DNA from: Holophagae bacterium
GTDB taxonomy: Bacteria; Acidobacteriota; Holophagae; Acanthopleuribacterales; Acanthopleuribacteraceae
Assembly: GCA_029263455.1 (NCBI GenBank)
Contig: JAJCXM010000004.1
Coordinates: 124,001 to 188,000, forward strand
Direction of reading: 5' to 3'
Length of the DNA stretch: 64,000 nucleotides
Under the pieces are notes generated by a model. The model had not been told where the DNA came from and ran no database searches. It worked only from the letters and a program-made list of their open reading frames with translations. The translations under genes were made by a program, and so were the position numbers. Each line of letters starts with the position of its first letter. Position 1 is the first letter of the stretch. Positions 1 to 64,000 of this stretch are shown one piece after another.

Positions 1-177
1 GAAGGTGATTTCGAACCAGGCAGCGTACTTGAGTTAGAAACAGAAAACCGCCAAATCGTTGGACGTGGCGTCAGCCGCATGTCTAGCTCGCAGGCTCGTC
101 AAGCTCAAATAACCCAACAACGATCCGTTACCCTGATCAAAAGAGACGATTTAGTCATATTCGGAGAACCATCATGA
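1..177 (+). CDS. proB: Glutamate 5-kinase, C-terminal end (PUA domain), partial
   Basis: Frame 1 is open from the window edge to a TGA and encodes the last 58 residues of a protein. The segment reads EPGSVLELETENRQIVGRGV followed by SRMSSSQA, which fits the end of the PUA domain of glutamate 5-kinase (family pattern: acidic strand, then ARGLVNYSS). ProB phosphorylates glutamate in the first step of proline synthesis, in the cytoplasm. The stop overlaps the ATG of proA in an ATGA, the classical proBA arrangement, so the neighbour supports the call more than the short sequence does. The kinase domain lies outside the window. Confidence 0.82.
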   Translation, partial: EGDFEPGSVLELETENRQIVGRGVSRMSSSQARQAQITQQRSVTLIKRDDLVIFGEPS

Positions 178-1478
178 ATGACGTGTGCACGAAAGCCAAG
201 CTCGCAAAATCCGCCAGCCGAATGGCGGCCATCCTGCCCCATTCGAGTCGCAACCAGGCACTCAAGTCCATGGCTCGTGCTCTTTTATCAGGTAAAGAAG
301 ACATCCTTCAAGCCAACAAACGTGATCTCGATGCTGCTGAGCAATCTGTGTCAGATGGGTCGCTGAGCTCCGCTTTGTTTGCGCGCTTGAAGATTAGTGA
401 AGAGCGTATTCACGAGTTGGCTGAGGGCATGAAGCAAATCGGTTCCATGCCGGACCCGCTTGGCACCATCCTTTTAAGCAGTCATCCCCAACCGGGTCTC
501 GACATGCAGCGAGTTACCGTACCTCTAGGTGTGCTGGCGGTCATATTTGAATCACGTCCGGACGCCTTGCCGCAAATTGTTTCACTAGCGGTTAAGACAG
601 GCAACGGATTGCTGCTAAAAGGCGGTAGCGAAGCAAAACACACAAATAAAGCGCTATTTAATTTGTTGAATCGCGCCGTAAAGAGTCATTTACCCGAAGG
701 TCTCTTCAGCCTACTTGAAACGCGAGAAGAGGTGGCCAATATATTGGCACTAGAGGATGACATTGACTTGGTCATTCCTCGCGGTTCATCTGCCATGATC
801 AAATCCATCCAGTCCCAAACTCGGATTCCGGTTTTGGGTCATTCCGAAGGCATTTGCCATATCTACGTCGATGAGTTTGCCAGCGAAAACATGGCGCTTG
901 ATATTTGCATCGATAGTAAGACCAACTACCCGGCAGCTTGTAATTCGGTAGAAACGATATTGATTCACAACAGTTTGCTTGCAGGCTGGTTGCCAAAGCT
1001 TAGGCATCAGCTTGAGCGTCGTAAAGTGGTCCTATTTGCTGGCCCCAAATTGGCTGCCAACACTTCGATCCCATTGGCTGACAATCTCTCGCATGAATAC
1101 GCTGATCTGGCGATAACGCTTGAAGTGGTTTCCGACCCCATGGAGGCCATCAGCCATATCAATCAATACGGTTCACAGCATACAGACGCCATCATCACAG
1201 ACAACCAAGAAATCGCGGATCGCTTTCTAAAACAGGTAGATAGTGCATGTGTATTTCACAATGTTTCAACCAGGTTTGCCGATGGCTACCGATTGAATTT
1301 GGGAGCCGAAGTTGGCATCAGCACCAATCGTCTCCATGCACGTGGTCCCGTTGGGCTTGATGGTCTTGTCACCTACGCCTATCAACTCAGGGGCAAAGGG
1401 CAAGTAGTTGGCAAGACTCAACTCTCTAAAAACCGCTGGCCCTCAAAAAATCCGTCTCTAATTTCGCTGTTAACTTAA
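174..1478 (+). CDS. proA: Gamma-glutamyl phosphate reductase
   Basis: ProA reduces gamma-glutamyl phosphate to glutamate semialdehyde with NADPH, the second step of proline synthesis. The 434-residue length is normal for the family. Visible signatures are the cofactor-loop segment VIFESRPDALPQI (about 124-136), LLLKGGSEA (147-154), GHSEGICHIYVD (222-233) with the catalytic cysteine in NYPAACNSVETI (Cys256), and the C-terminal RGPVGLDGL motif. The start is fixed by the ATGA overlap with proB, implying translational coupling. The gene ends tail-to-tail on the next gene: TTAA at 1475-1478 supplies both stop codons. Confidence 0.97.
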   Translation: MNDVCTKAKLAKSASRMAAILPHSSRNQALKSMARALLSGKEDILQANKRDLDAAEQSVSDGSLSSALFARLKISEERIHELAEGMKQIGSMPDPLGTILLSSHPQPGLDMQRVTVPLGVLAVIFESRPDALPQIVSLAVKTGNGLLLKGGSEAKHTNKALFNLLNRAVKSHLPEGLFSLLETREEVANILALEDDIDLVIPRGSSAMIKSIQSQTRIPVLGHSEGICHIYVDEFASENMALDICIDSKTNYPAACNSVETILIHNSLLAGWLPKLRHQLERRKVVLFAGPKLAANTSIPLADNLSHEYADLAITLEVVSDPMEAISHINQYGSQHTDAIITDNQEIADRFLKQVDSACVFHNVSTRFADGYRLNLGAEVGISTNRLHARGPVGLDGLVTYAYQLRGKGQVVGKTQLSKNRWPSKNPSLISLLT

Positions 1479-2734
1479 CCTCGCTCGTCGTTAATCATCC
1501 GTTCCAATGCGTCCAAGCCACGCGCTAGTTCGTCCATGGACGGCCCAAAACTGATGCGCACATAATGGCGTAAGCGTGAAGCGGCGCGCCGTCTCTTGCC
1601 TGGATTGACATCGAAAAATTCGCCAGGAACTGTAATCACCCCATAGCGAAGGCCGCAATTGAAGAAAGCCAGTCCATCTTGTAGTGAGTCTGGCATCGAC
1701 TGCAGCGAAGCAAACACATAAAAACTTCCTTTGGGTTGTGTGTTTTGCGGTACATCAAGGCCTATTTCAGCCAGCCGTTTTAAGAGGAAGTTACGTTTGC
1801 GCCCAAAGTGGTTTTGTATGGATTGAGCCTCCCAATTGGCATGTTCCGGTTGCAACAGCGGAATCGCCGCCAGCTGAACAGGATGAGGAGCCCCTCCGTC
1901 CAAGAACGATCCTGCGGAAGCAATCTGTTGAATAATTGACCTACTCGCCAAGGTCCACGAAAGTCGCAAGCCCGGATAACGCCAGTTTTTCGTTAAGCCG
2001 TCCAAAATCACCACGCTTTCGTCGTCTACGTCTTCAACATATGCCGCAGCGCTATCTAACAAGAGCTCGTCGGATCCATAACGATAATGAGCGTAAAACT
2101 CGTCCCATATCGAGGTGCATTGCAGTTCCAGCGCCAATTTGATCCAGCGACTTAATTCATCCCCCTGCAATACTTGACCCGTCGGGTTGCATGGGTTGGA
2201 CATCAATATGGCACCCAGGCCACGTCCAATGATCTCGCGCGCCAAATCGTCCTCGTTAATCTTGAATCCTGAGTCCCGCCTCAAAGCGATAGGGATCGGG
2301 ACGAATCGACGGAATAGATCGAGTAGTTCTTCGTAAGCCGTATAGTCGGGCAAAAAATGGCCTAAATGGATATGACTAAGCGCGGCTGCGATCCGTGTCA
2401 ATCCAGATCGTCCCCCTGGCGAAATGGCCACATTTTCGAGCGTGTATTTCGACGCCTTATTTTGACGATAACGTGCATTGTAAAGATCAGCAACGGCTTG
2501 GCGCAGTGCGCTAGCGCCAACAACGGGACTGTATTCTGAAGAGATCGGATCGAGTTGGAATTGGCAAATACGGTCCGGCCCGTCTTTCAAGGTGCCTACT
2601 TCAGGAGCACCTTGACCCAAATTAGACCAACGATCGCTACCCGACTCGTAGCCAACCTTTCGTGCTTCGCCCATCACGTAAATGACGCCTGTTTTAGGTA
2701 CATTACGAAATGAATTCAGTTGTTCTGCTTCCAC
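1475..2734 (-). CDS. PLP-dependent class I/II aminotransferase
   Basis: A 419-residue fold-type I aminotransferase. Visible motifs are YSPVVGASALRQAVADLY (substrate/PLP region near 69-86), SNPCNPTG (179-186), DEFYAHYRYG (Asp211 to the pyridine nitrogen), the Schiff-base lysine in LDGLTKNWRYPGLRLSW (Lys249) and the carboxylate-binding region YVRISFGPS near the C-terminus. The GTG start at 2734 has GGAGG five bases upstream. The substrate cannot be read from sequence. Standing next to proBA does not prove a role in proline or arginine metabolism, since the genes are convergent. Confidence 0.9.
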   Translation of the reverse strand: MEAEQLNSFRNVPKTGVIYVMGEARKVGYESGSDRWSNLGQGAPEVGTLKDGPDRICQFQLDPISSEYSPVVGASALRQAVADLYNARYRQNKASKYTLENVAISPGGRSGLTRIAAALSHIHLGHFLPDYTAYEELLDLFRRFVPIPIALRRDSGFKINEDDLAREIIGRGLGAILMSNPCNPTGQVLQGDELSRWIKLALELQCTSIWDEFYAHYRYGSDELLLDSAAAYVEDVDDESVVILDGLTKNWRYPGLRLSWTLASRSIIQQIASAGSFLDGGAPHPVQLAAIPLLQPEHANWEAQSIQNHFGRKRNFLLKRLAEIGLDVPQNTQPKGSFYVFASLQSMPDSLQDGLAFFNCGLRYGVITVPGEFFDVNPGKRRRAASRLRHYVRISFGPSMDELARGLDALERMINDERG

Positions 2735-2887
2735 GCAATCCTCCGCGCTGCATTCTCGCCAAGCCAGTCGATTCCGTCAAGCCGTCAGAAAGGGCTAACG
2801 ACAAACGGGCGACCACATGAAGCACATTTTAGCTAGGCAATTTCAAATCGCGGATCCCGCAGTTATGGGGTAAAAGTTCATGCAGCT

Positions 2888-3706
2888 TTAACGGGTATAT
2901 GCCATCGCCAAGCGGATAGCAGCCTCAAAGTCATCCATTTTTGATTGATCAATTTCTTTTATGCCTTGAATGCCAAGTCGATTAAGCAAGCGTGGGTCCT
3001 GCAATTCCAATAACGATGTGCGTAGTCCTCTTCTGGTGAACGGAATCAGATCAGACTTCATGACCCACAATCGATAAGGTGCCCGACACTCTGCTAACAC
3101 ACGAAAGGGATGATCCGGCTGATCTACATAGGACTTGGGTAAAATGCCAGCTTGGTAACGGCCCATTTGGATCAATTCGGACAGTCGATCAAAATCCGTG
3201 TAGTTTTTTGTCGTCAGGTCACTGCTCTTTAGTCCAACGCGCGACAACTCAGCCCTTGCGCACCAATCAAAAAGCGGGTCATTGACGGGTCCAAACCCAA
3301 ACGATCGCCCTTCAATCTGGTCCAAACGTTTGATCGACACACTTTTGGGCGTGACGATGACGGCCTCATCCACGACATCTTCGTATCTGATTTCGGCACC
3401 GATAATCTCTATTTCGACGCCCCGGCTACGCATGATCAGATAGGTGACGGGACTAACCACTGCGAGACTGAGATTACCCTGCTCAAATTCGGCCGTGATC
3501 TCGCTCTCACGCTCCATAATACGCAACTTAACATCGGTGTGAATCGACTCGTTACTCAAGGCGCGATTAAAGATGGTGGTCAATTCTGAGTAGCGACTGA
3601 ATACATTCGATGCGCGATCACGCGAAGCGATACCCATATTTAGTATCTCGTAGTGTTGCGCAAAAACACTAGTTGTAAACAAGATAAAAGCAATGGCACG
3701 TAGCAT
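2888..3706 (-). CDS. PhnD-like periplasmic phosphate/phosphonate-type binding protein
   Basis: About 272 residues with a signal peptide (MLRAIAFILFTTSVFAQ). The body resembles the PhnD/SsuA-like substrate-binding fold: MGIASRDRASNVFSRY at the first strand, then a segment with GNLSLAVVSPVTYLIMRSRG, and SFGFGPVNDPLFDWCARAEL, where the family usually has a (S)G...P phosphate-binding helix start. I place the start at the second ATG (3706) because GGAG precedes it by six bases and the signal peptide begins there; an ORF start 27 bases upstream is less likely. No permease or ATPase gene is adjacent, so it may be an orphan receptor or a sensor ligand-binding protein. Confidence 0.7.
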   Translation of the reverse strand: MLRAIAFILFTTSVFAQHYEILNMGIASRDRASNVFSRYSELTTIFNRALSNESIHTDVKLRIMERESEITAEFEQGNLSLAVVSPVTYLIMRSRGVEIEIIGAEIRYEDVVDEAVIVTPKSVSIKRLDQIEGRSFGFGPVNDPLFDWCARAELSRVGLKSSDLTTKNYTDFDRLSELIQMGRYQAGILPKSYVDQPDHPFRVLAECRAPYRLWVMKSDLIPFTRRGLRTSLLELQDPRLLNRLGIQGIKEIDQSKMDDFEAAIRLAMAYTR

Positions 3707-3747
3707 GATAGTCTCCGGCGGCCATTTTATCACAGTGTGATCGGCAA

Positions 3748-4722
3748 TTAAGGAAGGCCTACTGCCGCACGCACACGATCCATCGTCACACGAGCCGTTG
3801 CCCTTGCCTTTTTGCCGCAGCTCCTAAGCACGTCCATAACCTCATCCGGCCGTTTGACTAGCTCTAAGTATTGCTCGCGATAAGGACCGAAATAATTCTT
3901 CAACTTGCCTAAGAGCTCAAGTTTGGCATGACCATAACCATAACCACCTGCGCGATAGCGGTCCGCCATTAGTTGCCTTTCATCGGCATTAGCGAAAAAC
4001 TTGTACAAGGCCAAAACATTACAGGTGTCTGGATCTTTTGGCTCTTCCAGGCCCTTTGAATCGGTGACTATTGACATCACTTGGGCTTTCATTTCCTTGT
4101 CGCTTCCAAACAAATCCACCGTGTTCGAGTAGGACTTACTCATTTTCAGGCCGTCCGTCCCAGGAATGATCGCCACCTCATCTTTAATGACCGCATCAGG
4201 AACGACTAAGGTCTCCCCATATGTCAGATTAAATTTAACGGCGATATCGCGACAAACTTCCAGGTGTTGCTTCTGATCCATGCCCACGGGCACTAAGTGG
4301 GAATCATAAATAAGTATGTCTGCGGCTTGTAAGACAGGGTAAGCAAAGAGACCATGATTAGACGCGATACCCTTGGAAACTTTGTCTTTGAAACTGACGC
4401 ATCGTTGCAGTAGGCCCATTGGCGTCAAAGTAGAAAGAATCCAAGTCAATTCACACACTTCCGGCACATCAGACTGCAAAAAGAGCAGCGATCTTGAAGG
4501 GTCGAGTCCCAGGGCAAGATAGGTGCGCGCAACGTCAAGCGTATGTTCTTTCAATACGGACGCATCTTGAATGGTCGTCAACGAGTGGTAGTTAGCAAGA
4601 AAGTAGTAACAATCGGAGTTAGGATCGTTTTGTGCCGCAAGGTGCTGACGAATGGCTCCGAGATAATTACCGAGGTGAAGTTTGCCGGATGGCTGTATGC
4701 CAGAAAGTATACGTTGTTTCAT
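3748..4722 (-). CDS. trpS: Tryptophanyl-tRNA synthetase
   Basis: Charges tRNA-Trp with tryptophan in the cytoplasm. The 324-residue length fits bacterial TrpS. The class I signatures are clear: the HIGH-equivalent PSGKLHLGNYLGAI (11-24) and KMSKS in GLKMSKSYSN (193-197), together with DILIYDSHLVPVGMDQKQH (about 135-153), which binds tryptophan and ATP. It ends about 40 bases upstream of the next minus-strand gene's start and may be co-transcribed with the PhnD-like gene downstream. Confidence 0.97.
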   Translation of the reverse strand: MKQRILSGIQPSGKLHLGNYLGAIRQHLAAQNDPNSDCYYFLANYHSLTTIQDASVLKEHTLDVARTYLALGLDPSRSLLFLQSDVPEVCELTWILSTLTPMGLLQRCVSFKDKVSKGIASNHGLFAYPVLQAADILIYDSHLVPVGMDQKQHLEVCRDIAVKFNLTYGETLVVPDAVIKDEVAIIPGTDGLKMSKSYSNTVDLFGSDKEMKAQVMSIVTDSKGLEEPKDPDTCNVLALYKFFANADERQLMADRYRAGGYGYGHAKLELLGKLKNYFGPYREQYLELVKRPDEVMDVLRSCGKKARATARVTMDRVRAAVGLP

Positions 4723-4760
4723 AGCGCGCGATTCTAGCCTTCAATGCTCGTTCAATCAAG

Positions 4761-5525
4761 TTATGACCACCTAAAGCCCGTTTTACGCTCTATTTCCACA
4801 AAGGGGGAAAACGACGGATCATCGGCGTCACAGAATTGATGAAAATAGGTCGGATGACCAGCAACAATCAGTCGTTCCTCAGAAATCCCAGCTTGCTGAA
4901 CACGCCGAAGCGCCTTTTTGCCCCAAACCACAAACCAAGGATCATATTGCGCGGAGAGGCGACGAAGGACACGATGCAAAAAGGGTTGCCAGAACGCGTG
5001 ATGTTGGCTCTTTTCGCGAATACTTGAAAAAGTTAATGCAGCATTGAGCAGTAAGACGCCGCGCTCCATCCAAGACGCAAATAGCTGGTTGGGGGACATG
5101 ATCAAATGCGCATACGCCGCGCGCATCTCGTCTAGCGATTGCCCGTATTGAGACCAACCACGCGCAATGACAAGTGCCTTAAATATATTGTGCAAGCAAT
5201 TCCCGCGTCCCTTCTGCTGCCAAGAAGATATTTCACGATCCCAAAAAGCCACACCACACGAACTTTCTACTCTGGGATAAGGTTCCTCGCCTAATAGAAC
5301 GACGCGCACGGTATTGGGAGTTAGCCTGTTGAACGCATTAAATATGAGTTGTTTCTGGGGGCAAAGTTCGTGCGCAAACTGGTCCAAAAAACCGTCGAGT
5401 TCCTGGTACCAATGAAGCGCTCGACCTGAGTCAAAAAGACAATCTTGCCATTCTGATGGTAATCGAACCCGTTCTCTGCCGAGCAAGACCCGCTCATTTT
5501 CAGCGAAAAATGAATCATTATTCAT
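4761..5525 (-). CDS. Divergent uracil-DNA glycosylase (family 1-like)
   Basis: A 254-residue protein collinear with Ung: the water-activating motif VVLLGEEPYP (76-84), CGVAFW (substrate phenylalanine), CLHNIFKALV, MERGVLLLNAALTF (uracil-binding Asn161) and the minor-groove/leaving-group loop GHPTYFHQF (His224). Ung would excise uracil from DNA. The family consensus GQDPYH is here GEEPYP, so the catalytic Asp is Glu81 and the following His is Pro, and HPSPLS is HPTYFH. The tyrosine that excludes thymine is kept (Tyr83). It could be an altered-specificity or weakened enzyme. No good Shine-Dalgarno is seen before the ATG. No other Ung lies in the window. Confidence 0.75.
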   Translation of the reverse strand: MNNDSFFAENERVLLGRERVRLPSEWQDCLFDSGRALHWYQELDGFLDQFAHELCPQKQLIFNAFNRLTPNTVRVVLLGEEPYPRVESSCGVAFWDREISSWQQKGRGNCLHNIFKALVIARGWSQYGQSLDEMRAAYAHLIMSPNQLFASWMERGVLLLNAALTFSSIREKSQHHAFWQPFLHRVLRRLSAQYDPWFVVWGKKALRRVQQAGISEERLIVAGHPTYFHQFCDADDPSFSPFVEIERKTGFRWS

Positions 5526-5764
5526 AAATTGCTTGATTCACACCTCGTTTCCGGCTAGATTTTTTGCTGTGATGCCTCTAAACTACGAGGCGATTATGGG
5601 TTTGTTAGCGCGTTTGAGCATAACTCATCATCAACTGGCATCCAATCACTCAACACCATAAACGCAATGATTGAAAGAACAAGGCTTCGACTGGCATCGG
5701 CCATGGGCAGCACCCAGTTTCATTTAAGCCAGCTAGTAGGAAGTAAAAGGTTCGGAGGAATTCG

Positions 5765-7654
5765 ATGAGTAAAGTGAATATCGCATGTTTGATCGCCCCA
5801 ATGATCGACACAGAAGGTCCGATGAATGTTAACGGTCAAGTCTTAGACGGATCGAAGCGCATAATCGGCAAATACGGAGAGATCGGCCTTGAAACGGCCA
5901 TCACTTTGGGCAGTGAACATCCAAACGACGTTCATTTGGATATCCTGTCTGTGGGACAGGAAAAGGCCGTGACAGCCATTCAACAAAATGCGATCGCCAT
6001 GATCCAACCAGCCGCTCACCCGGGCACGCTGGGTGTTCATGCCTTAAATATTGACGAAATTGAAAACCAAGATCCGTTTTCCATCGTTGATATCTTGGTC
6101 GCCATGATCGAAAAGTTAGAAAAGAGACCCGACCTTATTTTTGCAGGTCGCGAGTCATCGGATTACGCACACGGCGTGGTAGGACCCGCCTTAGCTCAAA
6201 GGCTCGGCATGCCCTATTATTCTGGCGTAAACGAACTGTCCTTTAATGAGGGATACGGTTCGGTGACCGCTAGTTTTCAACAAGGCAACGACAAAATCGT
6301 CTACGACATCGCCTTGCCAGCTATATTTGGCACGACCGACTGGTTGAACGGAAAAGATAGCGCCCGCTTCACATCCCTAAAAGGGGTGATGATGGCCAAA
6401 CGCTTCTCGCGACAGCAGATGAGCTTGGCGGATCTGGGCATCGAATTGCCCATCACACGCACCGAAGTCCTTCAAATTGAACCGGTAAAATCAAACCGCA
6501 AAAACCATCGTGTCGATGAAGGTGAGCCAGCGGACAAGATTGCGCGAACCATGACGTGGTTGATAGATGAAGATAAGGCTCTGGCAGTGGAAGGCAAAAG
6601 TGACCGCTCTGGAGACAGTCAAGCCACGGCCGTAAATTGGTCATCAGAAGATACAGCTTCACTTGCCTTGGCTGACGATGTGTTGGTCATTGCTGATCAC
6701 GACGGACAACATCTACGCAAATCAAGTTTACAACTGGCGTCAGCAATGGCGAATGTCGCCACCTCATTGGGCAAAAAACTTACGCTCATCATTCTGGGTC
6801 AGAGTGTGGAAGCCGTTGGCAGCGATGCATCCAGTCATAGCTTTGACCGCATTGTGGCAATGGAAAACGAGAGTTTTGCAAAACCAAGTCTCTCCGCATA
6901 CGCCCATGGTCTTAAACAGTTATTGGCGGACAAAGTACCCAGCGTGATCGCCGTTGTCGCAAGTGACTTTGGGCGTGATCTAGCGGCCCATTTAGCGTCT
7001 CAATACGCAGGCGCTGTGTTGCAAGATGCCGTGGGTCTGGAAGTGGAAAACGGCCGACTGGTAGCCTCCCGAGTCGTTGCAAACGCGCGTTTCGCCATGA
7101 AGGAAGCTGTTAAAGCAGGAACGACAACCCAAATCACTAGTGTCAGAGCGACCGCGTTTGATCCGATCTCGGCGTCAGGCACACCCACCTGTATCAAAGT
7201 CAGCATGACTGATAGCCCTTCAATGTCAGCGGTGGTGAAAGAATTCATCGCAGGCGTGGAAAGCAAAGGCATTCCCCTTAATGAAGCCAGAATTGTGGTT
7301 TCAGGTGGACGCGGTATGAAAGGTGCCGAAAACTTCAAACACTTAGACGAACTCGCCGAGATTCTCGGCGGAGCAGTGGGTGCCTCACGCGCTGTTACAG
7401 ATCTAGGTTGGGTTCCCCATAACCTCCAAATTGGCCAGACGGGCACAACGGTAGCTCCTGATATTTACATTGCTATTGGCATATCAGGCGCAATCCAGCA
7501 CTTAACAGGCATGTTGGACTCCAAATACATTGTGGCCATCAATTCCGACGCCGAAGCTCCGATCCATCAGCACGCGGACATTAGTATCGTCGATCGATGG
7601 GAAAACGTGATGGCCGACCTTATTGCCGCATTTCGAAACGCACTAGGGAAGTAG
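5765..7654 (+). CDS. Electron transfer flavoprotein, beta and alpha subunits fused
   Basis: One 629-residue chain carries both ETF subunits. Residues 1 to about 250 are the beta (AMP-binding) subunit: [13 protein letters not shown] at the start and [20 protein letters not shown] near 130-150. A charged linker (about 255-300) follows. Residues about 306-629 are the alpha subunit, with the FAD signature from residue 513: [12 protein letters not shown], then [31 protein letters not shown] and [16 protein letters not shown] passes electrons from acyl-CoA and related dehydrogenases to ETF-quinone oxidoreductase. Neither partner is in the window. GGAGG lies six bases before the ATG; a strong terminator follows directly, so it is probably a single-gene transcript. 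Confidence 0.93.
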
Positions 7655-7661
7655 ACAACCA

Positions 7662-7695
7662 AGAGGGCAGCAATCATGCTGTCCTCTTTTATTTC
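7662..7695 (+). terminator. Rho-independent terminator after the ETF gene
   Basis: An 11-bp stem (AGAGGGCAGCA with TGCTGTCCTCT, one G-T pair) closes a four-base loop at 7662-7687 and is followed by a T-rich run. It starts eight bases after the ETF stop. The convergent minus-strand gene ends at 7721, so it may also insulate that gene. Confidence 0.9.
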
Positions 7696-7720
7696 CTTTG
7701 AAGCGTTGCGATCCGAGTTC

Positions 7721-8650
7721 TTAGTCCCGGCGGTTCACTTCTAGATTACCCATCGACAGCGAGCCACGAATTTTCAACCAATGGCCTGCTTCACTTTCGG
7801 GTGAGGCCCGTGGGCCACGGTACTCGCCCATACTGACGTCGACTTTGCTATCGATGCGTGTTGCTTTGGGTAACTCAATCTTGTATTCGCCCATCGAGGC
7901 TTCGATTTGCATATTCAGATCACGCTCCAGCGGACCCTTCAATCTTACGTATGTCTCACCCATGCTGATGTCAAAGAGTGCTTTGCTAGCGCGCCAGTGC
8001 TCCACACCTGTCAGTTCAAACTCGCCCATTGAAGCCGTAAAACTCATTTTTTCCATAGGAATCGGGTTCATTGACCTGGTCACCCATGTCACCTCACCCA
8101 TTGAAACGTCAAGATCACAAGCAACCATTGGAATACCAGTAAGGTCCATGTCCATGACTCCGATGGAGAACTTAACGTCCAATGCAATAGCTAGGTCCGT
8201 TGGTAAATAAACGATAACCTTGTTACGGTTTTCCTTATTACCGCCTAAGAACATCGAATAACTGCGTTTGTTTTTGAATACAATTCGATAGGTTGGCATA
8301 CCACCCTGATCTAGCATCTCAGTTTCCAAGATGAAATTGGCGGTGTCGTAGTCGCTTTCTGTGCGCACTAATCCAAGTTCATCAGAAGGCAAGATGATCA
8401 AGTTGGCATTTGAAACGTCAATCTGCACTCGGAGCGGCAAAGCTTCAGGCGGGAGTTCCGGCAGAAATAGACCTTCAAGCTCGGTCGACTCAAATTGTTG
8501 TTGGAAGGTCTTTTGATCAAATTCGGGTGGCTTGGGCTTTGCAGATGCGACGAAAATCGCAATACTAACGCCAATTATTAGAGCAAGTCCACTTAAGCAC
8601 CCGCAGCCGACAAGCAGTTTCTTGAGGCAAGATCTCTCTTTCCCAGCCAA
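7721..8650 (-). CDS. Membrane-anchored repeat protein (SMGE repeats, DUF4097-like)
   Basis: About 309 residues. A short basic N-terminus precedes one membrane helix (LLVGCGCLSGLALIIGVSIA), then an extracytoplasmic domain in which SMGE or SMGN recurs about every 25 residues (VSMGEVTW, ASMGEFEL, ISMGETYV, ASMGEYKI, VSMGEYRG, LSMGNLEV). Such regular short strand-turn repeats resemble the beta-helical DUF4097/adhesin-type domain; that family link is tentative. I prefer the TTG at 8650, which has GGGGAG five bases upstream and puts KKLLVGCGC near the N-terminus. Open reading extends to another TTG at 8740. Function unknown. Confidence 0.68.
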   Translation of the reverse strand: MAGKERSCLKKLLVGCGCLSGLALIIGVSIAIFVASAKPKPPEFDQKTFQQQFESTELEGLFLPELPPEALPLRVQIDVSNANLIILPSDELGLVRTESDYDTANFILETEMLDQGGMPTYRIVFKNKRSYSMFLGGNKENRNKVIVYLPTDLAIALDVKFSIGVMDMDLTGIPMVACDLDVSMGEVTWVTRSMNPIPMEKMSFTASMGEFELTGVEHWRASKALFDISMGETYVRLKGPLERDLNMQIEASMGEYKIELPKATRIDSKVDVSMGEYRGPRASPESEAGHWLKIRGSLSMGNLEVNRRD

Positions 8651-8863
8651 TCCCACTCCCCGTTTAGGCCATAATTGATGCGCCATCAGCCCATATGAGC
8701 TATAGCATACCCCAAAATACTCCTTTTTGATTGCTATCAATACTCGCGAGAATCGTGACTAATTTCACGGCACAGATCACGACCTGACTCTGAGACCCTG
8801 TGGGCATGCTTTATCTGGAATAAATCTGCGTTATGATAGCCCCTCAAGTTGGAGTGTGACTTA

Positions 8864-9472
8864 ATGGCTAAGCTCTATTTTCGCTATGGAACAGTTGGCA
8901 GCGCAAAAACCCTCAATTTGTTGGCCGTCGCCCATAACTACCGTCAACAGGGGAAACAGGTCGTGCTCATTAAGCCTCGTTTGGATACAAGATTTGGATC
9001 TGATGTCATTCGTTCGCGAGCTGGGCTGGAGAAAAAAGCCGACCTTTTGATCGAACCAGACACACAACTTGACTTATTGAAACTGAGTGAAAATGACTGT
9101 GTATTAATCGACGAAGTCCAATTTCTCAGTCAGTACGTGATCGATCAGTTGCGGTTATTGACGCTTGAACATCGGGTACCGGTCATTTGTTATGGCCTGC
9201 GAACCGATTTCCGTACTCAGCTATTTCCAGGTAGTCGGCGCTTATTGGAGCTAGCCGACTCAATCGAAGAAGTCAAAACGGTTTGCCATTACTGCAATAA
9301 GAAGGCGATATTCAACCTGAAGCTTTTCAATGGCCAACCTACCCTTGATGGGCCCTCCGTTGATCTTGGTGCCGACGAGAAATATTTGCCAGCCTGCCAT
9401 AGATGCTATTGCGAGAAACTAGATATTAGAAGCCTTGATGCCAGTTTAACCTCTAGCCAGCCAGGACCATAA
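8864..9472 (+). CDS. tdk: Thymidine kinase
   Basis: Phosphorylates thymidine to dTMP in nucleoside salvage (type II, tetrameric, zinc-containing family). The 202-residue chain shows the P-loop YGTVGSAKT (8-16), the catalytic DEVQFL (Asp83-Glu84), the lasso-region strand PVICYGLRTDF, and four zinc-ligand cysteines in CHYC and the C-terminal CHRC. The P-loop reads GSAKT rather than GSGKT. The ATG at 8864 has GGAG nine bases upstream; a TTG at 8849 would put the Shine-Dalgarno inside the gene. TATGAT at 8832-8837 could serve as its -10 box, but no good -35 is seen. Confidence 0.95.
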   Translation: MAKLYFRYGTVGSAKTLNLLAVAHNYRQQGKQVVLIKPRLDTRFGSDVIRSRAGLEKKADLLIEPDTQLDLLKLSENDCVLIDEVQFLSQYVIDQLRLLTLEHRVPVICYGLRTDFRTQLFPGSRRLLELADSIEEVKTVCHYCNKKAIFNLKLFNGQPTLDGPSVDLGADEKYLPACHRCYCEKLDIRSLDASLTSSQPGP

Positions 9473-9579
9473 AACACCTTCACTTTAACAAACGAACCCC
9501 TCGTTAACGTCGTTACTAGCTAGGCCGCAAAGCGTACATAACTTACGTCGATTCATTGTTTTCCGTGCATATCTCAGCT

Positions 9580-11772
9580 ATGTTGATAGGCGTGAAACAC
9601 CACTTTCCCGAACCTGCCATCTTTATTTTTGATGACCGCGACCTACGGTTATACAAGGTTGACGGTTCAGAAGTCGAGCTTCGCCCGCAAGTTGCAGAGT
9701 TCCTTAACACCCTGATGGCCGCCTACCCACAGTCGGTTTCAAAATCAGACCTAATAAGCGCCGTTTGGGGCGAAACAAATGTCAGCGACCAAAGTCTTTC
9801 GCTATGTGTCAGTGAAATCAGAAAGGCGCTTGCAGATGACCCGCGCAAGCCAACCTACATCAAGACCATACCCAAGCGTGGCTACCAATGGCTGTGTCCT
9901 ACAACCCAGGAGAACACATCACAAGATCAAGCCCCGGAACCAATTATCAGCCCATCGATTCAGGTCCCTGAACCACATAAACCTAGAGGATGGCAACGAT
10001 GGTTGAGCGCCGTCTTAATCACCATCCTCATTGCCTCTGCCGTTACCTGGATTCAAAAACAGAAATCCATGCCGAACGAAGAGGCCATTGAGTATGACGG
10101 CTCTCAACTCGTGGCCATCATGCCATTTTCGAATCAAACAGGCGATCAGTCCTTAGATTGGACCAGCATTGGACTGGCCGAAATGGTACGCGGAAATTTC
10201 GAACAAATTGAGGCCATCGAAACGGTTCCATTGGAACGGATTCTGGCAGCTCAAACGTCGTTAGATCAAATGCCGGACCTTAAACAAGCGAGCGCCAAAC
10301 AGGCCATGGCCTGGTGTGACTTTATGCGTTGCAGTGCTGTTGCTGTAACCCAACTGGTGACAGACGATAGTGGCTACGTTCTGGAAAGTCGGTTGATTAT
10401 GCGATCAGGTTCAGAGACAACGCGTGTTGCACGCGGACCTTCATTGATGGCAACGACTTCGGATCTCTCTCAGCAATTGATTAAAAGGTGGGTACCTACC
10501 CAACCCATCACTGAATTTGTGGATGAATATTCGGACGACCCACATCTTAATGTCACTTACGCAACCGGCATCCATAAAATGGCGCTTGAAGGGCCAAGAG
10601 AAGCCCTGCCTTACTTTGAAAGTTGTCTTGATCAAAATGCAACCTTTCATTGGGCACGATTCAAATTGGCTAAGTGCCTGAGACTCTTAGGCGAACCCGA
10701 CCTCGCAAGTGAACACGTCACTCATTTGCTCAAAGAAGCAAAGCCAGGAACTGAGCTATATGCTGAGGCACTGGGCCTTATGTCTGTTCTTTGTTTTGAC
10801 CAAACCCAATTCGAACAGTCGGCGGAATATGTCCGCAGAGCGCTGGATATCTATGCGGACCTGGGCGCCCATTTAGGCATGTCCATTTGTATCGGCCAAC
10901 TTGGCTACATCGAATACGCGCGCGACAATCTCGCCGATGCGGCAGCCCTGTTAGAAGCTTGTTATCAAATGGTGCTTACAACGGGCGACCGTCTTACCGA
11001 AGCCAATGTGGTGAATAACCTTGCCATTATTGAATGGGCCAATGGCAATATAGACAAATCACTCCAGTACAATGAATATGCCTTGACGGTCTTCAATAAA
11101 TACGGCAGTCAGCCTGGCGTTGCTTTAATGACGGGCAATATTGGCGCCATAAGCATGAGCGCAGGCAGAATTGAAGCGGCTCGTCCCTATCTCATCAAGG
11201 GCCTCGATTTGTATCGCCAGCTAGGTGATGAAGAAGGCCTAAACCGCGCCTTACTCAACCTCTCGATCCTAAAATCATACGACCAGGACCTGACAGCCTC
11301 CATCTCTTTTGCAAATGAAGGACTCGAGATCTCTCAGAAGATTGGTAATACCCACATGGAGATTCAGTTTGTCTACTTGCTAATCAAACTCACGGCAGGA
11401 ATGGGCGATTTTACCGAGGCCAATAACCTAATTCAAACATTTCAAAGCAAAGTATCAAAAATGACCGAATTACCCGATCTACAAAATCTATTCACTGCTG
11501 CCGCTGTTTACGCGCATATTAGACAGGGCCATTTAGACAAAGCTCAAGCCAGTTATGCAACGTTATCTGTCGATTATCTCAATCAGAACGTGCAAGGTAT
11601 TTTCCTTCGATCACTGCTGGCCTTCTCAAAACGTGATCAAGCTGATGCCATGGCGGCCATTGACACGGCCATCGAAGTTGCTGACGGCGATTGGAAGTCT
11701 TTATTAACCAGCTACCGCGACGCTTACCAACAGCAAGAAATGCCCCAGCTCGCCTTTGTCGCTTATAACTAA
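9580..11772 (+). CDS. Winged-helix (ToxR/CadC-type) membrane regulator with TPR sensor domain
   Basis: About 730 residues in three parts. The N-terminal OmpR/CadC-type winged helix (to about residue 105) includes ELRPQVAEFLNTLM, VSKSDLISAVWGETNVSDQS, LSLCVSEIRKALADD and the wing YIKTIPKRGYQWLC. A single membrane helix follows (WLSAVLITILIASAVTWI). The C-terminal half starts with a TolB-like segment (VAIMPFSNQTGDQSLDWTSI) and continues as TPR helices (for example NNLAIIEWANGNIDKSLQYN). Proteins of this build bind DNA from the membrane and sense with the outer part; the target here is unknown. The start is uncertain: ATG 9580, TTG 9556 and GTG 9592 are all possible with weak ribosome sites. Confidence 0.85.
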   Translation: MLIGVKHHFPEPAIFIFDDRDLRLYKVDGSEVELRPQVAEFLNTLMAAYPQSVSKSDLISAVWGETNVSDQSLSLCVSEIRKALADDPRKPTYIKTIPKRGYQWLCPTTQENTSQDQAPEPIISPSIQVPEPHKPRGWQRWLSAVLITILIASAVTWIQKQKSMPNEEAIEYDGSQLVAIMPFSNQTGDQSLDWTSIGLAEMVRGNFEQIEAIETVPLERILAAQTSLDQMPDLKQASAKQAMAWCDFMRCSAVAVTQLVTDDSGYVLESRLIMRSGSETTRVARGPSLMATTSDLSQQLIKRWVPTQPITEFVDEYSDDPHLNVTYATGIHKMALEGPREALPYFESCLDQNATFHWARFKLAKCLRLLGEPDLASEHVTHLLKEAKPGTELYAEALGLMSVLCFDQTQFEQSAEYVRRALDIYADLGAHLGMSICIGQLGYIEYARDNLADAAALLEACYQMVLTTGDRLTEANVVNNLAIIEWANGNIDKSLQYNEYALTVFNKYGSQPGVALMTGNIGAISMSAGRIEAARPYLIKGLDLYRQLGDEEGLNRALLNLSILKSYDQDLTASISFANEGLEISQKIGNTHMEIQFVYLLIKLTAGMGDFTEANNLIQTFQSKVSKMTELPDLQNLFTAAAVYAHIRQGHLDKAQASYATLSVDYLNQNVQGIFLRSLLAFSKRDQADAMAAIDTAIEVADGDWKSLLTSYRDAYQQQEMPQLAFVAYN

Positions 11773-11880
11773 ACGCATTTGACAAGCTGCTGTCTTCGTA
11801 ACGTTTTCGCGCAGTCAAAGCAATCGAGTCCCAATGCCAAAGCACAAAGGCTGGCGCCAGCCGTGTCTCAATTTCGTCCC

Positions 11881-13080
11881 TTATTTCGGCGACGATTCCG
11901 AAGACTCCGAATGCAACGAAGCCTTTGCGCGTTCCATATTCATCTTGAATAACTGCTCATTGGCATCGTTGATCTTTTGCGCCTGAACAAATGCCTTTTC
12001 ATAATATTGAGCGGCCTTCTCCATCATCTGCTGTCTTTCGTAAGCTTCACCTAAGCTGTCATATACGTTAGCTGACTCGGGATAATGCTTGATGTTGTGT
12101 TCAAACGCAGCCACAGCTTTTTCATATTCCTGCCTAAATAACAAGTTATAGCCTAATTGATTCACAGTCCCTTCAGGGACCGGGATCGAGAATCCCAAAC
12201 GCCCAGAAAATTTAGCGTAGTGGGCTGAAACAGCTTCAAGGCCAGCGTTCGCTACTTCCGGGGTCAGTTCCAGACCATCAAAGAACAACCGTAGCGCTTG
12301 ATAATGGCTGCGTAAAACCACTGAACCGTGATTTTCCTCCTCCATAATCTTCGAACCAAATACAAAATCTTTGGGATCTGCCTTGTTGATAAGTTCAACG
12401 ATGCGATCGAAATTGACTCGCATCGCTTGGCCCTCGTTAGCTAACGTCATGTAAAGCAGCCTATTAGCGGAGGGCTTACGTAAATAAGCTTCAGCCTTTC
12501 GAACCATAAGATCGCCATCCCACCAAACACTAGGGCTCACGGCAATATAGGCGTTAAACATATCGGGCGTTGTGAACATGGCATACAGCGCCAAAAGGCC
12601 TCCAAATGAATGACCTGCAAGAATACGGAAAGGCTGCGTACGGTATGTCATTTCAACATGAGGCACTAATTCCTGCTTCATGAACTTCATGAAGTTATCA
12701 GCTCCGCCACTGGTGGGCATGGTGTCGGAATCATTTCCTTCAAAATCAATGGTCGAGTGCGTGGGCGTCATGTCACGCGTGCGGTCGGTATTAGCAATGG
12801 CGACCACGATGACTTCGAGGCTTTGATTTTGACTCGCCAGAAACTGAAGTGTCCCTATCGTGTGCTGAAAGTGGACGTCACCATCAAGGAGATACAAAAC
12901 CGGATACTTATTGGAAGAAGCTTGATACGATTCTGGTAAATGGACCAAAACGGTGCGGTCCTCGTCCAAAACATCTGAATGGACCTCATAAGACTGCCCA
13001 ATCACAATATCTCTTGCATCGCTGGCCACAACGAACACAGCAACGGCGCTTACCAACAAGGCACTTATAGTTTTGATCAT
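11881..13080 (-). CDS. Exported esterase (IroE/esterase D-type alpha/beta hydrolase) with TPR tail
   Basis: About 399 residues. A signal peptide (MIKTISALLVSAVAVFVVASDA) is followed by a putative-esterase domain: RTVLVHLPESY, YPVLYLLDGDVHF and the nucleophile elbow ILAGHSFGGLLALYAM, with YIAVSPSVWWD after it; the late segment EEENHGSVV probably holds the catalytic histidine. The last 100 residues form one or two TPR-like repeats (NVYDSLGEAYERQQMMEKAA). The start at 13080 is chosen for GGAGGAG just upstream; an in-frame start at 13158 is unlikely. The substrate is not evident. The gene faces the regulator at 9580 tail-to-tail. Confidence 0.88.
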   Translation of the reverse strand: MIKTISALLVSAVAVFVVASDARDIVIGQSYEVHSDVLDEDRTVLVHLPESYQASSNKYPVLYLLDGDVHFQHTIGTLQFLASQNQSLEVIVVAIANTDRTRDMTPTHSTIDFEGNDSDTMPTSGGADNFMKFMKQELVPHVEMTYRTQPFRILAGHSFGGLLALYAMFTTPDMFNAYIAVSPSVWWDGDLMVRKAEAYLRKPSANRLLYMTLANEGQAMRVNFDRIVELINKADPKDFVFGSKIMEEENHGSVVLRSHYQALRLFFDGLELTPEVANAGLEAVSAHYAKFSGRLGFSIPVPEGTVNQLGYNLLFRQEYEKAVAAFEHNIKHYPESANVYDSLGEAYERQQMMEKAAQYYEKAFVQAQKINDANEQLFKMNMERAKASLHSESSESSPK

Positions 13081-13427
13081 TTGATCTCCTCCGGTATTTT
13101 TAGCTATCGGCTTAATTATGCTCAAGCAAATACCCAAATGGCAACCTGCGTTCATCACGAATCGCTTACGACACCAAACTTTGCTAGCCTTTTGCTGGTT
13201 ATTTATTCACCACCTGCAGGCCAGCCCATTAAACATTTCCAATCCATGTTTCAGTATCTTGCTAGCTGCATCTATTCTAGGCTTTAGAAGAACATCGATC
13301 TGCCTGAGGCTGTCTCATAAGTACGATTCATTGATGTAACGATCAAAACGAAATCCTTAAGTTTATGTTATCTACTTAAAAAACACTTAGAACCTCTGGC
13401 TGAAAGCCAGACTCACATTCTTGAGGC
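13081..13427. other. Intergenic region, no gene
   Basis: A 350-bp divergent spacer between the exported esterase and the polysaccharide locus. Short open frames here lack ribosome sites and recognisable products. The only structure noted is a 7-bp hairpin at 13395-13411 (TCTGGCT, GAA, AGCCAGA) shortly before the methyltransferase gene. Promoters for both flanking genes should lie here, but I see no convincing -35/-10 pair. Confidence 0.5.
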
Positions 13428-13439
13428 TTGAAGACACCT

Positions 13440-14270
13440 ATGCGACGGCCTCTGCCTATCAAAACTTTTTCAATCGAGTCAAATCCCGTGAAGCCAAACC
13501 TAAATCGCCTGCCTAAAAGACCTCATGCTGCCGAATCTGTTTTCGACGGACTGGCAAGTTCTTATGCCATTTTTAACGAGAACCCGATGGTCATTTCGTT
13601 TCGCACTCAGGTCCATCAAGTGATTTCACGCTTTGTGCCTGCGGAGTCACGGATCCTTGATTTAGGCTGCGGGCCAGGATCGGATTTCGATTTTTGGGCT
13701 TCTCGCCAAGATAGGGTCGTCGCCATTGACGCATCGGCGAAGATGATCCAACTAGCAAATTCACATAACCCTAAACACGCAGACATCACGGTAAAACACG
13801 CCACATTATCGCTTTTCAAGAGCGAGCGGCGTTTTGACGCCATCTTAATGAATTTTGGTGTCTGGAATGCGTTGGGAAACAGTGAAGAAGTTCACCGTCA
13901 GCTCAAATCGTTATTAGCGCCCGAAGGAATCATCATTGCCGTCGTCATGCCACCCCTTCACTTAGCGGCGTTATTCGAAGACGTGTTGCGTCTGCGACTA
14001 CGTCATGCCAAATCAAGGATATTAGAACGTTATTCAACCACCTCGTCGGGTTGGAAATTTCGCTATCTATCTGCACCAGATTTTGTCCAAGAATGGTCCA
14101 TCCTTGACCAACAATCGTTAGGCCCATTACTGCCGTCGCCTGATCAACTTGGCCGCATTCCGCTGGCACGTTCATGGCTAAGGCTAATGGAAAAGGTGGA
14201 TCGCTGGTTTGGAGCTCAAAGTCAATTAATTGGCGGCGACCACATCATTTTCGTGCTGCAAGCCAAATGA
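13440..14270 (+). CDS. Class I SAM-dependent methyltransferase
   Basis: About 276 residues. The core Rossmann motif I is clear (SRILDLGCGPGSDFDFW), followed by VVAIDASAKMIQLA (motif II acidic strand end) and AILMNFGVWNALGN (motif IV region). It begins a run of polysaccharide genes and is 24 bases from the glycosyltransferase downstream, so it probably modifies a glycan or lipid-linked intermediate; that role is inferred from position. The start is unclear: TTG 13428 is too close to GAGG (13423-13426) and ATG 13440 rather far from it. Confidence 0.82.
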   Translation: MRRPLPIKTFSIESNPVKPNLNRLPKRPHAAESVFDGLASSYAIFNENPMVISFRTQVHQVISRFVPAESRILDLGCGPGSDFDFWASRQDRVVAIDASAKMIQLANSHNPKHADITVKHATLSLFKSERRFDAILMNFGVWNALGNSEEVHRQLKSLLAPEGIIIAVVMPPLHLAALFEDVLRLRLRHAKSRILERYSTTSSGWKFRYLSAPDFVQEWSILDQQSLGPLLPSPDQLGRIPLARSWLRLMEKVDRWFGAQSQLIGGDHIIFVLQAK

Positions 14271-14294
14271 AGCAAAGAAGTTACAAAGACGGTG

Positions 14295-15422
14295 ATGAGT
14301 AAGCAGAAAAAAGGGGCTGTTGCCGTCGTTGCTCACGGTGGCCTAACCCCATTTGTTGATGGACGTTATGTTCCCGCCCTAATCGATTTGGTCACGGGGC
14401 TGGCCGCAGAATGGGACATCAATGTAGTGACACTGGACTATCCTGGCGAAATTAGTCCAACGGATTTCGCCATCACAAGTATCCCTAAGCCACATCGCAC
14501 CTGGCGAACCATAAGAGCGTTGTCTCAAGCTGTCATTCAACAACACCAGCGGCACCCGTTTCAGATGGTTCATGGTATTTGGGGATACCCAGGAGGTGTT
14601 GCAGCTGTTATTGCCGCTCGAAAACTAGGATTGCCTTCGCTGGTCACTTTTAATGGTTTTGAAACCGTCGGACTACAGGATATCGGCTATGGAGGCTTGT
14701 TATCGTGGCGTTCTCGCACCATGATCAACTGGGTCAAAAGGCGCGCTACTCATCTACATTTCCCATCTGAGTACCAAAAGAGTCTGGCAACACAAATTGA
14801 CGATTCGCTCGCAACCGTTATCCCTTACGGGGTTGACCCAAATCGATTCTCAAGAAAAGAATCTGTCCCCCATGATCCCCTCCAATTGTTAGCTGTAGGT
14901 TCGGTCAATGAAGTCAAAGACTACGACACCCTTATCGCAGCTTATTTGGAAATCAAAAAAGAAATTCCCTGCAAACTGAGAATTGTTGGGTCAATTAATT
15001 CACGTTTCATCTCAGTAACCGAACCCAGCAGCTTGGACATAGAAATAATCGGTGATATCCACCCTCAACGGATGCCTGATCAATACCATTGGGCAGATCT
15101 ACTGCTGCATGCATCCAGACATGAATCTCAAGGACTCGTTTTTCTTGAGGCCGCCGCAAGTGGATTATGTATCGCCAGCACAAACGTAGGTCTTATTCAC
15201 GACTGGGACAAAATCCCAGCAGTCCCGGTCGCTGACCCAAAAGCACTGGCCCGGTTGGCGATAGACTTGTTGACTGATCATGAGCTTCACGCAAGATGCC
15301 AAGAGGCCTTTCTCAGTTATAGTGCTGACCTGAATCTTCGGCAGACAAGGAATCGTTTTTCCCAGCTCTATCAGATGTTGATCGACGCACGCGCTCGTAA
15401 CCCGCAAGCAGCAGGCAAATAA
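14295..15422 (+). CDS. Glycosyltransferase family 4 (GT-B fold)
   Basis: About 375 residues with both GT-B halves. The acceptor half starts at VAVVAHGGLTPFVDGRYVP and contains HGIWGYPGGVAAVIAARKLG. The donor half starts at VIPYGVDPNRFSRK, LLAVGSVNEVKDYDTLIAAY and ends with the nucleotide-sugar site LLHASRHESQGLVFLEAAAS, matching the GT4 E-x7-E pattern. It would add a sugar from a nucleotide donor to a growing glycan at the inner membrane face. GTG 14292 is directly before the ATG. The last 110 bp overlap the minus-strand polymerase gene, and both frames look coding there. Confidence 0.92.
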   Translation: MSKQKKGAVAVVAHGGLTPFVDGRYVPALIDLVTGLAAEWDINVVTLDYPGEISPTDFAITSIPKPHRTWRTIRALSQAVIQQHQRHPFQMVHGIWGYPGGVAAVIAARKLGLPSLVTFNGFETVGLQDIGYGGLLSWRSRTMINWVKRRATHLHFPSEYQKSLATQIDDSLATVIPYGVDPNRFSRKESVPHDPLQLLAVGSVNEVKDYDTLIAAYLEIKKEIPCKLRIVGSINSRFISVTEPSSLDIEIIGDIHPQRMPDQYHWADLLLHASRHESQGLVFLEAAASGLCIASTNVGLIHDWDKIPAVPVADPKALARLAIDLLTDHELHARCQEAFLSYSADLNLRQTRNRFSQLYQMLIDARARNPQAAGK

Positions 15423-16605
15423 GCGCGAAAAACCAAATCGCTTCTTGTATGAACAGATTCTCAAACGTACTTAGCAGACAGCAATAGCTACCCAGTGTGG
15501 CCAACAAAATCCAACCAAGTGACATGTGTCTTCGTCGCATAGCATCAAAGTAACAAACCAAAAAGGCACACAAATAGGGCCCCAACAAAACGCCAAACCA
15601 TCCGAAATCGGCATAGAACTGGCGTAAGTAGGTATAGGTGTTGACCTCCATGGGGACAAAGGTGAATTCGCCTTGCAAAGGAATTTGTTCGACCTCAATG
15701 GCAAGACTGGCAACATGGACGAGGGGCGCGAAACTTGCCTTTCCCATGTACATTTTTGACGGAGATTGAGTCAGTTGACCCAGTGCTGGAAACGCAGATG
15801 TGTAGTAGATAAAGGGATCTACAATGGCAGTCATCGACGACGCGAAATGGACATATTGGGGAAACCGTTCCACATAGCTGCGTTTATAGTGACGGCCGAT
15901 GAGCGAGAAAAAAACTAGCAGAACTATTGCTACCAAGCCTATTCGCCAAAATCGTCGTAGATCAAAAAAACCGGTGGTCCGACTTGCTCCATACGCCAAC
16001 TCAGCCCAGATGACCATCATAAACAGACGAGTACGGTCCGTTGTCAGCAAGGAAGACGATAGGCAGATCAAAAGCGTTATTAGCATCCACCATTTGAGCC
16101 GTCTCTTGTTGCGCCAATAGAGAACAACCAAGCCCACATTCATAACGTTTAGCAGGTCCAAGTAACCCCAGATCGGGATGTGCGTGTGCAGTCGGCGGGC
16201 AAGCAAGGGATTGGTCAAGTACAGATCCAGCCCAAACGACTCCTCCAAAAACATGGACTGCAGAATGACGCCCAATCCCCCTAACAGAGTTAATACGGCC
16301 AACAAACGAACCAGCAGCTGAGAGTCAATTTGCAGTGCCACGGGTTTATGACGTCCACCGAATATCCAACTTGAGGTTAAGGCACCACACGCAAACGCAA
16401 AGAGACTGAGCGCAATGGCCGTCCATCCATGTAACGTTATTGGGGTGTACTCGACGAAACCCAATTGGGAAAGGGCAACACCCACGCCCCATACAATCAA
16501 ATACAAAATTAGGGGGTGATAAAAATGGCGAAATTCACTGTAGACAAAGCGAATGAGTAGGCCCAAAAGCATAAGAATAAATGTGAATGTTAATACGTTA
16601 ATCAA
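15313..16605 (-). CDS. Wzy/O-antigen-type polysaccharide polymerase (membrane)
   Basis: A 430-residue polytopic membrane protein with about ten hydrophobic segments (for example LYLIVWGVGVALSQLGF, WMLITLLICLSSSLLT, LVAIVLLVFFSLIG) and a large outer loop rich in F/Y/P after YHYKRSY-like residues. Oligosaccharide-repeat polymerases have this plan and little sequence conservation, so the call rests on topology and on the neighbouring GT4 and Wzz-like genes. It is on the opposite strand to them and overlaps the GT4 gene's end by 110 bp. The TTG at 16605 has only a weak Shine-Dalgarno (GGCGGA). Confidence 0.72.
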   Translation of the reverse strand: MINVLTFTFILMLLGLLIRFVYSEFRHFYHPLILYLIVWGVGVALSQLGFVEYTPITLHGWTAIALSLFAFACGALTSSWIFGGRHKPVALQIDSQLLVRLLAVLTLLGGLGVILQSMFLEESFGLDLYLTNPLLARRLHTHIPIWGYLDLLNVMNVGLVVLYWRNKRRLKWWMLITLLICLSSSLLTTDRTRLFMMVIWAELAYGASRTTGFFDLRRFWRIGLVAIVLLVFFSLIGRHYKRSYVERFPQYVHFASSMTAIVDPFIYYTSAFPALGQLTQSPSKMYMGKASFAPLVHVASLAIEVEQIPLQGEFTFVPMEVNTYTYLRQFYADFGWFGVLLGPYLCAFLVCYFDAMRRRHMSLGWILLATLGSYCCLLSTFENLFIQEAIWFFALICLLLAGYERVRRSTSDRAGKNDSLSAEDSGQHYN

Positions 16606-16689
16606 TATTAGGTTCCGCCATTGCTAAGGCCCTGTTGTACCATTTCAGTGAGCCATCATGTCACGAGACGAAAAAAGGATCACGCATCG

Positions 16690-17814
16690 ATGAAAGATTT
16701 CCCATTAATCGTTAACGAATTGTGGAAACGGCGTCTCTGGATTATTTGTATTCCGCTAACGATGGCAATGATAGCTGGGCTACTGTCGCTATCACGTGAA
16801 CCGACCTATGGTGCACGGCTCATTTACCAAACATCCGACAGCCTACTGCCATTAGATGGCGTGTCACTTACTAAGTTATTCTCGCGTTTTTATGCACACG
16901 ACAATCAGGAACGGCTCAAAACACAGCTACAGGCCGACGCACCCGAAATGGCTCTTTGGATGTCAGGCGTGGTGTCTGAAAAAGCTTGGCGTACAAGATT
17001 TGATATACGTGTTATTCCTGACTACATCGACTATCGAAACAAAGCCAATCTGAAAATCACCTTTGATCGAGTATGGGCTGACAACATCGAGAAGCTCGAA
17101 GATCTGACGGCGCAAATGCTAGAGGTTGTCATAAAAGGTGCAGCCAAAAACGAGACACATGCGAGCGTGGCCGCGTTCCGACACAACTTGGAACAGCAGA
17201 TAGGGCTTTACCTCGTTCGCGACAACCTGATCAGCCGCATCAGCACAAGCCGAATAGAACTGTCAAAGCTAACGTCTCAGGATCCTCAGGATCAATGGTC
17301 ACTAGAAAAGGCCACAGCCATTGCAGATGAACTTCAAAAACAAAGCTCGTCCGCGCCCTTATCGTTTCAACTACAACTTGATTTAGAAGCGGGTCAATTC
17401 GATATGTTGCCTGCGGAACTACAGGCCTCGTATTTTGAAACAGAGGCGACCCGCATAGAACAATACGCCATACATCGTCGAAAACTAATTGGTTTGCACG
17501 AAAAAACTATACACTTCCGACTTCAGTTGGTTAGCTACATCGATCAATTATTGGCAGAAATGGGTTCCCTTAAAGAGCTTTCGGTCCACATTGAACAACT
17601 TCAGGTTGACCCAGATGTGCAAACACACCTCCAAGCCGACTACCTAGATTGCATCAACCTTTCGCAGCTTCTACAACCAACCAACGCCTATCCAATGATC
17701 ACCAGGGAACCACGCGGGACAACCGTCAAAACAGCCTTTGCCTTTCTGATGAGTTTGATGCTTACGCTGTTGTGGATTGGCTTTCAGATTGCACGGAGTG
17801 ATGAAACGACATGA
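16690..17814 (+). CDS. Wzz/GNVR-type polysaccharide chain-length protein
   Basis: About 374 residues. One membrane helix near each end (WIICIPLTMAMIAGLLSL and TAFAFLMSLMLTLLWIGF) brackets a long, mainly helical periplasmic domain with heptad-like stretches. This is the plan of Wzz/Wzc-N chain-length determinants; no kinase domain is attached. The residues just before the second helix (NAYPMITREPRGTTVKT) fit the proline-rich segment of that family. The ATG at 16690 is preferred for AAAGGA upstream over a TTG at 16621. Its stop overlaps the next gene's start in an ATGA. Likely role: setting glycan length with the polymerase at 15313. Confidence 0.83.
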   Translation: MKDFPLIVNELWKRRLWIICIPLTMAMIAGLLSLSREPTYGARLIYQTSDSLLPLDGVSLTKLFSRFYAHDNQERLKTQLQADAPEMALWMSGVVSEKAWRTRFDIRVIPDYIDYRNKANLKITFDRVWADNIEKLEDLTAQMLEVVIKGAAKNETHASVAAFRHNLEQQIGLYLVRDNLISRISTSRIELSKLTSQDPQDQWSLEKATAIADELQKQSSSAPLSFQLQLDLEAGQFDMLPAELQASYFETEATRIEQYAIHRRKLIGLHEKTIHFRLQLVSYIDQLLAEMGSLKELSVHIEQLQVDPDVQTHLQADYLDCINLSQLLQPTNAYPMITREPRGTTVKTAFAFLMSLMLTLLWIGFQIARSDETT

Positions 17815-19220
17815 AATTGTTGTTTGCACACTCATTTTACTTTTCATTTGACCCCAAGCAGGTTGAGGTCGGTGAGCCCTATCCGCCATTAGGAACACTG
17901 ATTGCGGCAGCCTGTGCGCGCGATGCAGGTCACCAAGTGTCACTATTCGATTCAAGCTTCATGACTGACGAAAAGCGATCCTTTGAACAGGCACTAATTG
18001 AGTCTAATGCCGAAGCAGTGATCCTATTTGACGACAACTTTCATTGGCTCACAAAAATGTGTCTGGCACGCATGAGGCTTGCCGCAACCCACATGATAAA
18101 GATCGCATGTGAAAGGAACATTCCTGTTGTCGTGGCCGGTTCCGACGCCAGCGACGAACCGCAAGCCTACCTCAATTCAGGGGCAAGCTGTATTATTCGC
18201 GGCGAGGCTGAGTTTCGGCTCCTACAAGTCTTAGAGGCGTGGGAAAACAAACAAGAAACACCTGACATCGCTGGTGTGGTCACGGCCGACCAAGCGGTCG
18301 CCACCAGCCCACCACGTGGACAAAGAGACCAATCGCGTTTCCCTCAAGCTGCATGGGACCTTGTGGACATAGATAGCTACCGCCGGGTCTGGCACCAACG
18401 TCATAAGCCATTCTCTTTGAACATGACCACAACACGCGGATGCCCGTACCGTTGCAATTGGTGTGCAAAACCCATTCATGGTCGTCGTTACGACGTCCGA
18501 GACGCACGTGACTGCGCAGAAGAGATCGCTTATCTCAAACAAGAGATTGGGGCTCAACACATCTGGTTTACAGATGACATTTTTGGCCTAAAACCAGGCT
18601 GGGTCGCCGCCTTTGCCGATGCCATCAACGAACTTGACGCGGTATTGCCTTTCAAGATACAGGCGCGGGCTGACATGATCGATGCCAAATTTGCCTCGCA
18701 ATTGAAGCGTGCAGGTTGCCAAACGGTTTGGCTCGGCGTTGAGTCTGGATCACAGAAAATACTTGATGCCATGCACAAAGACCTCAAGGTGGATCAGGCA
18801 ATTCGGGCCGCCCAGTTCCTTAAAGCTGAAAGTATCGAAGTAGGATTCTTCTTGCAGTTTGGCTATCCCGGAGAGCAAGCCAGCGATATTCAAGCAACCT
18901 GGAAGCTGGTGTCGACGGCACGCCCAGATGCCATAGGCATTAGTGTTTCTTATCCGCTACCTGGAACACCTTTTTACGAGAAGGTCAAAGGAGATTTAGT
19001 TGGCGACGACCACTGGTCTTCTTCTGGTTTCATGAGACCCCTGCATAAAGCCACTTACCCAACGGAATTTTATCCAGTTCTGTTCCATTATTTTCACGAG
19101 CGCTTCAACATGCTAACTCAGCATTTCTTCACAAAGCGTGGTCTGAAGACCTGGCTCAAACATCGGCTGACCAGACGTCGTATCAAACGATTCGCCATTG
19201 ATGGAGTCCCATTTCCATGA
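17811..19220 (+). CDS. Cobalamin-binding-type radical SAM enzyme 1
   Basis: A 469-residue protein with an N-terminal B12-binding-like Rossmann domain (PYPPLGTLIAAACARDAGHQ, SGASCIIRGEAEFRLL) and a radical SAM barrel. The 4Fe-4S motif CxxxCxxC is in TTRGCPYRCNWCAKPI; further signatures are IWFTDDIFGL, FKIQARADMID, TVWLGVESGSQKILDAM and FLQFGYPGE. Family members of this BchE-like group methylate or rearrange unactivated carbons. The sequence cannot tell the substrate; the location between Wzz-like and other glycan genes suggests a glycan or its lipid carrier. It is coupled by ATGA overlaps to the genes on both sides. Confidence 0.92.
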   Translation: MKLLFAHSFYFSFDPKQVEVGEPYPPLGTLIAAACARDAGHQVSLFDSSFMTDEKRSFEQALIESNAEAVILFDDNFHWLTKMCLARMRLAATHMIKIACERNIPVVVAGSDASDEPQAYLNSGASCIIRGEAEFRLLQVLEAWENKQETPDIAGVVTADQAVATSPPRGQRDQSRFPQAAWDLVDIDSYRRVWHQRHKPFSLNMTTTRGCPYRCNWCAKPIHGRRYDVRDARDCAEEIAYLKQEIGAQHIWFTDDIFGLKPGWVAAFADAINELDAVLPFKIQARADMIDAKFASQLKRAGCQTVWLGVESGSQKILDAMHKDLKVDQAIRAAQFLKAESIEVGFFLQFGYPGEQASDIQATWKLVSTARPDAIGISVSYPLPGTPFYEKVKGDLVGDDHWSSSGFMRPLHKATYPTEFYPVLFHYFHERFNMLTQHFFTKRGLKTWLKHRLTRRRIKRFAIDGVPFP

Positions 19221-20647
19221 AGGTCTTATTAGTACATCCATATTTCTTGGGCGAGGATGAAGCGGAACGCCATATCATGCGCCCTTATCCGCCATTGGGT
19301 CTGCTTTACATCAGCGCCCATTTGAAGAAGCAGCAGTCATTTGACGTGAAAATCTTTGACGGGACCTTCGCGGATACGGAAGCATTCCGCCAGACGTTAA
19401 AACAATTTGAACCTCAAGTTATCGGTTTCTACGCCAATATGATGACCCGCATGAATCTGATCCGGCTCCACCGTCTCGTTCCAGAAGAAACGGTTACCGT
19501 GGTCGGCGGCCCAGACGTGAGGCACTACATTGATGAGTACCTTTCGCTTGGCATCGATGCAGCTGTTGTTGGCGAAGGCGAACATACGTTAGTTTCCCTG
19601 CTTCATGAATTCAAGAACAAGCAAAACTGGGGCAATATCCCAGGCATCGCATTTATCGATTCTGAAAGCGGCATAACGACCGTTAACCCTGACGTCAAAC
19701 CTCCTAGAGATCTGACTTTGTACGGTATGCCCGACCGTCAGGCCATTAACTTGAATCAATACCTGGATTGTTGGGAACATCACCACGGCATGCGCCCCAT
19801 AAGTCTAATTACAAGTCGGGGTTGTCCCTTCCAATGCACATGGTGTGCCCATCACGTATTTGGCTATAGCCTTAGAAAACGCCCCGTGGATCACGTCATA
19901 GAAGAACTTGAATGGTTAAGCGAGAACTACCAATTCGATCACTACTGGTTCGCCGATGATGTCTTCACCATCCAGCCAAAATGGACCGCCGAATTGGCTG
20001 ACCGCTTGGCTGAACGACCCGAACTGCTCAAGCCATTCGAATGTATTTCACGAGCAGATAAACTGGACACAACCGTCATTAGTCACCTGGCCCGCCTCAA
20101 ATGCTCACGCGTGTGGGTGGGAGCAGAAAGTGGATCCCAACGCCTGCTTGACCTAATGAAGCGTGGCGTCACCCGTGAACAGGTGTTCACATCCGTCACG
20201 GAGCTCAAGAAGGCGGGAATTGATACCGGCATGTTCTTTATGTGGGGCTTTGAGAATGAAAGCCTCGAAGACGTGGAAGAAACCATCGAATTAGCCACAT
20301 CATGTCGCACCGATCTGGCTCTAACAACCATCGCTTATCCAATCAAAGGCACACCATTCTACAAATCGCTCGAAGAACAGGGGCGAATTGGACACGTCCC
20401 ATTCGATGAGGGTTCTGATCGCCAAATCACCATTAAAGGGCAGCGATCCAAGAATACTTATGATTGGGCTTCCAAGTTACTTCAGAGTAAGCTCACCATC
20501 GCCAAGCAAAGTAAAGGGGACCTCAAACGCTGGCCTAGATGGATGCGCTCTAAGTATTACGGCTGGAGGCTGGCATGGGCTTGGCAGCGAGATTCCGCTG
20601 TTCCTTCCCAACGACGCGATTCTTCGACTAACAGCGAAATCGTCTGA
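19217..20647 (+). CDS. Cobalamin-binding-type radical SAM enzyme 2
   Basis: A 476-residue paralogue of the preceding gene, again with a B12-binding-like domain (RPYPPLGLLYISAHLKK, IDAAVVGEGEHTLVSLLHEF) and a radical SAM domain with CxxxCxxC in TSRGCPFQCTWCAHHVFGYS. Shared downstream motifs are YWFADDVFTI, FECISRADKLD, RVWVGAESGSQRLLDLM and FFMWGFENES. The ATG overlaps the previous stop, so the two are translated as a pair. Its last 91 bp overlap the minus-strand nucleotidyltransferase gene. Two different enzymes may make successive modifications, or one may have diverged; neither can be settled from sequence. Confidence 0.92.
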   Translation: MKVLLVHPYFLGEDEAERHIMRPYPPLGLLYISAHLKKQQSFDVKIFDGTFADTEAFRQTLKQFEPQVIGFYANMMTRMNLIRLHRLVPEETVTVVGGPDVRHYIDEYLSLGIDAAVVGEGEHTLVSLLHEFKNKQNWGNIPGIAFIDSESGITTVNPDVKPPRDLTLYGMPDRQAINLNQYLDCWEHHHGMRPISLITSRGCPFQCTWCAHHVFGYSLRKRPVDHVIEELEWLSENYQFDHYWFADDVFTIQPKWTAELADRLAERPELLKPFECISRADKLDTTVISHLARLKCSRVWVGAESGSQRLLDLMKRGVTREQVFTSVTELKKAGIDTGMFFMWGFENESLEDVEETIELATSCRTDLALTTIAYPIKGTPFYKSLEEQGRIGHVPFDEGSDRQITIKGQRSKNTYDWASKLLQSKLTIAKQSKGDLKRWPRWMRSKYYGWRLAWAWQRDSAVPSQRRDSSTNSEIV

Positions 20648-21684
20648 CGCACATGATCTCCAAGCTGCGATTGTTCAATACCCAGCACCCGCAACCTATC
20701 CTGTAGGCATTGGTAAATGTGAATCATTCGATAGGGCGCATGTGGCTTGTAGACATAGGGTCTTGGCACATAAAGTCCACGTGAACGCCAATGGACGCGC
20801 TTGCCTTCGATAAAATTAAGCACCGCTCCGATAGGCGATGACACCAATCCATCGATCAACTTGTGATACCACTTTCGTTGCAGCTTCAGGTCTTCAACTT
20901 TACTTCTCAGCGGTGCAGAGCTCGGGGTCCATTGCCGTAACCAGGTATTGGCTGCCTCAATCTTCTGGAACGTTGCCACTGATTTCAGAGGTTTACTAAG
21001 CGCAAATTCAACCGCCGTAAAATAACTAGGGAACATCAACTCGAGTTGATTGTCACCAATCACGTAGTTTGGGCACGGATGGGTTTGTCGCTGAAACTTC
21101 GCCCAAAGGCGCACAATGAAAAAACCCAACCACATCCTACGGTGATCCATGATTAAGAGAAGATCAACGTCAGCATTTTCGTTTGAGTTGTTGGCTGCAA
21201 GACTGCCTGTCAAGGCCGCGCTGCGTATGAAATTGAACGCTAATATGTGCTTGAGTGCAGGAATGGCTTTCTGCCATTTTTCGCGCGTAAGCTGGATGCG
21301 GCGCTTACGGGTCTCAATACGGCCTGAATCACTTTCAAGGCAATAAAAACCATCTTGTTCAAACAGTCTCCGTTGCATGACCAGCAGATCAAGAGTCTGC
21401 TGGAGTCGCTCTTCAGAGACACGCTCAAGCGGCAAATAAGACTTAATCTCCTCTGACCGAATCGCAAAATCGAAGACGTCGGCGTAGCATAGAGCAGCTA
21501 GCACGCATTCAAGATTGAATCGCTCTGTTTCGACCTCGTTGGAGCTGTGATCGCTGTTTTGCATGTGACATCGTACCGTCATGGAAGCAATAACACCAAA
21601 GATATCTTCTACCCGTTCCCCACATTGGTGTCTAAGACTTTTGTTGTGACGCTTGTCACGTGAAACAAACGTAAGCGACTCCAA
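20557..21684 (-). CDS. Nucleotidyltransferase-fold protein with N-terminal winged-helix-like segment
   Basis: Up to 375 residues. A helical region with ALCYADVFDFAIRSEEIKSYL resembles the small domain that precedes nucleotidyltransferase domains in some glycan clusters. The catalytic signature follows: AALTGSLAANNSNENADVDL plus LLI (GS with two acidic residues, then hydrophobics). The C-terminal part (YVPRPYVYKPHAPYRMIHIY) is of unknown role. It could transfer a nucleotide to a small molecule; the substrate is unknown. The start is uncertain: TTG 21684 is 31 bases from the upstream gene's stop but has no Shine-Dalgarno, and in-frame ATGs at 21582 and 21564 also lack one. The 3' end overlaps radical SAM enzyme 2 by 91 bp. 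Confidence 0.75.
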   Translation of the reverse strand: MESLTFVSRDKRHNKSLRHQCGERVEDIFGVIASMTVRCHMQNSDHSSNEVETERFNLECVLAALCYADVFDFAIRSEEIKSYLPLERVSEERLQQTLDLLVMQRRLFEQDGFYCLESDSGRIETRKRRIQLTREKWQKAIPALKHILAFNFIRSAALTGSLAANNSNENADVDLLLIMDHRRMWLGFFIVRLWAKFQRQTHPCPNYVIGDNQLELMFPSYFTAVEFALSKPLKSVATFQKIEAANTWLRQWTPSSAPLRSKVEDLKLQRKWYHKLIDGLVSSPIGAVLNFIEGKRVHWRSRGLYVPRPYVYKPHAPYRMIHIYQCLQDRLRVLGIEQSQLGDHVRQTISLLVEESRRWEGTAESRCQAHASLQP

Positions 21685-21715
21685 AAACTCGTCTTTCTAT
21701 CCCGACAAAATCCAT

Positions 21716-23290
21716 TCAATGGCTAACCTTGTGCCACTTGCCCGCGCTCCAAATAAGGAACTCAAATCGCGAATAGTCAAATGAGGGATCAAACGTAATC
21801 AAACATTCGCTGACTTGGCCGTAGCCGTTCAGTGCGCGTACACTCATTTCCCAATCTCCGACCTTCAAAGATGATCCAAGCGACTGGTTTAAACGGCCAA
21901 AGTTGAAATGACCCTGGTCTGCTTCCAAGGCCAAAAGAAATCGACGACTGTCCAATCGCCGCCAGCTTATGGATGGATTCTCAATATCTGAATCAACCAT
22001 GGCGACGACAATCGGAGGTGAACGCCAATCATAATTACGCCATTCTGCGAAATGTAGACCCGCTGCAATATCGTTCGAAAAAATTGGTGCGCTCTTAAAA
22101 CTACCTGGCCAGGTTAGAAGCACAGGCTGCTTATGGGCAGAAAGCGTATTTTTGTAATCCAAGAACGATTGACTTGCCAGTCGTTCTATTGCCTTGCCGC
22201 GATGCCATGTATGAACACCTACCATTGATGCGACAAAGTAACTTACACAGCAGCAAATACTTAAGGCCCATACAGTTCTCGCTCGGCTCTCAGCAAACCA
22301 TTGCAGCAGGTAACCAATTGTGGGCGCCACCAAGGCAATCGAAATGGTCACAAGTCGGTCAGATATGCCATTCACATACACAAATACAGGCAACACAGCT
22401 AACAGCGGCGCGATTAATAGTGGCCAAACAAGTGAGAAACGCAGGGTGTTCTTTCGAGCTGACCAGGTTAGCCACGCAAGCACAGCAACAATAAACAAAG
22501 CTAAGACAGCGAACCTTGCGAAATTGATCTTTGTGAAATGCGCACTAAATGGGGAAAGCACCAAGTAAACCCACTTAAGTGTCAGCGAGCTAAGCGTCAA
22601 GGGGTCAAAGCTCGAAGCTGGGGCCCCGTCATAGAACTGGTTCCAGACAAATGTGGACCAAATCATGGTGACGCAAATAGGCCCAATCAGCAGCCGCCAC
22701 GTCACGGCGATCTTGGTTCGGAACATCAACCAGCAGAATAGGACTGGGGTAGACATGATTCCGACCTCTTTTGAGGCACAAGCTAGTAGAGCAAACAGGG
22801 ATAAGGCCATGTGTTTGCCTATCCCAGACTCTGAATTCATCGACGTACTAATCATGCTCAAGAGAAACAAGGCGCACAATAGATCTGCACGCCCAGACAG
22901 CCAAACAACATTCGTGACATGAGCGGGATGAAAAGCAAACAATGCAGTAGCCATTAGAGCCCATTTAGGGTCCGCGATCTGCTGGGCTATTCTCCAGACG
23001 AGAAACGAGGCGCAAAGGTGAAGGCTCAGGTTGATCACATGTTGGTGAAAGAAACCATCGGTGACCCACGACAGCATCGCGTAAGACAACATCGTAAGCG
23101 GCCTGAAATATTGACCACTCCCTGCTGGAAACGCATTAAGCACATGAAAATGCTCGGGTTGTGCTGCACCTATGACCGTATAGTCATCGGATATACACCC
23201 AAACCAGAGAGATGTCCAATAGATAACAATAACGCCCAGTAGCACGCCAAATACAACAATATGCGGACGCGTTCGAAGAAATTGTTCCAT
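21716..23290 (-). CDS. TMTC/PMT-like membrane glycosyltransferase
   Basis: About 524 residues with many membrane helices and a lumenal/periplasmic first loop. Key segments are GCISDDYTVIGAAQPEHF (an Asp pair after the first helix, as in GT-C enzymes), GSGQYFRPLTMLSYA and FHPAHVTNVVWLSGRADLL, which closely matches the TMTC/DUF1736 group and PMT relatives. A soluble C-terminal domain of about 130 residues follows the last helix. GT-C enzymes use lipid-linked sugars outside the cytoplasm. I choose ATG 23290, nine bases after GGTGAG; ATG 23299 is the alternative. It probably shares a transcript with the nucleotidyltransferase gene. Confidence 0.85.
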   Translation of the reverse strand: MEQFLRTRPHIVVFGVLLGVIVIYWTSLWFGCISDDYTVIGAAQPEHFHVLNAFPAGSGQYFRPLTMLSYAMLSWVTDGFFHQHVINLSLHLCASFLVWRIAQQIADPKWALMATALFAFHPAHVTNVVWLSGRADLLCALFLLSMISTSMNSESGIGKHMALSLFALLACASKEVGIMSTPVLFCWLMFRTKIAVTWRLLIGPICVTMIWSTFVWNQFYDGAPASSFDPLTLSSLTLKWVYLVLSPFSAHFTKINFARFAVLALFIVAVLAWLTWSARKNTLRFSLVWPLLIAPLLAVLPVFVYVNGISDRLVTISIALVAPTIGYLLQWFAESRARTVWALSICCCVSYFVASMVGVHTWHRGKAIERLASQSFLDYKNTLSAHKQPVLLTWPGSFKSAPIFSNDIAAGLHFAEWRNYDWRSPPIVVAMVDSDIENPSISWRRLDSRRFLLALEADQGHFNFGRLNQSLGSSLKVGDWEMSVRALNGYGQVSECLITFDPSFDYSRFEFLIWSAGKWHKVSH

Positions 23291-23326
23291 AAACGTCATC
23301 TCACCTTCATGGCCGACTCTTGTCAA

Positions 23327-23652
23327 CCCAGATCCTGTTTCTTGCCACTGGAACCGCTAACATGGAAACTAGATGGCGACTCTAGCTCCCCGATTCGCCC
23401 CATTTCTTATCTATTCAGGTTTCCTATCAATTGGCCTCAATGTCACTCATCAAACCCAGACCTGAAGTTTCTTAGTGTTAGATTAAGGCTTGATAATAAG
23501 TAGATTGCCAAAGCCATCACAAATTACAACCTCTCGAACTATTTAGTCGTATAAGCTAGCCAAGGCCCTTCGGATCTGCGTCTCAACGCTACGCGATAGC
23601 CGACAGGCACTGCAAGCTGGATTAAATCCAAATGAAACAAAGGAGGCTATCT
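23327..23652. other. Intergenic region, no gene
   Basis: A 330-bp divergent spacer between the membrane glycosyltransferase and the propeller gene. It holds no convincing open frame. The final 20 bases carry AAAGGAGG, the ribosome site of the next gene. I see no clear promoter pair or strong hairpin. Confidence 0.5.
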
Positions 23653-24909
23653 TTGAAAATACATCTACTCGTATTCACGATCACCACATCGCTGCTCGGT
23701 TTTAGCGGTGATAGCGCCCAATGGCGCGGACCAAACCGGGACGGAAACTACCCCGACACGAACTTGCTTAAGCAATGGCCAGCTGATGGTCCTAAATTAT
23801 TATGGCAAAATGACTCTTTGGAATTGGGTTACGGCGCCGCAACCGTCGATGCAGACGGTATTTATGTGTCAGGTAGCAAAAACCCGTCAGATGTCCTAAT
23901 TGCGTTAGACAAAACCGGAAAAATTCGCTGGACTGCCGATATCGGCGCGGCATTTGATGGCGACTATCCGCTTGCCCGCTGCACGCCTAGTTTGGATGGA
24001 GGACACGTCTATACGATTAGCGGCGCAGGTCACATTACTTGTACGAACGCTGCCGATGGATCAACGAAATGGTCCGTTGATGGCTACAAGAAATTCTCGG
24101 GCCGTTGGGGAATATGGGGCACTTCAGAGAATCCATTAGTTGTAAATGACCTAGTGATATACACACCGGGCGGAAGCAAAACGACCATGGTGGCCCTCAA
24201 CAAATTAAGCGGTGAGACTGTTTGGCAAACCAAGAGTCTCGACGACACATCTGCCTATTCCTCACCTGTCGTTTTTAAACACGCCGGACGCAACGTGATT
24301 GCAAATGTGACCGCTAACTTTATCTTTGGCGTCGATGCCGCCAATGGCGAAGTACTGTGGAAATACAGTTATGGCACGTTAGAGCCTCCCGACTCATCGT
24401 GGAGCGGCGCACCCCACACAAATACGATTACGCCGATTTACAAAGACGGATACATATACACAACTAGCGGCTATGACCATGTCGGTGCGCTTTTCAAAAT
24501 AGCCGAAGATGGTAATTCAGTTACTCTAGCTTGGACCGACAAGACCCTTGACAGCCATCATGGCGGTGTCGTTCTGGTTGACGGCTATCTTTACGGAGCC
24601 AACTGGATTAACAATCGCAGTGGTAATTGGTGTGCCATTGACTGGAAGACAGGTAAACCCGCTTTTGAGACCAAGTGGCATACCAAGGGATCCATCATCC
24701 AAGCCGATGGCATGCTTTACTGTTATGAGGAAAAGGATGGCAACATCGCCCTTGTTGAAGCGAGTCCCAAGGGCTTTAATGTGGCTAGCAGCTTTCAAAT
24801 TAGTCAGGGCGCTGGCCCCCACTGGTCGCATCCAGTGATTGACTCAGGTTCGCTGTACATTCGCCATGGGAAATCACTAATGGCCTACGACATCAAACAA
24901 GCCAATTAA
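23653..24909 (+). CDS. Exported PQQ-type beta-propeller protein
   Basis: About 418 residues: signal peptide (MKIHLLVFTITTSLLGFSG) and then repeated propeller blades with the A-x-D-x2-x-G-x2-x-W type core (VLIALDKTGKIRWTADIG, TCTNAADGSTKWSVDG, VALNKLSGETVWQTKS, FGVDAANGEVLWKYSY). This is the PQQ_2/BamB-like group; catalytic residues of quinoprotein dehydrogenases are not evident, so I do not call an enzyme. The start is decided by the ribosome site: AGGAGG ends six bases before TTG 23653, and the signal peptide begins exactly there. An in-frame ATG at 23632 lies before that Shine-Dalgarno. Confidence 0.88.
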   Translation: MKIHLLVFTITTSLLGFSGDSAQWRGPNRDGNYPDTNLLKQWPADGPKLLWQNDSLELGYGAATVDADGIYVSGSKNPSDVLIALDKTGKIRWTADIGAAFDGDYPLARCTPSLDGGHVYTISGAGHITCTNAADGSTKWSVDGYKKFSGRWGIWGTSENPLVVNDLVIYTPGGSKTTMVALNKLSGETVWQTKSLDDTSAYSSPVVFKHAGRNVIANVTANFIFGVDAANGEVLWKYSYGTLEPPDSSWSGAPHTNTITPIYKDGYIYTTSGYDHVGALFKIAEDGNSVTLAWTDKTLDSHHGGVVLVDGYLYGANWINNRSGNWCAIDWKTGKPAFETKWHTKGSIIQADGMLYCYEEKDGNIALVEASPKGFNVASSFQISQGAGPHWSHPVIDSGSLYIRHGKSLMAYDIKQAN

Positions 24910-25016
24910 GTACAAGACCTCACGATCGGCTTATACGTTTGATCAATTGAAGCCATAGGCCAGATCACCATAACCGACCAACAAGATAGACGCACGGACA
25001 TTGATGTACCGGTCCC

Positions 25017-25045
25017 TTGTCACTTTTTGTAACCACTGGTATACT
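25017..25045 (+). promoter_or_regulatory. Promoter of the tetR-type gene
   Basis: TTGTCA (25017-25022) and TATACT (25040-25045) are separated by exactly 17 bases, each one mismatch from the sigma-70 consensus. The start codon lies about 59 bases beyond the -10 box. The operator palindrome overlaps both the spacer and the -10 box. Confidence 0.75.
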
Positions 25046-25062
25046 AAGTAACCGGTGGTTAC
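25029..25062. promoter_or_regulatory. Palindromic TetR-type operator
   Basis: Two 12-base arms, GTAACCACTGGT (25029-25040) and ACCGGTGGTTAC (25051-25062), are inverted repeats with one mismatch, with a 10-base spacer. They cover the promoter's spacer and -10 box, 42 bases before the regulator's GTG. Bound repressor would block RNA polymerase, so autoregulation is the simple reading. Confidence 0.75.
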
Positions 25063-25103
25063 TTTATTCTTATAAGTGATAGACGTAATGGTGAGGTTGG
25101 TAG

Positions 25104-25748
25104 GTGGCACAAACTAGGAGAGCAAAGGAAAGAGCCCTTAAGAACGATCGATTCATTGACGTTGCTCAACGCCTGTTCTTGAAGCAAGGATATGATCAAA
25201 CATCAATCCAACAAGTCGCTGACGCTGCAGATTTCAGTAAACGCGCGGTCTATCTGTATTTCGCCAACAAACACGAACTTTTTTCAGCGGTCCTGCTTCG
25301 CGGTCTAAGCACGCTTCATCAAAAGCTCAGATCGTCAGTCATGCCTAGTCTCGATGGCCGCAATCAAGTGATCAGCATCGCGCGATCCTATGCCAACTAC
25401 GCACTTGATCACGCTGAGTTTTTCGAATTGCTGATGTTCTTTGAGCGGCGTGACTATTTCTACAGGAAACAAACTGAACGTGCCGGTCATTACGCGAAAC
25501 AGTGCTTGGACATCAATCATGCCATGGGTGAGTTGCTAAACGACGCCATCCGGCGTGGCGCATTGGACGGTAGCGTTGTGAGTGACTTAGAAACCCACCA
25601 ATTCAATTTGATGCTATGGGCAGCAGTAGCTGGCGTTGTTCAAGTAGCGGTTTGGCGCCGTCAACTGTTACCAAAGCACTACCAACTAAGTGCCCTGGAA
25701 TTAATCGATGCTGCACTTGAGCGCCTTTTGCCTGTAGTCAAGAGTTAA
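25104..25748 (+). CDS. TetR-family transcriptional repressor
   Basis: A 214-residue one-component regulator. The N-terminal helix-turn-helix is typical: FIDVAQRLFLKQGYDQTSIQ, then VADAADFSKRAVYLYFANKH and ELFSAVL (about residues 13-60). The C-terminal half is the ligand-binding/dimerisation domain, whose ligand cannot be predicted. The GTG at 25104 follows GAGG by seven bases; the ATG at 25088 is out of frame and short. It is 18 bases upstream of the CocE-type hydrolase, so it very likely controls that gene and itself through the palindrome at 25029-25062. Confidence 0.95.
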   Translation: MAQTRRAKERALKNDRFIDVAQRLFLKQGYDQTSIQQVADAADFSKRAVYLYFANKHELFSAVLLRGLSTLHQKLRSSVMPSLDGRNQVISIARSYANYALDHAEFFELLMFFERRDYFYRKQTERAGHYAKQCLDINHAMGELLNDAIRRGALDGSVVSDLETHQFNLMLWAAVAGVVQVAVWRRQLLPKHYQLSALELIDAALERLLPVVKS

Positions 25749-25766
25749 GGAACAAGAGGAACCTAT

Positions 25767-27563
25767 ATGAAGCAAATTTTTTTAGCCCTGATGACCATAA
25801 GCCTAATCGCATCGGCTTCAAGTTTTGCGGTTAACCCAGAAGAAGTCATGACCAAATCGGTTTACGTTGAGATGCGCGATGGCGTGCGCCTCGCGGTTGA
25901 CGTCCATTTTCCAAAGCATCATGTTGCCGGAGTTAAGTACCCGGTTCTGTTTCAGCTCACCCGCTATTGGCGAGCATTCGCCAACCCCGAAACCGACAAA
26001 CGGATACCCCTGCAAAATGAACTGGATCTATTTTTCATAGACAAGAGTTACGTCTTAGTTAAAGTCGATGTTCGGGGAACGGGAGCCTCCTTTGGGAGCC
26101 GAGACATTGAGTATGGGCCCATCGAAGTCCAGGACAGCTTCGATTTGGTTTCGTGGACGGTCAAGCAACCGTGGTCAGATGGATCAATAGGTGCATACGG
26201 GACATCCTATGCAGGAACGGCCGCAGAACTTCTTGTCGCCTCAGGGCATCCTGCCGTAAAGGCCGTGGTCATAGGCTGGTCTGATTTCGACGTTTACCGC
26301 AGTCCAGCCAGGCCCTACGGCTTAATGGCGTCGGCATTCATCAAAGAGTGGTCGAATATGGTGGCTTTATTGGATTCCAATAATCCTGCAATAGGTGGAA
26401 TTGTTGCCAAAGTCGACGAAGATCATGACGGTCAACTTCGAGCTGCTGCCGTAAAAGAACACGAAAACAACCCTAATGTTTTTGATGTCGTATCTAAAGC
26501 AACGTTTCGTGACATCGACGTAAGCAATGGATTTAGCCTGCAAGACATTTCTATCATGCGGTGGAAAAATAAAATTGACGAAACGAAAGTGCCTATGTTG
26601 GTTTTCGCTAGTTGGTTCGATTCAGGCACTGCAGCTGGGGCCCTTACGCGATTTCAGCATTTCAAGAATCCTCAGAAGCTGGTGATCATGGCCAGTATGC
26701 ATGGAGGTGCGGCCCACGCGAGCCCATACAAGGTAAGTGGGCAACCGCTACCTCCTCAACCAAGTACCTCTCATCAAAGGCAAATGCAGGTCGAATTCTT
26801 CGACCGACACCTGAAGGGATTGGACAACCCTGCCGCTCACTGGCCAAATATCCAATATTTCAACATCGGTGAGGAAGCATTTCGTGTCAGCCAAAAATGG
26901 CCACCGAACTCGAGTCGATGGCAGCGTGCCTATTTTGCATCCCAGGGCAAATTGACCTTTGATATTGAAGAAAACACTGAAGGAGCTGATATTTATCTAA
27001 TAGATTTTGGCGTGACAACTGGTGCATCAAATCGCTGGACTACACAAATGGGTCAAGCGGTTTTGAATCTCGATAATCGAGGAGAAATGGATTCCCGCAT
27101 GCTGACTTATACAACCTCGCAACTGGACACGCCCCTGCAGATTACTGGGTCACCGGTTATCAATTTGGCGGTAAGCTCAGACCAAGAAGATGCCGCACTA
27201 ATTGTTTATTTAGAAGACGTTGATGAACAAGGTCGCAGTCGTTACCTCACAGAAGGTGGACTCAGACTTATCCATCGACAGTTACAGAAGAGTCCCTTTA
27301 ACGATGGGCTCCCATACCATTCTTACAGCCAAGAAGATGCGCTACCCGTGAAAATCGGAGAAATGGCCCACGTCCGTTTTCAACTGTGGCCGATTTCTGC
27401 CCAAATTGTTAAGGGGCATAGACTAAGAGTGGCCATAGCCGGCGCCGACGCAGGTACATTTGACCCGGTTGCTAACCAAGGAGGTACCGCGATCAAGGTG
27501 TACCGCCTAGACGATAATCGTTCCTTTATCGAGCTCCCCTTACTGGACCCGAACGCAAATTGA
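25767..27563 (+). CDS. Exported CocE/NonD-family hydrolase (X-Pro dipeptidyl-peptidase S15-like)
   Basis: A 598-residue serine hydrolase with a signal peptide (MKQIFLALMTISLIASASSFA). The S15-type alpha/beta domain shows VEMRDGVRLAVDVHFPK, the oxyanion-tyrosine region YPVLFQLTRYW, VKVDVRGTGASFGS and the nucleophile motif GAYGTSYAG. A C-terminal jelly-roll domain (GQAVLNLDNRGEMDSRMLTY, LRVAIAGADAGTF) completes the family plan. CocE-type enzymes cleave esters or acyl bonds; the substrate is unknown. It lies 18 bases after the TetR gene (AAGAGGA ribosome site) and only four bases from the convergent mgtE stop. Confidence 0.93.
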   Translation: MKQIFLALMTISLIASASSFAVNPEEVMTKSVYVEMRDGVRLAVDVHFPKHHVAGVKYPVLFQLTRYWRAFANPETDKRIPLQNELDLFFIDKSYVLVKVDVRGTGASFGSRDIEYGPIEVQDSFDLVSWTVKQPWSDGSIGAYGTSYAGTAAELLVASGHPAVKAVVIGWSDFDVYRSPARPYGLMASAFIKEWSNMVALLDSNNPAIGGIVAKVDEDHDGQLRAAAVKEHENNPNVFDVVSKATFRDIDVSNGFSLQDISIMRWKNKIDETKVPMLVFASWFDSGTAAGALTRFQHFKNPQKLVIMASMHGGAAHASPYKVSGQPLPPQPSTSHQRQMQVEFFDRHLKGLDNPAAHWPNIQYFNIGEEAFRVSQKWPPNSSRWQRAYFASQGKLTFDIEENTEGADIYLIDFGVTTGASNRWTTQMGQAVLNLDNRGEMDSRMLTYTTSQLDTPLQITGSPVINLAVSSDQEDAALIVYLEDVDEQGRSRYLTEGGLRLIHRQLQKSPFNDGLPYHSYSQEDALPVKIGEMAHVRFQLWPISAQIVKGHRLRVAIAGADAGTFDPVANQGGTAIKVYRLDDNRSFIELPLLDPNAN

Positions 27564-27567
27564 GGAT

Positions 27568-28929
27568 CTAAATCAAATTGGGAAGCCAGTAGGTCGCTAA
27601 ACTCAAGATAAGCATAAAGCCAAACATATCGGTAACAGTTGTCAAGATGGGGCCAGAAGCTAGTGCCGGGTCCAACTGCAGCCGTCGCATGATAAGGGGT
27701 AATGTTCCGCCCAGAGAGACCGCAATCAGCGTGTTGATTGTCATTGCAGACCCCACGACTAGACCTAGGTAAGGGTTTCCTTTCCACATATAAGCCACCA
27801 CCGCGATCATGATCCCAAGAGCCAATCCATTAATTAGACCGACAGACACTTCTTTCATCCAAACTCGCGCTACTTCGGTTGGCCTAACTACGCCAAGCGA
27901 CAATTCACGCATACTAACCGCAACCGCCTGATTGCCACTACAACCGCTCATATCAGAAATGATGGGCAGAAAGACGGTTAAAGCGATGACCTGAGCTAGC
28001 GTATCTTGATATAGCGCAATCACGCTGGCAGCCAAAACGTTGAGCAGAATGTTTACGCTGAGCCACGCGAGTCGTCGTCGCGAACGAGTAACGACAGGCA
28101 TGGTTCGCAATTCTTCTTGGATGATCCCTTGAGCTTTGCGGTAATCGTCGGCATTTTGGTCGGCAAGTGCCTCCTCAACCGAACTGCGCCGCACAACACC
28201 TAACATGACGCCATTGGCATCGGTTACCGGGACACCCAAGAAACTATTGCGTTCAAAGAAATCTCTCAACTCATAGACGCTGGTTTCATCGTTAACTGCA
28301 TGAAAGCCCGTCAACATAAGGCGATCAATGCGTTGGTCAGTTCGTGCAAGCAGCAGGTCTCTTAACCTCAAGACGCCTACCAGAACCCCTGCGCTGTCTA
28401 CAACGTAGGCATACTGCACCTCAAAATAGCGGTACTTCTCAACGTTTCCCCTCAAATTCGAAACTGCATCGCTCACCGTGAACTGACTAGGAAAAACCAC
28501 ATATTCCTTGATCATCAAGCCGCCGGCTTCGTCATCGTCATATTCGCTGAGCTCACGAACTGACTCTGCAGTTGTATCATCAAGCAACAACATGATTTGT
28601 TGAGCTTGTTCTGGCTCAAGTTCACCCACATAGTCGGCTTGTTCGTCACTTGGCATGGCCTCAACAATGGCCGCCGCCGTATTACTGGGTAGGTCTTCCA
28701 ACAGCTCGATAGCTAGAACTTCAGGCATTTGCCGCAGGAGTTCAGCCGCTTCCTCTGGTACCAAATTGGTGAGAAGTAGCGCTTGATCGTCCTCATCTAG
28801 ACGTGAGAGGGCCAACGAAACTTGATCATCCGGCAACGTTTCCAAATAAGCTGCCACTTGCGTGATGTCATCATCGGCGATGAGCTGTTCGAGTTTCTTC
28901 CAGGGGCGCTCTTGTTCAACATCAAGCAT
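27568..28929 (-). CDS. mgtE: Magnesium transporter MgtE
   Basis: About 453 residues with the full MgtE layout: the acidic N-domain of short helical repeats (DEDDQALLLTNLVPEEAAEL, ELLEDLPSNTAAAIVEAMPS), a CBS pair (from about 135 to 255; GVLRLRDLLL, GVPVTDANGVMLGVVRR), and five C-terminal membrane helices with SGCSGNQAVAVSMRELSLG lining the pore entrance and the late SLGGTLPLIMRRLQLDPA segment. It imports Mg2+ and is gated by magnesium through the N and CBS domains. The ATG at 28929 has GGAG eight bases upstream; a TTG at 28956 precedes it in frame but lacks a site. Confidence 0.96.
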   Translation of the reverse strand: MLDVEQERPWKKLEQLIADDDITQVAAYLETLPDDQVSLALSRLDEDDQALLLTNLVPEEAAELLRQMPEVLAIELLEDLPSNTAAAIVEAMPSDEQADYVGELEPEQAQQIMLLLDDTTAESVRELSEYDDDEAGGLMIKEYVVFPSQFTVSDAVSNLRGNVEKYRYFEVQYAYVVDSAGVLVGVLRLRDLLLARTDQRIDRLMLTGFHAVNDETSVYELRDFFERNSFLGVPVTDANGVMLGVVRRSSVEEALADQNADDYRKAQGIIQEELRTMPVVTRSRRRLAWLSVNILLNVLAASVIALYQDTLAQVIALTVFLPIISDMSGCSGNQAVAVSMRELSLGVVRPTEVARVWMKEVSVGLINGLALGIMIAVVAYMWKGNPYLGLVVGSAMTINTLIAVSLGGTLPLIMRRLQLDPALASGPILTTVTDMFGFMLILSLATYWLPNLI

Positions 28930-29155
28930 ACAAACTACTCCAATTTCATGATCCAAACATGCCGTAGAGGCCGTCCATATTTGCTTCTATATGAACAGGC
29001 ATAGCCAGGTAACACTGAATTATCACACGAATAACTCAGCGCAGCTTCGGCAAGCGAAGCTTCCTTTAACAAGGCTAGCCTATAGGAATGACGCGATTGT
29101 TGAGGTCAGAATCAAAGCAGTCAAGATTCAAGTAACTGCGAAACGCGCCTGTTTG

Positions 29156-29797
29156 TTATTTTGCTTTTGCCCGTAGCATGACCGCAACGCGCCGATTCAG
29201 GGCTCGCCCCGACTGGTTCTCATTGCTAGCAATGGGATCCGATTCACCATAGCCCATCGATACCATGCGTATTGGATCTACGCCACGGCCCACCATATAG
29301 TTCAATACCGCTTTTGCGCGACGTTCGGATAACGTCTGATTGTGTGTCTCGCTGCCAGTGCTATCCGTATGGCCTTGCACAATAATGGCCGTCTTCGGGA
29401 AGTCATTGAGCACGGTCGTCGTATTTTGAAGCGTTTGTTTTGACGTCGCCGTCAAGGTTGAAGAGTCGATCGCGAACAGTAAATCTGAATCAAAGTGGAT
29501 CAAAAGCGTGTCATCACTTACACGTTCAACGCGGGTCCCAGGTATGCGAGCGATCTTTTCTTCCTGAGCGTCCATATAAACGCCGATCCCGCCACCGACA
29601 ACAGCTCCAATCGCCGCTCTGGCTAGAATCTCATCCGCTTCTCGTTTACCATCTGCAACGGAGAAGAGGGCACCAACGGCCGCCCCTATTGCGGCGCCTT
29701 TGACGGTATTATCACGCGAGGTGGTGTAAGGTCCGCGTGCGGCACAGCCGGCAAGCAAGACAACGGCAAAAACATAAGCCAATTCATTTTTAAACAT
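29156..29797 (-). CDS. OmpA-family outer-membrane lipoprotein
   Basis: A 213-residue lipoprotein. The signal peptide ends in the lipobox LLAGC (Cys18). A glycine-zipper segment (AAIGAAVGALFS and AAIGAVVGGGIGVYMDA) follows, as in OmpA/Pal relatives of the YiaD type. The C-terminal OmpA domain shows LLFAIDSSTLT, IIVQGHTDSTGSETHNQTLS and RRAKAVLNYM with the late ALNRRVAVML, which would bind the peptidoglycan diaminopimelate. GGGAG precedes the ATG by seven bases. It stands alone, with a spacer to mgtE. Confidence 0.95.
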   Translation of the reverse strand: MFKNELAYVFAVVLLAGCAARGPYTTSRDNTVKGAAIGAAVGALFSVADGKREADEILARAAIGAVVGGGIGVYMDAQEEKIARIPGTRVERVSDDTLLIHFDSDLLFAIDSSTLTATSKQTLQNTTTVLNDFPKTAIIVQGHTDSTGSETHNQTLSERRAKAVLNYMVGRGVDPIRMVSMGYGESDPIASNENQSGRALNRRVAVMLRAKAK

Positions 29798-29997
29798 AGA
29801 ATTCTCCCTCTATAAGTACAACGACGCTAGCGTACATTCGACGAACAAAGCCGATTTGTAAACTAGGATGGAGGGGGTTTCTTGTGATCTATCGCTATAG
29901 CAGCGGTCGTAAATGAGACAAAGCCGTCTGTACTGATTTTGAGTTGTGCGCAGGTGTAAACAAACGCGGAATTGCTAAGTACTTGCCAACAGAAAGC

Positions 29998-30027
29998 TTG
30001 ACAACATTTCGTAGGCATCTGTAACAT
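29998..30027 (+). promoter_or_regulatory. Promoter of the first IPTL-CTERM-like gene
   Basis: A perfect TTGACA (29998-30003) with TAACAT (30022-30027) 18 bases downstream, 41 bases before the TTG start. The paralogous gene at 34110 has the same TTGACA-18-TAA layout, followed by a similar A/T-rich stretch, which supports both. Confidence 0.65.
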
Positions 30028-30067
30028 GCTAGATAACTTAATAATATATTCATATATGGAGTTTCAA

Positions 30068-30826
30068 TTGAAACGAGTTATTTATTGTATATTACTGTCA
30101 TGTTTTATGGTTTCTGCACAGGACGATCAATCGGACGGAGCGACAACCCCATCTAATCGTAACAATTCGGCACCCAGTGTGCGCATCGGCGACTCGAATA
30201 GAGGACCCGGACTGGCTCCAACGACTTGGGGATTCATTGCTCAATATTCGGGCACAGCATATGGTACGGGTTACTTTCCGTTTTCCATCGATGGTTCCTA
30301 TCTTGGAACAAATTCAATCTATGGAATTACATTTAACTACGTACCCACCTATATAAACGATCTACGAGCGGTCTATGCCTTTGACGTTTCAGGACTGATG
30401 GATGGCGGTGGACCCACTTGGTCAAGCTTCATGTTTGATACGCGCGAGACGCCACCCGTCGGTACCGTTAACAGCGCCGCATTCGCCAACATAGCACTGA
30501 CCACGGACGGCACAAATTTCGCCCTCGAAGGTCTTTCCTTATTTTCAGGCAACGGGGCTAATCTAGACATATTCGACGCCGAAGACTTGGAAGATGGCGC
30601 CCCATTTGCAAATCCAGCTCTGGCATTTACAGGAAATAACCCGCTCATTGGCTCCATGGCAATCTCGTCTGGGACCATAATCCCTATCAATTTTGACGTA
30701 ACAAATGCCGTTCGCGGCGATATTGGACCCGTCATCCCAACCTTGGGTAATGTGGGGCTTATCGTGTTTGTGACCTTATTGGCTGGCGTCGGTCTAGTGA
30801 TACTGCGCCGCAATCGTATTTCTTAA
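30068..30826 (+). CDS. Secreted protein with IPTL-CTERM-like sorting tail, copy 1
   Basis: About 252 residues: signal peptide (MKRVIYCILLSCFMVSAQ), a low-charge beta-rich domain and a C-terminal sorting-type tail, IPTLGNVGLIVFVTLLAGVG ending in LRRNRIS. Tails of the IPTLxxWG-helix-RR type are recognised by exosortase XrtH in other bacteria; here the tryptophan position is V, so the link is an inference. No sortase gene is in the window. The TTG at 30068 is chosen because GGAG precedes it and because the paralogue at 34110 has the same ATGGAGT-then-TTG start and near-equal length (252 versus 253). Earlier ATGs give an N-terminus without a signal peptide. The domain's function is unknown. Confidence 0.82.
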   Translation: MKRVIYCILLSCFMVSAQDDQSDGATTPSNRNNSAPSVRIGDSNRGPGLAPTTWGFIAQYSGTAYGTGYFPFSIDGSYLGTNSIYGITFNYVPTYINDLRAVYAFDVSGLMDGGGPTWSSFMFDTRETPPVGTVNSAAFANIALTTDGTNFALEGLSLFSGNGANLDIFDAEDLEDGAPFANPALAFTGNNPLIGSMAISSGTIIPINFDVTNAVRGDIGPVIPTLGNVGLIVFVTLLAGVGLVILRRNRIS

Positions 30827-30847
30827 ATAACAAGCTTAATCACAGGC

Positions 30848-30884
30848 AAAGGGTGGGACGAAGCGTCTCACCCTTTTTCTTTTT
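30848..30884 (+). terminator. Rho-independent terminator after IPTL-like copy 1
   Basis: A 12-bp stem (AAAGGGTGGGAC with GTCTCACCCTTT, one G-T pair) with a five-base loop (GAAGC) is followed by TTCTTTTT. It begins 22 bases after the stop and separates this gene from the Spy-like operon. Confidence 0.9.
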
Positions 30885-30959
30885 GGTCACCTATAATTGG
30901 CCAACTTCGGCTGAAGAGCCCAACGTTACCTACCTTCGTTTTGAAAAAGGGCACTACCT

Positions 30960-31433
30960 ATGATGCCAATAACATTGATGACGTTATTAGTTTCTTTGCA
31001 AGTTGACACGCCAACCACTAAAAAGAATATGGGTCGCTTGCCGGTTGCTTGGTGGGATCAGGCAGAACTATGCCAACAACTCGGCATTAGGGAAGATCAG
31101 CGCGTTGAATTCGCTGAAAAACTTAACCACCTGCAAATGTCTTATCAAATTGCGCAAACGAAACTTAATGACGCACGACAACGACAGTCAAACGACATGT
31201 TTGATCCCACCATTGATGCCCAAACTATTGAAACCCTTCACCGGCAGGACATCTCCACAGCTAGTGCGGAAATACTGAGCCTAAACTTTCAGGCACGTTT
31301 GTTTGTACGGAACGCACTTAATGCTAACCAGCTCCAAAAACTCCAGATTGAAGCTCCTCGATTTTTTTCGGCCAAATGGTTCAAGCGCCCGCGAAACAAA
31401 ACCTATAAAGGTAAGGTGATTGAAAAAAAATGA
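30960..31433 (+). CDS. Spy/CpxP-like small periplasmic protein
   Basis: A 157-residue protein with a short hydrophobic leader (MMPITLMTLLVSLQ), then almost entirely helical sequence rich in Q, N and L: LCQQLGIREDQRVEFAEKLN, QIAQTKLNDARQRQSNDM, NALNANQLQKLQIEAPRFFS. The spacing and the LxxxQ-type repeats resemble the Spy/CpxP periplasmic chaperone and metal-sensor group, but identity is weak. Its stop overlaps the next ATG (ATGA), so it starts a coupled operon with the TPR and sulfatase-like genes. It may act as a chaperone or sensor for that system, which is inference only. Confidence 0.6.
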   Translation: MMPITLMTLLVSLQVDTPTTKKNMGRLPVAWWDQAELCQQLGIREDQRVEFAEKLNHLQMSYQIAQTKLNDARQRQSNDMFDPTIDAQTIETLHRQDISTASAEILSLNFQARLFVRNALNANQLQKLQIEAPRFFSAKWFKRPRNKTYKGKVIEKK

Positions 31434-32101
31434 CTTGGATGCTGTGTATGATTCTTGCCGGAGACGTTTATTACGAGCGCCCAATTGATGCCATCAATGA
31501 CCTCGCCTTATTGCAACATCAAATTTCCGCAAATGCCCTTAACGAAATTGTGTGGCTACAAAAGATACAACACTACACATCACTGGCCGAATTACCCAAA
31601 GCAGCAGAAATCGTAAGCCAGCTGACGTTAACCTTTCCCAATCAACCGGTTTTCCAAGAAGCCCACATGATCATCCTTAGTCATCAGGGCCATCATGACC
31701 AAGCAATCGAACAAGGCGAAATCCTACTCTTAAGACACCCCGACTATTTAACCGTCCGCCAAAACTTGGCCAGGATCTACTTTCAGTCTGGCGAACGTGT
31801 GAAGGGCGTCAATTTATTGATTGCGGCGCTGGAGAAAGGTCCAATACGGACCGCCGATTGGGAAATTCTACTGCGCCAATTAGCACTCGCGACGCCCGAT
31901 CCGATCAAATTGGTCGAACAGCTAAGCAAGAAGGCAGCGCTTCATCCCGAACATTTAAGCCTTAAATACGTCACCATGGTGGTCTGTGTGAGGTTCGGTC
32001 TCTATGCTCAAGCCCAGCAAATCCTTTTGGAGAATCCTAAACTGTCCGATCACAGCGATCTAAAGAGTTTTGTGGCTCAAGCTGCATCAAGCAATCCTTA
32101 G
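31430..32101 (+). CDS. TPR-repeat protein
   Basis: About 223 residues, largely helical, with TPR-like units such as AEIVSQLTLTFPNQPVFQEA, DQAIEQGEILLLRHPDYLT and LARIYFQSGERVKGVNLLIA. A short hydrophobic start (MTWMLCMILAGD) may be a signal peptide. It starts in an ATGA overlap with the Spy-like gene and its stop lies just before the ribosome site of the sulfatase-like lipoprotein, so the three are one operon. TPR units usually bind partner proteins, and the next gene carries similar TPR units, so both may work on the same substrate. Confidence 0.75.
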   Translation: MTWMLCMILAGDVYYERPIDAINDLALLQHQISANALNEIVWLQKIQHYTSLAELPKAAEIVSQLTLTFPNQPVFQEAHMIILSHQGHHDQAIEQGEILLLRHPDYLTVRQNLARIYFQSGERVKGVNLLIAALEKGPIRTADWEILLRQLALATPDPIKLVEQLSKKAALHPEHLSLKYVTMVVCVRFGLYAQAQQILLENPKLSDHSDLKSFVAQAASSNP

Positions 32102-32111
32102 AGGAGCATCC

Positions 32112-33974
32112 TTGAAAATTTTCTTTGCCGCTGTTTGTTTACTGCTGACTTTGGCTTGCGGGCAGAAAGATGATCTGCAGATTGAGAATGTCGTTCTTGT
32201 GACCTTGGATACGACTCGGGCAGATGCCATTGGCGCTTATGGCAATCGTTTTGTGCAAACACCGGTTCTAGATGAGCTCGCCGAGGGCGGTCACCTATTT
32301 GAGAAGTGCTACACACATGCACCGATCACATTGCCCTCCCATTGCAGTATCATGACCGGCAAGATCCCAACCGAGCACGGTGTCCACAACAATGTGTCCT
32401 ATGTTCTTGCTAACGACAACGTCACCCTGGCCGAGTTATTGAATCAAGCGGGTTTTGCCACTGGCGCATTCATTAGTTCGTTCATTCTCGACCACAAATT
32501 TGGACTCGACCAAGGGTTTGATATCTATGAAGACCGCATCGTGCATTATGCGCCCGAGCGTAAAAAGAACGAGATCGTAACCAGGCGCGCCGAACAAACC
32601 ATCGATCTGGCTCTGGAATGGATGCAGCACCAAGAGGGGCCCTTTTTTAGCTGGATCCACCTCTACGATGCCCATTGGCCCTACAACCCGCCACTGCCCT
32701 TTAGGCAAGCCTATGCAGACAACCCGTATTTTGGAGAATTGGCTTATGTTGATTACCAACTGGGACGACTCGTTCGCCACTTAAAACAACAGGGTATTTA
32801 CGAAAAAACGCTCATTGTTGTGACGGGAGACCACGGCGAATCATTCAAAGAACATGGGGAAAATACCCATGGATTCTTTTGTTATGGCGCGACAACCCAC
32901 GTACCGCTCATTCTTTCTCAACCCATCTATGGCACTGCCGGTCAACGCTTTTCACATCGAGTCGCCAGCACAGATTTGTTCCCGAGTACGCTTAAAATCC
33001 TGGGCTTAAAGAGCGAATCAACAAATGGTTTTCAGTTAGATAGCCGCAACGAGAGGGAAATATATGCCGAAGCCATCATTCCTCAAGAAGATTTTTACCT
33101 AGCGCCTGTTCATTCAATAAAAGACGACCAGCACAGCTTCTATTACAGCTCCACCTTCGAGCTTTACGACACCGTTAATGACCCGTTGGAAACGATTAAT
33201 CTGGTCGAGCAGCACCCTGATCTGGTGCGCACATTCAAGTTGCGAATTGAGCAATTACTCGAACAGGCCAAGGCTTCTGAAACCACGATTTTAGATCAGG
33301 AAAGTATCGAACTACTTCGGAGCTTAGGCTACGTGGCTGACGGCGGCGTTTCCACGCCCGGGGATACGGCTTCCTTTACCTACAAGTCGCCTCTCGATTC
33401 GGTCAAGATGTATAGCGAATTAATGTACTTACGGCAATTTGAAAAGAGTTATCCATTCAAGACTATTGAAGGTCTTCGAGACCTCGTGAAGGCGAACCCA
33501 GAACAGGTCATTCTGCGCCGTGACCTTGGTCGCCACGAAGCTATGGCGGGCCATGAAGACGAAGCGATCCTGAATTTGAAGCAAGCGGCGACTTTAAGAC
33601 CTGAGGACGCGCGCTTACACACATTTTTGGGCCTCGGCTATCATCGATTTGGGCACTTCGAGAAGAGCATCCAAGAGTTCAATCTCGCTTTGACAATCGA
33701 CGAAGATCAGACGATTGCTTTCTACAATATGGGACTCTCATATATGGCTCTAGATGATGTTGATTTGGCCGTCAAATGCTTTGAGAAAGTTCTCGAACGG
33801 AACCCTGAAGATATTTACACACTGAGTAACTTGGCATTTATTTACCTAGAGCACATCAAGGATCTAAATCAGGCCAGCCAATATATTGATCAGGCCATCG
33901 CGCTCAATGATCACCACCCTCTCATACTCGCTAATAAGGCGGCCATAGACCATGCGTCGCGACCCTCCAATTAA
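32112..33974 (+). CDS. Sulfatase-like (alkaline phosphatase superfamily) lipoprotein with TPR tail
   Basis: About 620 residues. The signal peptide ends in a lipobox, LLTLAC, predicting an outer-envelope lipoprotein. The hydrolase domain shows VVLVTLDTTRADAIGAYG (metal Asp), THAPITLPSHCSIMTGKIPT (nucleophile region) and VVTGDHGESFKEHGENTHGF (metal site). Where sulfatases have CxPxR the sequence is TLPSH, so threonine replaces the formylglycine cysteine. The last 170 residues are TPRs (LHTFLGLGYHRFGHFEKSIQ, AFYNMGLSYMALDDVDLAVK). TTG 32112 follows GAGGAG by five bases. The substrate could be a phospho- or sulfo-ester on a glycan or lipid. Confidence 0.88.
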   Translation: MKIFFAAVCLLLTLACGQKDDLQIENVVLVTLDTTRADAIGAYGNRFVQTPVLDELAEGGHLFEKCYTHAPITLPSHCSIMTGKIPTEHGVHNNVSYVLANDNVTLAELLNQAGFATGAFISSFILDHKFGLDQGFDIYEDRIVHYAPERKKNEIVTRRAEQTIDLALEWMQHQEGPFFSWIHLYDAHWPYNPPLPFRQAYADNPYFGELAYVDYQLGRLVRHLKQQGIYEKTLIVVTGDHGESFKEHGENTHGFFCYGATTHVPLILSQPIYGTAGQRFSHRVASTDLFPSTLKILGLKSESTNGFQLDSRNEREIYAEAIIPQEDFYLAPVHSIKDDQHSFYYSSTFELYDTVNDPLETINLVEQHPDLVRTFKLRIEQLLEQAKASETTILDQESIELLRSLGYVADGGVSTPGDTASFTYKSPLDSVKMYSELMYLRQFEKSYPFKTIEGLRDLVKANPEQVILRRDLGRHEAMAGHEDEAILNLKQAATLRPEDARLHTFLGLGYHRFGHFEKSIQEFNLALTIDEDQTIAFYNMGLSYMALDDVDLAVKCFEKVLERNPEDIYTLSNLAFIYLEHIKDLNQASQYIDQAIALNDHHPLILANKAAIDHASRPSN

Positions 33975-34042
33975 TCTTGCTCCCGGGCAGTTCATTCTTG
34001 ACCTACCTAAATGTTATTTTTCGTAGACAATGCCCGGAATCA

Positions 34043-34072
34043 TTGACAAGAGCCATCGGCCGCGAATAAATG
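34043..34072 (+). promoter_or_regulatory. Promoter of the second IPTL-CTERM-like gene
   Basis: A perfect TTGACA (34043-34048) with a TAAATG box 18 bases on (34067-34072). The -10 match is weak by itself; the support is that spacing and following sequence parallel the promoter at 29998. It lies 37 bases before the TTG start. Confidence 0.5.
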
Positions 34073-34109
34073 TGTGATAATAGTGAACATTAATTGATGG
34101 AGTCTCCCG

Positions 34110-34871
34110 TTGAAATATCTAACTATTTTTCTACTCTTGTTCGCTGGTTTTGTGGTTCTTGCTCAAGATGACCAGCCCGACGATGATGCGAGAGCTACCT
34201 TTCGCAATAAACCGGCACCCAGTTTGGGCATCGGTCAACCGGGCCGTGGAGCTGGACTGGCCCCGACGACTTGGGGATTCGTTGCTCAATACTCAGGTAC
34301 GGCTTATGGAACCGGTTACTATGTTTTTGGTGTAGATCTCACCTCTGCCAGCACGAACTCGATTTACGGTTTGACATTTAATTACCCGACTATTTATGTC
34401 ACTGATTTACGCGCCGTGTACGCGTTTGATGTGTCTGGACTGATGGACGGCGGCGGACCTACCTGGTCAAGTTTCATGTTTGACACACGCGAAGCACCGG
34501 CCGTTGGCACGACGAACAGCATGGCATTCGCCAGTATCGCACTGACCACCGACGGGTCAAATTTCGCTCTCGAAGGACTTTCATTATTTGCAGGCAACGG
34601 AGCCAATCTGGACATCTTCGACGCCGAAGACCTCGAAGATGGTGCCCCATTTGCAAATCCAGCACTGGCATTTACTGGCAACAACCCGTTAATCGGCAGC
34701 ATGCCTATTTCGCAAGGTCAAATTATCCCCATCAATATTGACGTAACCAATGCCGTGCGCGGCGATATTGGACCGGCCGTACCAACATTAGGTAAAGCGG
34801 GACTTGTCATATTTGCCACTCTCCTAGCTGCTGCCGGTCTACTTTTGTTTCGACGTAATCGCCTTACTTAA
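34110..34871 (+). CDS. Secreted protein with IPTL-CTERM-like sorting tail, copy 2
   Basis: A 253-residue paralogue of the gene at 30068. The signal peptide is MKYLTIFLLLFAGFVVLAQ. The middle shows near-identical stretches, such as APTTWGF, AQYSGTAYGTGY, FDVSGLMDGGGPTWSSFMFD and IFDAEDLEDGAPFANPALAF. The tail is VPTLGKAGLVIFATLLAAAG, then LLLFRRNRLT. The TTG start follows GGAG and matches the start of copy 1. Cargo of this kind is sorted to the surface in families with PEP/IPTL tails; what it does there is unknown. The two copies flank the Spy-TPR-sulfatase operon, so tandem duplication with an insertion, or selection for two variants, is possible. Confidence 0.82.
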   Translation: MKYLTIFLLLFAGFVVLAQDDQPDDDARATFRNKPAPSLGIGQPGRGAGLAPTTWGFVAQYSGTAYGTGYYVFGVDLTSASTNSIYGLTFNYPTIYVTDLRAVYAFDVSGLMDGGGPTWSSFMFDTREAPAVGTTNSMAFASIALTTDGSNFALEGLSLFAGNGANLDIFDAEDLEDGAPFANPALAFTGNNPLIGSMPISQGQIIPINIDVTNAVRGDIGPAVPTLGKAGLVIFATLLAAAGLLLFRRNRLT

Positions 34872-34896
34872 ACAAACCAACTAAATGCAAGAAATT

Positions 34897-34927
34897 GGGT
34901 GCGATCAAGTCTCACCCTTATTCTTAT
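34897..34927 (+). terminator. Probable terminator after IPTL-like copy 2
   Basis: A hairpin (GGGTG and CACCC, 34897-34901 with 34913-34917, plus weaker inner pairs) is followed by TTATTCTTATT. The sequence resembles the terminator of copy 1 but is shorter, as if the two share ancestry. Confidence 0.6.
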
Positions 34928-34972
34928 TAAGTGATTGAGCTCATCCGTTGTTCTTTTGTATGAGGCTAAACT

Positions 34973-35416
34973 GTGGCTATGCGCACCGATCTGCACAGCA
35001 AGCTTGCCGACACTTTGATGTTAGGACCACTTCTAGAGATGGTCAGCCAAGAGTGGGGTTCGTTTGAGTTTGAGGATCATTGGCAACAAGGCGAATTTCA
35101 TCACGATGTCGTCCTAAAGTTGCCCCATGATCAATGGACGGGCTCATTCCTGGTCGTCTCAACCAATTGCAATGGCGGCGTCAAAGAAGTGATTTCATTT
35201 ACCAGTAAACCTGACCGCTACGCGCTTTGGCATTTCCGATGTCCCGACAACCCCGAATTCTCTGGAAACATCCCCAACATAAAAGGTAAGGCGCGTACGG
35301 CTCATTGGTATGACCCATGCCAATTACTCGAGCCCGATGCGCGCAGCGAATATCTACCTTCTCAGCGCACGCGCCAGCGAGGCGGCGGCTGGGTGAAAAA
35401 AACTAGGGATTCGTAA
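34973..35416 (+). CDS. Hypothetical protein beside the NADAR gene
   Basis: A 147-residue soluble protein that I do not recognise. It starts helical (KLADTLMLGPLLEMVSQEWG), continues with beta-like aromatic strands (DQWTGSFLVVSTNCNGGVKE, RYALWHFRCPDNPEFSGNIP) and ends with a basic stretch. Only three cysteines are present and no catalytic motif is obvious. The GTG at 34973 has GAGG seven bases upstream; ATG 34979 is the alternative. It is 41 bases upstream of the NADAR gene on the same strand, so a shared transcript and function are possible. Confidence 0.65.
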   Translation: MAMRTDLHSKLADTLMLGPLLEMVSQEWGSFEFEDHWQQGEFHHDVVLKLPHDQWTGSFLVVSTNCNGGVKEVISFTSKPDRYALWHFRCPDNPEFSGNIPNIKGKARTAHWYDPCQLLEPDARSEYLPSQRTRQRGGGWVKKTRDS

Positions 35417-35457
35417 TCTGCCACACGCTAGACTATTCAAAACGACACAGGTCGACC

Positions 35458-35934
35458 ATGGGCAAAAGCATCTACTTCTATCATCAAGATCGCGCATATG
35501 GGTTCTTTTCTAATTTTTCACAGCACGCGATCTTTCTAAATGGTCACCAATGGCCAACAAGCGAGCACTATTTCCAGGCTCAGAAATTTGCTGGCACGCC
35601 TCATGAATCCACTATTAGAAACGCCATCTCTCCTGGCTTGGCGGCAAAACTAGGACGTGATCGCAGCAGACCCCTACGACAGGATTGGGAAGAGGTTAAG
35701 AATGACGTAATGCGTCAAGCACTTAACGCCAAGTTCACGCAGCATCAAGACTTGAGACAAAAACTGATTGCTACTGGTTCAGCCAAGCTTATTGAACATA
35801 CGCCCAACGATAGTTATTGGGGTGATGGCGGCGACGGCAGCGGGTCAAACATGCTCGGTAGGCTGCTGATGGAGATCCGCTCTCGCCTTATCAAAGACGG
35901 ACAATCAGGTCAGGAAGATCTTCACCTACGGTAA
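35458..35934 (+). CDS. NADAR-family protein (YbiA-like N-glycosidase)
   Basis: A 158-residue stand-alone NADAR domain. Signature stretches are YFYHQDRAYGFFSNFS, WPTSEHYFQAQKF, RNAISPGLAAKLGRD and NDSYWGDGGDGSGSNMLGRL. Members cleave N-glycosidic bonds: YbiA acts on riboflavin intermediates, and others remove ADP-ribose from guanine in DNA. The sequence cannot tell these apart. The ATG is within GACCATGG with only AGG as a ribosome site. Its final nine bases overlap the minus-strand methyltransferase stop. No DarT-like toxin was seen next to it. Confidence 0.93.
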   Translation: MGKSIYFYHQDRAYGFFSNFSQHAIFLNGHQWPTSEHYFQAQKFAGTPHESTIRNAISPGLAAKLGRDRSRPLRQDWEEVKNDVMRQALNAKFTQHQDLRQKLIATGSAKLIEHTPNDSYWGDGGDGSGSNMLGRLLMEIRSRLIKDGQSGQEDLHLR

Positions 35935-36558
35935 TGACAGCTTCTGGCCCATGGCGACAAAGATGCTGAGCTTGAGATCATCACCACTAGGGCGGCGTGT
36001 GCAACAACCTCCCTGCGCATCAGTTATGCTCACATTTGAGAGCTTGCATTCATTGAACCAGGACCCAATTTGGGCTCGAGCGAATCCCAACCAGCGATCA
36101 GCCATCTCCTCTCTCATCCAAGCTTCCTCATGCGCATCCAAATCCGTTATAACCAGCCAGCCTCCTGGCTTGAGGACGCGAACCAACTCTTTGATCGCCT
36201 CACAAGGTGTTTCTTCGTGGTGCAAATACATATTGGCAAAGAGCGCATCGAAGGTATCAGAGTCGCAGGGTATTTTTGACTGTTCAATCTTGACGAAATC
36301 AACGTTGAGGTAGGCTGATAAATTTTCTCTGGCTACCAATAGCATCTGTTCAGAGGCATCAAAACCCGTGACTTTGCCTACTAGCGGGGCCAAACCTTCA
36401 ACGACGAAGCCGGTGCCCGTTCCCATATCTGCCACTACCGATGACTGGGTTAAGGGAACCAATGCAATAGCAGCGTCTCGCATCGCCTCCGTGAAGTAGT
36501 TATCGCGCATTTCGTCCCACTTTGTTGCCACACCGTCAAAATAGTTGGTCACTTCCAT
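35926..36558 (-). CDS. Class I SAM-dependent methyltransferase (UbiE/ArsM-like)
   Basis: A 210-residue enzyme with motif I SVVADMGTGTGFVVEGLAPL, then GFDASEQMLLVAREN, an IPCDSDTFDALFANMYLHH segment (motif IV) and VRVLKPGGWLVITDLDAH (motif VI region). The C-terminus ending in LSIFVAMGQK resembles methyltransferases linked to ArsR-type operons, although the CC pair here (GGCCTRR) is not the arsenic site of ArsM as I know it. GGAGG precedes the ATG by eight bases. It follows the PEP-mutase-family gene by 19 bases on the same strand, suggesting an operon. Confidence 0.88.
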   Translation of the reverse strand: MEVTNYFDGVATKWDEMRDNYFTEAMRDAAIALVPLTQSSVVADMGTGTGFVVEGLAPLVGKVTGFDASEQMLLVARENLSAYLNVDFVKIEQSKIPCDSDTFDALFANMYLHHEETPCEAIKELVRVLKPGGWLVITDLDAHEEAWMREEMADRWLGFARAQIGSWFNECKLSNVSITDAQGGCCTRRPSGDDLKLSIFVAMGQKLSLP

Positions 36559-36577
36559 ATCGCCATCCTCCGTTCAT

Positions 36578-37411
36578 TTAAGGCTTACGCCATAAGTCGT
36601 TTAAGTCCTGATATGAGACCTGGCCCCGATAAAGGCTGTCAAACTCGCCCTTCTGAACAAGATCCAGCGCCATCTTTTCGAGCTGGCCAATCAACATCTG
36701 GAGCGGCCGTGGGCCCAAGCTCACACGGCTTACGCCCAATTCCCGATATTGCGACATGTCCAGCGACGCATCATTCGTGATCAGGTTAAGTGGGCCATCA
36801 ATTTCTTGAACAAGTCTTCTGATGGCCACGTTGTTTAAATGTCCCGGGACAAAAACACCATGAGCACCTGCCTGCAAATACACATTGGCTCTTTGTACAG
36901 CTTCATCGATTCGTAATGGTGATTTCGGTGCCACCCAAACGGCGTCCGTTCTTACGTTAATAAACAATGGCCACTGGCGACGTTCTGCCATCTTAGCGAT
37001 CGCTTTGATGCGTTGACAGACTTCGCCTGATTCGAATAACGGATGCTGCGGATCACCCGTGCCGTCCTCAAGGTTAATACCCACGATTCTGTGTTCAATG
37101 AGTCTTCCAACCCGTTCAGCTATGTCGCTAGGGCTGCCACCGTAACCCGCCTCCATGTCCACAGAGAATGGGATATTTATGCTATCTGCGATCTTCGTAA
37201 CAACGTCCAGCAACTTATCAAAACTCAAATGCTGACCATCAGGGAACCCAAGGCTAAATGCAATCGCTGCACTACTTGTTGCTATGGCCTTAAAACCCGA
37301 GTTTTCAAGGATACGGGCGCTTAACGGATCCCAAACATTCCCCAACAGCAATGGCGATTCAGAGGCGTGCAGTCGATGAAAATAGTGTGCTTTTTCACAG
37401 CAATTATTCAT
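36578..37411 (-). CDS. Isocitrate lyase/PEP mutase family enzyme
   Basis: A 277-residue (beta/alpha)8 enzyme. Family signatures: LLLGNVWDPLSARILENSGF, KAIATSSAAIAFSLGFPDG, IPFSVDMEAGYGG (metal-binding D...E) and VGINLEDGTGDPQHPLF. The group includes PEP mutase, carboxyphosphonoenolpyruvate mutase and 2-methylisocitrate-lyase-like C-C lyases; the exact reaction is not readable. GGAGGG lies seven bases before the ATG. It heads a pair with the methyltransferase downstream. No phosphonate genes accompany it. Confidence 0.9.
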   Translation of the reverse strand: MNNCCEKAHYFHRLHASESPLLLGNVWDPLSARILENSGFKAIATSSAAIAFSLGFPDGQHLSFDKLLDVVTKIADSINIPFSVDMEAGYGGSPSDIAERVGRLIEHRIVGINLEDGTGDPQHPLFESGEVCQRIKAIAKMAERRQWPLFINVRTDAVWVAPKSPLRIDEAVQRANVYLQAGAHGVFVPGHLNNVAIRRLVQEIDGPLNLITNDASLDMSQYRELGVSRVSLGPRPLQMLIGQLEKMALDLVQKGEFDSLYRGQVSYQDLNDLWRKP

Positions 37412-37570
37412 CAGTCATCCCTCCGCAGTAGCAACTCTTGGCGGCGTCACGACTTATAGTTTCATAATGCAACGGTTTCTGTCAACAACCATTTTGAGAC
37501 TAGGTGTTGCGAACCAAAGCACCCGACCTTTATGCTTAACAGCACCGGCTGACCCGTCAAAGGAGAAATG

Positions 37571-37879
37571 ATGCTGCAATTGAGACCCACCTGCGAACAT
37601 TGCCAATGTGCGCTACCCCCAGAATCTGTGTCTGCTCGTATCTGCAGTTACGAATGTACGTTCTGTGCCACCTGCGTTGAGGAAGTCCTGAGCGATGTCT
37701 GCCCGAATTGTGGCGGAGGTTTCGAACGCAGGCCAGTTCGACCAGCAAACAACTTAGTCGCGGGAAATTTTCTTGGCAATGATCCCGCCAGCAGTAAGTT
37801 GGTCCACAAACCAGTTGAAGCAAAAACACACCAACAATTAGTGCAAAGGGTCAAAGTGATCCCGCCATCTAAGCGCTAG
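37571..37879 (+). CDS. DUF1272 zinc-binding protein
   Basis: A small protein of about 102 residues with cysteine pairs CEHCQCALP, CSYECTFCATC and CPNCGGGFERRPVRP, the DUF1272 pattern (a compact zinc-binding domain of unknown role). The region after residue 60 is not conserved in the family as I know it. Two ATGs at 37568 and 37571 follow AAAGGAGA; the second gives better spacing. It lies 28 bases before the acetyltransferase gene, which may be co-transcribed. Confidence 0.88.
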   Translation: MLQLRPTCEHCQCALPPESVSARICSYECTFCATCVEEVLSDVCPNCGGGFERRPVRPANNLVAGNFLGNDPASSKLVHKPVEAKTHQQLVQRVKVIPPSKR

Positions 37880-37907
37880 GCTCTATATTCAGGGGGAGTT
37901 CGACAAA

Positions 37908-38693
37908 TTGACAGAAGCTATGCGCCTAATTACAGCCCATCGCATAGAACATGATCTTATGGAGATCGGTGTTCACCGTAAGATGACACTCATGGTTCAT
38001 TCGTCGCTTAGCGCCATGGGTTGGGTTCTCGGTGGGCCCGCCATTGTGGTCCGCACATTGACCGAATTAATCGGGGTCGACGGCACGCTCATCATGCCCG
38101 CCGCGACACCACAATGCGCCCACCCAGCCAGTTGGAACGACCCAAATGTGAAGCGGCAGTGGTGGGATGAAATCGAAGATCAGCTGCCCATATTTGACAT
38201 GGAAACAACACCAACCACATTAGGTGCCATTCCAGAAGCGTTCCGAACTTGGCCCGCAACCTGCCGCAGCCACCATCCACTTGAATCTATTTGCGCCAGA
38301 GGATCGCTGGCTAGAGAGATCACCAAGACCCATGCACTCGCATTCTCCGAAGGCAGCGGCGGGCCATTTCAAAAGCTATTTGATGAAAATTGTTGGATTC
38401 TACTATTAGGCGTCGGATTCAACCGCTGCACAGCTTTACATTATGCTGAGTCTTTGCAACCCAAACGTAGAACAACCAAGGTCAGATTCCCATGGTACGA
38501 AAATGGACAAAGAATATGGCATGAGGTTCCCAACGTCGCTGACGACAACGACACCCATTTCCCACGTATTGGACAGCGTTTTGTGACAGAGAAAAAACCG
38601 CGCCAAGGTTTAATAGGTCAAGCGCCCTCATACCTGTTTCCAATGCGCGAGCTGGTTGAAGTGGCCAGCCACTATTTCTCAGAGACTATCTAA
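37908..38693 (+). CDS. AAC(3)-family aminoglycoside N-acetyltransferase
   Basis: A 261-residue member of the Antibiotic_NAT family. Characteristic segments are LMVHSSLSAMGWVLGGP (acetyl-CoA site), GVDGTLIMPAATPQCAHP, TTLGAIPEAFRTWP, and LLGVGFNRCTALHYAES with the catalytic His and Glu region. Such enzymes acetylate the 3-amino group of aminoglycosides, but many environmental members have other or unknown substrates. TTG 37908 is 9 bases after GGGGGAG; ATG 37920 is farther away, so TTG fits better. Nothing mobile is adjacent, so this looks like an intrinsic gene. Confidence 0.9.
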   Translation: MTEAMRLITAHRIEHDLMEIGVHRKMTLMVHSSLSAMGWVLGGPAIVVRTLTELIGVDGTLIMPAATPQCAHPASWNDPNVKRQWWDEIEDQLPIFDMETTPTTLGAIPEAFRTWPATCRSHHPLESICARGSLAREITKTHALAFSEGSGGPFQKLFDENCWILLLGVGFNRCTALHYAESLQPKRRTTKVRFPWYENGQRIWHEVPNVADDNDTHFPRIGQRFVTEKKPRQGLIGQAPSYLFPMRELVEVASHYFSETI

Positions 38694-38744
38694 TGTTGGC
38701 GCCTTTATCCACAGCTTGACAAGAACATGCTCAACGCCGCGCTA

Positions 38745-39179
38745 CTAAGGTTCGTTGGACAAGGCGTCAACAAGTAACCTGAATTGCACAAAAATACTAT
38801 TTCTTTGATCGAGTGACAACCGGCTTAGTTTCTGACTGAACATTTGATCGTTTTCGGCGTGAATCGCCGCGCATAGCTTTCTACCCAAGTCCGTCAAAAC
38901 CAGCGCCACGAAACGTCTATCTGACAGGCTTGGCACACGTCTAACTAGTTTCTTTTTGACCAAGTTTTCTACGGTCCTGCTGACAGTACTCTTATTGAGT
39001 TCCAACGTCTTAGCCAAATCGTTGACTGAGGTTGACTCGGAATCAGAGATCTCAAGAAGCGCGTGGCATTGAGCCAGCGTAACCTTTCGACAACAGTCCA
39101 ATTTAGACTGCAAAAAATCCAATTGGCGTTCGAAGCGCCGGAGGTCACGACGAAAGCCTCGAACATTGTGATCAACCAC
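38745..39179 (-). CDS. MarR-family transcriptional regulator
   Basis: A 144-residue winged-helix regulator: TLAQCHALLEISDSESTS, VNDLAKTLELNKSTVSRTVE, then NLVKKKLVRRVPSLSDRRFV (the recognition helix and wing) and a C-terminal dimerisation helix. The GTG start at 39179 follows GAGG by seven bases. A perfect CTTGAT-TAG-ATCAAG palindrome sits about 90 bases upstream and may be its operator. The neighbouring targets are not clear; the DUF1272/AAC(3) pair is convergent and the propeller gene is farther upstream on the same strand. Confidence 0.94.
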   Translation of the reverse strand: MVDHNVRGFRRDLRRFERQLDFLQSKLDCCRKVTLAQCHALLEISDSESTSVNDLAKTLELNKSTVSRTVENLVKKKLVRRVPSLSDRRFVALVLTDLGRKLCAAIHAENDQMFSQKLSRLSLDQRNSIFVQFRLLVDALSNEP

Positions 39180-39265
39180 CTTTTAGCCTCTCTTTCATAG
39201 GCAGCATAACACACGAATCTATCAACAAAAACGTACATGACGGTTCGTCTGGACATAACAACTAA

Positions 39266-39280
39266 CTTGATTAGATCAAG
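39266..39280. promoter_or_regulatory. Candidate MarR operator
   Basis: CTTGAT (39266-39271), a TAG centre and ATCAAG (39275-39280) form a perfect 6-bp inverted repeat in the upstream region of the MarR gene. Length and A/T pattern suit MarR-family boxes; no promoter pair was found around it. Confidence 0.4.
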
Positions 39281-39461
39281 CTCATTATCCGCGGCGGGTC
39301 ACCTAGTCGCTTGCTCGACTGATCCAATCAATCGACGTGCCAACCGCCTTGGTGCAGGCGCCCTCCAGGTTGGAGGCGCCGCGCCAATACGGGCAGAAAA
39401 AGCTGCGTCAATCCTTCTAACTGTTGATCAAGATGGATACTATCGGTATGTTTCGCAGCGA

Positions 39462-40631
39462 TCAGTTGCCGCCATAACTGTATCGAACCACACGATTCAC
39501 TTCGTTGGCATCAGTCGTCAGACAATAGGCAAATCCATTACGAAAGACCATTCGCGACTGTTTAGCTGAATTAAGGAATGCCCAATTATTTAACTCAGAC
39601 TTGGCAAGCCATTTCCCGTCAGGCGAAAACCAATCCACTTTTTGTGTGCCGGTCACCATGTCAAGTTCAGTGACCACAAGCAGAGAACCATCTTCACTCA
39701 CGATTAACCCGTGAATTGGGTTTTCTGTATGCGGTAGCTCAGCACTTCCCACCGCTTGTGTAATGAATGGCCCTGTTATCATATCGCCAATTCCTGGTGC
39801 TTGTCGCCAGGCACTTATGTGGATGTCAACTAGCCGATCGCGATTCGCATCTGAAAATGGTCGCGGCGTGTATTTCTTTTCTATGGAACGAATTTTCGTT
39901 TCAAGCTTTGAGTCCCAGATGTCTATTTGATAACGATCGCTTCGGGCAATAAAGATCTTTCCATCGTTGGCAAAAGCAAAAACACAGGTCGGTTTGAAAA
40001 GGCCTTCAATGGTTTGGGCAATGAATTTTTTCAGATAAGCCGGATCCATCATCTTCATTTGTTGGTAGTCTTGTTCGTTGCGGGTACATTCTTGAATGAT
40101 CTTATAGTTACGATCTAATAACCCGCTGGAACTAACCATTACCTGTTTGTTGGGATCTAAACTGATGTATGTACCGGCAATCAATTTCCCATCTGGCGAA
40201 AACGTAGCTGACGTTGGGATCATCGATATTTGGCCCGTCATTTTACGCTCGACGAAGTTCATGTCGGCATCATAAAAAGTCAATTTTGGTAAAACGCCCG
40301 GTGCCACCTCAAAGGCGACCCGCGTATTGTCCGCTAGAATCTGAAAGCTAGACAAATTACTGAACTCGCCAGGACCCTCGCCTCGTCCACCATAGCTGAT
40401 GATCCAAGATCCGTTTTCGTCAAAGCGATGTACTTTGTTTGCCGATGGGTCACAAACGAATATGTGCCCTTCGTTATCGACCTGTACGCTGGTGTTCAAG
40501 GCAGGCCAGAACATGCGCTCATCTTCACCTCCACCAAACTCTAGATCCACTTTAAACTCGACTTCAGATTGTGAATGTTCTGGGTTCGTCATCGCCATGC
40601 TCAGTGCGGCAATTAAGAAGATTGTGTACAT
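39462..40631 (-). CDS. Exported six-bladed beta-propeller protein
   Basis: About 389 residues: signal peptide (MYTIFLIAALSMAMTNPEHS) and then NHL/6-bladed propeller blades: GHIFVCDPSANKVHRFDENG, ISYGGRGEGPGEFSNLSSFQ, LIAGTYISLDPNK, GKIFIARSDRYQIDIWDS, LLVVTELDMVTGTQKVDWF. GGAGG lies six bases before the ATG. The group is common in acidobacterial genomes as exported or periplasmic proteins of unknown ligand; no catalytic site is evident. It is divergent from the LytS-type kinase gene with a 150-bp spacer, so coordinated control is possible but unproven. Confidence 0.85.
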   Translation of the reverse strand: MYTIFLIAALSMAMTNPEHSQSEVEFKVDLEFGGGEDERMFWPALNTSVQVDNEGHIFVCDPSANKVHRFDENGSWIISYGGRGEGPGEFSNLSSFQILADNTRVAFEVAPGVLPKLTFYDADMNFVERKMTGQISMIPTSATFSPDGKLIAGTYISLDPNKQVMVSSSGLLDRNYKIIQECTRNEQDYQQMKMMDPAYLKKFIAQTIEGLFKPTCVFAFANDGKIFIARSDRYQIDIWDSKLETKIRSIEKKYTPRPFSDANRDRLVDIHISAWRQAPGIGDMITGPFITQAVGSAELPHTENPIHGLIVSEDGSLLVVTELDMVTGTQKVDWFSPDGKWLAKSELNNWAFLNSAKQSRMVFRNGFAYCLTTDANEVNRVVRYSYGGN

Positions 40632-40784
40632 GATTTACCTCCAATTCGGTTATATCAATCTACGTTGATCACGTGGTAAGGCTGGCTGGAAACGGCCGAA
40701 TCGCATTTTCACGCCCCGAATGGCATTATTTGCGACTTAACGGTGGATCATTTTTGGCCGCCATAAAACGAGATATGATGAGTC

Positions 40785-42608
40785 ATGACTTCCGTACTTG
40801 CGCCCTTTCTCGCGCACATCTGTGCAGCATGGTTGCATTTCCTGCCAGCCAATGAATTGGCCCCACAACGCAAACTATCTCCACAGATCAATACCTACTG
40901 GTGGATGATGGTGGGTTGCGTCGTTTTCCATCTTTCATTTGGCATTGATCGTGCCCTGTCACACGCGGTTTCCTACGCGGTATTCTTTGAGTGGATCCAT
41001 ATTATTACGCTGGCCTTCTTAACGGCGTGTATCCCGCCTTTGTTTATTGCGGAATTGGAACGGCCACCTAAGTTCCTTTCACGGCTCAAGACAGTGAATC
41101 CAGTTGCGAGTTATAGGGCACTCTCATTTGGGATCGCTTTGGGTTTGGCTTCTCTATTAACTACTGCATACATTTGGCTCATCTTCGGGAGCCCGCCGCC
41201 CATATGGCGATTCATCGCCAACCAAGGCCAATTCATTTTCATCAGCTGGATGGGTATTCTGTGGGCCGGTTTCTTGATATTGGGTTTCAGACCTCAAGCC
41301 AACGCCGATGTCTATACGAAACGTCCTTTTCATGTGGTTTTTGCCATTATGTTGGTTGTGTCCTTAACACCTAGCTTCATTGAAATGGGCCCCATGTCTC
41401 GATTTCTACAATTCTTGGGACCATTAACGTCAGTACCATTCGCCTTGCTCTTTGCGTGGTACCGGTTCCGATTGACTTTTCTCGATGTAGTCCTCAAGCA
41501 AGGCCTGCGATTGGTTGCTCTAAGCCTACTAATCATCGGCAGCACCAGTCTAATTGGCGATTCACTCAACAGCCCATGGGCCCTTTTTGTCCTGATCGCT
41601 GCCATTGTTGGGGCAAGTCAGATCTTCCGCATTGACCGCTTGCTAGAACGAATATGGATCCCCGCTTTATCGGACCCAGTTGGTTTCAATAAACAACTGC
41701 ACATGCAGCTAACCCAATCTGCCGACAAGAGAGACGCCATTATAAGAACCCAGCAATTACTGGCCAAAACCTTTCAATCAGATATCGAAATCTCAGACAT
41801 TTCCAGCGGAAAAAAACCGGAGATCGTTATTGACGGTGAACCGATGCTCTTCGCAACCTACGGACCCGTTAAAGGTGTTTTCCCATGGTATGCAAACAGT
41901 CTCGAGCGACTTGAATCTGCCCTGCGCACCTTACAAGTAAATCTGAACATGCTTTCGTTATTAGACCAACGGCACCACCAAGAGATTACGCTTAACCGAT
42001 TATCGGCAGCTAGAATAAAAGCTGAGTTGACCGCGCTTCGCGCACAGATCAAACCTCACTTTCTATTTAATACATTGAATGCGATCCATACATTCATTCA
42101 CGACGATCCTAAACTCGCAGAACAGACCATCGAGGATTTATCGCAACTCATGCGTGGTATTTTGGTGTCGTCGGATCAAGACCTAGTCCCATTAAGCAAA
42201 GAGCTGGAGATCGTCACCGCCTACTTAAACATTGAGCAAGCAAGGTTTGGCGATCAACTGACTGTTGTTGCGGAGAATAACGTGGAAGACGAAGCCATCA
42301 AATTGCCGCCACTCTCACTACAACCCATTGTAGAAAACGCGGTTAAGTATGGATCTTTGAATGGCAAAGCGATGGTTTCTATTAAGCTACACCAATACAT
42401 TGACCGTGTTGAGATCGTGGTAGAAGACAATGGCCCAGGTCTGCAGGAAGGCGACGAAGGTCGCGGATTTGGCATGGCGTTAGAGAATATTCAAACGAGG
42501 ATGTCACAGCTTTTCGCGCAAGAAGGCAGCTTAAAGGTTTCGCCTAAAGAAGGCGGCGGCACGCAAGTCCGTATGACCCTGCCAAGACCTGTGAGGCCCG
42601 TTCCATGA
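40785..42608 (+). CDS. LytS-type sensor histidine kinase
   Basis: A 607-residue kinase. The N-terminal part has about seven membrane helices (INTYWWMMVGCVVFHLSFGI, FISWMGILWAGFLILGF and others) resembling a 7TM-type receptor. The C-terminal catalytic part is the His_kinase family: LRAQIKPHFLFNTLNAIHTF with phospho-acceptor His425, LSQLMRGIL, LSLQPIVENAVKYGS (N box) and VEDNGPGLQEG then FGMALENIQTR (G boxes). It would phosphorylate the LytTR regulator encoded next, which it overlaps by an ATGA. The signal it senses is unknown. Confidence 0.94.
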   Translation: MTSVLAPFLAHICAAWLHFLPANELAPQRKLSPQINTYWWMMVGCVVFHLSFGIDRALSHAVSYAVFFEWIHIITLAFLTACIPPLFIAELERPPKFLSRLKTVNPVASYRALSFGIALGLASLLTTAYIWLIFGSPPPIWRFIANQGQFIFISWMGILWAGFLILGFRPQANADVYTKRPFHVVFAIMLVVSLTPSFIEMGPMSRFLQFLGPLTSVPFALLFAWYRFRLTFLDVVLKQGLRLVALSLLIIGSTSLIGDSLNSPWALFVLIAAIVGASQIFRIDRLLERIWIPALSDPVGFNKQLHMQLTQSADKRDAIIRTQQLLAKTFQSDIEISDISSGKKPEIVIDGEPMLFATYGPVKGVFPWYANSLERLESALRTLQVNLNMLSLLDQRHHQEITLNRLSAARIKAELTALRAQIKPHFLFNTLNAIHTFIHDDPKLAEQTIEDLSQLMRGILVSSDQDLVPLSKELEIVTAYLNIEQARFGDQLTVVAENNVEDEAIKLPPLSLQPIVENAVKYGSLNGKAMVSIKLHQYIDRVEIVVEDNGPGLQEGDEGRGFGMALENIQTRMSQLFAQEGSLKVSPKEGGGTQVRMTLPRPVRPVP

Positions 42609-43348
42609 GGATCTATTCTGTATTGATCGTGGATGATGAAGCACCCGCTCGGGCCAAAATTCGCCGCTATATCAACGACCGGCCTGAATTTCAAATAGTT
42701 GACGAGGCGATCAATGGGACCAGCGCGTTTTCCAGCATCGTACAGATGGAGCCTGACCTTGTTTTTTTGGATGTTCACATGCCGGCCATAACGGGCCTGG
42801 ATGTCCTACGCATGTTGCCATCGGAGCAGCGGCCTAGCGTTATTTTCTGCACAGCCTACGATGCCTTTGCCGTTGATGCTTTTGAATTGAACGCGGTGGA
42901 TTATTTATTAAAACCGATTGGACAGACCCGCTTCAACGCCGCATTAGACCGCTTCTTATCTGCCCCACCACAACCAGAGAACATGACCCGTCTATTACAA
43001 AACATCAAGTCAACCAGTGTTGAACGCCTACCTCTCCGACATCGCAAGCGCATTAAGCTGATTAACGTCGGCGACATCGCTTATATCTGTACCGAACAAA
43101 AGGTGGTCACCGTTTACCTAAAAGATGGGGTGCGACTGTGGACCCCTGAAACGATGGATGAAATGGAGCGGCGCTTGAATCCAGAGCAATTCTTCCGTAT
43201 CCACCGTTCCGCCATAATCAATCTAGCGGCCGACTTTGAGCTTGAACCCGTCGCAGATGGCCGTATGACCGTCTATTTTGCGGCAGGCGTTGAACTACCT
43301 ATTTCTCGTAATAAAACCAAACGCTTACGAGAAGCACTCGGGTTTTGA
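42605..43348 (+). CDS. LytTR-family response regulator
   Basis: A 247-residue two-domain regulator. The receiver has the acidic pair in VLIVDDEAPARAK, phospho-acceptor Asp56 in LVFLDVHMPAITG, Thr in VIFCTAYDAF and Lys104 in VDYLLKPIGQ. The C-terminal LytTR DNA-binding domain (about 145-247) shows RIKLINVGDIAYICTEQKVV, FFRIHRSAIINL and LPISRNKTKRLREAL. ATG overlaps the kinase stop, so the two are coupled. Targets are not identifiable; no clear LytTR direct-repeat site was found beside it. Confidence 0.96.
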   Translation: MRIYSVLIVDDEAPARAKIRRYINDRPEFQIVDEAINGTSAFSSIVQMEPDLVFLDVHMPAITGLDVLRMLPSEQRPSVIFCTAYDAFAVDAFELNAVDYLLKPIGQTRFNAALDRFLSAPPQPENMTRLLQNIKSTSVERLPLRHRKRIKLINVGDIAYICTEQKVVTVYLKDGVRLWTPETMDEMERRLNPEQFFRIHRSAIINLAADFELEPVADGRMTVYFAAGVELPISRNKTKRLREALGF

Positions 43349-43756
43349 TCGATTCCATGCATTCTAGGGATTCTAAGGGTCGTGGCCGAATTATTGCCAT
43401 AATCGCCATTTCTTCGAAAAAAACGCTCCATTCAGCTGCCTTATCCAAACGGAAAACGCATAGTGAAATCCAACGGGTAGTGATTTCTCGACAGCCAAAT
43501 ATCACATGACTCAGACTGGGTTTGGGTACTGAACAGCCTCTTCGTTCCCGAGCGCTTTGGCGTATCCTAGATCGTGTTTTTGACATCCACATCCCCTATG
43601 ACCGAAGCATCTGTTGAATTCGAACTTTCGGCCGACAACGCCCAATTGATAAGGCATCGTTCGCATAGACGTGCACTCCTTCCGATTGGGGCTTCACAAG
43701 AACGGCATATTGCGTATACTGCGATGAAGAGTTCCCAATAATTGAGGAGGATGGCC
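43349..43756. other. Intergenic region with the deiminase promoter
   Basis: A 408-bp spacer with no supported gene. A 55-codon frame (GTG 43574 to TAA 43741) ends directly before the deiminase ribosome site, but the promoter of that gene lies inside it and no family is recognisable. Confidence 0.5.
43693..43720 (+). promoter_or_regulatory. Promoter of the exported deiminase gene
   Basis: TTCACA (43693-43698) and TATACT (43715-43720), each one mismatch from sigma-70 consensus, are 16 bases apart. Transcription would start about 30 bases before the ATG at 43757, and the ribosome site GAGGAGG lies between. Confidence 0.6.
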
Positions 43757-45001
43757 ATGTGGATACTGATATTGGGGTTCATGACTGTTCCGTTTTTTGC
43801 CAACGAAACGCCCGAAAAGCCACCTCGACTCTGGGCAGAATTTGAGCCCACCGAATACCTGTGGGTGAAATGGCAGGAAGGGTCCAGCAAGAAGAGTCCG
43901 CCACTTGAGGACACCACGATCGAAGTGATCCAAGTGGTCTCATCGGTCGCACAGATTCGTTTGTTCTTGGATTCCAACGAAGACGAAGACGCGATCCGGC
44001 ATCGACTGGAGTTGCTCGACGTCGACATGAGCAAGATTCACATTCACAAGACTCCCTTTGAAGCCGCTATCACGGACCCGAGTCCGGTGTTTTTGGAAAC
44101 TTCGCACGGATGGGCCACAGTGGATTTCAGTTGGGCCAATTATGGGATACGTAGACCGGGCCACCCCAAGACGCGTATCACAGACGAGTTTGATGTCGCG
44201 ATGGCCGCGCAACTTGGATTGCCGGTCAAGGCACGTTCCGAGTTCGTGTGGGAAGGAGGCGCTTTCGACCACAACGGGCGAGGCTTGATGGTGATGGCCG
44301 AGCAATACTTTGAACAACGGCATCCTGATTGGACGAAGGAACGGGCCGAAACGGAATTACACAAGCAGCTGGGCATTCAACGAATCATCTGGCTCGGTCA
44401 GGGCCTCGCCGAAGACGATTTGAAGGTGAAACTACCCGGAGATCTGTATCCCTTCGGGTGTGGAGCGCATACAGACGAATTCTGTCGGTTTGCCGATGAA
44501 CGGACGGTCCTGATCGCATGGGTAGAGGACGACGATCGCGACCGTCATCCGCTGCATGCCGAAAATCACCGAAGGATGCAACACAACCTAGACATGCTCG
44601 TCCAAGCTAAAAACCTCGACGGGAACCCGCTCAACATTATTAAAGTACCTACGGCGGATCACATCGTGATCGATCTTCCGTATGACGAAATTGAAGATTA
44701 CGATCGACCCTGGTTTCCCGGCGCCGGTCCCGGCGATACCGTCCGGTTCGTATTGCCCACCAGTTACCTCAATTTCCTTGTGGTCAATGATTTAGTGGTC
44801 ACAGCTCGGTATTGGAAACAGGGACGAAGCGAGTCCACACGACGCAAAGATCTGGCGGCTAAAGAAGCGCTGGAACGGGCTTTTCCCGGACGGCGGGTAA
44901 TGCAAATCAATGTTGAGGCATACAATCACACTGGCGGAGGGCTGCACTGCTACACTTACAACGAGCCGCTTCGCAACCATCATTCTGTGCCGGTACCTTA
45001 G
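43757..45001 (+). CDS. Exported agmatine/peptidylarginine-deiminase family protein
   Basis: About 414 residues with a signal peptide (MWILILGFMTVPFFA). The fold is the guanidine-modifying (pentein) group: RLWAEFEPTEYLWVKW, TVDFSWANYGI, EFVWEGGAFDHNGRG (Glu166), GCGAHTDEFCRF (His238-Thr-Asp240) and the nucleophile in GGGLHCYTYNEPL (Cys398). Family members hydrolyse agmatine or protein arginine to carbamoyl or citrulline products; which one applies is unknown. The ATG is six bases after AGGAGG. Bases look slightly more GC-rich than in its neighbours, with CGG and CCG codons frequent, a hint of transfer that I have not measured. Confidence 0.9.
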   Translation: MWILILGFMTVPFFANETPEKPPRLWAEFEPTEYLWVKWQEGSSKKSPPLEDTTIEVIQVVSSVAQIRLFLDSNEDEDAIRHRLELLDVDMSKIHIHKTPFEAAITDPSPVFLETSHGWATVDFSWANYGIRRPGHPKTRITDEFDVAMAAQLGLPVKARSEFVWEGGAFDHNGRGLMVMAEQYFEQRHPDWTKERAETELHKQLGIQRIIWLGQGLAEDDLKVKLPGDLYPFGCGAHTDEFCRFADERTVLIAWVEDDDRDRHPLHAENHRRMQHNLDMLVQAKNLDGNPLNIIKVPTADHIVIDLPYDEIEDYDRPWFPGAGPGDTVRFVLPTSYLNFLVVNDLVVTARYWKQGRSESTRRKDLAAKEALERAFPGRRVMQINVEAYNHTGGGLHCYTYNEPLRNHHSVPVP

Positions 45002-45417
45002 TTCTGAAAGCCTACGTAAGAAAATCCAACACGGATTGGAGATCCTGGGAAACTGGAATAGTGCAAATTCAGTCTGGTGAATGTGAATACTTGATGATTC
45101 TTAAGTTATTCAACGAACCACACTGGCTGTCGTGAATTGAATTCGAAGAAATTGGGGCATTAGGGCCCCTGATCTACTCCGACATGAATCCCTACGGGTT
45201 TTAGAACTGGATATGAACACGAGATTACCCTAGAGTCGGATGCTTAGAAGTTGGCAATTATCGCAATTACACAGTCATTACCCGTTATATGACGGATGCC
45301 CTTGTCTTTTTTTGGCCCAAAATCCGATTCAAGGTTTAGACTGACAGGATCGGCGAAACACATTATTCGCCTCTTAGATTCATCAATTTCTGTTCGCAGC
45401 AGATTTAGGGAGAGTGT
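45002..45417. other. Intergenic region, no gene
   Basis: A 416-bp spacer between the deiminase and carbonic anhydrase genes. It has many stop codons in all frames, no convincing hairpin-plus-T-run and no recognisable RNA gene. A promoter for the carbonic anhydrase should lie near its end, but I see no good -35/-10 pair. Confidence 0.5.
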
Positions 45418-46044
45418 GTGAGTTCAGCCATAAACGCTTTAAATAAACTACGTCTCGGTAACCAACGATTTGTCGCGGACCGTGGCGGCCAGTCACTGTC
45501 TGGTCAAGCGCATCGTTCACAGCTGGTTTCAGGCCAAGAGCCGCTTGCCATTATCTTGGGCTGTTCCGACTCACGAGTGCCAGCTGAAATGGTTTTTGAT
45601 CAGGGGCTTGGAGACCTCTTTGTGATTCGAGTCGCCGGAAACATCGTCGCGCCGTCTCTGGTTGGTAGCGTAGAGTTCGCGGCCGATCGTTTCGGGACTC
45701 GTCTGGTCGTTGTTCTGGGACATTCTACCTGTGGCGCCATCATGGCAACCATCGAAGAAATGGGTCGCCCAAGCCAGGGACAGTCGCCGAATTTGAAATC
45801 GATTGTTGATCGTATAAGACCATCGGTGGAATTGCTGTTAACCACCGAGATCCGTCATGACAAAGAAAAATTAATAGAGCTTGCTGTCAGAGCGAACATC
45901 AGTGCTTCGGCCAATCACCTTCGTCACGGCTCCCAGATCCTGGAGAACCTCATTCAGAATGACGGATTACTGGTCGTCGGTGCGGAATACTCACTGGAAA
46001 CGGGCAAAGTTGACTTTTTTGATGGCATGCCTGATGACCTGTAG
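45418..46044 (+). CDS. Beta-class carbonic anhydrase
   Basis: Interconverts CO2 and bicarbonate in the cytoplasm with a zinc ion. All ligands and the dyad are present: ILGCSDSRVP (Cys49 with the Asp51/Arg53 dyad) and VVVLGHSTCGAI (His102, Cys105). DLFVIRVAGN and GSVEFAADRFGTRLV are also family-typical. At 208 residues it has normal length. The GTG at 45418 follows GGGAGAG by about four bases. It faces the FG-GAP protein gene, with a long inverted repeat between the stops. Confidence 0.95.
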   Translation: MSSAINALNKLRLGNQRFVADRGGQSLSGQAHRSQLVSGQEPLAIILGCSDSRVPAEMVFDQGLGDLFVIRVAGNIVAPSLVGSVEFAADRFGTRLVVVLGHSTCGAIMATIEEMGRPSQGQSPNLKSIVDRIRPSVELLLTTEIRHDKEKLIELAVRANISASANHLRHGSQILENLIQNDGLLVVGAEYSLETGKVDFFDGMPDDL

Positions 46045-46073
46045 ATAAATGGGCTTGCAGTCATTCAAACCCA

Positions 46074-46103
46074 GTAGCGCTAGACAATCATGCCTAGCGC
46101 TAC
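46074..46103. repeat. Perfect inverted repeat between convergent genes
   Basis: GTAGCGCTAG (46074-46083) and CTAGCGCTAC (46094-46103), a perfect 10-bp stem with a 10-base loop, lie between two convergent stop codons. It lacks a T-run, so it could be a bidirectional transcript end stabiliser or a protein-binding site. GTAGCGCTAC-like arms contain the inner palindrome AGCGCT. Confidence 0.6.
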
Positions 46104-46122
46104 CTGGCCATGCACACAATAG

Positions 46123-48249
46123 TTACTGACTGATCTGGATCGGCGTTACCGTATAAAGAACCGCCGGTGATTGGCCCGGATAGCTACCGCGCAAAAACAC
46201 AACAGATAAATCCTGAGTTGAAGTCAACTTAACAAGTGATCCAGCGACCGGATCTAAGACATCTCCCAAAACAGCCAACTTCTTGTTGTTTAGGGCTAAC
46301 GAGCCCAAGTCGACCGACTTCAACAACGTCCCGTTCGTTGACCACTGTTGAATTGATAGGACAGCTTCGGCTTCACCCACATTCACGGCGGCAAGGCCAT
46401 CAAAGACAAGACTCCAGTCCGCACTATAGACCCAGAACCCTTTGCCAATCGTCGTTGTTGCGTTGACTTCAGCACTAGCACCTACGCCAGTCGCACTGGC
46501 ATAAACGGCGGTCACAATACAACTATCGGGCCCATCCACATTGAGTGAAGCAGCACCCGAAAACATCACGTTGACATCATTCTGTTTGATTTCGCCAGCT
46601 TGCAACTCGATCTTTGAGCTGCCGATGAATTGGCCATCCGCATCATACGCGTGTAACCACACTTGAACTACTTGACCGTCGGAATTCCAAAGCCTGACAT
46701 GCGTCGAGAATCCACCGCCGCCACGAGTCACATGGGACATCCAGCGATTTCCTAAATCTGGAGCTTCGAGAGCCGACTCGGTCACTTTCAGAATTTGATC
46801 AACGGCAACTTGATTCATCACCTGACGAATACCGGACGGCCACAAGATCTCAAGTTCGTCAATGACCGTCGCATTTCCAAGTCCAAAATGGACCCGCAGG
46901 TTCTGGCCGCAATAGCTGTCCTGCCCACTGATCTGACGCACCATTTCGACCGATTGCCCGCCAATTTCGGTTTTCAAACAAACGATGGCGCCGATGGCCG
47001 TGCTATTGCTGTCTGTGCCCGTGCAATCTAATTGCAGATAGTGGTTGGCATTGCCCAAGTTACGAAAGAGCGCATTGTTTTCACTGGTTGAATTCATCCA
47101 TTTAGCCACAAACAGGTCGAGGTCACCATCGTGATCATAGTCGGCAAAACTACTGCCATAAGACCAACCACCGTCCGTGACGACGGGCGACTCGGTTTGT
47201 TTCTGAAAACTTGCCGTGCCACTATCCATCAGTTGATTGAGATATAGAGCGTTATTCTTGTGGCCCGTGCCCCAACCGTTGGCCACAAACAAGTCAAGAT
47301 CGCCGTCATTATCGACATCACCCCAACTACAGCCAAATGAGAAGCCGCCGTCCTGACTAACCACATCGTCAAGCACCGAAAAGGAACCGCCATCGTTACG
47401 AAAGAGTTGGTTGTTTTGATCGAGATTGGCGACAAAGACATCAAAGTCACCGTCGTTATCATAGTCAGCCCAACTCGCACTGATGGAGCTGTTAATCATG
47501 CTAGTGAGTGGGTCCCCAGTAACCGCCACAAAATCTGCTGTTCCGCTGGGAATGAGCTCATTTCGATAGAGTTCATTGGCCGCGTCATTTTCGTTAGCCG
47601 TAAATAGGTCGAGATCGCCATCGCGGTCATAGTCAATCCAGGTTCCCAACCTGGTGTAGGCCCTATTAGCTATCAACACGTGATCCATTTCTCGCACAAA
47701 CTCGCCCTGGCCCAGATTTGTGAACAAATAGTTATTGGTCGGGGTGGCATTGCCACTGTTTGCCACGAAAAGGTCTAGATCACCATCGTTGTCATAATCA
47801 CCCCAGGCACATGACTCCGAAAAACCACGATTGGTACCCAATGGTCCAACCGTCACGCGATCGAATCCAGAACCATTATTCTTATAAGTGAGATTCTGAT
47901 CGTTATACCAATTGGCGATATAGAGATCCAAGTCACCATCCTGATCCATATCGCCCCAACTGGTACCATCGGAACGGCCCATTTCAGAGACAATCGCCCA
48001 GTTGGTCACCTTACTAAAGGTGCCATTGCCTTCGTTTAGATAACAAAAATTGCTTTCGGCGGGGCTGTGTCCATTGCTGACATAAAGGTCCAAATCGCCA
48101 TCCCCATCAATGTCAATCCAATTGACGCTGCGCGAGTCGCCACCGTCATTGACGACAACAAGATCAGTCACTTTCTCAAAGTTTTGGGCCAAACCCTGAA
48201 CTGCTAAAACGACAAAAACCAAAGTAGAAGTAAGTCGAAACAAAGACAT
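46123..48249 (-). CDS. Exported FG-GAP/ASPIC-UnbV repeat protein
   Basis: About 708 residues. After a signal peptide (MSLFRLTSTLVFVVLAVQGLAQ) come some eight FG-GAP/VCBS repeats, each with a calcium-binding core DxDGDxDLD (DIDGDGDLDLYVSN, DMDQDGDLDLYIAN, DYDNDGDFDVFVAN and so on), then an ASPIC/UnbV domain (GQDSYCGQNLRVHFGLG, ELEILWPSGIRQVM) and two beta-rich repeats at the C-terminus. Such proteins are surface or secreted adhesion-type propellers. The start is one of two adjacent ATGs (48249, 48252) behind GGAGGG. It is divergent from the hybrid sensor gene, 104 bases away. Confidence 0.9.
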   Translation of the reverse strand: MSLFRLTSTLVFVVLAVQGLAQNFEKVTDLVVVNDGGDSRSVNWIDIDGDGDLDLYVSNGHSPAESNFCYLNEGNGTFSKVTNWAIVSEMGRSDGTSWGDMDQDGDLDLYIANWYNDQNLTYKNNGSGFDRVTVGPLGTNRGFSESCAWGDYDNDGDLDLFVANSGNATPTNNYLFTNLGQGEFVREMDHVLIANRAYTRLGTWIDYDRDGDLDLFTANENDAANELYRNELIPSGTADFVAVTGDPLTSMINSSISASWADYDNDGDFDVFVANLDQNNQLFRNDGGSFSVLDDVVSQDGGFSFGCSWGDVDNDGDLDLFVANGWGTGHKNNALYLNQLMDSGTASFQKQTESPVVTDGGWSYGSSFADYDHDGDLDLFVAKWMNSTSENNALFRNLGNANHYLQLDCTGTDSNSTAIGAIVCLKTEIGGQSVEMVRQISGQDSYCGQNLRVHFGLGNATVIDELEILWPSGIRQVMNQVAVDQILKVTESALEAPDLGNRWMSHVTRGGGGFSTHVRLWNSDGQVVQVWLHAYDADGQFIGSSKIELQAGEIKQNDVNVMFSGAASLNVDGPDSCIVTAVYASATGVGASAEVNATTTIGKGFWVYSADWSLVFDGLAAVNVGEAEAVLSIQQWSTNGTLLKSVDLGSLALNNKKLAVLGDVLDPVAGSLVKLTSTQDLSVVFLRGSYPGQSPAVLYTVTPIQISQ

Positions 48250-48356
48250 CATTTCCCTCCAATTGCGTATACGACGTCCTTTATTCAAGCGGAGCGCGAC
48301 ATTGATTGACATCCCCCAATCACGGTATTTTTGGGTTGTAACCGAAATTAGCCTCT

Positions 48357-51329
48357 ATGATGGTCGCCATGATCAGAATCGCTTTACTACTTCTAATGGG
48401 AGTCGGCAACTGGGCACAAAAGCCGCAACTGAGATTCTCTAAAGTCACTTCCGCACAGGGTTTATCTCAGAGTTCCGTTCATTGCATGACACAAGATCTT
48501 GATGGCTTCATTTGGATGGGCACCACTCACGGTCTCAACCGTTACGACGGTAAGGAGATGGTGATTTATCGGCACGACCGCAACGATCCGACAAGTATAT
48601 TGTCCAATCGTATTACGGATGTGATCGCAGATTCTGAAAACGGACTGTGGGTTGGGACCTATGGCGGGCTGTCATACTCAACGGGGCAAGAACCTCTCAC
48701 ACGCAAGTTCCTACCTACTCCACTAGATGGCTCACATCCCATTATCACCAGCGTCTTCCAAGACAGCCATGATCAGATTTGGGTGGGTACGACGATTGGT
48801 TTGTTTGTGCGGAAAGGGTCTAAATTCGAGCTTATCCATCATGAATGGTCCGCTGATAATCAGGTAACCGATTTATTGGAATTCGAAGGTCAGATATGGG
48901 TGTGCAACCGTCAAGGTCTATTCAACTTTAATCAGGGACTTGAAACCTTTGAACCCGTTACAGTCGGAGATTCCGACTATGTTTTTGCCCTACTAGTTAA
49001 TGAGAACAAGATTTGGGCCGCGTCAAACAATGGCTTGTATGTCAAAGAAACCCATCAGATGGAGTTTGAGCAGATTTACGAATTCGACCAGTCTCCACGT
49101 GTTTATGTCTCCTCAATGGCCGCAACCTCGGACGCTATTTGGATCGGAACCCCGTCGGGACTCGGGCGTATGGACAAATCCACCTTGCAAGTGGACCTCT
49201 ATCAGTACGATGTTCGGGACGCCCAATGCCTCAGCGCCAATTATGTTTGGGACTTGATGGTTGATCGCCAACAAACCTTGTGGATAGCTACCAGTCCCGG
49301 CGGCGCTAACCGACTGGTTCAAGATAAGCCCTATTTTCAAGTCGTTACAGAACTTCCGACCAAAGATACACTCATCCATGACAATTTAGTCATCGCCTTA
49401 TCGCAAGCCAATAAGGTTACCTGGGTTGGCACCCAATTTGATGGGCTTCGCCGTATTAATGGCAATAAAAGTACCAAAATTTGGCCTGCAGAAGGGCTTG
49501 CGTCGGTATTGGCGATCTGTGAATCACGATTTTCTCCCACCGTATGGTTCTCAACGATGGTTGGACTTTACGAAATTTCTGACCCCAATCAGGCCCAGCC
49601 TAAAGCCAAAAGGTTAGAGGCTTTGCTACCTGAACAACGGTCCATTTTGGATCTATGTGAGGATGAAGATGGGGTTGTCTGGCTTGGGGCAACAAAAGGG
49701 CTGAGTTGGTACGACCCTGGTGATGGCAGTCATGTCGATCTCAGTAAGCTCGTTCCAGAGAGTATATCGGCCATCAAATTTGATTCGTCAGGCTCACTTT
49801 GGCTTGCATGCAAAGGACGAGTCGCGCGCATTACGGACCCAAAATCACCAGCCGTCACAGTGGAAACCATACACCAATCACCCTACGACTGGTTTCATGA
49901 CCTGGCTGAAGACAAGCATGGCGTCATCTGGATTGGCGGCGATTTGGGCTTGATGAAATGGGATCCTATTGAAGAAACGTTAACCGACATGAACAAGGAG
50001 CTTGGTGTAGAAGCCGCCAGCGTAAGTTCCATCCTCATCGACCAACATAATTCTCTTTGGATTAGTAGCCGAGTCGGACTCATTCTGTTCGACCAAGAAC
50101 GCAAATCGAGTCGTGTCTTTAGTCAAGTTGATGGGCTAAACGGATTGGAATTCACACCCGGGGCATCTTTTGCTTTAGGGACCTCGCTTTTCATGCTTGG
50201 CGGCGTAAATGGTTACTGTTTTTTTGATCCCAATCAAATTAAACGCAATGGTCGACCCGTGGACGCCGCCATTACGGACGTGACATTGTTTTACGAAGCG
50301 ATTGATGAGCATCTTTGGCAAGTTAAAGAAAGCGGCGACAAACAAATTAGCCTGACCCACCAGCAAAACAATCTCTCGTTTAGTTTCGCAGCATTAGATT
50401 TCGAATACGCTGGGCGTAATAGGTTTTCTTACATGTTGAACGGATACGAATCCTCATGGCAGCAAGTGGGCAGTCACAACTTTGCCCATTACTCGAAACT
50501 GGCTCCTGGCGAATATGTCTTCAAAGTAAAAGCAGCAAACTCAGATGGGATATGGAGTGATGCGCCGGCCTCAATTGCGATTGTCATCGCACCCCCTTTC
50601 TGGAGGACTGCCTGGTTTGTTGTGTTAATTAGTCTGGCGCTTGCATCTTTGTGCGCTTGGATTTTCGCCGCGCGCACTAGAATGAAGAAACGCTTAGAAC
50701 TTGCTGCCATTGAGAGTAGACGACTGGCTGCAGCCGATTTCCACGATCACTTAGGCCATCAACTGACACGAATGGCCATGCTCAGTACTCTTGCTAAAGA
50801 TCAGAGATCCGACCCAGCTAAACTAAACGTACGACTCGAACAGATACAATCAACATCACAACGACTCTACCTCGAATCACGTGACTTCATTTGGAGTTTA
50901 CTGCCCGGTGAACACAAACTCGCTGATTTGGCGTTATATCTAAAGGATTTTGGCGACGAGCTATTCGATTCATCAACTATCCACTTCCGGTTCGAGAGTC
51001 GTACCAACGAAATGGCAAACATCTCACTGAGCGGAAATCAAAGACGGCATTTGAGCCTGATTGTCAAAGAGGCCTTGCACAATAGTTTGCGACATAGCCT
51101 TGCCACTGACGTGACTCTGCATTTAAGTTACAAATCATCCGCGATAGAGATAACGGTAGAGGACAATGGGTGCGGTTTCGATTTATCGGCATCAACCGGC
51201 CTGGGTTTGAGGAATATTAAGGAACGATCAAAAGCGCTAGAAGCATCCTTCGCCATCGACTCAGAGCCAAACGTGGGGTCGCGTATTCAGATAACTTGCC
51301 CAATAAAACAAAACGGCGGTGATAAATGA
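48357..51329 (+). CDS. Propeller-type sensor histidine kinase (two-component regulator propeller, Y_Y_Y, HisKA_3)
   Basis: A 990-residue membrane sensor. A signal peptide or N-terminal helix (MIRIALLLLMGVGNWAQ) precedes about 12-14 two-component propeller repeats (SSVHCMTQDLDGFIWMGTTH, ITDVIADSENGLWVGTYGGL, ITSVFQDSHDQIWVGT), then a Y_Y_Y domain (YMLNGYESSWQQVGSHN, LAPGEYVFKVKAAN), one membrane helix (AWFVVLISLALASLCAWIF), a HisKA_3 dimerisation domain with His796 in ADFHDHLGHQLTRMAML, and an HATPase (VEDNGCGFDL, STGLGLRNIKERSKAL). The partner is the NarL-type regulator overlapping by ATGA. The propeller probably binds a carbohydrate-like or other outer ligand, by analogy with SusR-like hybrids. 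Confidence 0.95.
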   Translation: MMVAMIRIALLLLMGVGNWAQKPQLRFSKVTSAQGLSQSSVHCMTQDLDGFIWMGTTHGLNRYDGKEMVIYRHDRNDPTSILSNRITDVIADSENGLWVGTYGGLSYSTGQEPLTRKFLPTPLDGSHPIITSVFQDSHDQIWVGTTIGLFVRKGSKFELIHHEWSADNQVTDLLEFEGQIWVCNRQGLFNFNQGLETFEPVTVGDSDYVFALLVNENKIWAASNNGLYVKETHQMEFEQIYEFDQSPRVYVSSMAATSDAIWIGTPSGLGRMDKSTLQVDLYQYDVRDAQCLSANYVWDLMVDRQQTLWIATSPGGANRLVQDKPYFQVVTELPTKDTLIHDNLVIALSQANKVTWVGTQFDGLRRINGNKSTKIWPAEGLASVLAICESRFSPTVWFSTMVGLYEISDPNQAQPKAKRLEALLPEQRSILDLCEDEDGVVWLGATKGLSWYDPGDGSHVDLSKLVPESISAIKFDSSGSLWLACKGRVARITDPKSPAVTVETIHQSPYDWFHDLAEDKHGVIWIGGDLGLMKWDPIEETLTDMNKELGVEAASVSSILIDQHNSLWISSRVGLILFDQERKSSRVFSQVDGLNGLEFTPGASFALGTSLFMLGGVNGYCFFDPNQIKRNGRPVDAAITDVTLFYEAIDEHLWQVKESGDKQISLTHQQNNLSFSFAALDFEYAGRNRFSYMLNGYESSWQQVGSHNFAHYSKLAPGEYVFKVKAANSDGIWSDAPASIAIVIAPPFWRTAWFVVLISLALASLCAWIFAARTRMKKRLELAAIESRRLAAADFHDHLGHQLTRMAMLSTLAKDQRSDPAKLNVRLEQIQSTSQRLYLESRDFIWSLLPGEHKLADLALYLKDFGDELFDSSTIHFRFESRTNEMANISLSGNQRRHLSLIVKEALHNSLRHSLATDVTLHLSYKSSAIEITVEDNGCGFDLSASTGLGLRNIKERSKALEASFAIDSEPNVGSRIQITCPIKQNGGDK

Positions 51330-51946
51330 CTCGAGTTGCCATAGTTGAAGACGATGACATTATTCGCGATGCTTATCAGTCAATTGTCGATCACGCCCCT
51401 GAATTAGAATGTGTTGCCATCTACGGCGATTGCGAATCAGCGTTACAAGGCATCAAACGTGCCCGTCCCGACGTCATCTTGCTTGATATCGGTCTGCCAG
51501 GCATTTCAGGTATCGAAGCGGTTCCCATGTTCAGAAAGTTATTGGGTGACGTAGATATCATCATTGTCACCGTCCATGCGGATGACGAACGTGTTTTTGC
51601 GGCGCTGCGGGCTGGCGCGCGCGGTTACCTGACAAAAAATCTGTCAGCCGAACGTTTGGTCGGCGCTATCACCGACGTGGTTAGAGGCGGCTCACCTATG
51701 AGCGCGCGCATTGCCAGGTTAGTGGTCGATTCGATGCGGGCCCCCGTCCAAGATGCAGTGCTCACAAATCGAGAGCACGAAGTTTTACGCAAGCTATGTG
51801 ACGGCCACAGTTACAAGATTATTGCTGAACATCTATTCATCAGTGAACTAACCGTTCACACCCACATCAAAAACATTTACCGCAAGCTTGAAGTCCATTC
51901 TCAAACGGAAGCCGTTTCAAAAGCCTTCCGCCACGGCCTGATTTGA
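51326..51946 (+). CDS. NarL/FixJ-family response regulator
   Basis: A 206-residue regulator. The receiver has VAIVEDDDIIRDAY, Asp54 in VILLDIGLPGISG, VTVHADDERV and Lys105 in GYLTKNLS. A LuxR-type helix-turn-helix (about 140-206) shows LTNREHEVLRKLCDGHSYKI, IAEHLFISELTVHTHIKNIY and RKLEVHSQTEAVSKA. It overlaps the kinase gene by ATGA, so it should be the cognate partner. Its targets may include the divergent FG-GAP gene, which is an inference from position. Confidence 0.96.
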   Translation: MTRVAIVEDDDIIRDAYQSIVDHAPELECVAIYGDCESALQGIKRARPDVILLDIGLPGISGIEAVPMFRKLLGDVDIIIVTVHADDERVFAALRAGARGYLTKNLSAERLVGAITDVVRGGSPMSARIARLVVDSMRAPVQDAVLTNREHEVLRKLCDGHSYKIIAEHLFISELTVHTHIKNIYRKLEVHSQTEAVSKAFRHGLI

Positions 51947-52079
51947 TCTCTTGGATCCGCTGGTTAATCTTGATCGCGGCATGACCAACGAGCGCTCAAT
52001 CACACGATGGCCTAAACCCGACGTTGTCACGCGGAGTGTCGGCGTCGGAAAGGGCCCCTGCGACCGACTAATTGCTTAG

Positions 52080-52940
52080 TCAACGTCGAGGCCAGGTCGA
52101 CCACGAGATCACATCCATCCCTTCACAAGGCTTATCTCTAAGCGAATTAAACGTCGCTTCGCAGGACTCGTCATTGATTCTAGTGATTACGGCATGACCA
52201 ATAACCAAATCATGAGTGTTGCGAATCACAAATGACAACCCTTCACATGCACCTTGGGTGCGATTGGACATACGCAACACGCCAACATACTCTTTGTTAT
52301 GTTTATCATCGGGAAAGTGTACTTCATGTACATCGACCGAATTAATCGATTCGACAAGGGGATCTGAGCGTATCGACCCCATGTATTCCATCGGCAGGTT
52401 CGGCATGCCAAAAATGGCGTCATGCGCGTTATCCTTGATTAAGAATGCACACCAAATTTTACCAAAGCTTGGCTCTAAACCACGATTAATATCGTCTACA
52501 AAATATCCCATATGGTTTTGGGGAATAATATAGCGCCGTCTTCCCCACTCCACCATGATCAACACACGCGAATTGGTTTCATATGCTCTTCGATGACGGT
52601 CCCAGGCGCGTGTAGGAACCGTGGCCCAATGTTGATCATCTAAATTGATGAGTGTGCCCAACTCCACAAAACCTTGGGTGCAGGAGTAGTGGCGGGCCAC
52701 ATATTCTCCTGACGAATGCAACTGCAATATATTTCCCACCAGACGACCGCGAGTCCGATACGTTCCCTGCAACGAGATGGGCACTAACTTCGATTCAGTC
52801 GCAGCGCCGTTGAATCTCGCATCAAATTCAATGTCACTGAGGAGTGAAATGCACATGAATAAGCTAAACACCAATATACAAGCATCTGGAACCCACACTA
52901 AATAAGCTCGATAATGCCTTATCTTCAATGTTTTTCTCAT
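52080..52940 (-). CDS. Hypothetical protein with one N-terminal membrane helix
   Basis: About 286 residues that I cannot assign. An N-terminal basic stretch is followed by a membrane helix (LVWVPDACILVFSLFMCISL) and then an extracytoplasmic, beta-rich domain with GTYRTRGRLVGNILQLHSSG, YFVDDINRGLEPSFGKIWCA and SNRTQGACEGLSFVIRNTHD. Four to five cysteines could pair. The start at ATG 52940 has GGGAG about nine bases upstream; a TTG or other start at 52988 lacks one. It sits convergent with the two-component pair and next to the hairpin-rich non-coding region. Confidence 0.65.
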   Translation of the reverse strand: MRKTLKIRHYRAYLVWVPDACILVFSLFMCISLLSDIEFDARFNGAATESKLVPISLQGTYRTRGRLVGNILQLHSSGEYVARHYSCTQGFVELGTLINLDDQHWATVPTRAWDRHRRAYETNSRVLIMVEWGRRRYIIPQNHMGYFVDDINRGLEPSFGKIWCAFLIKDNAHDAIFGMPNLPMEYMGSIRSDPLVESINSVDVHEVHFPDDKHNKEYVGVLRMSNRTQGACEGLSFVIRNTHDLVIGHAVITRINDESCEATFNSLRDKPCEGMDVISWSTWPRR

Positions 52941-53150
52941 GAGATAGGTCTCCCGATCTATTCTCGCCCATGACGATAGTCCGTGCATTCAAGCTTGCGT
53001 AAAACATCAGCAAATTCAAATCTCTGAGATAGACCTTAACGTCCGTGGATAAATGCAAGGACGGGTTTTTTTTAGAGGAGTGCTTGCTTCGCGATCGCTA
53101 GTTGGAGCAGGATCCATGTGGGCCTGAGGATAACTTCGAAGGATAATGCT

Positions 53151-53361
53151 CGACGAGCAAGCTCGTCGATATCTTCTCTTCGTCGACTCTAGGCACCTGA
53201 CTAAAGCGGCAGCAAGCTGCCGCAATCCAAATCGGAGGCTTCGCGATGCTTGCTTCGATGCCTTTCGCTAAGGAAATCTCCACAAAAACATCTTGAAATC
53301 AAACACACCACCTCCGAAAGCGCCAAAGCGCGACAGGATATGGCCCCGACCGACAGGTCGG
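53151..53361. repeat. Cluster of four short perfect hairpins
   Basis: Four perfect short stems lie within about 210 bp: CGACGAGC-AA-GCTCGTCG (53151-53168), GCGGCAGC-AA-GCTGCCGC (53206-53223), GCGC-CAAA-GCGC (53320-53331) and CCGACC-GACA-GGTCGG (53346-53361). The first two share the AGC-AA-GCT core on the plus strand. This density is unlike the surrounding sequence. Confidence 0.75.
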
Positions 53362-53380
53362 AGTAGGCAAAAAAGGTCCC

Positions 53381-53532
53381 GAGCCCCATCGGGCGGCACA
53401 TCCGGCTTCCGACGTTTGGGCTAGATCTCCGGCACAATATCGGCCTGTGGATTCAAATAATCAATATCAACAATTTGCGTCAATATCCAATCGACAAATT
53501 TCAACCCAATTTCCTGCCGCCCGATGGGGCTC
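53381..53532. repeat. 18-bp perfect inverted repeat pair
   Basis: GAGCCCCATCGGGCGGCA at 53381-53398 and its exact reverse complement at 53515-53532 are 116 bases apart. They border a less structured stretch and end 62 bases before the next gene's stop. They could be the ends of a small mobile or repeat element, or the arms of a large stem. Confidence 0.75.
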
Positions 53533-53593
53533 TTTGCGGGTTTTGGACGTTTAACCACGGCACACAAGATAGTCGACGCCAGCCCAACGCCGC

Positions 53594-56437
53594 TTATTCG
53601 GCTCGAACCGCTGACATGGCCTCAAACTGCTGATCGCCAAATAGCAGGAAGCCAGCCATATTCGCGTCGCTTTCGGCCTCAACCCATCCCGACTCCAATG
53701 GTAGTGTCCCGAACACATCCGTCAATAGTGCCACCCACTTCTCTTTTGCCGCCAACACCTTACTGGTTTCGCCCAGCACTTGGCCGCCATCGCTGTACAG
53801 CGTCAATGACGCGGTGATCGGGGCCTCATTTACGTTGACCAACGAAATGCCGTGCCATTGACCAACGCCTGCGTCCACATGCGGAAAACAGAGACGCGTA
53901 TTCACCTGAGGACCGGCCTCAAATCCAGCCAATCTCTTATTATCAATTGTGCCAAACAACTCATAACCCACCACATCCTCGGCACCGTGGACTTCCAACC
54001 AATCAATGGCGGCCGGTCCACCCAAAGGGCCTAACAAACTATCAGCCGTATCTACTAGTTTTTCACCCGCGCTTAAGGTCAAGTCCAGTCGTCCTACCTC
54101 AATGCCACCACTGCCAAAGGCGATCAGCTGTAAATTTCTTGGTTCGGACGAGAAATTGACCATCGCCAATCCCGTCCAGAACTGCGCCACATCGCGCGCG
54201 ATATGGGTAAACAGCAAAATCTTATCGGTCGCAAAAAAATTTGGGTTATCAATCTTCCCGTCGTTAAGCGTCAGTCCGGCCACTTGGCGATTGCCATCCA
54301 CTTTGCCGAACACCTCACTACCAGCTAGCGAGATCTGGCGGCTTATTTCTGAAAACGAGCCCGATTCCGATCCAACAGGGATTGTACCGCCCAGTTTCTC
54401 CACGAAATCGAAGCGGTCCGTGGAATAGCCGCGCCGGTTATCTAGCCCCTCTTCTGAGGAACCCGCCACCAACATGGCGTCCACTGTGCCAGCAGAGCCA
54501 TTGACTACATGAGCCCGCGTGTACCACTGTTCCGTACGCTCCGCGATATGCGGTACAAGCACATCGGAGCTGAGCTTGCCCACGCCGCTGACGGCATAGG
54601 CTTCTTTACGATCATAAGACTCAACCAGGCTGAATCCTTGAATAGGTTGATTGGCATCTACCCGCACCCATGCGATCTCAGCAGGATTGCTAAACAAAAC
54701 ATCTAGTCGCTCCTGACAGCGGCCCATGGGCGGGATTTCCAACTGTACCTTCTCCAGAATCGCGCCTTGACTGTCGTAGGCAATACACTCGGCATTGGCA
54801 ATCGTAGTGAAGGGGTTCACCAGCCCCAAACGAGCCGTCTTTACCGCATCCGAACTGACATCGGTCAGGTAGATCGCTGGGTTCAAGGTCTGAACACCCA
54901 TACCAAAGTCAAGATCCTTGGATTGAGTACCTGAAGGTAGAACTCCAAGTATCAGGTCACCGCGTGTCAGACTGCGGAACTGCAGGTTACCTCCAGATGC
55001 GGGCACATGACCTTCGCGCAACAAATTCCCGTTGCGTAGCACCTGAAAACGTAATTGTTGACCTGCGGCCAGATGGATTTGCAGATCCTGATGATCTAAC
55101 GTGGAGGGTAATTTGAAGAAACGACCATCGCCTAACGAGATACCGGAATAGGTACCGTCACTTATCGTTGCTGCCCGTTCTGGGCGGTCCGCATCATTGA
55201 ACTCCCCTTCCTGAACAGAGCGAACTAGGATCTGGCGCGGCTCTGAGAATATGACCGCATCATCGCGAAATGGATGTACGGCAGCAAGCGTCACAGAGTA
55301 GGCTCCGGCCGGGAACTTCACCCAACCGGGCGTTTCCTGGTGCAAAATTCGGGTGGCGTCATTACTCAGATCAGTGATGGCCCAAACAAAATGGCGCTCC
55401 AGGAAACTGGCATCCTTGACCTTGCCTTCTAAATAAATGGGCTGATCCGGCTCAATACGTATATCCACTCGTGGTTTCACAATCACTACTTCGGGCCGAG
55501 CATCCAAATCCACCACTACCACCACTGTGGATTGGCGATCAAAGCCGCCCTTACCATCCGCTACGTGAGTGGTTATTTGGTAGCGACCCGGTCGACTGAA
55601 CACTAGCGGTAACGGATTGCGGCCGTTGCGGCGTTGACCGTCGGACGTCCACCAGAATATCTGCAGAGGGTCTACATCCGCGTCCTCAAAGAGCCCAGAC
55701 AGCTCGACAGGCTCGTTGACCATCACAATCTCTCGCTGTCGTGGCGCCGTGATCTCGGCCGTGGGCGGTATATTTTGTTGCGGTGCGATGACGTGTACCA
55801 CGCGATAGTCTATGGCTCTGTCACCATCGGAATCGACGGCAGCAAAGCCCACCACTTCTATGCCCAGCTTGGTGAATCGTGTCTTGTAAAGTGGTCCTTC
55901 AGCTACCTGATCAGGATTGGAAAGCAAACGCCAGGTGGGTCGCACGGATTCGGAATCGGCGTCCAAAGCGACACCGCGGAATTCGATCTCGGTTCCTTGC
56001 CGAACCGTAAACTCACGGCGTGAGGGTGTCAGGATCTTGCCGCTGGGCGGCACGTTGTTTTCATGAACCTGGACACGAACGCGAGCGGGCGAGGGATCGG
56101 CAATTCCCTGCTCGTCCACCGCGTAACACACCACATCAAACACACCAGCTTCTTCAAATGTGTACGAGACCTGTTCTCCTTGGAAGCGGCAAATCGACTC
56201 ATCGGGGCAGAACTCCCAGAACAGGGTGAGATTGCTGCTATCACCGGAGGCAGTGGCTTCAAAGTTAACCGTAGAACCCTGACGAATGGAAAGGGCTGTG
56301 CTGGATGGCGAAGTAATGGTGGTATTGGGTGCAGCCACGACAGATGTTTGCGACTGTTGTGAAGCCGTGCCCCATCGTTCAAATGGCACCGATACGGCGT
56401 CGCCCAAACACAAGTGGGTAAGGAAAAAGATAATCAT
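53594..56437 (-). CDS. Exported multidomain protein with PKD-like domains and C-terminal beta repeats
   Basis: A 947-residue secreted protein: a short signal-like start (MIIFFLTHLCLGDAVS), four Ig/PKD-like domains (TALSIRQGSTVNFEATASG, REFTVRQGTEIEFRGVALDA, REIVMVNEPVELSGLFEDAD, DIRIEPDQPIYLEGKVKDA), a pre-peptidase-C-like domain (GDGRFFKLPSTLDHQDLQIH), and four repeated units of about 90-100 residues with the pattern W...N, G and L-A-K (for example VAQFWTGLAMVNFSSEPR and GQWHGISLVNVNEAPI). No catalytic domain is seen. Adhesion or matrix binding is likely. No ribosome site is evident before the ATG, so its true start may differ. Confidence 0.82.
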   Translation of the reverse strand: MIIFFLTHLCLGDAVSVPFERWGTASQQSQTSVVAAPNTTITSPSSTALSIRQGSTVNFEATASGDSSNLTLFWEFCPDESICRFQGEQVSYTFEEAGVFDVVCYAVDEQGIADPSPARVRVQVHENNVPPSGKILTPSRREFTVRQGTEIEFRGVALDADSESVRPTWRLLSNPDQVAEGPLYKTRFTKLGIEVVGFAAVDSDGDRAIDYRVVHVIAPQQNIPPTAEITAPRQREIVMVNEPVELSGLFEDADVDPLQIFWWTSDGQRRNGRNPLPLVFSRPGRYQITTHVADGKGGFDRQSTVVVVVDLDARPEVVIVKPRVDIRIEPDQPIYLEGKVKDASFLERHFVWAITDLSNDATRILHQETPGWVKFPAGAYSVTLAAVHPFRDDAVIFSEPRQILVRSVQEGEFNDADRPERAATISDGTYSGISLGDGRFFKLPSTLDHQDLQIHLAAGQQLRFQVLRNGNLLREGHVPASGGNLQFRSLTRGDLILGVLPSGTQSKDLDFGMGVQTLNPAIYLTDVSSDAVKTARLGLVNPFTTIANAECIAYDSQGAILEKVQLEIPPMGRCQERLDVLFSNPAEIAWVRVDANQPIQGFSLVESYDRKEAYAVSGVGKLSSDVLVPHIAERTEQWYTRAHVVNGSAGTVDAMLVAGSSEEGLDNRRGYSTDRFDFVEKLGGTIPVGSESGSFSEISRQISLAGSEVFGKVDGNRQVAGLTLNDGKIDNPNFFATDKILLFTHIARDVAQFWTGLAMVNFSSEPRNLQLIAFGSGGIEVGRLDLTLSAGEKLVDTADSLLGPLGGPAAIDWLEVHGAEDVVGYELFGTIDNKRLAGFEAGPQVNTRLCFPHVDAGVGQWHGISLVNVNEAPITASLTLYSDGGQVLGETSKVLAAKEKWVALLTDVFGTLPLESGWVEAESDANMAGFLLFGDQQFEAMSAVRAE

Positions 56438-56732
56438 ATTTATATTCTAATCGCACTCATGGTGCGGACGCGCAACATTCCCTCAACTACACAGACAAAC
56501 CAAATGCCAAAACCGTTGAACCCGAGTTGATAAGTATGCGGATTCTGGCCTTCAAACGATTGCCATAACAATTCCGCTCATGCCCACACAAGAAATAGGA
56601 AGGATCTGCTTCATCTACGGATTTATAGAAAATCTGAAGTTTTCCTTAAGACTTTGCTATGCCGATCGATTAACTTTCCTCATAAGCAGATACGAATTCA
56701 AACGGCTCGGTACCGTGCAGGAAAGAGGCGTC

Positions 56733-57386
56733 ATGTTGGTTCTACTCTTAATGGGAGTCTGGTCACAATCTAATATTACGGGAAACGCTGCCATAACGTT
56801 GGTAGATGCAGGTAGCGACTGTTCTGGCGCCATACGCGTTGTCGATATTTTCGCTGATGTGGTTGGCATGACCGGTGACGGCGGGGATGTAGGTATCAAT
56901 GCATTCGTAGTAGCCCTCACAATCGAGCCTGGCTACCTCTGCCATTTTGCATTTGACGGCGAAGATCCCATTCATTTCACGACAAAACACACAGATATTA
57001 CCCAAGTCGCGCAAACCACCATGGTTGTGGGTTATGCAGCGGACAGTAATGCTCCGAACGCTAACTATCGACTAGCTAGGCTCTGGATCAATGGCGAAAT
57101 CGGCAGCTTTTCAGTAACTGTAGAACCGATAACAACCAGCCTCGGCTCGCGTGTGGTTGGTGGCTTTGGACCAGATGCCATCCCTTTTACGACACCCCCA
57201 GCCTCCATCTTCGATATCAATAACGAGATTAGCTTGTTACTCGCAGACGGCGTCGCCCAGTGGCTCGCCGATGATCCCATCTTCGACATCGCCCCTCCTG
57301 TCGGCGCTGTCGATATTTTGGACCTGGTCAAATTAACGAACTGCACTGTCAATTTGGTAACCACAGACAAGCGGAGGCAATTTTGA
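56733..57386 (+). CDS. Hypothetical exported protein coupled to the YadA-head adhesin
   Basis: About 217 residues that I do not recognise. I place the start at ATG 56733 because AAAGAGG lies upstream and the segment MLVLLLMGVWSQ looks like a signal peptide. The body has a beta-rich domain with several D/G loops (GSDCSGAIRVVDIFADVVGM, GDGGDVGINAFVVALTIEPG) and an acidic, hydrophobic end (DILDLVKLTNCTVNL). An open frame extends 51 codons upstream without a good site. Its stop TGA overlaps the TTG start of the next gene (TTGA), implying coupled synthesis with the adhesin. Confidence 0.68.
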   Translation: MLVLLLMGVWSQSNITGNAAITLVDAGSDCSGAIRVVDIFADVVGMTGDGGDVGINAFVVALTIEPGYLCHFAFDGEDPIHFTTKHTDITQVAQTTMVVGYAADSNAPNANYRLARLWINGEIGSFSVTVEPITTSLGSRVVGGFGPDAIPFTTPPASIFDINNEISLLLADGVAQWLADDPIFDIAPPVGAVDILDLVKLTNCTVNLVTTDKRRQF

Positions 57387-59215
57387 AAAATCTTATTCAA
57401 ATCATTTGGTTAGGCACACTTTTGAGCTGGCCATTATGGGCCCAGGAAGTGCCAGAAGTCGACCGCTCTCGTCGAGTGATACCCACAATCGTCAATGAAG
57501 TCATGGACACGGGACTTTGCGCAACGGGCCAAGCCTGTTGGGTGGAAGTGGTTTACCGCTCGTCTCCCCACGGCGACCCCATCTTTTCGGAGCCGGGCGA
57601 ACGTGTATGGTGGCTTGGCGAGGTGCCGTTGATTGTACTTGGCGCAAGTGGTGTCCCATTGCCACGAACGGTTACGGAGCGCAATGAGATCTTCATTGAA
57701 ATGTGGATTGATGGTGAGCCGCTGCACACCGAGCCAATTGCGCTACGTCCAGCGCGAGAAGCCATCCCTGTCTATGCACAATCCGAGTCCATGAGCCGTG
57801 CTTTGAAGGCATCACTAGCAGTAGACATAGATGCTTCTTACTTGTCTCAGGTAGTCAACTTCATGGTCGGCAACGTGGCGACATTGGCGATAAACGGCAC
57901 CAGTTACGAGTTAGATGGCCAGACAATCGTGAGTGAAGATGGTATGTCTCTTCCCGGTCAATTCATGCCGGACGAGAATAACATCCCAATGGAGGGCGCA
58001 GGAACGCGAATGATGTGGTACCCGGGCAAATCCGCACTTCGCGTTGGCCGCGTAAATGGTGACCAATGGGACGAAAACAAAGTGGGTACCAATTCGTTCG
58101 CGTTTGGCTCAAATAACCAGGCGAGCCATGGTTGTTTTGTGGCCGGTTCAGACAACCTCGTTTCTGGCGCATCGACTACTTTCGGCTCCGAAATCACCAA
58201 CCATTCGATTCTGGGCTTTGCAACCGGATACAAAAACACAATAGGCGGTTTCTACAACACCGTCATGGGTTATGAAAATTACATCGGATTTGGGTCAGCG
58301 CGTGAAAACTTTGTGCTGGGCTCCTATTGTTCCGCCAGTGGTGATAATGGGTTTGCATTAGGCAGGCGCGCCAACGCCGAACATGACGGCGTATTTGTTT
58401 GGGGTGACCATGTCGATGCCGATTTCTCAAGCACGGCCGACGATCAATTCTTGATCCGAGCGTCTGGCGGCTTAGGCGTTGGTACAAACGCGCCTAATGC
58501 ACAATTACACATTGACGATTCGCTCTCGTTAGACCCCTTCAGAGTCGATATCAATGGGACGCGACATCTACTACTACAAAACGATGGCCGGCTAGTTGTA
58601 GGTACGGAAGATGCCCATGGCTCCTCCCTGGATGTATTGAGCGTAGAAGCACCCGCTAGCATGCAAGCCTTTCGTGTGCGCTTAGGTGGCGCGACCAAAA
58701 TGCGGGTTCATAGCAACGGTGGCACTTCAATTGGCTTCAACACAACACCTCCGGTTGACGGACTACACGTGAACGGCAACCTCAGCAAGGGTGGCGGCTC
58801 GTTCAAGATCGATCATCCACTTGATCCTGCCAACAAATACCTTTACCACTCCTTTGTTGAGGCTCCAGACATGATGAACATTTACAATGGGCGTGCGGTC
58901 TTGAACGAGCGCGGACGGGCGGAAGTGATCATGCCCGACTATTTTGAGGCGCTTAACCGCGATTTTCGCTATCAGCTAACTGCGATTGGCGCGCCTGCCC
59001 CCAATTTACACATTGCGCAGGAGATCAGTGACGGCCTCTTCGCGATATCCGGAGGACAGCCAGGCCAGGTTGTGTGCTGGAGCGTCACCGGCATTCGCCA
59101 GGACGTCTATGCCAATGCTAACCGTATTCCCGTTGAGGAAGAAAAAGCTGCGGCCGATCGAGGCACGTATCTGCACCCTCAAGCATTCGGTTTGAAGCGA
59201 CAACCCGAAAAATAG
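57383..59215 (+). CDS. YadA-head-like exported protein with tail-fibre-type C-terminal domain
   Basis: A 610-residue exported protein: signal peptide (MKNLIQIIWLGTLLSWPLWA), an unknown N-terminal domain, then YadA-like left-handed beta-roll repeats (NSFAFGSNNQASHGCFVAGS, NTIGGFYNTVMGYENYIGFG, NFVLGSYCSASGDNGFALGR) and a C-terminal region starting GGGSFKIDHPLDPANKYLYH, then NIYNGRAVLNERGRAEVIMP. The latter resembles a domain found at the end of many secreted head-repeat proteins. A trimeric membrane anchor is not seen. TTG 57383 follows GGAGG by five bases and overlaps the upstream stop. Function: probably a trimeric surface fibre or secreted adhesin. Confidence 0.88.
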   Translation: MKNLIQIIWLGTLLSWPLWAQEVPEVDRSRRVIPTIVNEVMDTGLCATGQACWVEVVYRSSPHGDPIFSEPGERVWWLGEVPLIVLGASGVPLPRTVTERNEIFIEMWIDGEPLHTEPIALRPAREAIPVYAQSESMSRALKASLAVDIDASYLSQVVNFMVGNVATLAINGTSYELDGQTIVSEDGMSLPGQFMPDENNIPMEGAGTRMMWYPGKSALRVGRVNGDQWDENKVGTNSFAFGSNNQASHGCFVAGSDNLVSGASTTFGSEITNHSILGFATGYKNTIGGFYNTVMGYENYIGFGSARENFVLGSYCSASGDNGFALGRRANAEHDGVFVWGDHVDADFSSTADDQFLIRASGGLGVGTNAPNAQLHIDDSLSLDPFRVDINGTRHLLLQNDGRLVVGTEDAHGSSLDVLSVEAPASMQAFRVRLGGATKMRVHSNGGTSIGFNTTPPVDGLHVNGNLSKGGGSFKIDHPLDPANKYLYHSFVEAPDMMNIYNGRAVLNERGRAEVIMPDYFEALNRDFRYQLTAIGAPAPNLHIAQEISDGLFAISGGQPGQVVCWSVTGIRQDVYANANRIPVEEEKAAADRGTYLHPQAFGLKRQPEK

Positions 59216-59455
59216 AACCGCATGGACACAGTAGTCTGACTCGAAGAGTCGGCAGAGATTGCCTCGACCAACGAGTCAAGGGTTCACGTCTCCACCAGCC
59301 CTAGGCCCATATGAACGGAAGAACGCATACGTGACGGGACGATCGCTTGATGACTACCACAACATGGTCGCTCAAACAGGAAAAAGACACATGTCTTGCA
59401 TCATTTCGGTTACCCAAAGTGAGGTAAGATAGGTCCATTCTTTCCTGGGACAACC

Positions 59456-62098
59456 ATGCAGAAATCAAACGGGGAAACGTCTCGGCTTCGTCCAGGTGAT
59501 CTGGTTGGAACACTCGAGCTTTTGGCTCCCATTGGCCAGGGAGGGATGGGCGTTGTTTGGAAGGCGCGTGATCCGCAATTGAACCGAACCGTAGCGATCA
59601 AATTCTTACCTGAGTCATTTGCAAATGACGCCGATCGAGTGATGAGATTCGAACGCGAGGCCCGCGCTCTAGCCGCCTTGAATCACCCCAATATCGCGAC
59701 CATCTATTCCATTGAAAAACAAGATAGCTTGCTGGGCTACACCATGGAATATGTGTCTGGCAATGACTTGACCCATTACGTAGGCAACAACGGTTCATCT
59801 TTGGAGCAAGCCATTGAATGGATGAAACAAGTTGCTGCCGCGCTTGAGGCCGCACACGAACGCGGTATTGTCCATCGCGACATGAAACCCTCCAATATTC
59901 GTGTTTCAGATAATCGTCAAATAAAGGTCATCGATTTTGGATTGGCCAAAACGACCGAGACTACCCCTGCTAATTCCGAGGATTCAACCCAAACACAGCT
60001 TGAGACACAAGCAGGATCTGTCTTAGGCACGGTTCCGTACATGAGCCCAGAACAGCTTCGCGGCGAGCCGGTGGACAAACGCAGCGATATTTGGTCATTT
60101 GGATGCGTTTTTTATGAGCTACTCTCAGGTACAAGACCCTTTGCTGGGACCAGTACCGGCGAGACTATTGCAGCAATCATGACTCAGGATCCCGATTATT
60201 CGAGAATATCAGCGCCGGCGAACGTGATCGCCCTAATCAAGCGATGCCTTGTTCGCGACGCGACCTGGAGATTAAGAGATATTGGGGAAGCGCGAATTGC
60301 GCTCAATGAGACGTTTTCTGACTCCATCAACCCTCCACAAGTGCCCAAACGTCATTGGCATTGGATGGTCTTCATTTTGGTTGCCTTTGCCTTTGCATTA
60401 GGCTGGGTACTAAGTCCTTTATCGGTCGAGCAAATTGAGACATCCCGGGTGCTCGACATCACATTGTCATCTGAGCTCACCTTATCCTTTGACTCAAGAC
60501 CAGGTTTGGCGCTTAGCCCTGATGGTAAGACATTGGTATACGCGGCCATCGACAACAACGAAAGCTGCCTTTTTTATCATTCGCAAGAAACTGGGGACAC
60601 ACATCGCATCAACGATTCGGTTGGTGCGTCAGGACCCTTCTTCGGCCCAAGTAGCGATAAGGTCTATTTCGTTCTGGACAGTGGTGTGCTGAAAAGTTCT
60701 GATCTTGAAAGCGACTCCACCGCCACGATGGGTTTATTGAGTCCCGCCACCCGCGGTGCATGTGCCACCAAAGAAGGTGTGATCTTTGCCATGAGCAAGG
60801 CAAGTGGATTATCCATGCTGTCCCCTGGAGAACGCTTTTCAACGCCGCTGGTGGAATTAGATGACAGCGCTGGAGAAGTTGGATTCAGCTGGCCATCGCT
60901 AATTACGAGTAATCAAGTCCTCATAACAGCGCGACAAAGGGACATAGAAAGCTTCGACCAGGCTCAACTCGTAGTGGTAGACCTCAAAACCAAATCTCGA
61001 CGGACCATCCTCAATAATGGGTATCAAGGTCGCTACATTCCCTCTGGATTCTTACTGTTTGTGCGAAATGACAAACTGTTAGCTGTGCCTTACAACCCTG
61101 ACCAGTTTGAACTAACCGGGGAAGAGAAAGTGATCGTGACCGACTTGGCTTGCGACGCACAGACAGGCGCGGCCCAATATGCCGTTTCTGATGGATCCAC
61201 CTTAGCCTATGTGGCCGGAAACCCCCAAACCACCTGTTCTATGGTCGAAATCGACCGTACGGGCAAAACCCAGCAAATATTTGGATCGAGACAAACCGTT
61301 GCTTGGCCGCGCGTTTCTCCAGATGACCTGAAAATTGCCTACACCGCTTTCAAAACAGATGACGATATCTGGATCCATGATCTTCAACGTGCTTCCTCTC
61401 GAAGACTGACATTCGGTGGCCGCAACGTAAATCCCTGCTGGTACCAAGGCGGCGATGTGCTTGCCTACTCAAGCGTCATTTCGATACCGAAACTGATGAC
61501 AACCCACATCGGCCATCATCAAGTTAATACCATTCCTGGTTTTCAGGGTCCGGCATTTCCTGCTTGCGTATTAGGCGATGGAACTCTAATTGCCCACGCC
61601 TGGTCGTCTGACACGCTAACCGATATCTATTCAGTCAGTCCGGGGGATCACCAGGTTACCGCTATTGTTCAAAATCGATTTGACGAAACCAACGCACGTG
61701 TTTCGCCTAACGAAAAGTGGTTGGCTTTCAGTTCCACATTGAGTGGTCAACGTGAGGTCTATGTTCAAGCTTTCCCGTCGGGCGAACGCAGCGCTCAAGT
61801 CTCCGAAGCGGGTGGCGACAATCCTGTATGGAGTCGAGATGGACAAGAACTCTTTTATCTAAATGGCGACAGGTGGCTAGCTGTCAAGGTGTCCCAAAAC
61901 GGAAGTCTTGGTCGCCCTTCACTCTTGTTTAAACAAGCCATTCAACGTTCCATTCTCAATCTCACCAACTACGACGTAACCCAAAACGGAACCTTTATCG
62001 CCGTCCAACGAAAGACTGATGGGCTGCCGCAAAACATACAGGTCGTCATAGGTCTCGAACAGCGCTTGAAACGACTTTGGAACGCTGATGATCTCTAA
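59456..62098 (+). CDS. Eukaryote-like Ser/Thr protein kinase with PD40/TolB-like propeller
   Basis: An 880-residue membrane kinase. The kinase domain (about 17-275) has the glycine loop PIGQGGMGVVWKARDP, Lys49 in VAIKFLPE, catalytic HRDMKPSN (140-147), DFG (160-162) and the activation segment GTVPYMSPEQLRGEP. It is an RD kinase, so it is likely activated by autophosphorylation. One membrane helix (MVFILVAFAFALGWVL) joins it to a C-terminal PD40/WD40-like propeller (LALSPDGKTLVYAAIDNNES, WPRVSPDDLKIAYTAFKTDD, VWSRDGQELFYLNGDRWLAV). Ligand and substrates are unknown. Confidence 0.95.
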   Translation: MQKSNGETSRLRPGDLVGTLELLAPIGQGGMGVVWKARDPQLNRTVAIKFLPESFANDADRVMRFEREARALAALNHPNIATIYSIEKQDSLLGYTMEYVSGNDLTHYVGNNGSSLEQAIEWMKQVAAALEAAHERGIVHRDMKPSNIRVSDNRQIKVIDFGLAKTTETTPANSEDSTQTQLETQAGSVLGTVPYMSPEQLRGEPVDKRSDIWSFGCVFYELLSGTRPFAGTSTGETIAAIMTQDPDYSRISAPANVIALIKRCLVRDATWRLRDIGEARIALNETFSDSINPPQVPKRHWHWMVFILVAFAFALGWVLSPLSVEQIETSRVLDITLSSELTLSFDSRPGLALSPDGKTLVYAAIDNNESCLFYHSQETGDTHRINDSVGASGPFFGPSSDKVYFVLDSGVLKSSDLESDSTATMGLLSPATRGACATKEGVIFAMSKASGLSMLSPGERFSTPLVELDDSAGEVGFSWPSLITSNQVLITARQRDIESFDQAQLVVVDLKTKSRRTILNNGYQGRYIPSGFLLFVRNDKLLAVPYNPDQFELTGEEKVIVTDLACDAQTGAAQYAVSDGSTLAYVAGNPQTTCSMVEIDRTGKTQQIFGSRQTVAWPRVSPDDLKIAYTAFKTDDDIWIHDLQRASSRRLTFGGRNVNPCWYQGGDVLAYSSVISIPKLMTTHIGHHQVNTIPGFQGPAFPACVLGDGTLIAHAWSSDTLTDIYSVSPGDHQVTAIVQNRFDETNARVSPNEKWLAFSSTLSGQREVYVQAFPSGERSAQVSEAGGDNPVWSRDGQELFYLNGDRWLAVKVSQNGSLGRPSLLFKQAIQRSILNLTNYDVTQNGTFIAVQRKTDGLPQNIQVVIGLEQRLKRLWNADDL

Positions 62099-62381
62099 CT
62101 ATCCATATCTTCCATCACAATTCACTGCCACTCAGTGCATGCCACCGTCTAATTTAGTTGAGCCAAGAATGTGGTGAGCCACTCGGCGTTCAAATCGTAA
62201 CCCGAGGTATTTGGCTTCAACGAAGCGATTGATTTTGGCTATGGCCATAAGTTTGCAGAACGCATCCGTGAAAGGGCGATCGCCCTACAACCATCGCGTT
62301 TTTGATCATCGCGAGCCTCAATGTGACACGCCCGGCTGATAGGCTAACTGCTAGAGCAAGAGAAAATGCTGGAGGGCGTGC

Positions 62382-64000
62382 ATGAGCCTTGCCGGGACAA
62401 AAGTTGGAAAAATCCGCATCGTCGAACAGCTCGGTGCTGGCGGTATGGGTGAAATCTATCTTGGCTACGATGAAAAGTTGGAAAGAAACGTGGCGATCAA
62501 GGCCATCCGAGCTGAAAAGCGATTGGACCCACAAGCCAAGATTCGATTCATGCGCGAAGCCAAAGCGCTGTCAAAACTGGAGCATCCACACATATGCCGA
62601 ATCTATGACTTCTTGGAAGGTGAAAGCCACGACTTCCTGATCATGGAATTGATCTCGGGCAAGAGCCTCGACAAGATGCAGGGTTTGACCCGCAAAGCTA
62701 AGCTCCGCATTGCCGAACAAATTGCAGAAGTCCTAACCGCCGCCCATGCCGAGAACATTGTCCACCGCGATCTTAAACCCGAGAACATCATGATCACCGA
62801 TGCAGGCGTTAAAGTTCTCGATTTTGGACTAGCCCACATCATTGGTGAAAAGCCCATTGCCGCTGCCACCTCCAATCGAGAAGCACTCGATGCGAATGAC
62901 GCGGAGCTTGAAGGCACTTTGGATAGCTATCACACAGAGTTAGGAACCATTGTCGGTACGCCCAGGTTCATGAGTCCTGAACAGGCTCGTGGAGAGAGAA
63001 CAACCGCCGCCAGCGATATCTACACTTTCGGGCTGCTGCTGCAATGGCTGTTGACCGATAGGTCGCCCTACGACCCAAAATTCCAACACACAGCGCTGCT
63101 CAAAGAGGTCATGCAAGGTCGGTCCCTGCCCGTTGAAGGCCTGAGCTCCGATCTGACCGCACTGATCAATAACCTCAAATCGTTGGCGCCAGAGCGACGT
63201 CCCGTAGCCGTCGAAGTTCTGAAACAGATCAAATGGATCCGCCAAAAGCCCGCGCGCACACTTCGACGGACCGTAGTCGCCGCTTTCGCCCTATTACTAA
63301 TCATCGCTTCCGTTGTCTCCACATTAGGATTCGTACGTGCCAAGCGATCGGAGAAACGAGCCATAGCAAGCGAGGCCCGAGCCGTTCACGAAGCTGAAAT
63401 GGCGGAACAAACCGTCGCCCTACTGCAAGAATTCTTGGGCTCAGTCGATCCGGGCGAACAAGGTAAGGACATCACCGTCATCGAACTAGTGGAGGCATTC
63501 AAACCGCGCTTGGAAGAATTGAACGACCAACCCTTGATTCAGGCCAGTTTGTTCACCACCTACGGGAGAACGTATAAGGGATTAGGGCTATACGATGAGG
63601 TCTATTTTTACTATCAACGAGCGTTTGAGATTCGCAAACAGGAACTGGGTGAGTCGCACACAAAGACACTTGACGCGTCGATGAATCTCGCTAATGCATT
63701 GAAGCTTCAGGGAAAAAATAATGATGCGGAGCACTTGTATCGGCAAACATTAGAAGCCCAGCAACGCGTGCTCGGAGCAGACCACCCCAATTCTCTCAAG
63801 ACCTCGATGAACCTGGCCAATGTCGTGCTCAATCAAGGTGATTATCTAGAATCGGAACGCCTCTTTCTATTGACGCTTAAGGCGCAAAAAAGAGTGCTCG
63901 GTGATGAAGACCCTGAAACACTTAGTTCTTTAATGAATCTAGCCAGCGCCGTCTTGTACCAAGGAAAATATGCTGAAGCCGAGCAGCTGTACCGTCAATG
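62382..64000 (+). CDS. Eukaryote-like Ser/Thr protein kinase with TPR domain, cut by window end
   Basis: Open from ATG 62382 (GGAGGG five bases upstream) to the window edge, with 539 codons in view. The kinase domain (about 8-270) shows EQLGAGGMGEIYLGYD, Lys40 in NVAIKAI, HRDLKPEN (128-135), DFG (147-149) and GTPRFMSPEQARGERTTAAS, an RD kinase. A membrane helix (VVAAFALLLIIASVVSTLGF) follows, then TPR units of about 42 residues (TLDASMNLANALKLQGKNND, SLKTSMNLANVVLNQGDYLE, TLSSLMNLASAVLYQGKYAE). The C-terminus is missing. A separate transcript from the preceding kinase is likely across the 283-bp spacer. Confidence 0.95.
   Translation, partial: MSLAGTKVGKIRIVEQLGAGGMGEIYLGYDEKLERNVAIKAIRAEKRLDPQAKIRFMREAKALSKLEHPHICRIYDFLEGESHDFLIMELISGKSLDKMQGLTRKAKLRIAEQIAEVLTAAHAENIVHRDLKPENIMITDAGVKVLDFGLAHIIGEKPIAAATSNREALDANDAELEGTLDSYHTELGTIVGTPRFMSPEQARGERTTAASDIYTFGLLLQWLLTDRSPYDPKFQHTALLKEVMQGRSLPVEGLSSDLTALINNLKSLAPERRPVAVEVLKQIKWIRQKPARTLRRTVVAAFALLLIIASVVSTLGFVRAKRSEKRAIASEARAVHEAEMAEQTVALLQEFLGSVDPGEQGKDITVIELVEAFKPRLEELNDQPLIQASLFTTYGRTYKGLGLYDEVYFYYQRAFEIRKQELGESHTKTLDASMNLANALKLQGKNNDAEHLYRQTLEAQQRVLGADHPNSLKTSMNLANVVLNQGDYLESERLFLLTLKAQKRVLGDEDPETLSSLMNLASAVLYQGKYAEAEQLYRQ

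Follow-up and report, generated by a model that had tools for sequence, protein, structure and literature searches.

Among the described systems closest to the locus reported here is XrtH/IPTL-CTERM sorting (exosortase model TIGR04177, tail model TIGR04174). To our knowledge, the acceptor to which bacterial exosortases attach their cargo is largely unknown. A TPR protein, PrsT (TIGR02917), also accompanies another exosortase system, at XrtA/PEP-CTERM loci. Known members of the Spy/CpxP/ZraP/CnrX fold act in envelope stress or metal response. In Methylomirabilis lanthanidiphila the S-layer consists of an IPTL-CTERM protein (PMC8671808), so that an abundant surface cargo is plausible. In Haloferax, PssA and PssD were tied to the archaeosortase ArtA by gene neighbourhood and later proved to be required both for cleaving the cargo and for attaching the lipid (PMC7157517). 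This is the nearest precedent for the logic followed here, as an accessory phospholipid enzyme was linked to sorting through gene neighbourhood; there, however, it is the sortase's neighbour that produces the lipid acceptor, whereas here the neighbours are those of the cargo and other enzyme families are involved.

In this study, we describe a gene cluster in the genome of a Holophagae bacterium (G000; 6.25 Mb, 40 contigs, 95% complete), which belongs to an Acanthopleuribacteraceae-type family of the Acidobacteriota that also includes Sulfidibacter corallicola (G003) and Acanthopleuribacter pedis (G006). The family comparison comprised seven genomes (G000-G006, with G001 from the same genus as G000) and the wider survey 396 Acidobacteriota genomes. 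The loci compared are labelled L128 (S. corallicola), L129 (the dolphin-oral MAG DOLJORAL78_46_51), L130 (G001), L170 (G240) and L229 (G357). The window, i.e. the whole stretch of 64,000 nucleotides analysed, contains the following features:

29998 to 30027, plus strand: promoter-like TTGACA-18-TAACAT, 5' of cargo A; the number of such sites is not above chance
30068 to 30826, plus strand: cargo A, secreted beta-rich protein with an IPTL-CTERM tail (VIPTLGNVGLIVFVTLLAGVGLVILRRNRIS); TIGR04174 23.4 bits
30848 to 30876, plus strand: weak terminator-like hairpin after cargo A, a 13-bp stem followed by a T-rich tract
30960 to 31433, plus strand: P3, Spy/CpxP/ZraP-like small periplasmic protein; AF2 four-helix hairpin
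31430 to 32101, plus strand: P4, periplasmic TPR protein; TPR_19 42 bits; orthologues in L128 and L129
32112 to 33974, plus strand: P5, 'sulfatase-like' enzyme of the AP superfamily with TPRs at its C-terminus; probable lipoprotein; nucleophile position occupied by Thr (ITLPSH)
34110 to 34871, plus strand: cargo B, paralogue of cargo A with an IPTL-CTERM tail (AVPTLGKAGLVIFATLLAAAGLLLFRRNRLT); TIGR04174 24.6 bits

An earlier reading of the same DNA (the sequence-only reading) had described two close paralogues on either side of a three-gene operon, and this arrangement was confirmed. P3, P4 and P5 are read as one operon because P3 and P4 overlap by 4 bp and P4 and P5 are only 10 bp apart. Cargos A and B both start with TTG, are 252 and 253 amino acids long and are 73% identical. 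In each, a signal peptide and a body precede the (I/V)PTLG-helix-RRNR tail that had been proposed, and both tails score above the NCBIfam cut-off for IPTL_CTERM (TIGR04174, 20.5 bits), with a hydrophobic helix and a basic end following; both are slightly under the Pfam cut-off for IPTL-CTERM. Between the two genes dN was 0.19 and dS 1.25 (core dN/dS about 0.08), and their flanks align with each other, as expected of old duplicates. Judged by these values, the pair is an old duplication with both copies under purifying selection. The AF2 model of the cargo was poor (mean pLDDT 51.5). Matching promoters and terminators had also been noted for the two genes, and these were found for cargo A only: the cargo B counterpart, TTGACA-18-TAAATG, fails the promoter scan, and no hairpin was flagged after cargo B. 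The region holds seven promoter-like sites against 6.9 expected by chance, and six terminator-like hairpins against 4.8. On the minus strand, a short way 5' of cargo A (window 29156-29797), lies a gene for an OmpA-like lipoprotein, by eye of the peptidoglycan-binding type.

IPTL tails above the TIGR04174 cut-off occur at no fewer than 14 places in G000, spread over many contigs, and are present in all seven family genomes. A search with the Pfam exosortase model PF09721 found none in G000, G001 and G002 and one in each of G003-G006. A family exosortase profile built from these four sequences found orthologues in 7/7 genomes, and the conclusion that G000 has no exosortase was rejected; a whole-genome PF09721 search can thus report 'no exosortase' where one exists and a family profile finds it. 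The search for an exosortase elsewhere in the genome, as the sequence-only reading had advised, yielded P0006 (C14:1360-1947), which is on a different contig from the cargo cluster. Its TIGR04177 (XrtH) score of 77.7 bits is the best among all exosortase models yet under the cut-off of 86, and it is therefore termed XrtH-like only. It carries the TIGR04178 superfamily signature (48.6 bits, cut-off 23) and reaches only 20.5 bits with PF09721. On the strength of its profile matches and of Cys96, Arg137 and His157, which are invariant in the family exosortases of the seven genomes, P0006 is assigned as an exosortase. The family motifs are NNCNGxYES and FFHETFW, as against NGCNGVEAM and HTVIWQ in other Acidobacteriota. 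G000 thus resembles XrtH/IPTL-CTERM sorting in its tail class, the TIGR04178 signature, the Cys/Arg/His residues and the presence of midcut-by-XrtH-like proteins, but differs in that the family exosortase is under the XrtH cut-off and has altered motifs, and in the added Spy/TPR/enzyme module. The midcut-by-XrtH-like proteins (L024, L026, L027 and L028), which score under the model cut-off, have a mid-sequence IPTL tail and then further domains; three of them (L026, L027 and L028) lie at contig ends and are near-identical to one another. In 7/7 family genomes, the P0006 orthologue is followed by P0007, a membrane protein without a family match.

The TPR assignment of P4 was upheld by its TPR_19 match, and the Spy-like nature claimed for P3 was supported indirectly. 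P3 itself matches no family model in the Pfam and NCBIfam searches, and its homologues match CpxP, Spy, LTXXQ and Metal_resist models, all under cut-off. The AF2 model of P3 is a four-helix hairpin (pLDDT 81), and its PDB fold matches, none with a significant E-value, repeatedly include CnrX, ZraP, Spy and CpxP (TMt 0.5-0.75). P3 resembles the Spy/CpxP/ZraP chaperones in size and export signal and possibly in its predicted helical hairpin, but unlike them it is under every family cut-off and is paired with one cargo class.

P5 had been described as a lipoprotein sulfatase-like/TPR enzyme that may process glycans on the cargos. The first part largely held, as PF00884 (Sulfatase) is its best Pfam match (142.7 bits), TPRs are present, and the signal ends in Cys in 3/3 orthologues; with this lipoprotein-like end P5 is a probable lipoprotein, although its lipobox is non-canonical. 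The glycan-processing sulfatase was not supported. Known formylglycine maturation requires Cys or Ser in C/S-x-P-x-R, and P5 has T-L-P-S-H, so that sulfatase activity via formylglycine is unexpected. When P5 was aligned to solved sulfatases, the formylglycine position was Thr and the signature Arg was His. The nucleophile motif is T-L-P-S-H in all three operon-type P5 enzymes, T-L-V-A-H in the divergent type (both types are defined below) and T-[LT]-P-[SA]-H in family paralogues; ITLPSH, DTTR and DHGE, comprising the Thr and the metal Asp/His, are conserved across three P5 orthologues. P5 also scores 62.6 bits (cut-off 23) with PF01663, a family of Thr-nucleophile phosphodiesterases. That P5 is a true sulfatase removing sulfate from cargo glycans or from a surface polysaccharide would agree with the PF00884 match and with its PDB sequence matches, which are sulfatases, but is most improbable given the motif found in place of C/S-x-P-x-R and the PF01663 match. 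A pure glycan sulfatase identity was rejected on the nucleophile residue, and no link to glycans was found in this analysis. Instead, the Thr position points to P5 as a putative Thr-nucleophile phospho-enzyme.

EptA, MCR-1, LtaS and YejM use Thr as their nucleophile (PMC7576196), and PptA of Neisseria is a protein-modifying enzyme acting on pilin (PMC4010543). Like these enzymes, P5 belongs to the AP superfamily and has a Thr where the nucleophile is expected; unlike them, it lacks a multi-helix membrane domain, carries TPRs at its C-terminus and is probably anchored by a lipid. It is conceivable, albeit rather unlikely, that P5 transfers a phospho-group (e.g. phosphoethanolamine or a lipid phosphate) to the sorted proteins or to the XrtH acceptor, with a dedicated Spy-like chaperone. 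If so, the exosortase system would have a modification arm specific to its cargo, which would offer a handle on the acceptor of bacterial exosortases. The TPR parts of P4 and P5 match the PrsT model TIGR02917 with 19 and 49 bits, respectively, against a cut-off of 312, and the proteins are not orthologues of PrsT.

The sequence-only reading had drawn the linkage of cargo and module from gene order alone. The linkage exceeds gene order in one genome, since the grouping recurs in six Acidobacteriota genomes of three families. In S. corallicola M133 (L128), where the cluster lies at about 1.135-1.141 Mb of NZ_CP071793.1, the order is cargo - P3 - P4 - P5 - VOC protein - second IPTL protein. In L129 the cargo (9887-10645) is located within the operon, giving P3 - cargo - P4 - P5. 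A divergent arrangement (cargo <- P5 / P3-like ->) was found in G001, of the same genus, and in G240 and G357, of two other families; G240 and G357 encode XrtH-like exosortases, and that of G240 passes TIGR04177 (99.6 against 86). The advised synteny check of all five genes gave linkage of cargo and P3-P4-P5 in other genera and of P3, P5 and cargo in other families. An IPTL-type cargo was present at six of six loci with P3 beside P5, whereas an IPTL-type tail was present at none of about 56 P5-like loci without P3 (10 in the family with flanks of about 5 kb, 29 with flanks of about 1.5 kb and about 17 with flanks of about 5 kb) and at none of 18 P3-like loci without P5. Fisher's test for cargo presence (P3 and P5 versus P5 only) gave p of about 1e-7 to 2e-8, with the loci treated as independent, which by descent they are not fully. 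The G001 locus was noticed partly because its tail adjoined P5; searches with P3 or P5 led to the remaining relatives. Chance adjacency of cargo and module was rejected on these counts.

Functionless inheritance of neighbours, i.e. an old unbroken cluster with a tandem cargo duplication around it, could account for a few loci that are related to each other. It is nevertheless quite unlikely, as the neighbourhoods compared share no genes beyond cargo, P3, P4 and P5, the order varies, with the cargo outside, inside or divergent, but the same members are retained, and the linkage spans three families and is missing from the control loci. Cargo homologues occurring mostly without the operon, the pattern named earlier as speaking against the linkage, were not seen, in a comparison able to detect body homologues elsewhere down to about 30% identity; a single-sequence cargo search of the relatives missed even the S. 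corallicola cargo, and distant homologues may exist. XrtH and P3-like proteins co-occurred 14 times against 5.6 expected (p 3e-4) among the 396 genomes, which are related to each other, and this is not taken as main evidence. FG-GAP/UnbV_ASPIC (CRTAC1-like) proteins are encoded beside the divergent module in two families (L130:10455-12107 and L229:10014-11747), and are a possible further partner.

P5-like enzymes were found in 169 of the 396 Acidobacteriota genomes (E<=1e-100). Most have no cargo nearby, and the P5 family therefore does not require an IPTL cargo. A search started from P3-like matches alone led for the most part to generic Spy-like proteins with neither P5 nor cargo nearby. A. 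pedis, G004 and G005 have an exosortase and IPTL tails but lack the module (no convincing P3), which is thus not core sorting machinery. The linked P5s separate into two clades in a tree built from 65 catalytic domains, the operon type (support 100) and the divergent type (99); by the quick method used, a single origin of the linked P5s is neither shown nor excluded. A common body (E 1e-7 to 1e-12) is found in the divergent-type cargos; by eye, its WGDG...HTY pattern is reminiscent of PKD domains. Operon-type bodies match at E 9e-9 (G003-G002), 4e-4 (G000-G003) and 1e-3 (G000-G002), the homology of the G000 body being weak and marginal by hmmsearch against shuffles. No relation between operon-type and divergent-type bodies was detected by BLAST. 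Since the two P5 clades match two separate cargo bodies, each linked P5 clade has, as far as these alignments and the tree indicate, its own cargo family. These data also bear on a co-regulated envelope-stress or metal-response cluster serving joint envelope upkeep, in which the enzyme would not act on cargo or anchor. The Spy/CpxP/ZraP/CnrX-like fold of P3 and the many P5-like enzymes without cargo are in its favour, but each linked P5 clade retains its own cargo family across genera, and a cargo that can sit within the operon (L129) fits a partner better than a bystander; we regard such a cluster as possible but on the unlikely side.

Our preferred reading, for which belief and doubt are about evenly balanced, is that the module matures dedicated XrtH-type exosortase cargo in the periplasm. 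It keeps the sorting part of the module first suggested (IPTL tails, an XrtH-like exosortase and linkage across families) and drops the glycan sulfatase role. The cleavage, physical interaction, chemistry and order of steps that we propose would be as follows. Cargos A and B would be exported by Sec and then retained in the inner membrane through their IPTL tails. P3, as a dedicated Spy/CpxP-like protein, would keep the cargo soluble in the periplasm before or during cutting, and P4 and the TPR half of P5 would scaffold it. The XrtH-like exosortase (C14) would cut the cargo and probably join it to an acceptor, and the Thr-nucleophile domain of P5 may transfer or hydrolyse a phosphodiester on either the cargo or its anchor. 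Against the maturation module, the exosortase lies outside the cluster, and the loci number only six and are not independent by descent.

No description of a Spy/TPR/enzyme module with an XrtH system was found in the searched literature, which mostly excluded subscription papers. The results suggest a dedicated helper set for exosortase cargo, not previously described in the searchable literature. A conserved set of enzyme and chaperone accompanies specific cargo families, also in the cultured Sulfidibacter corallicola, and so provides named genes for the question of the acceptor.
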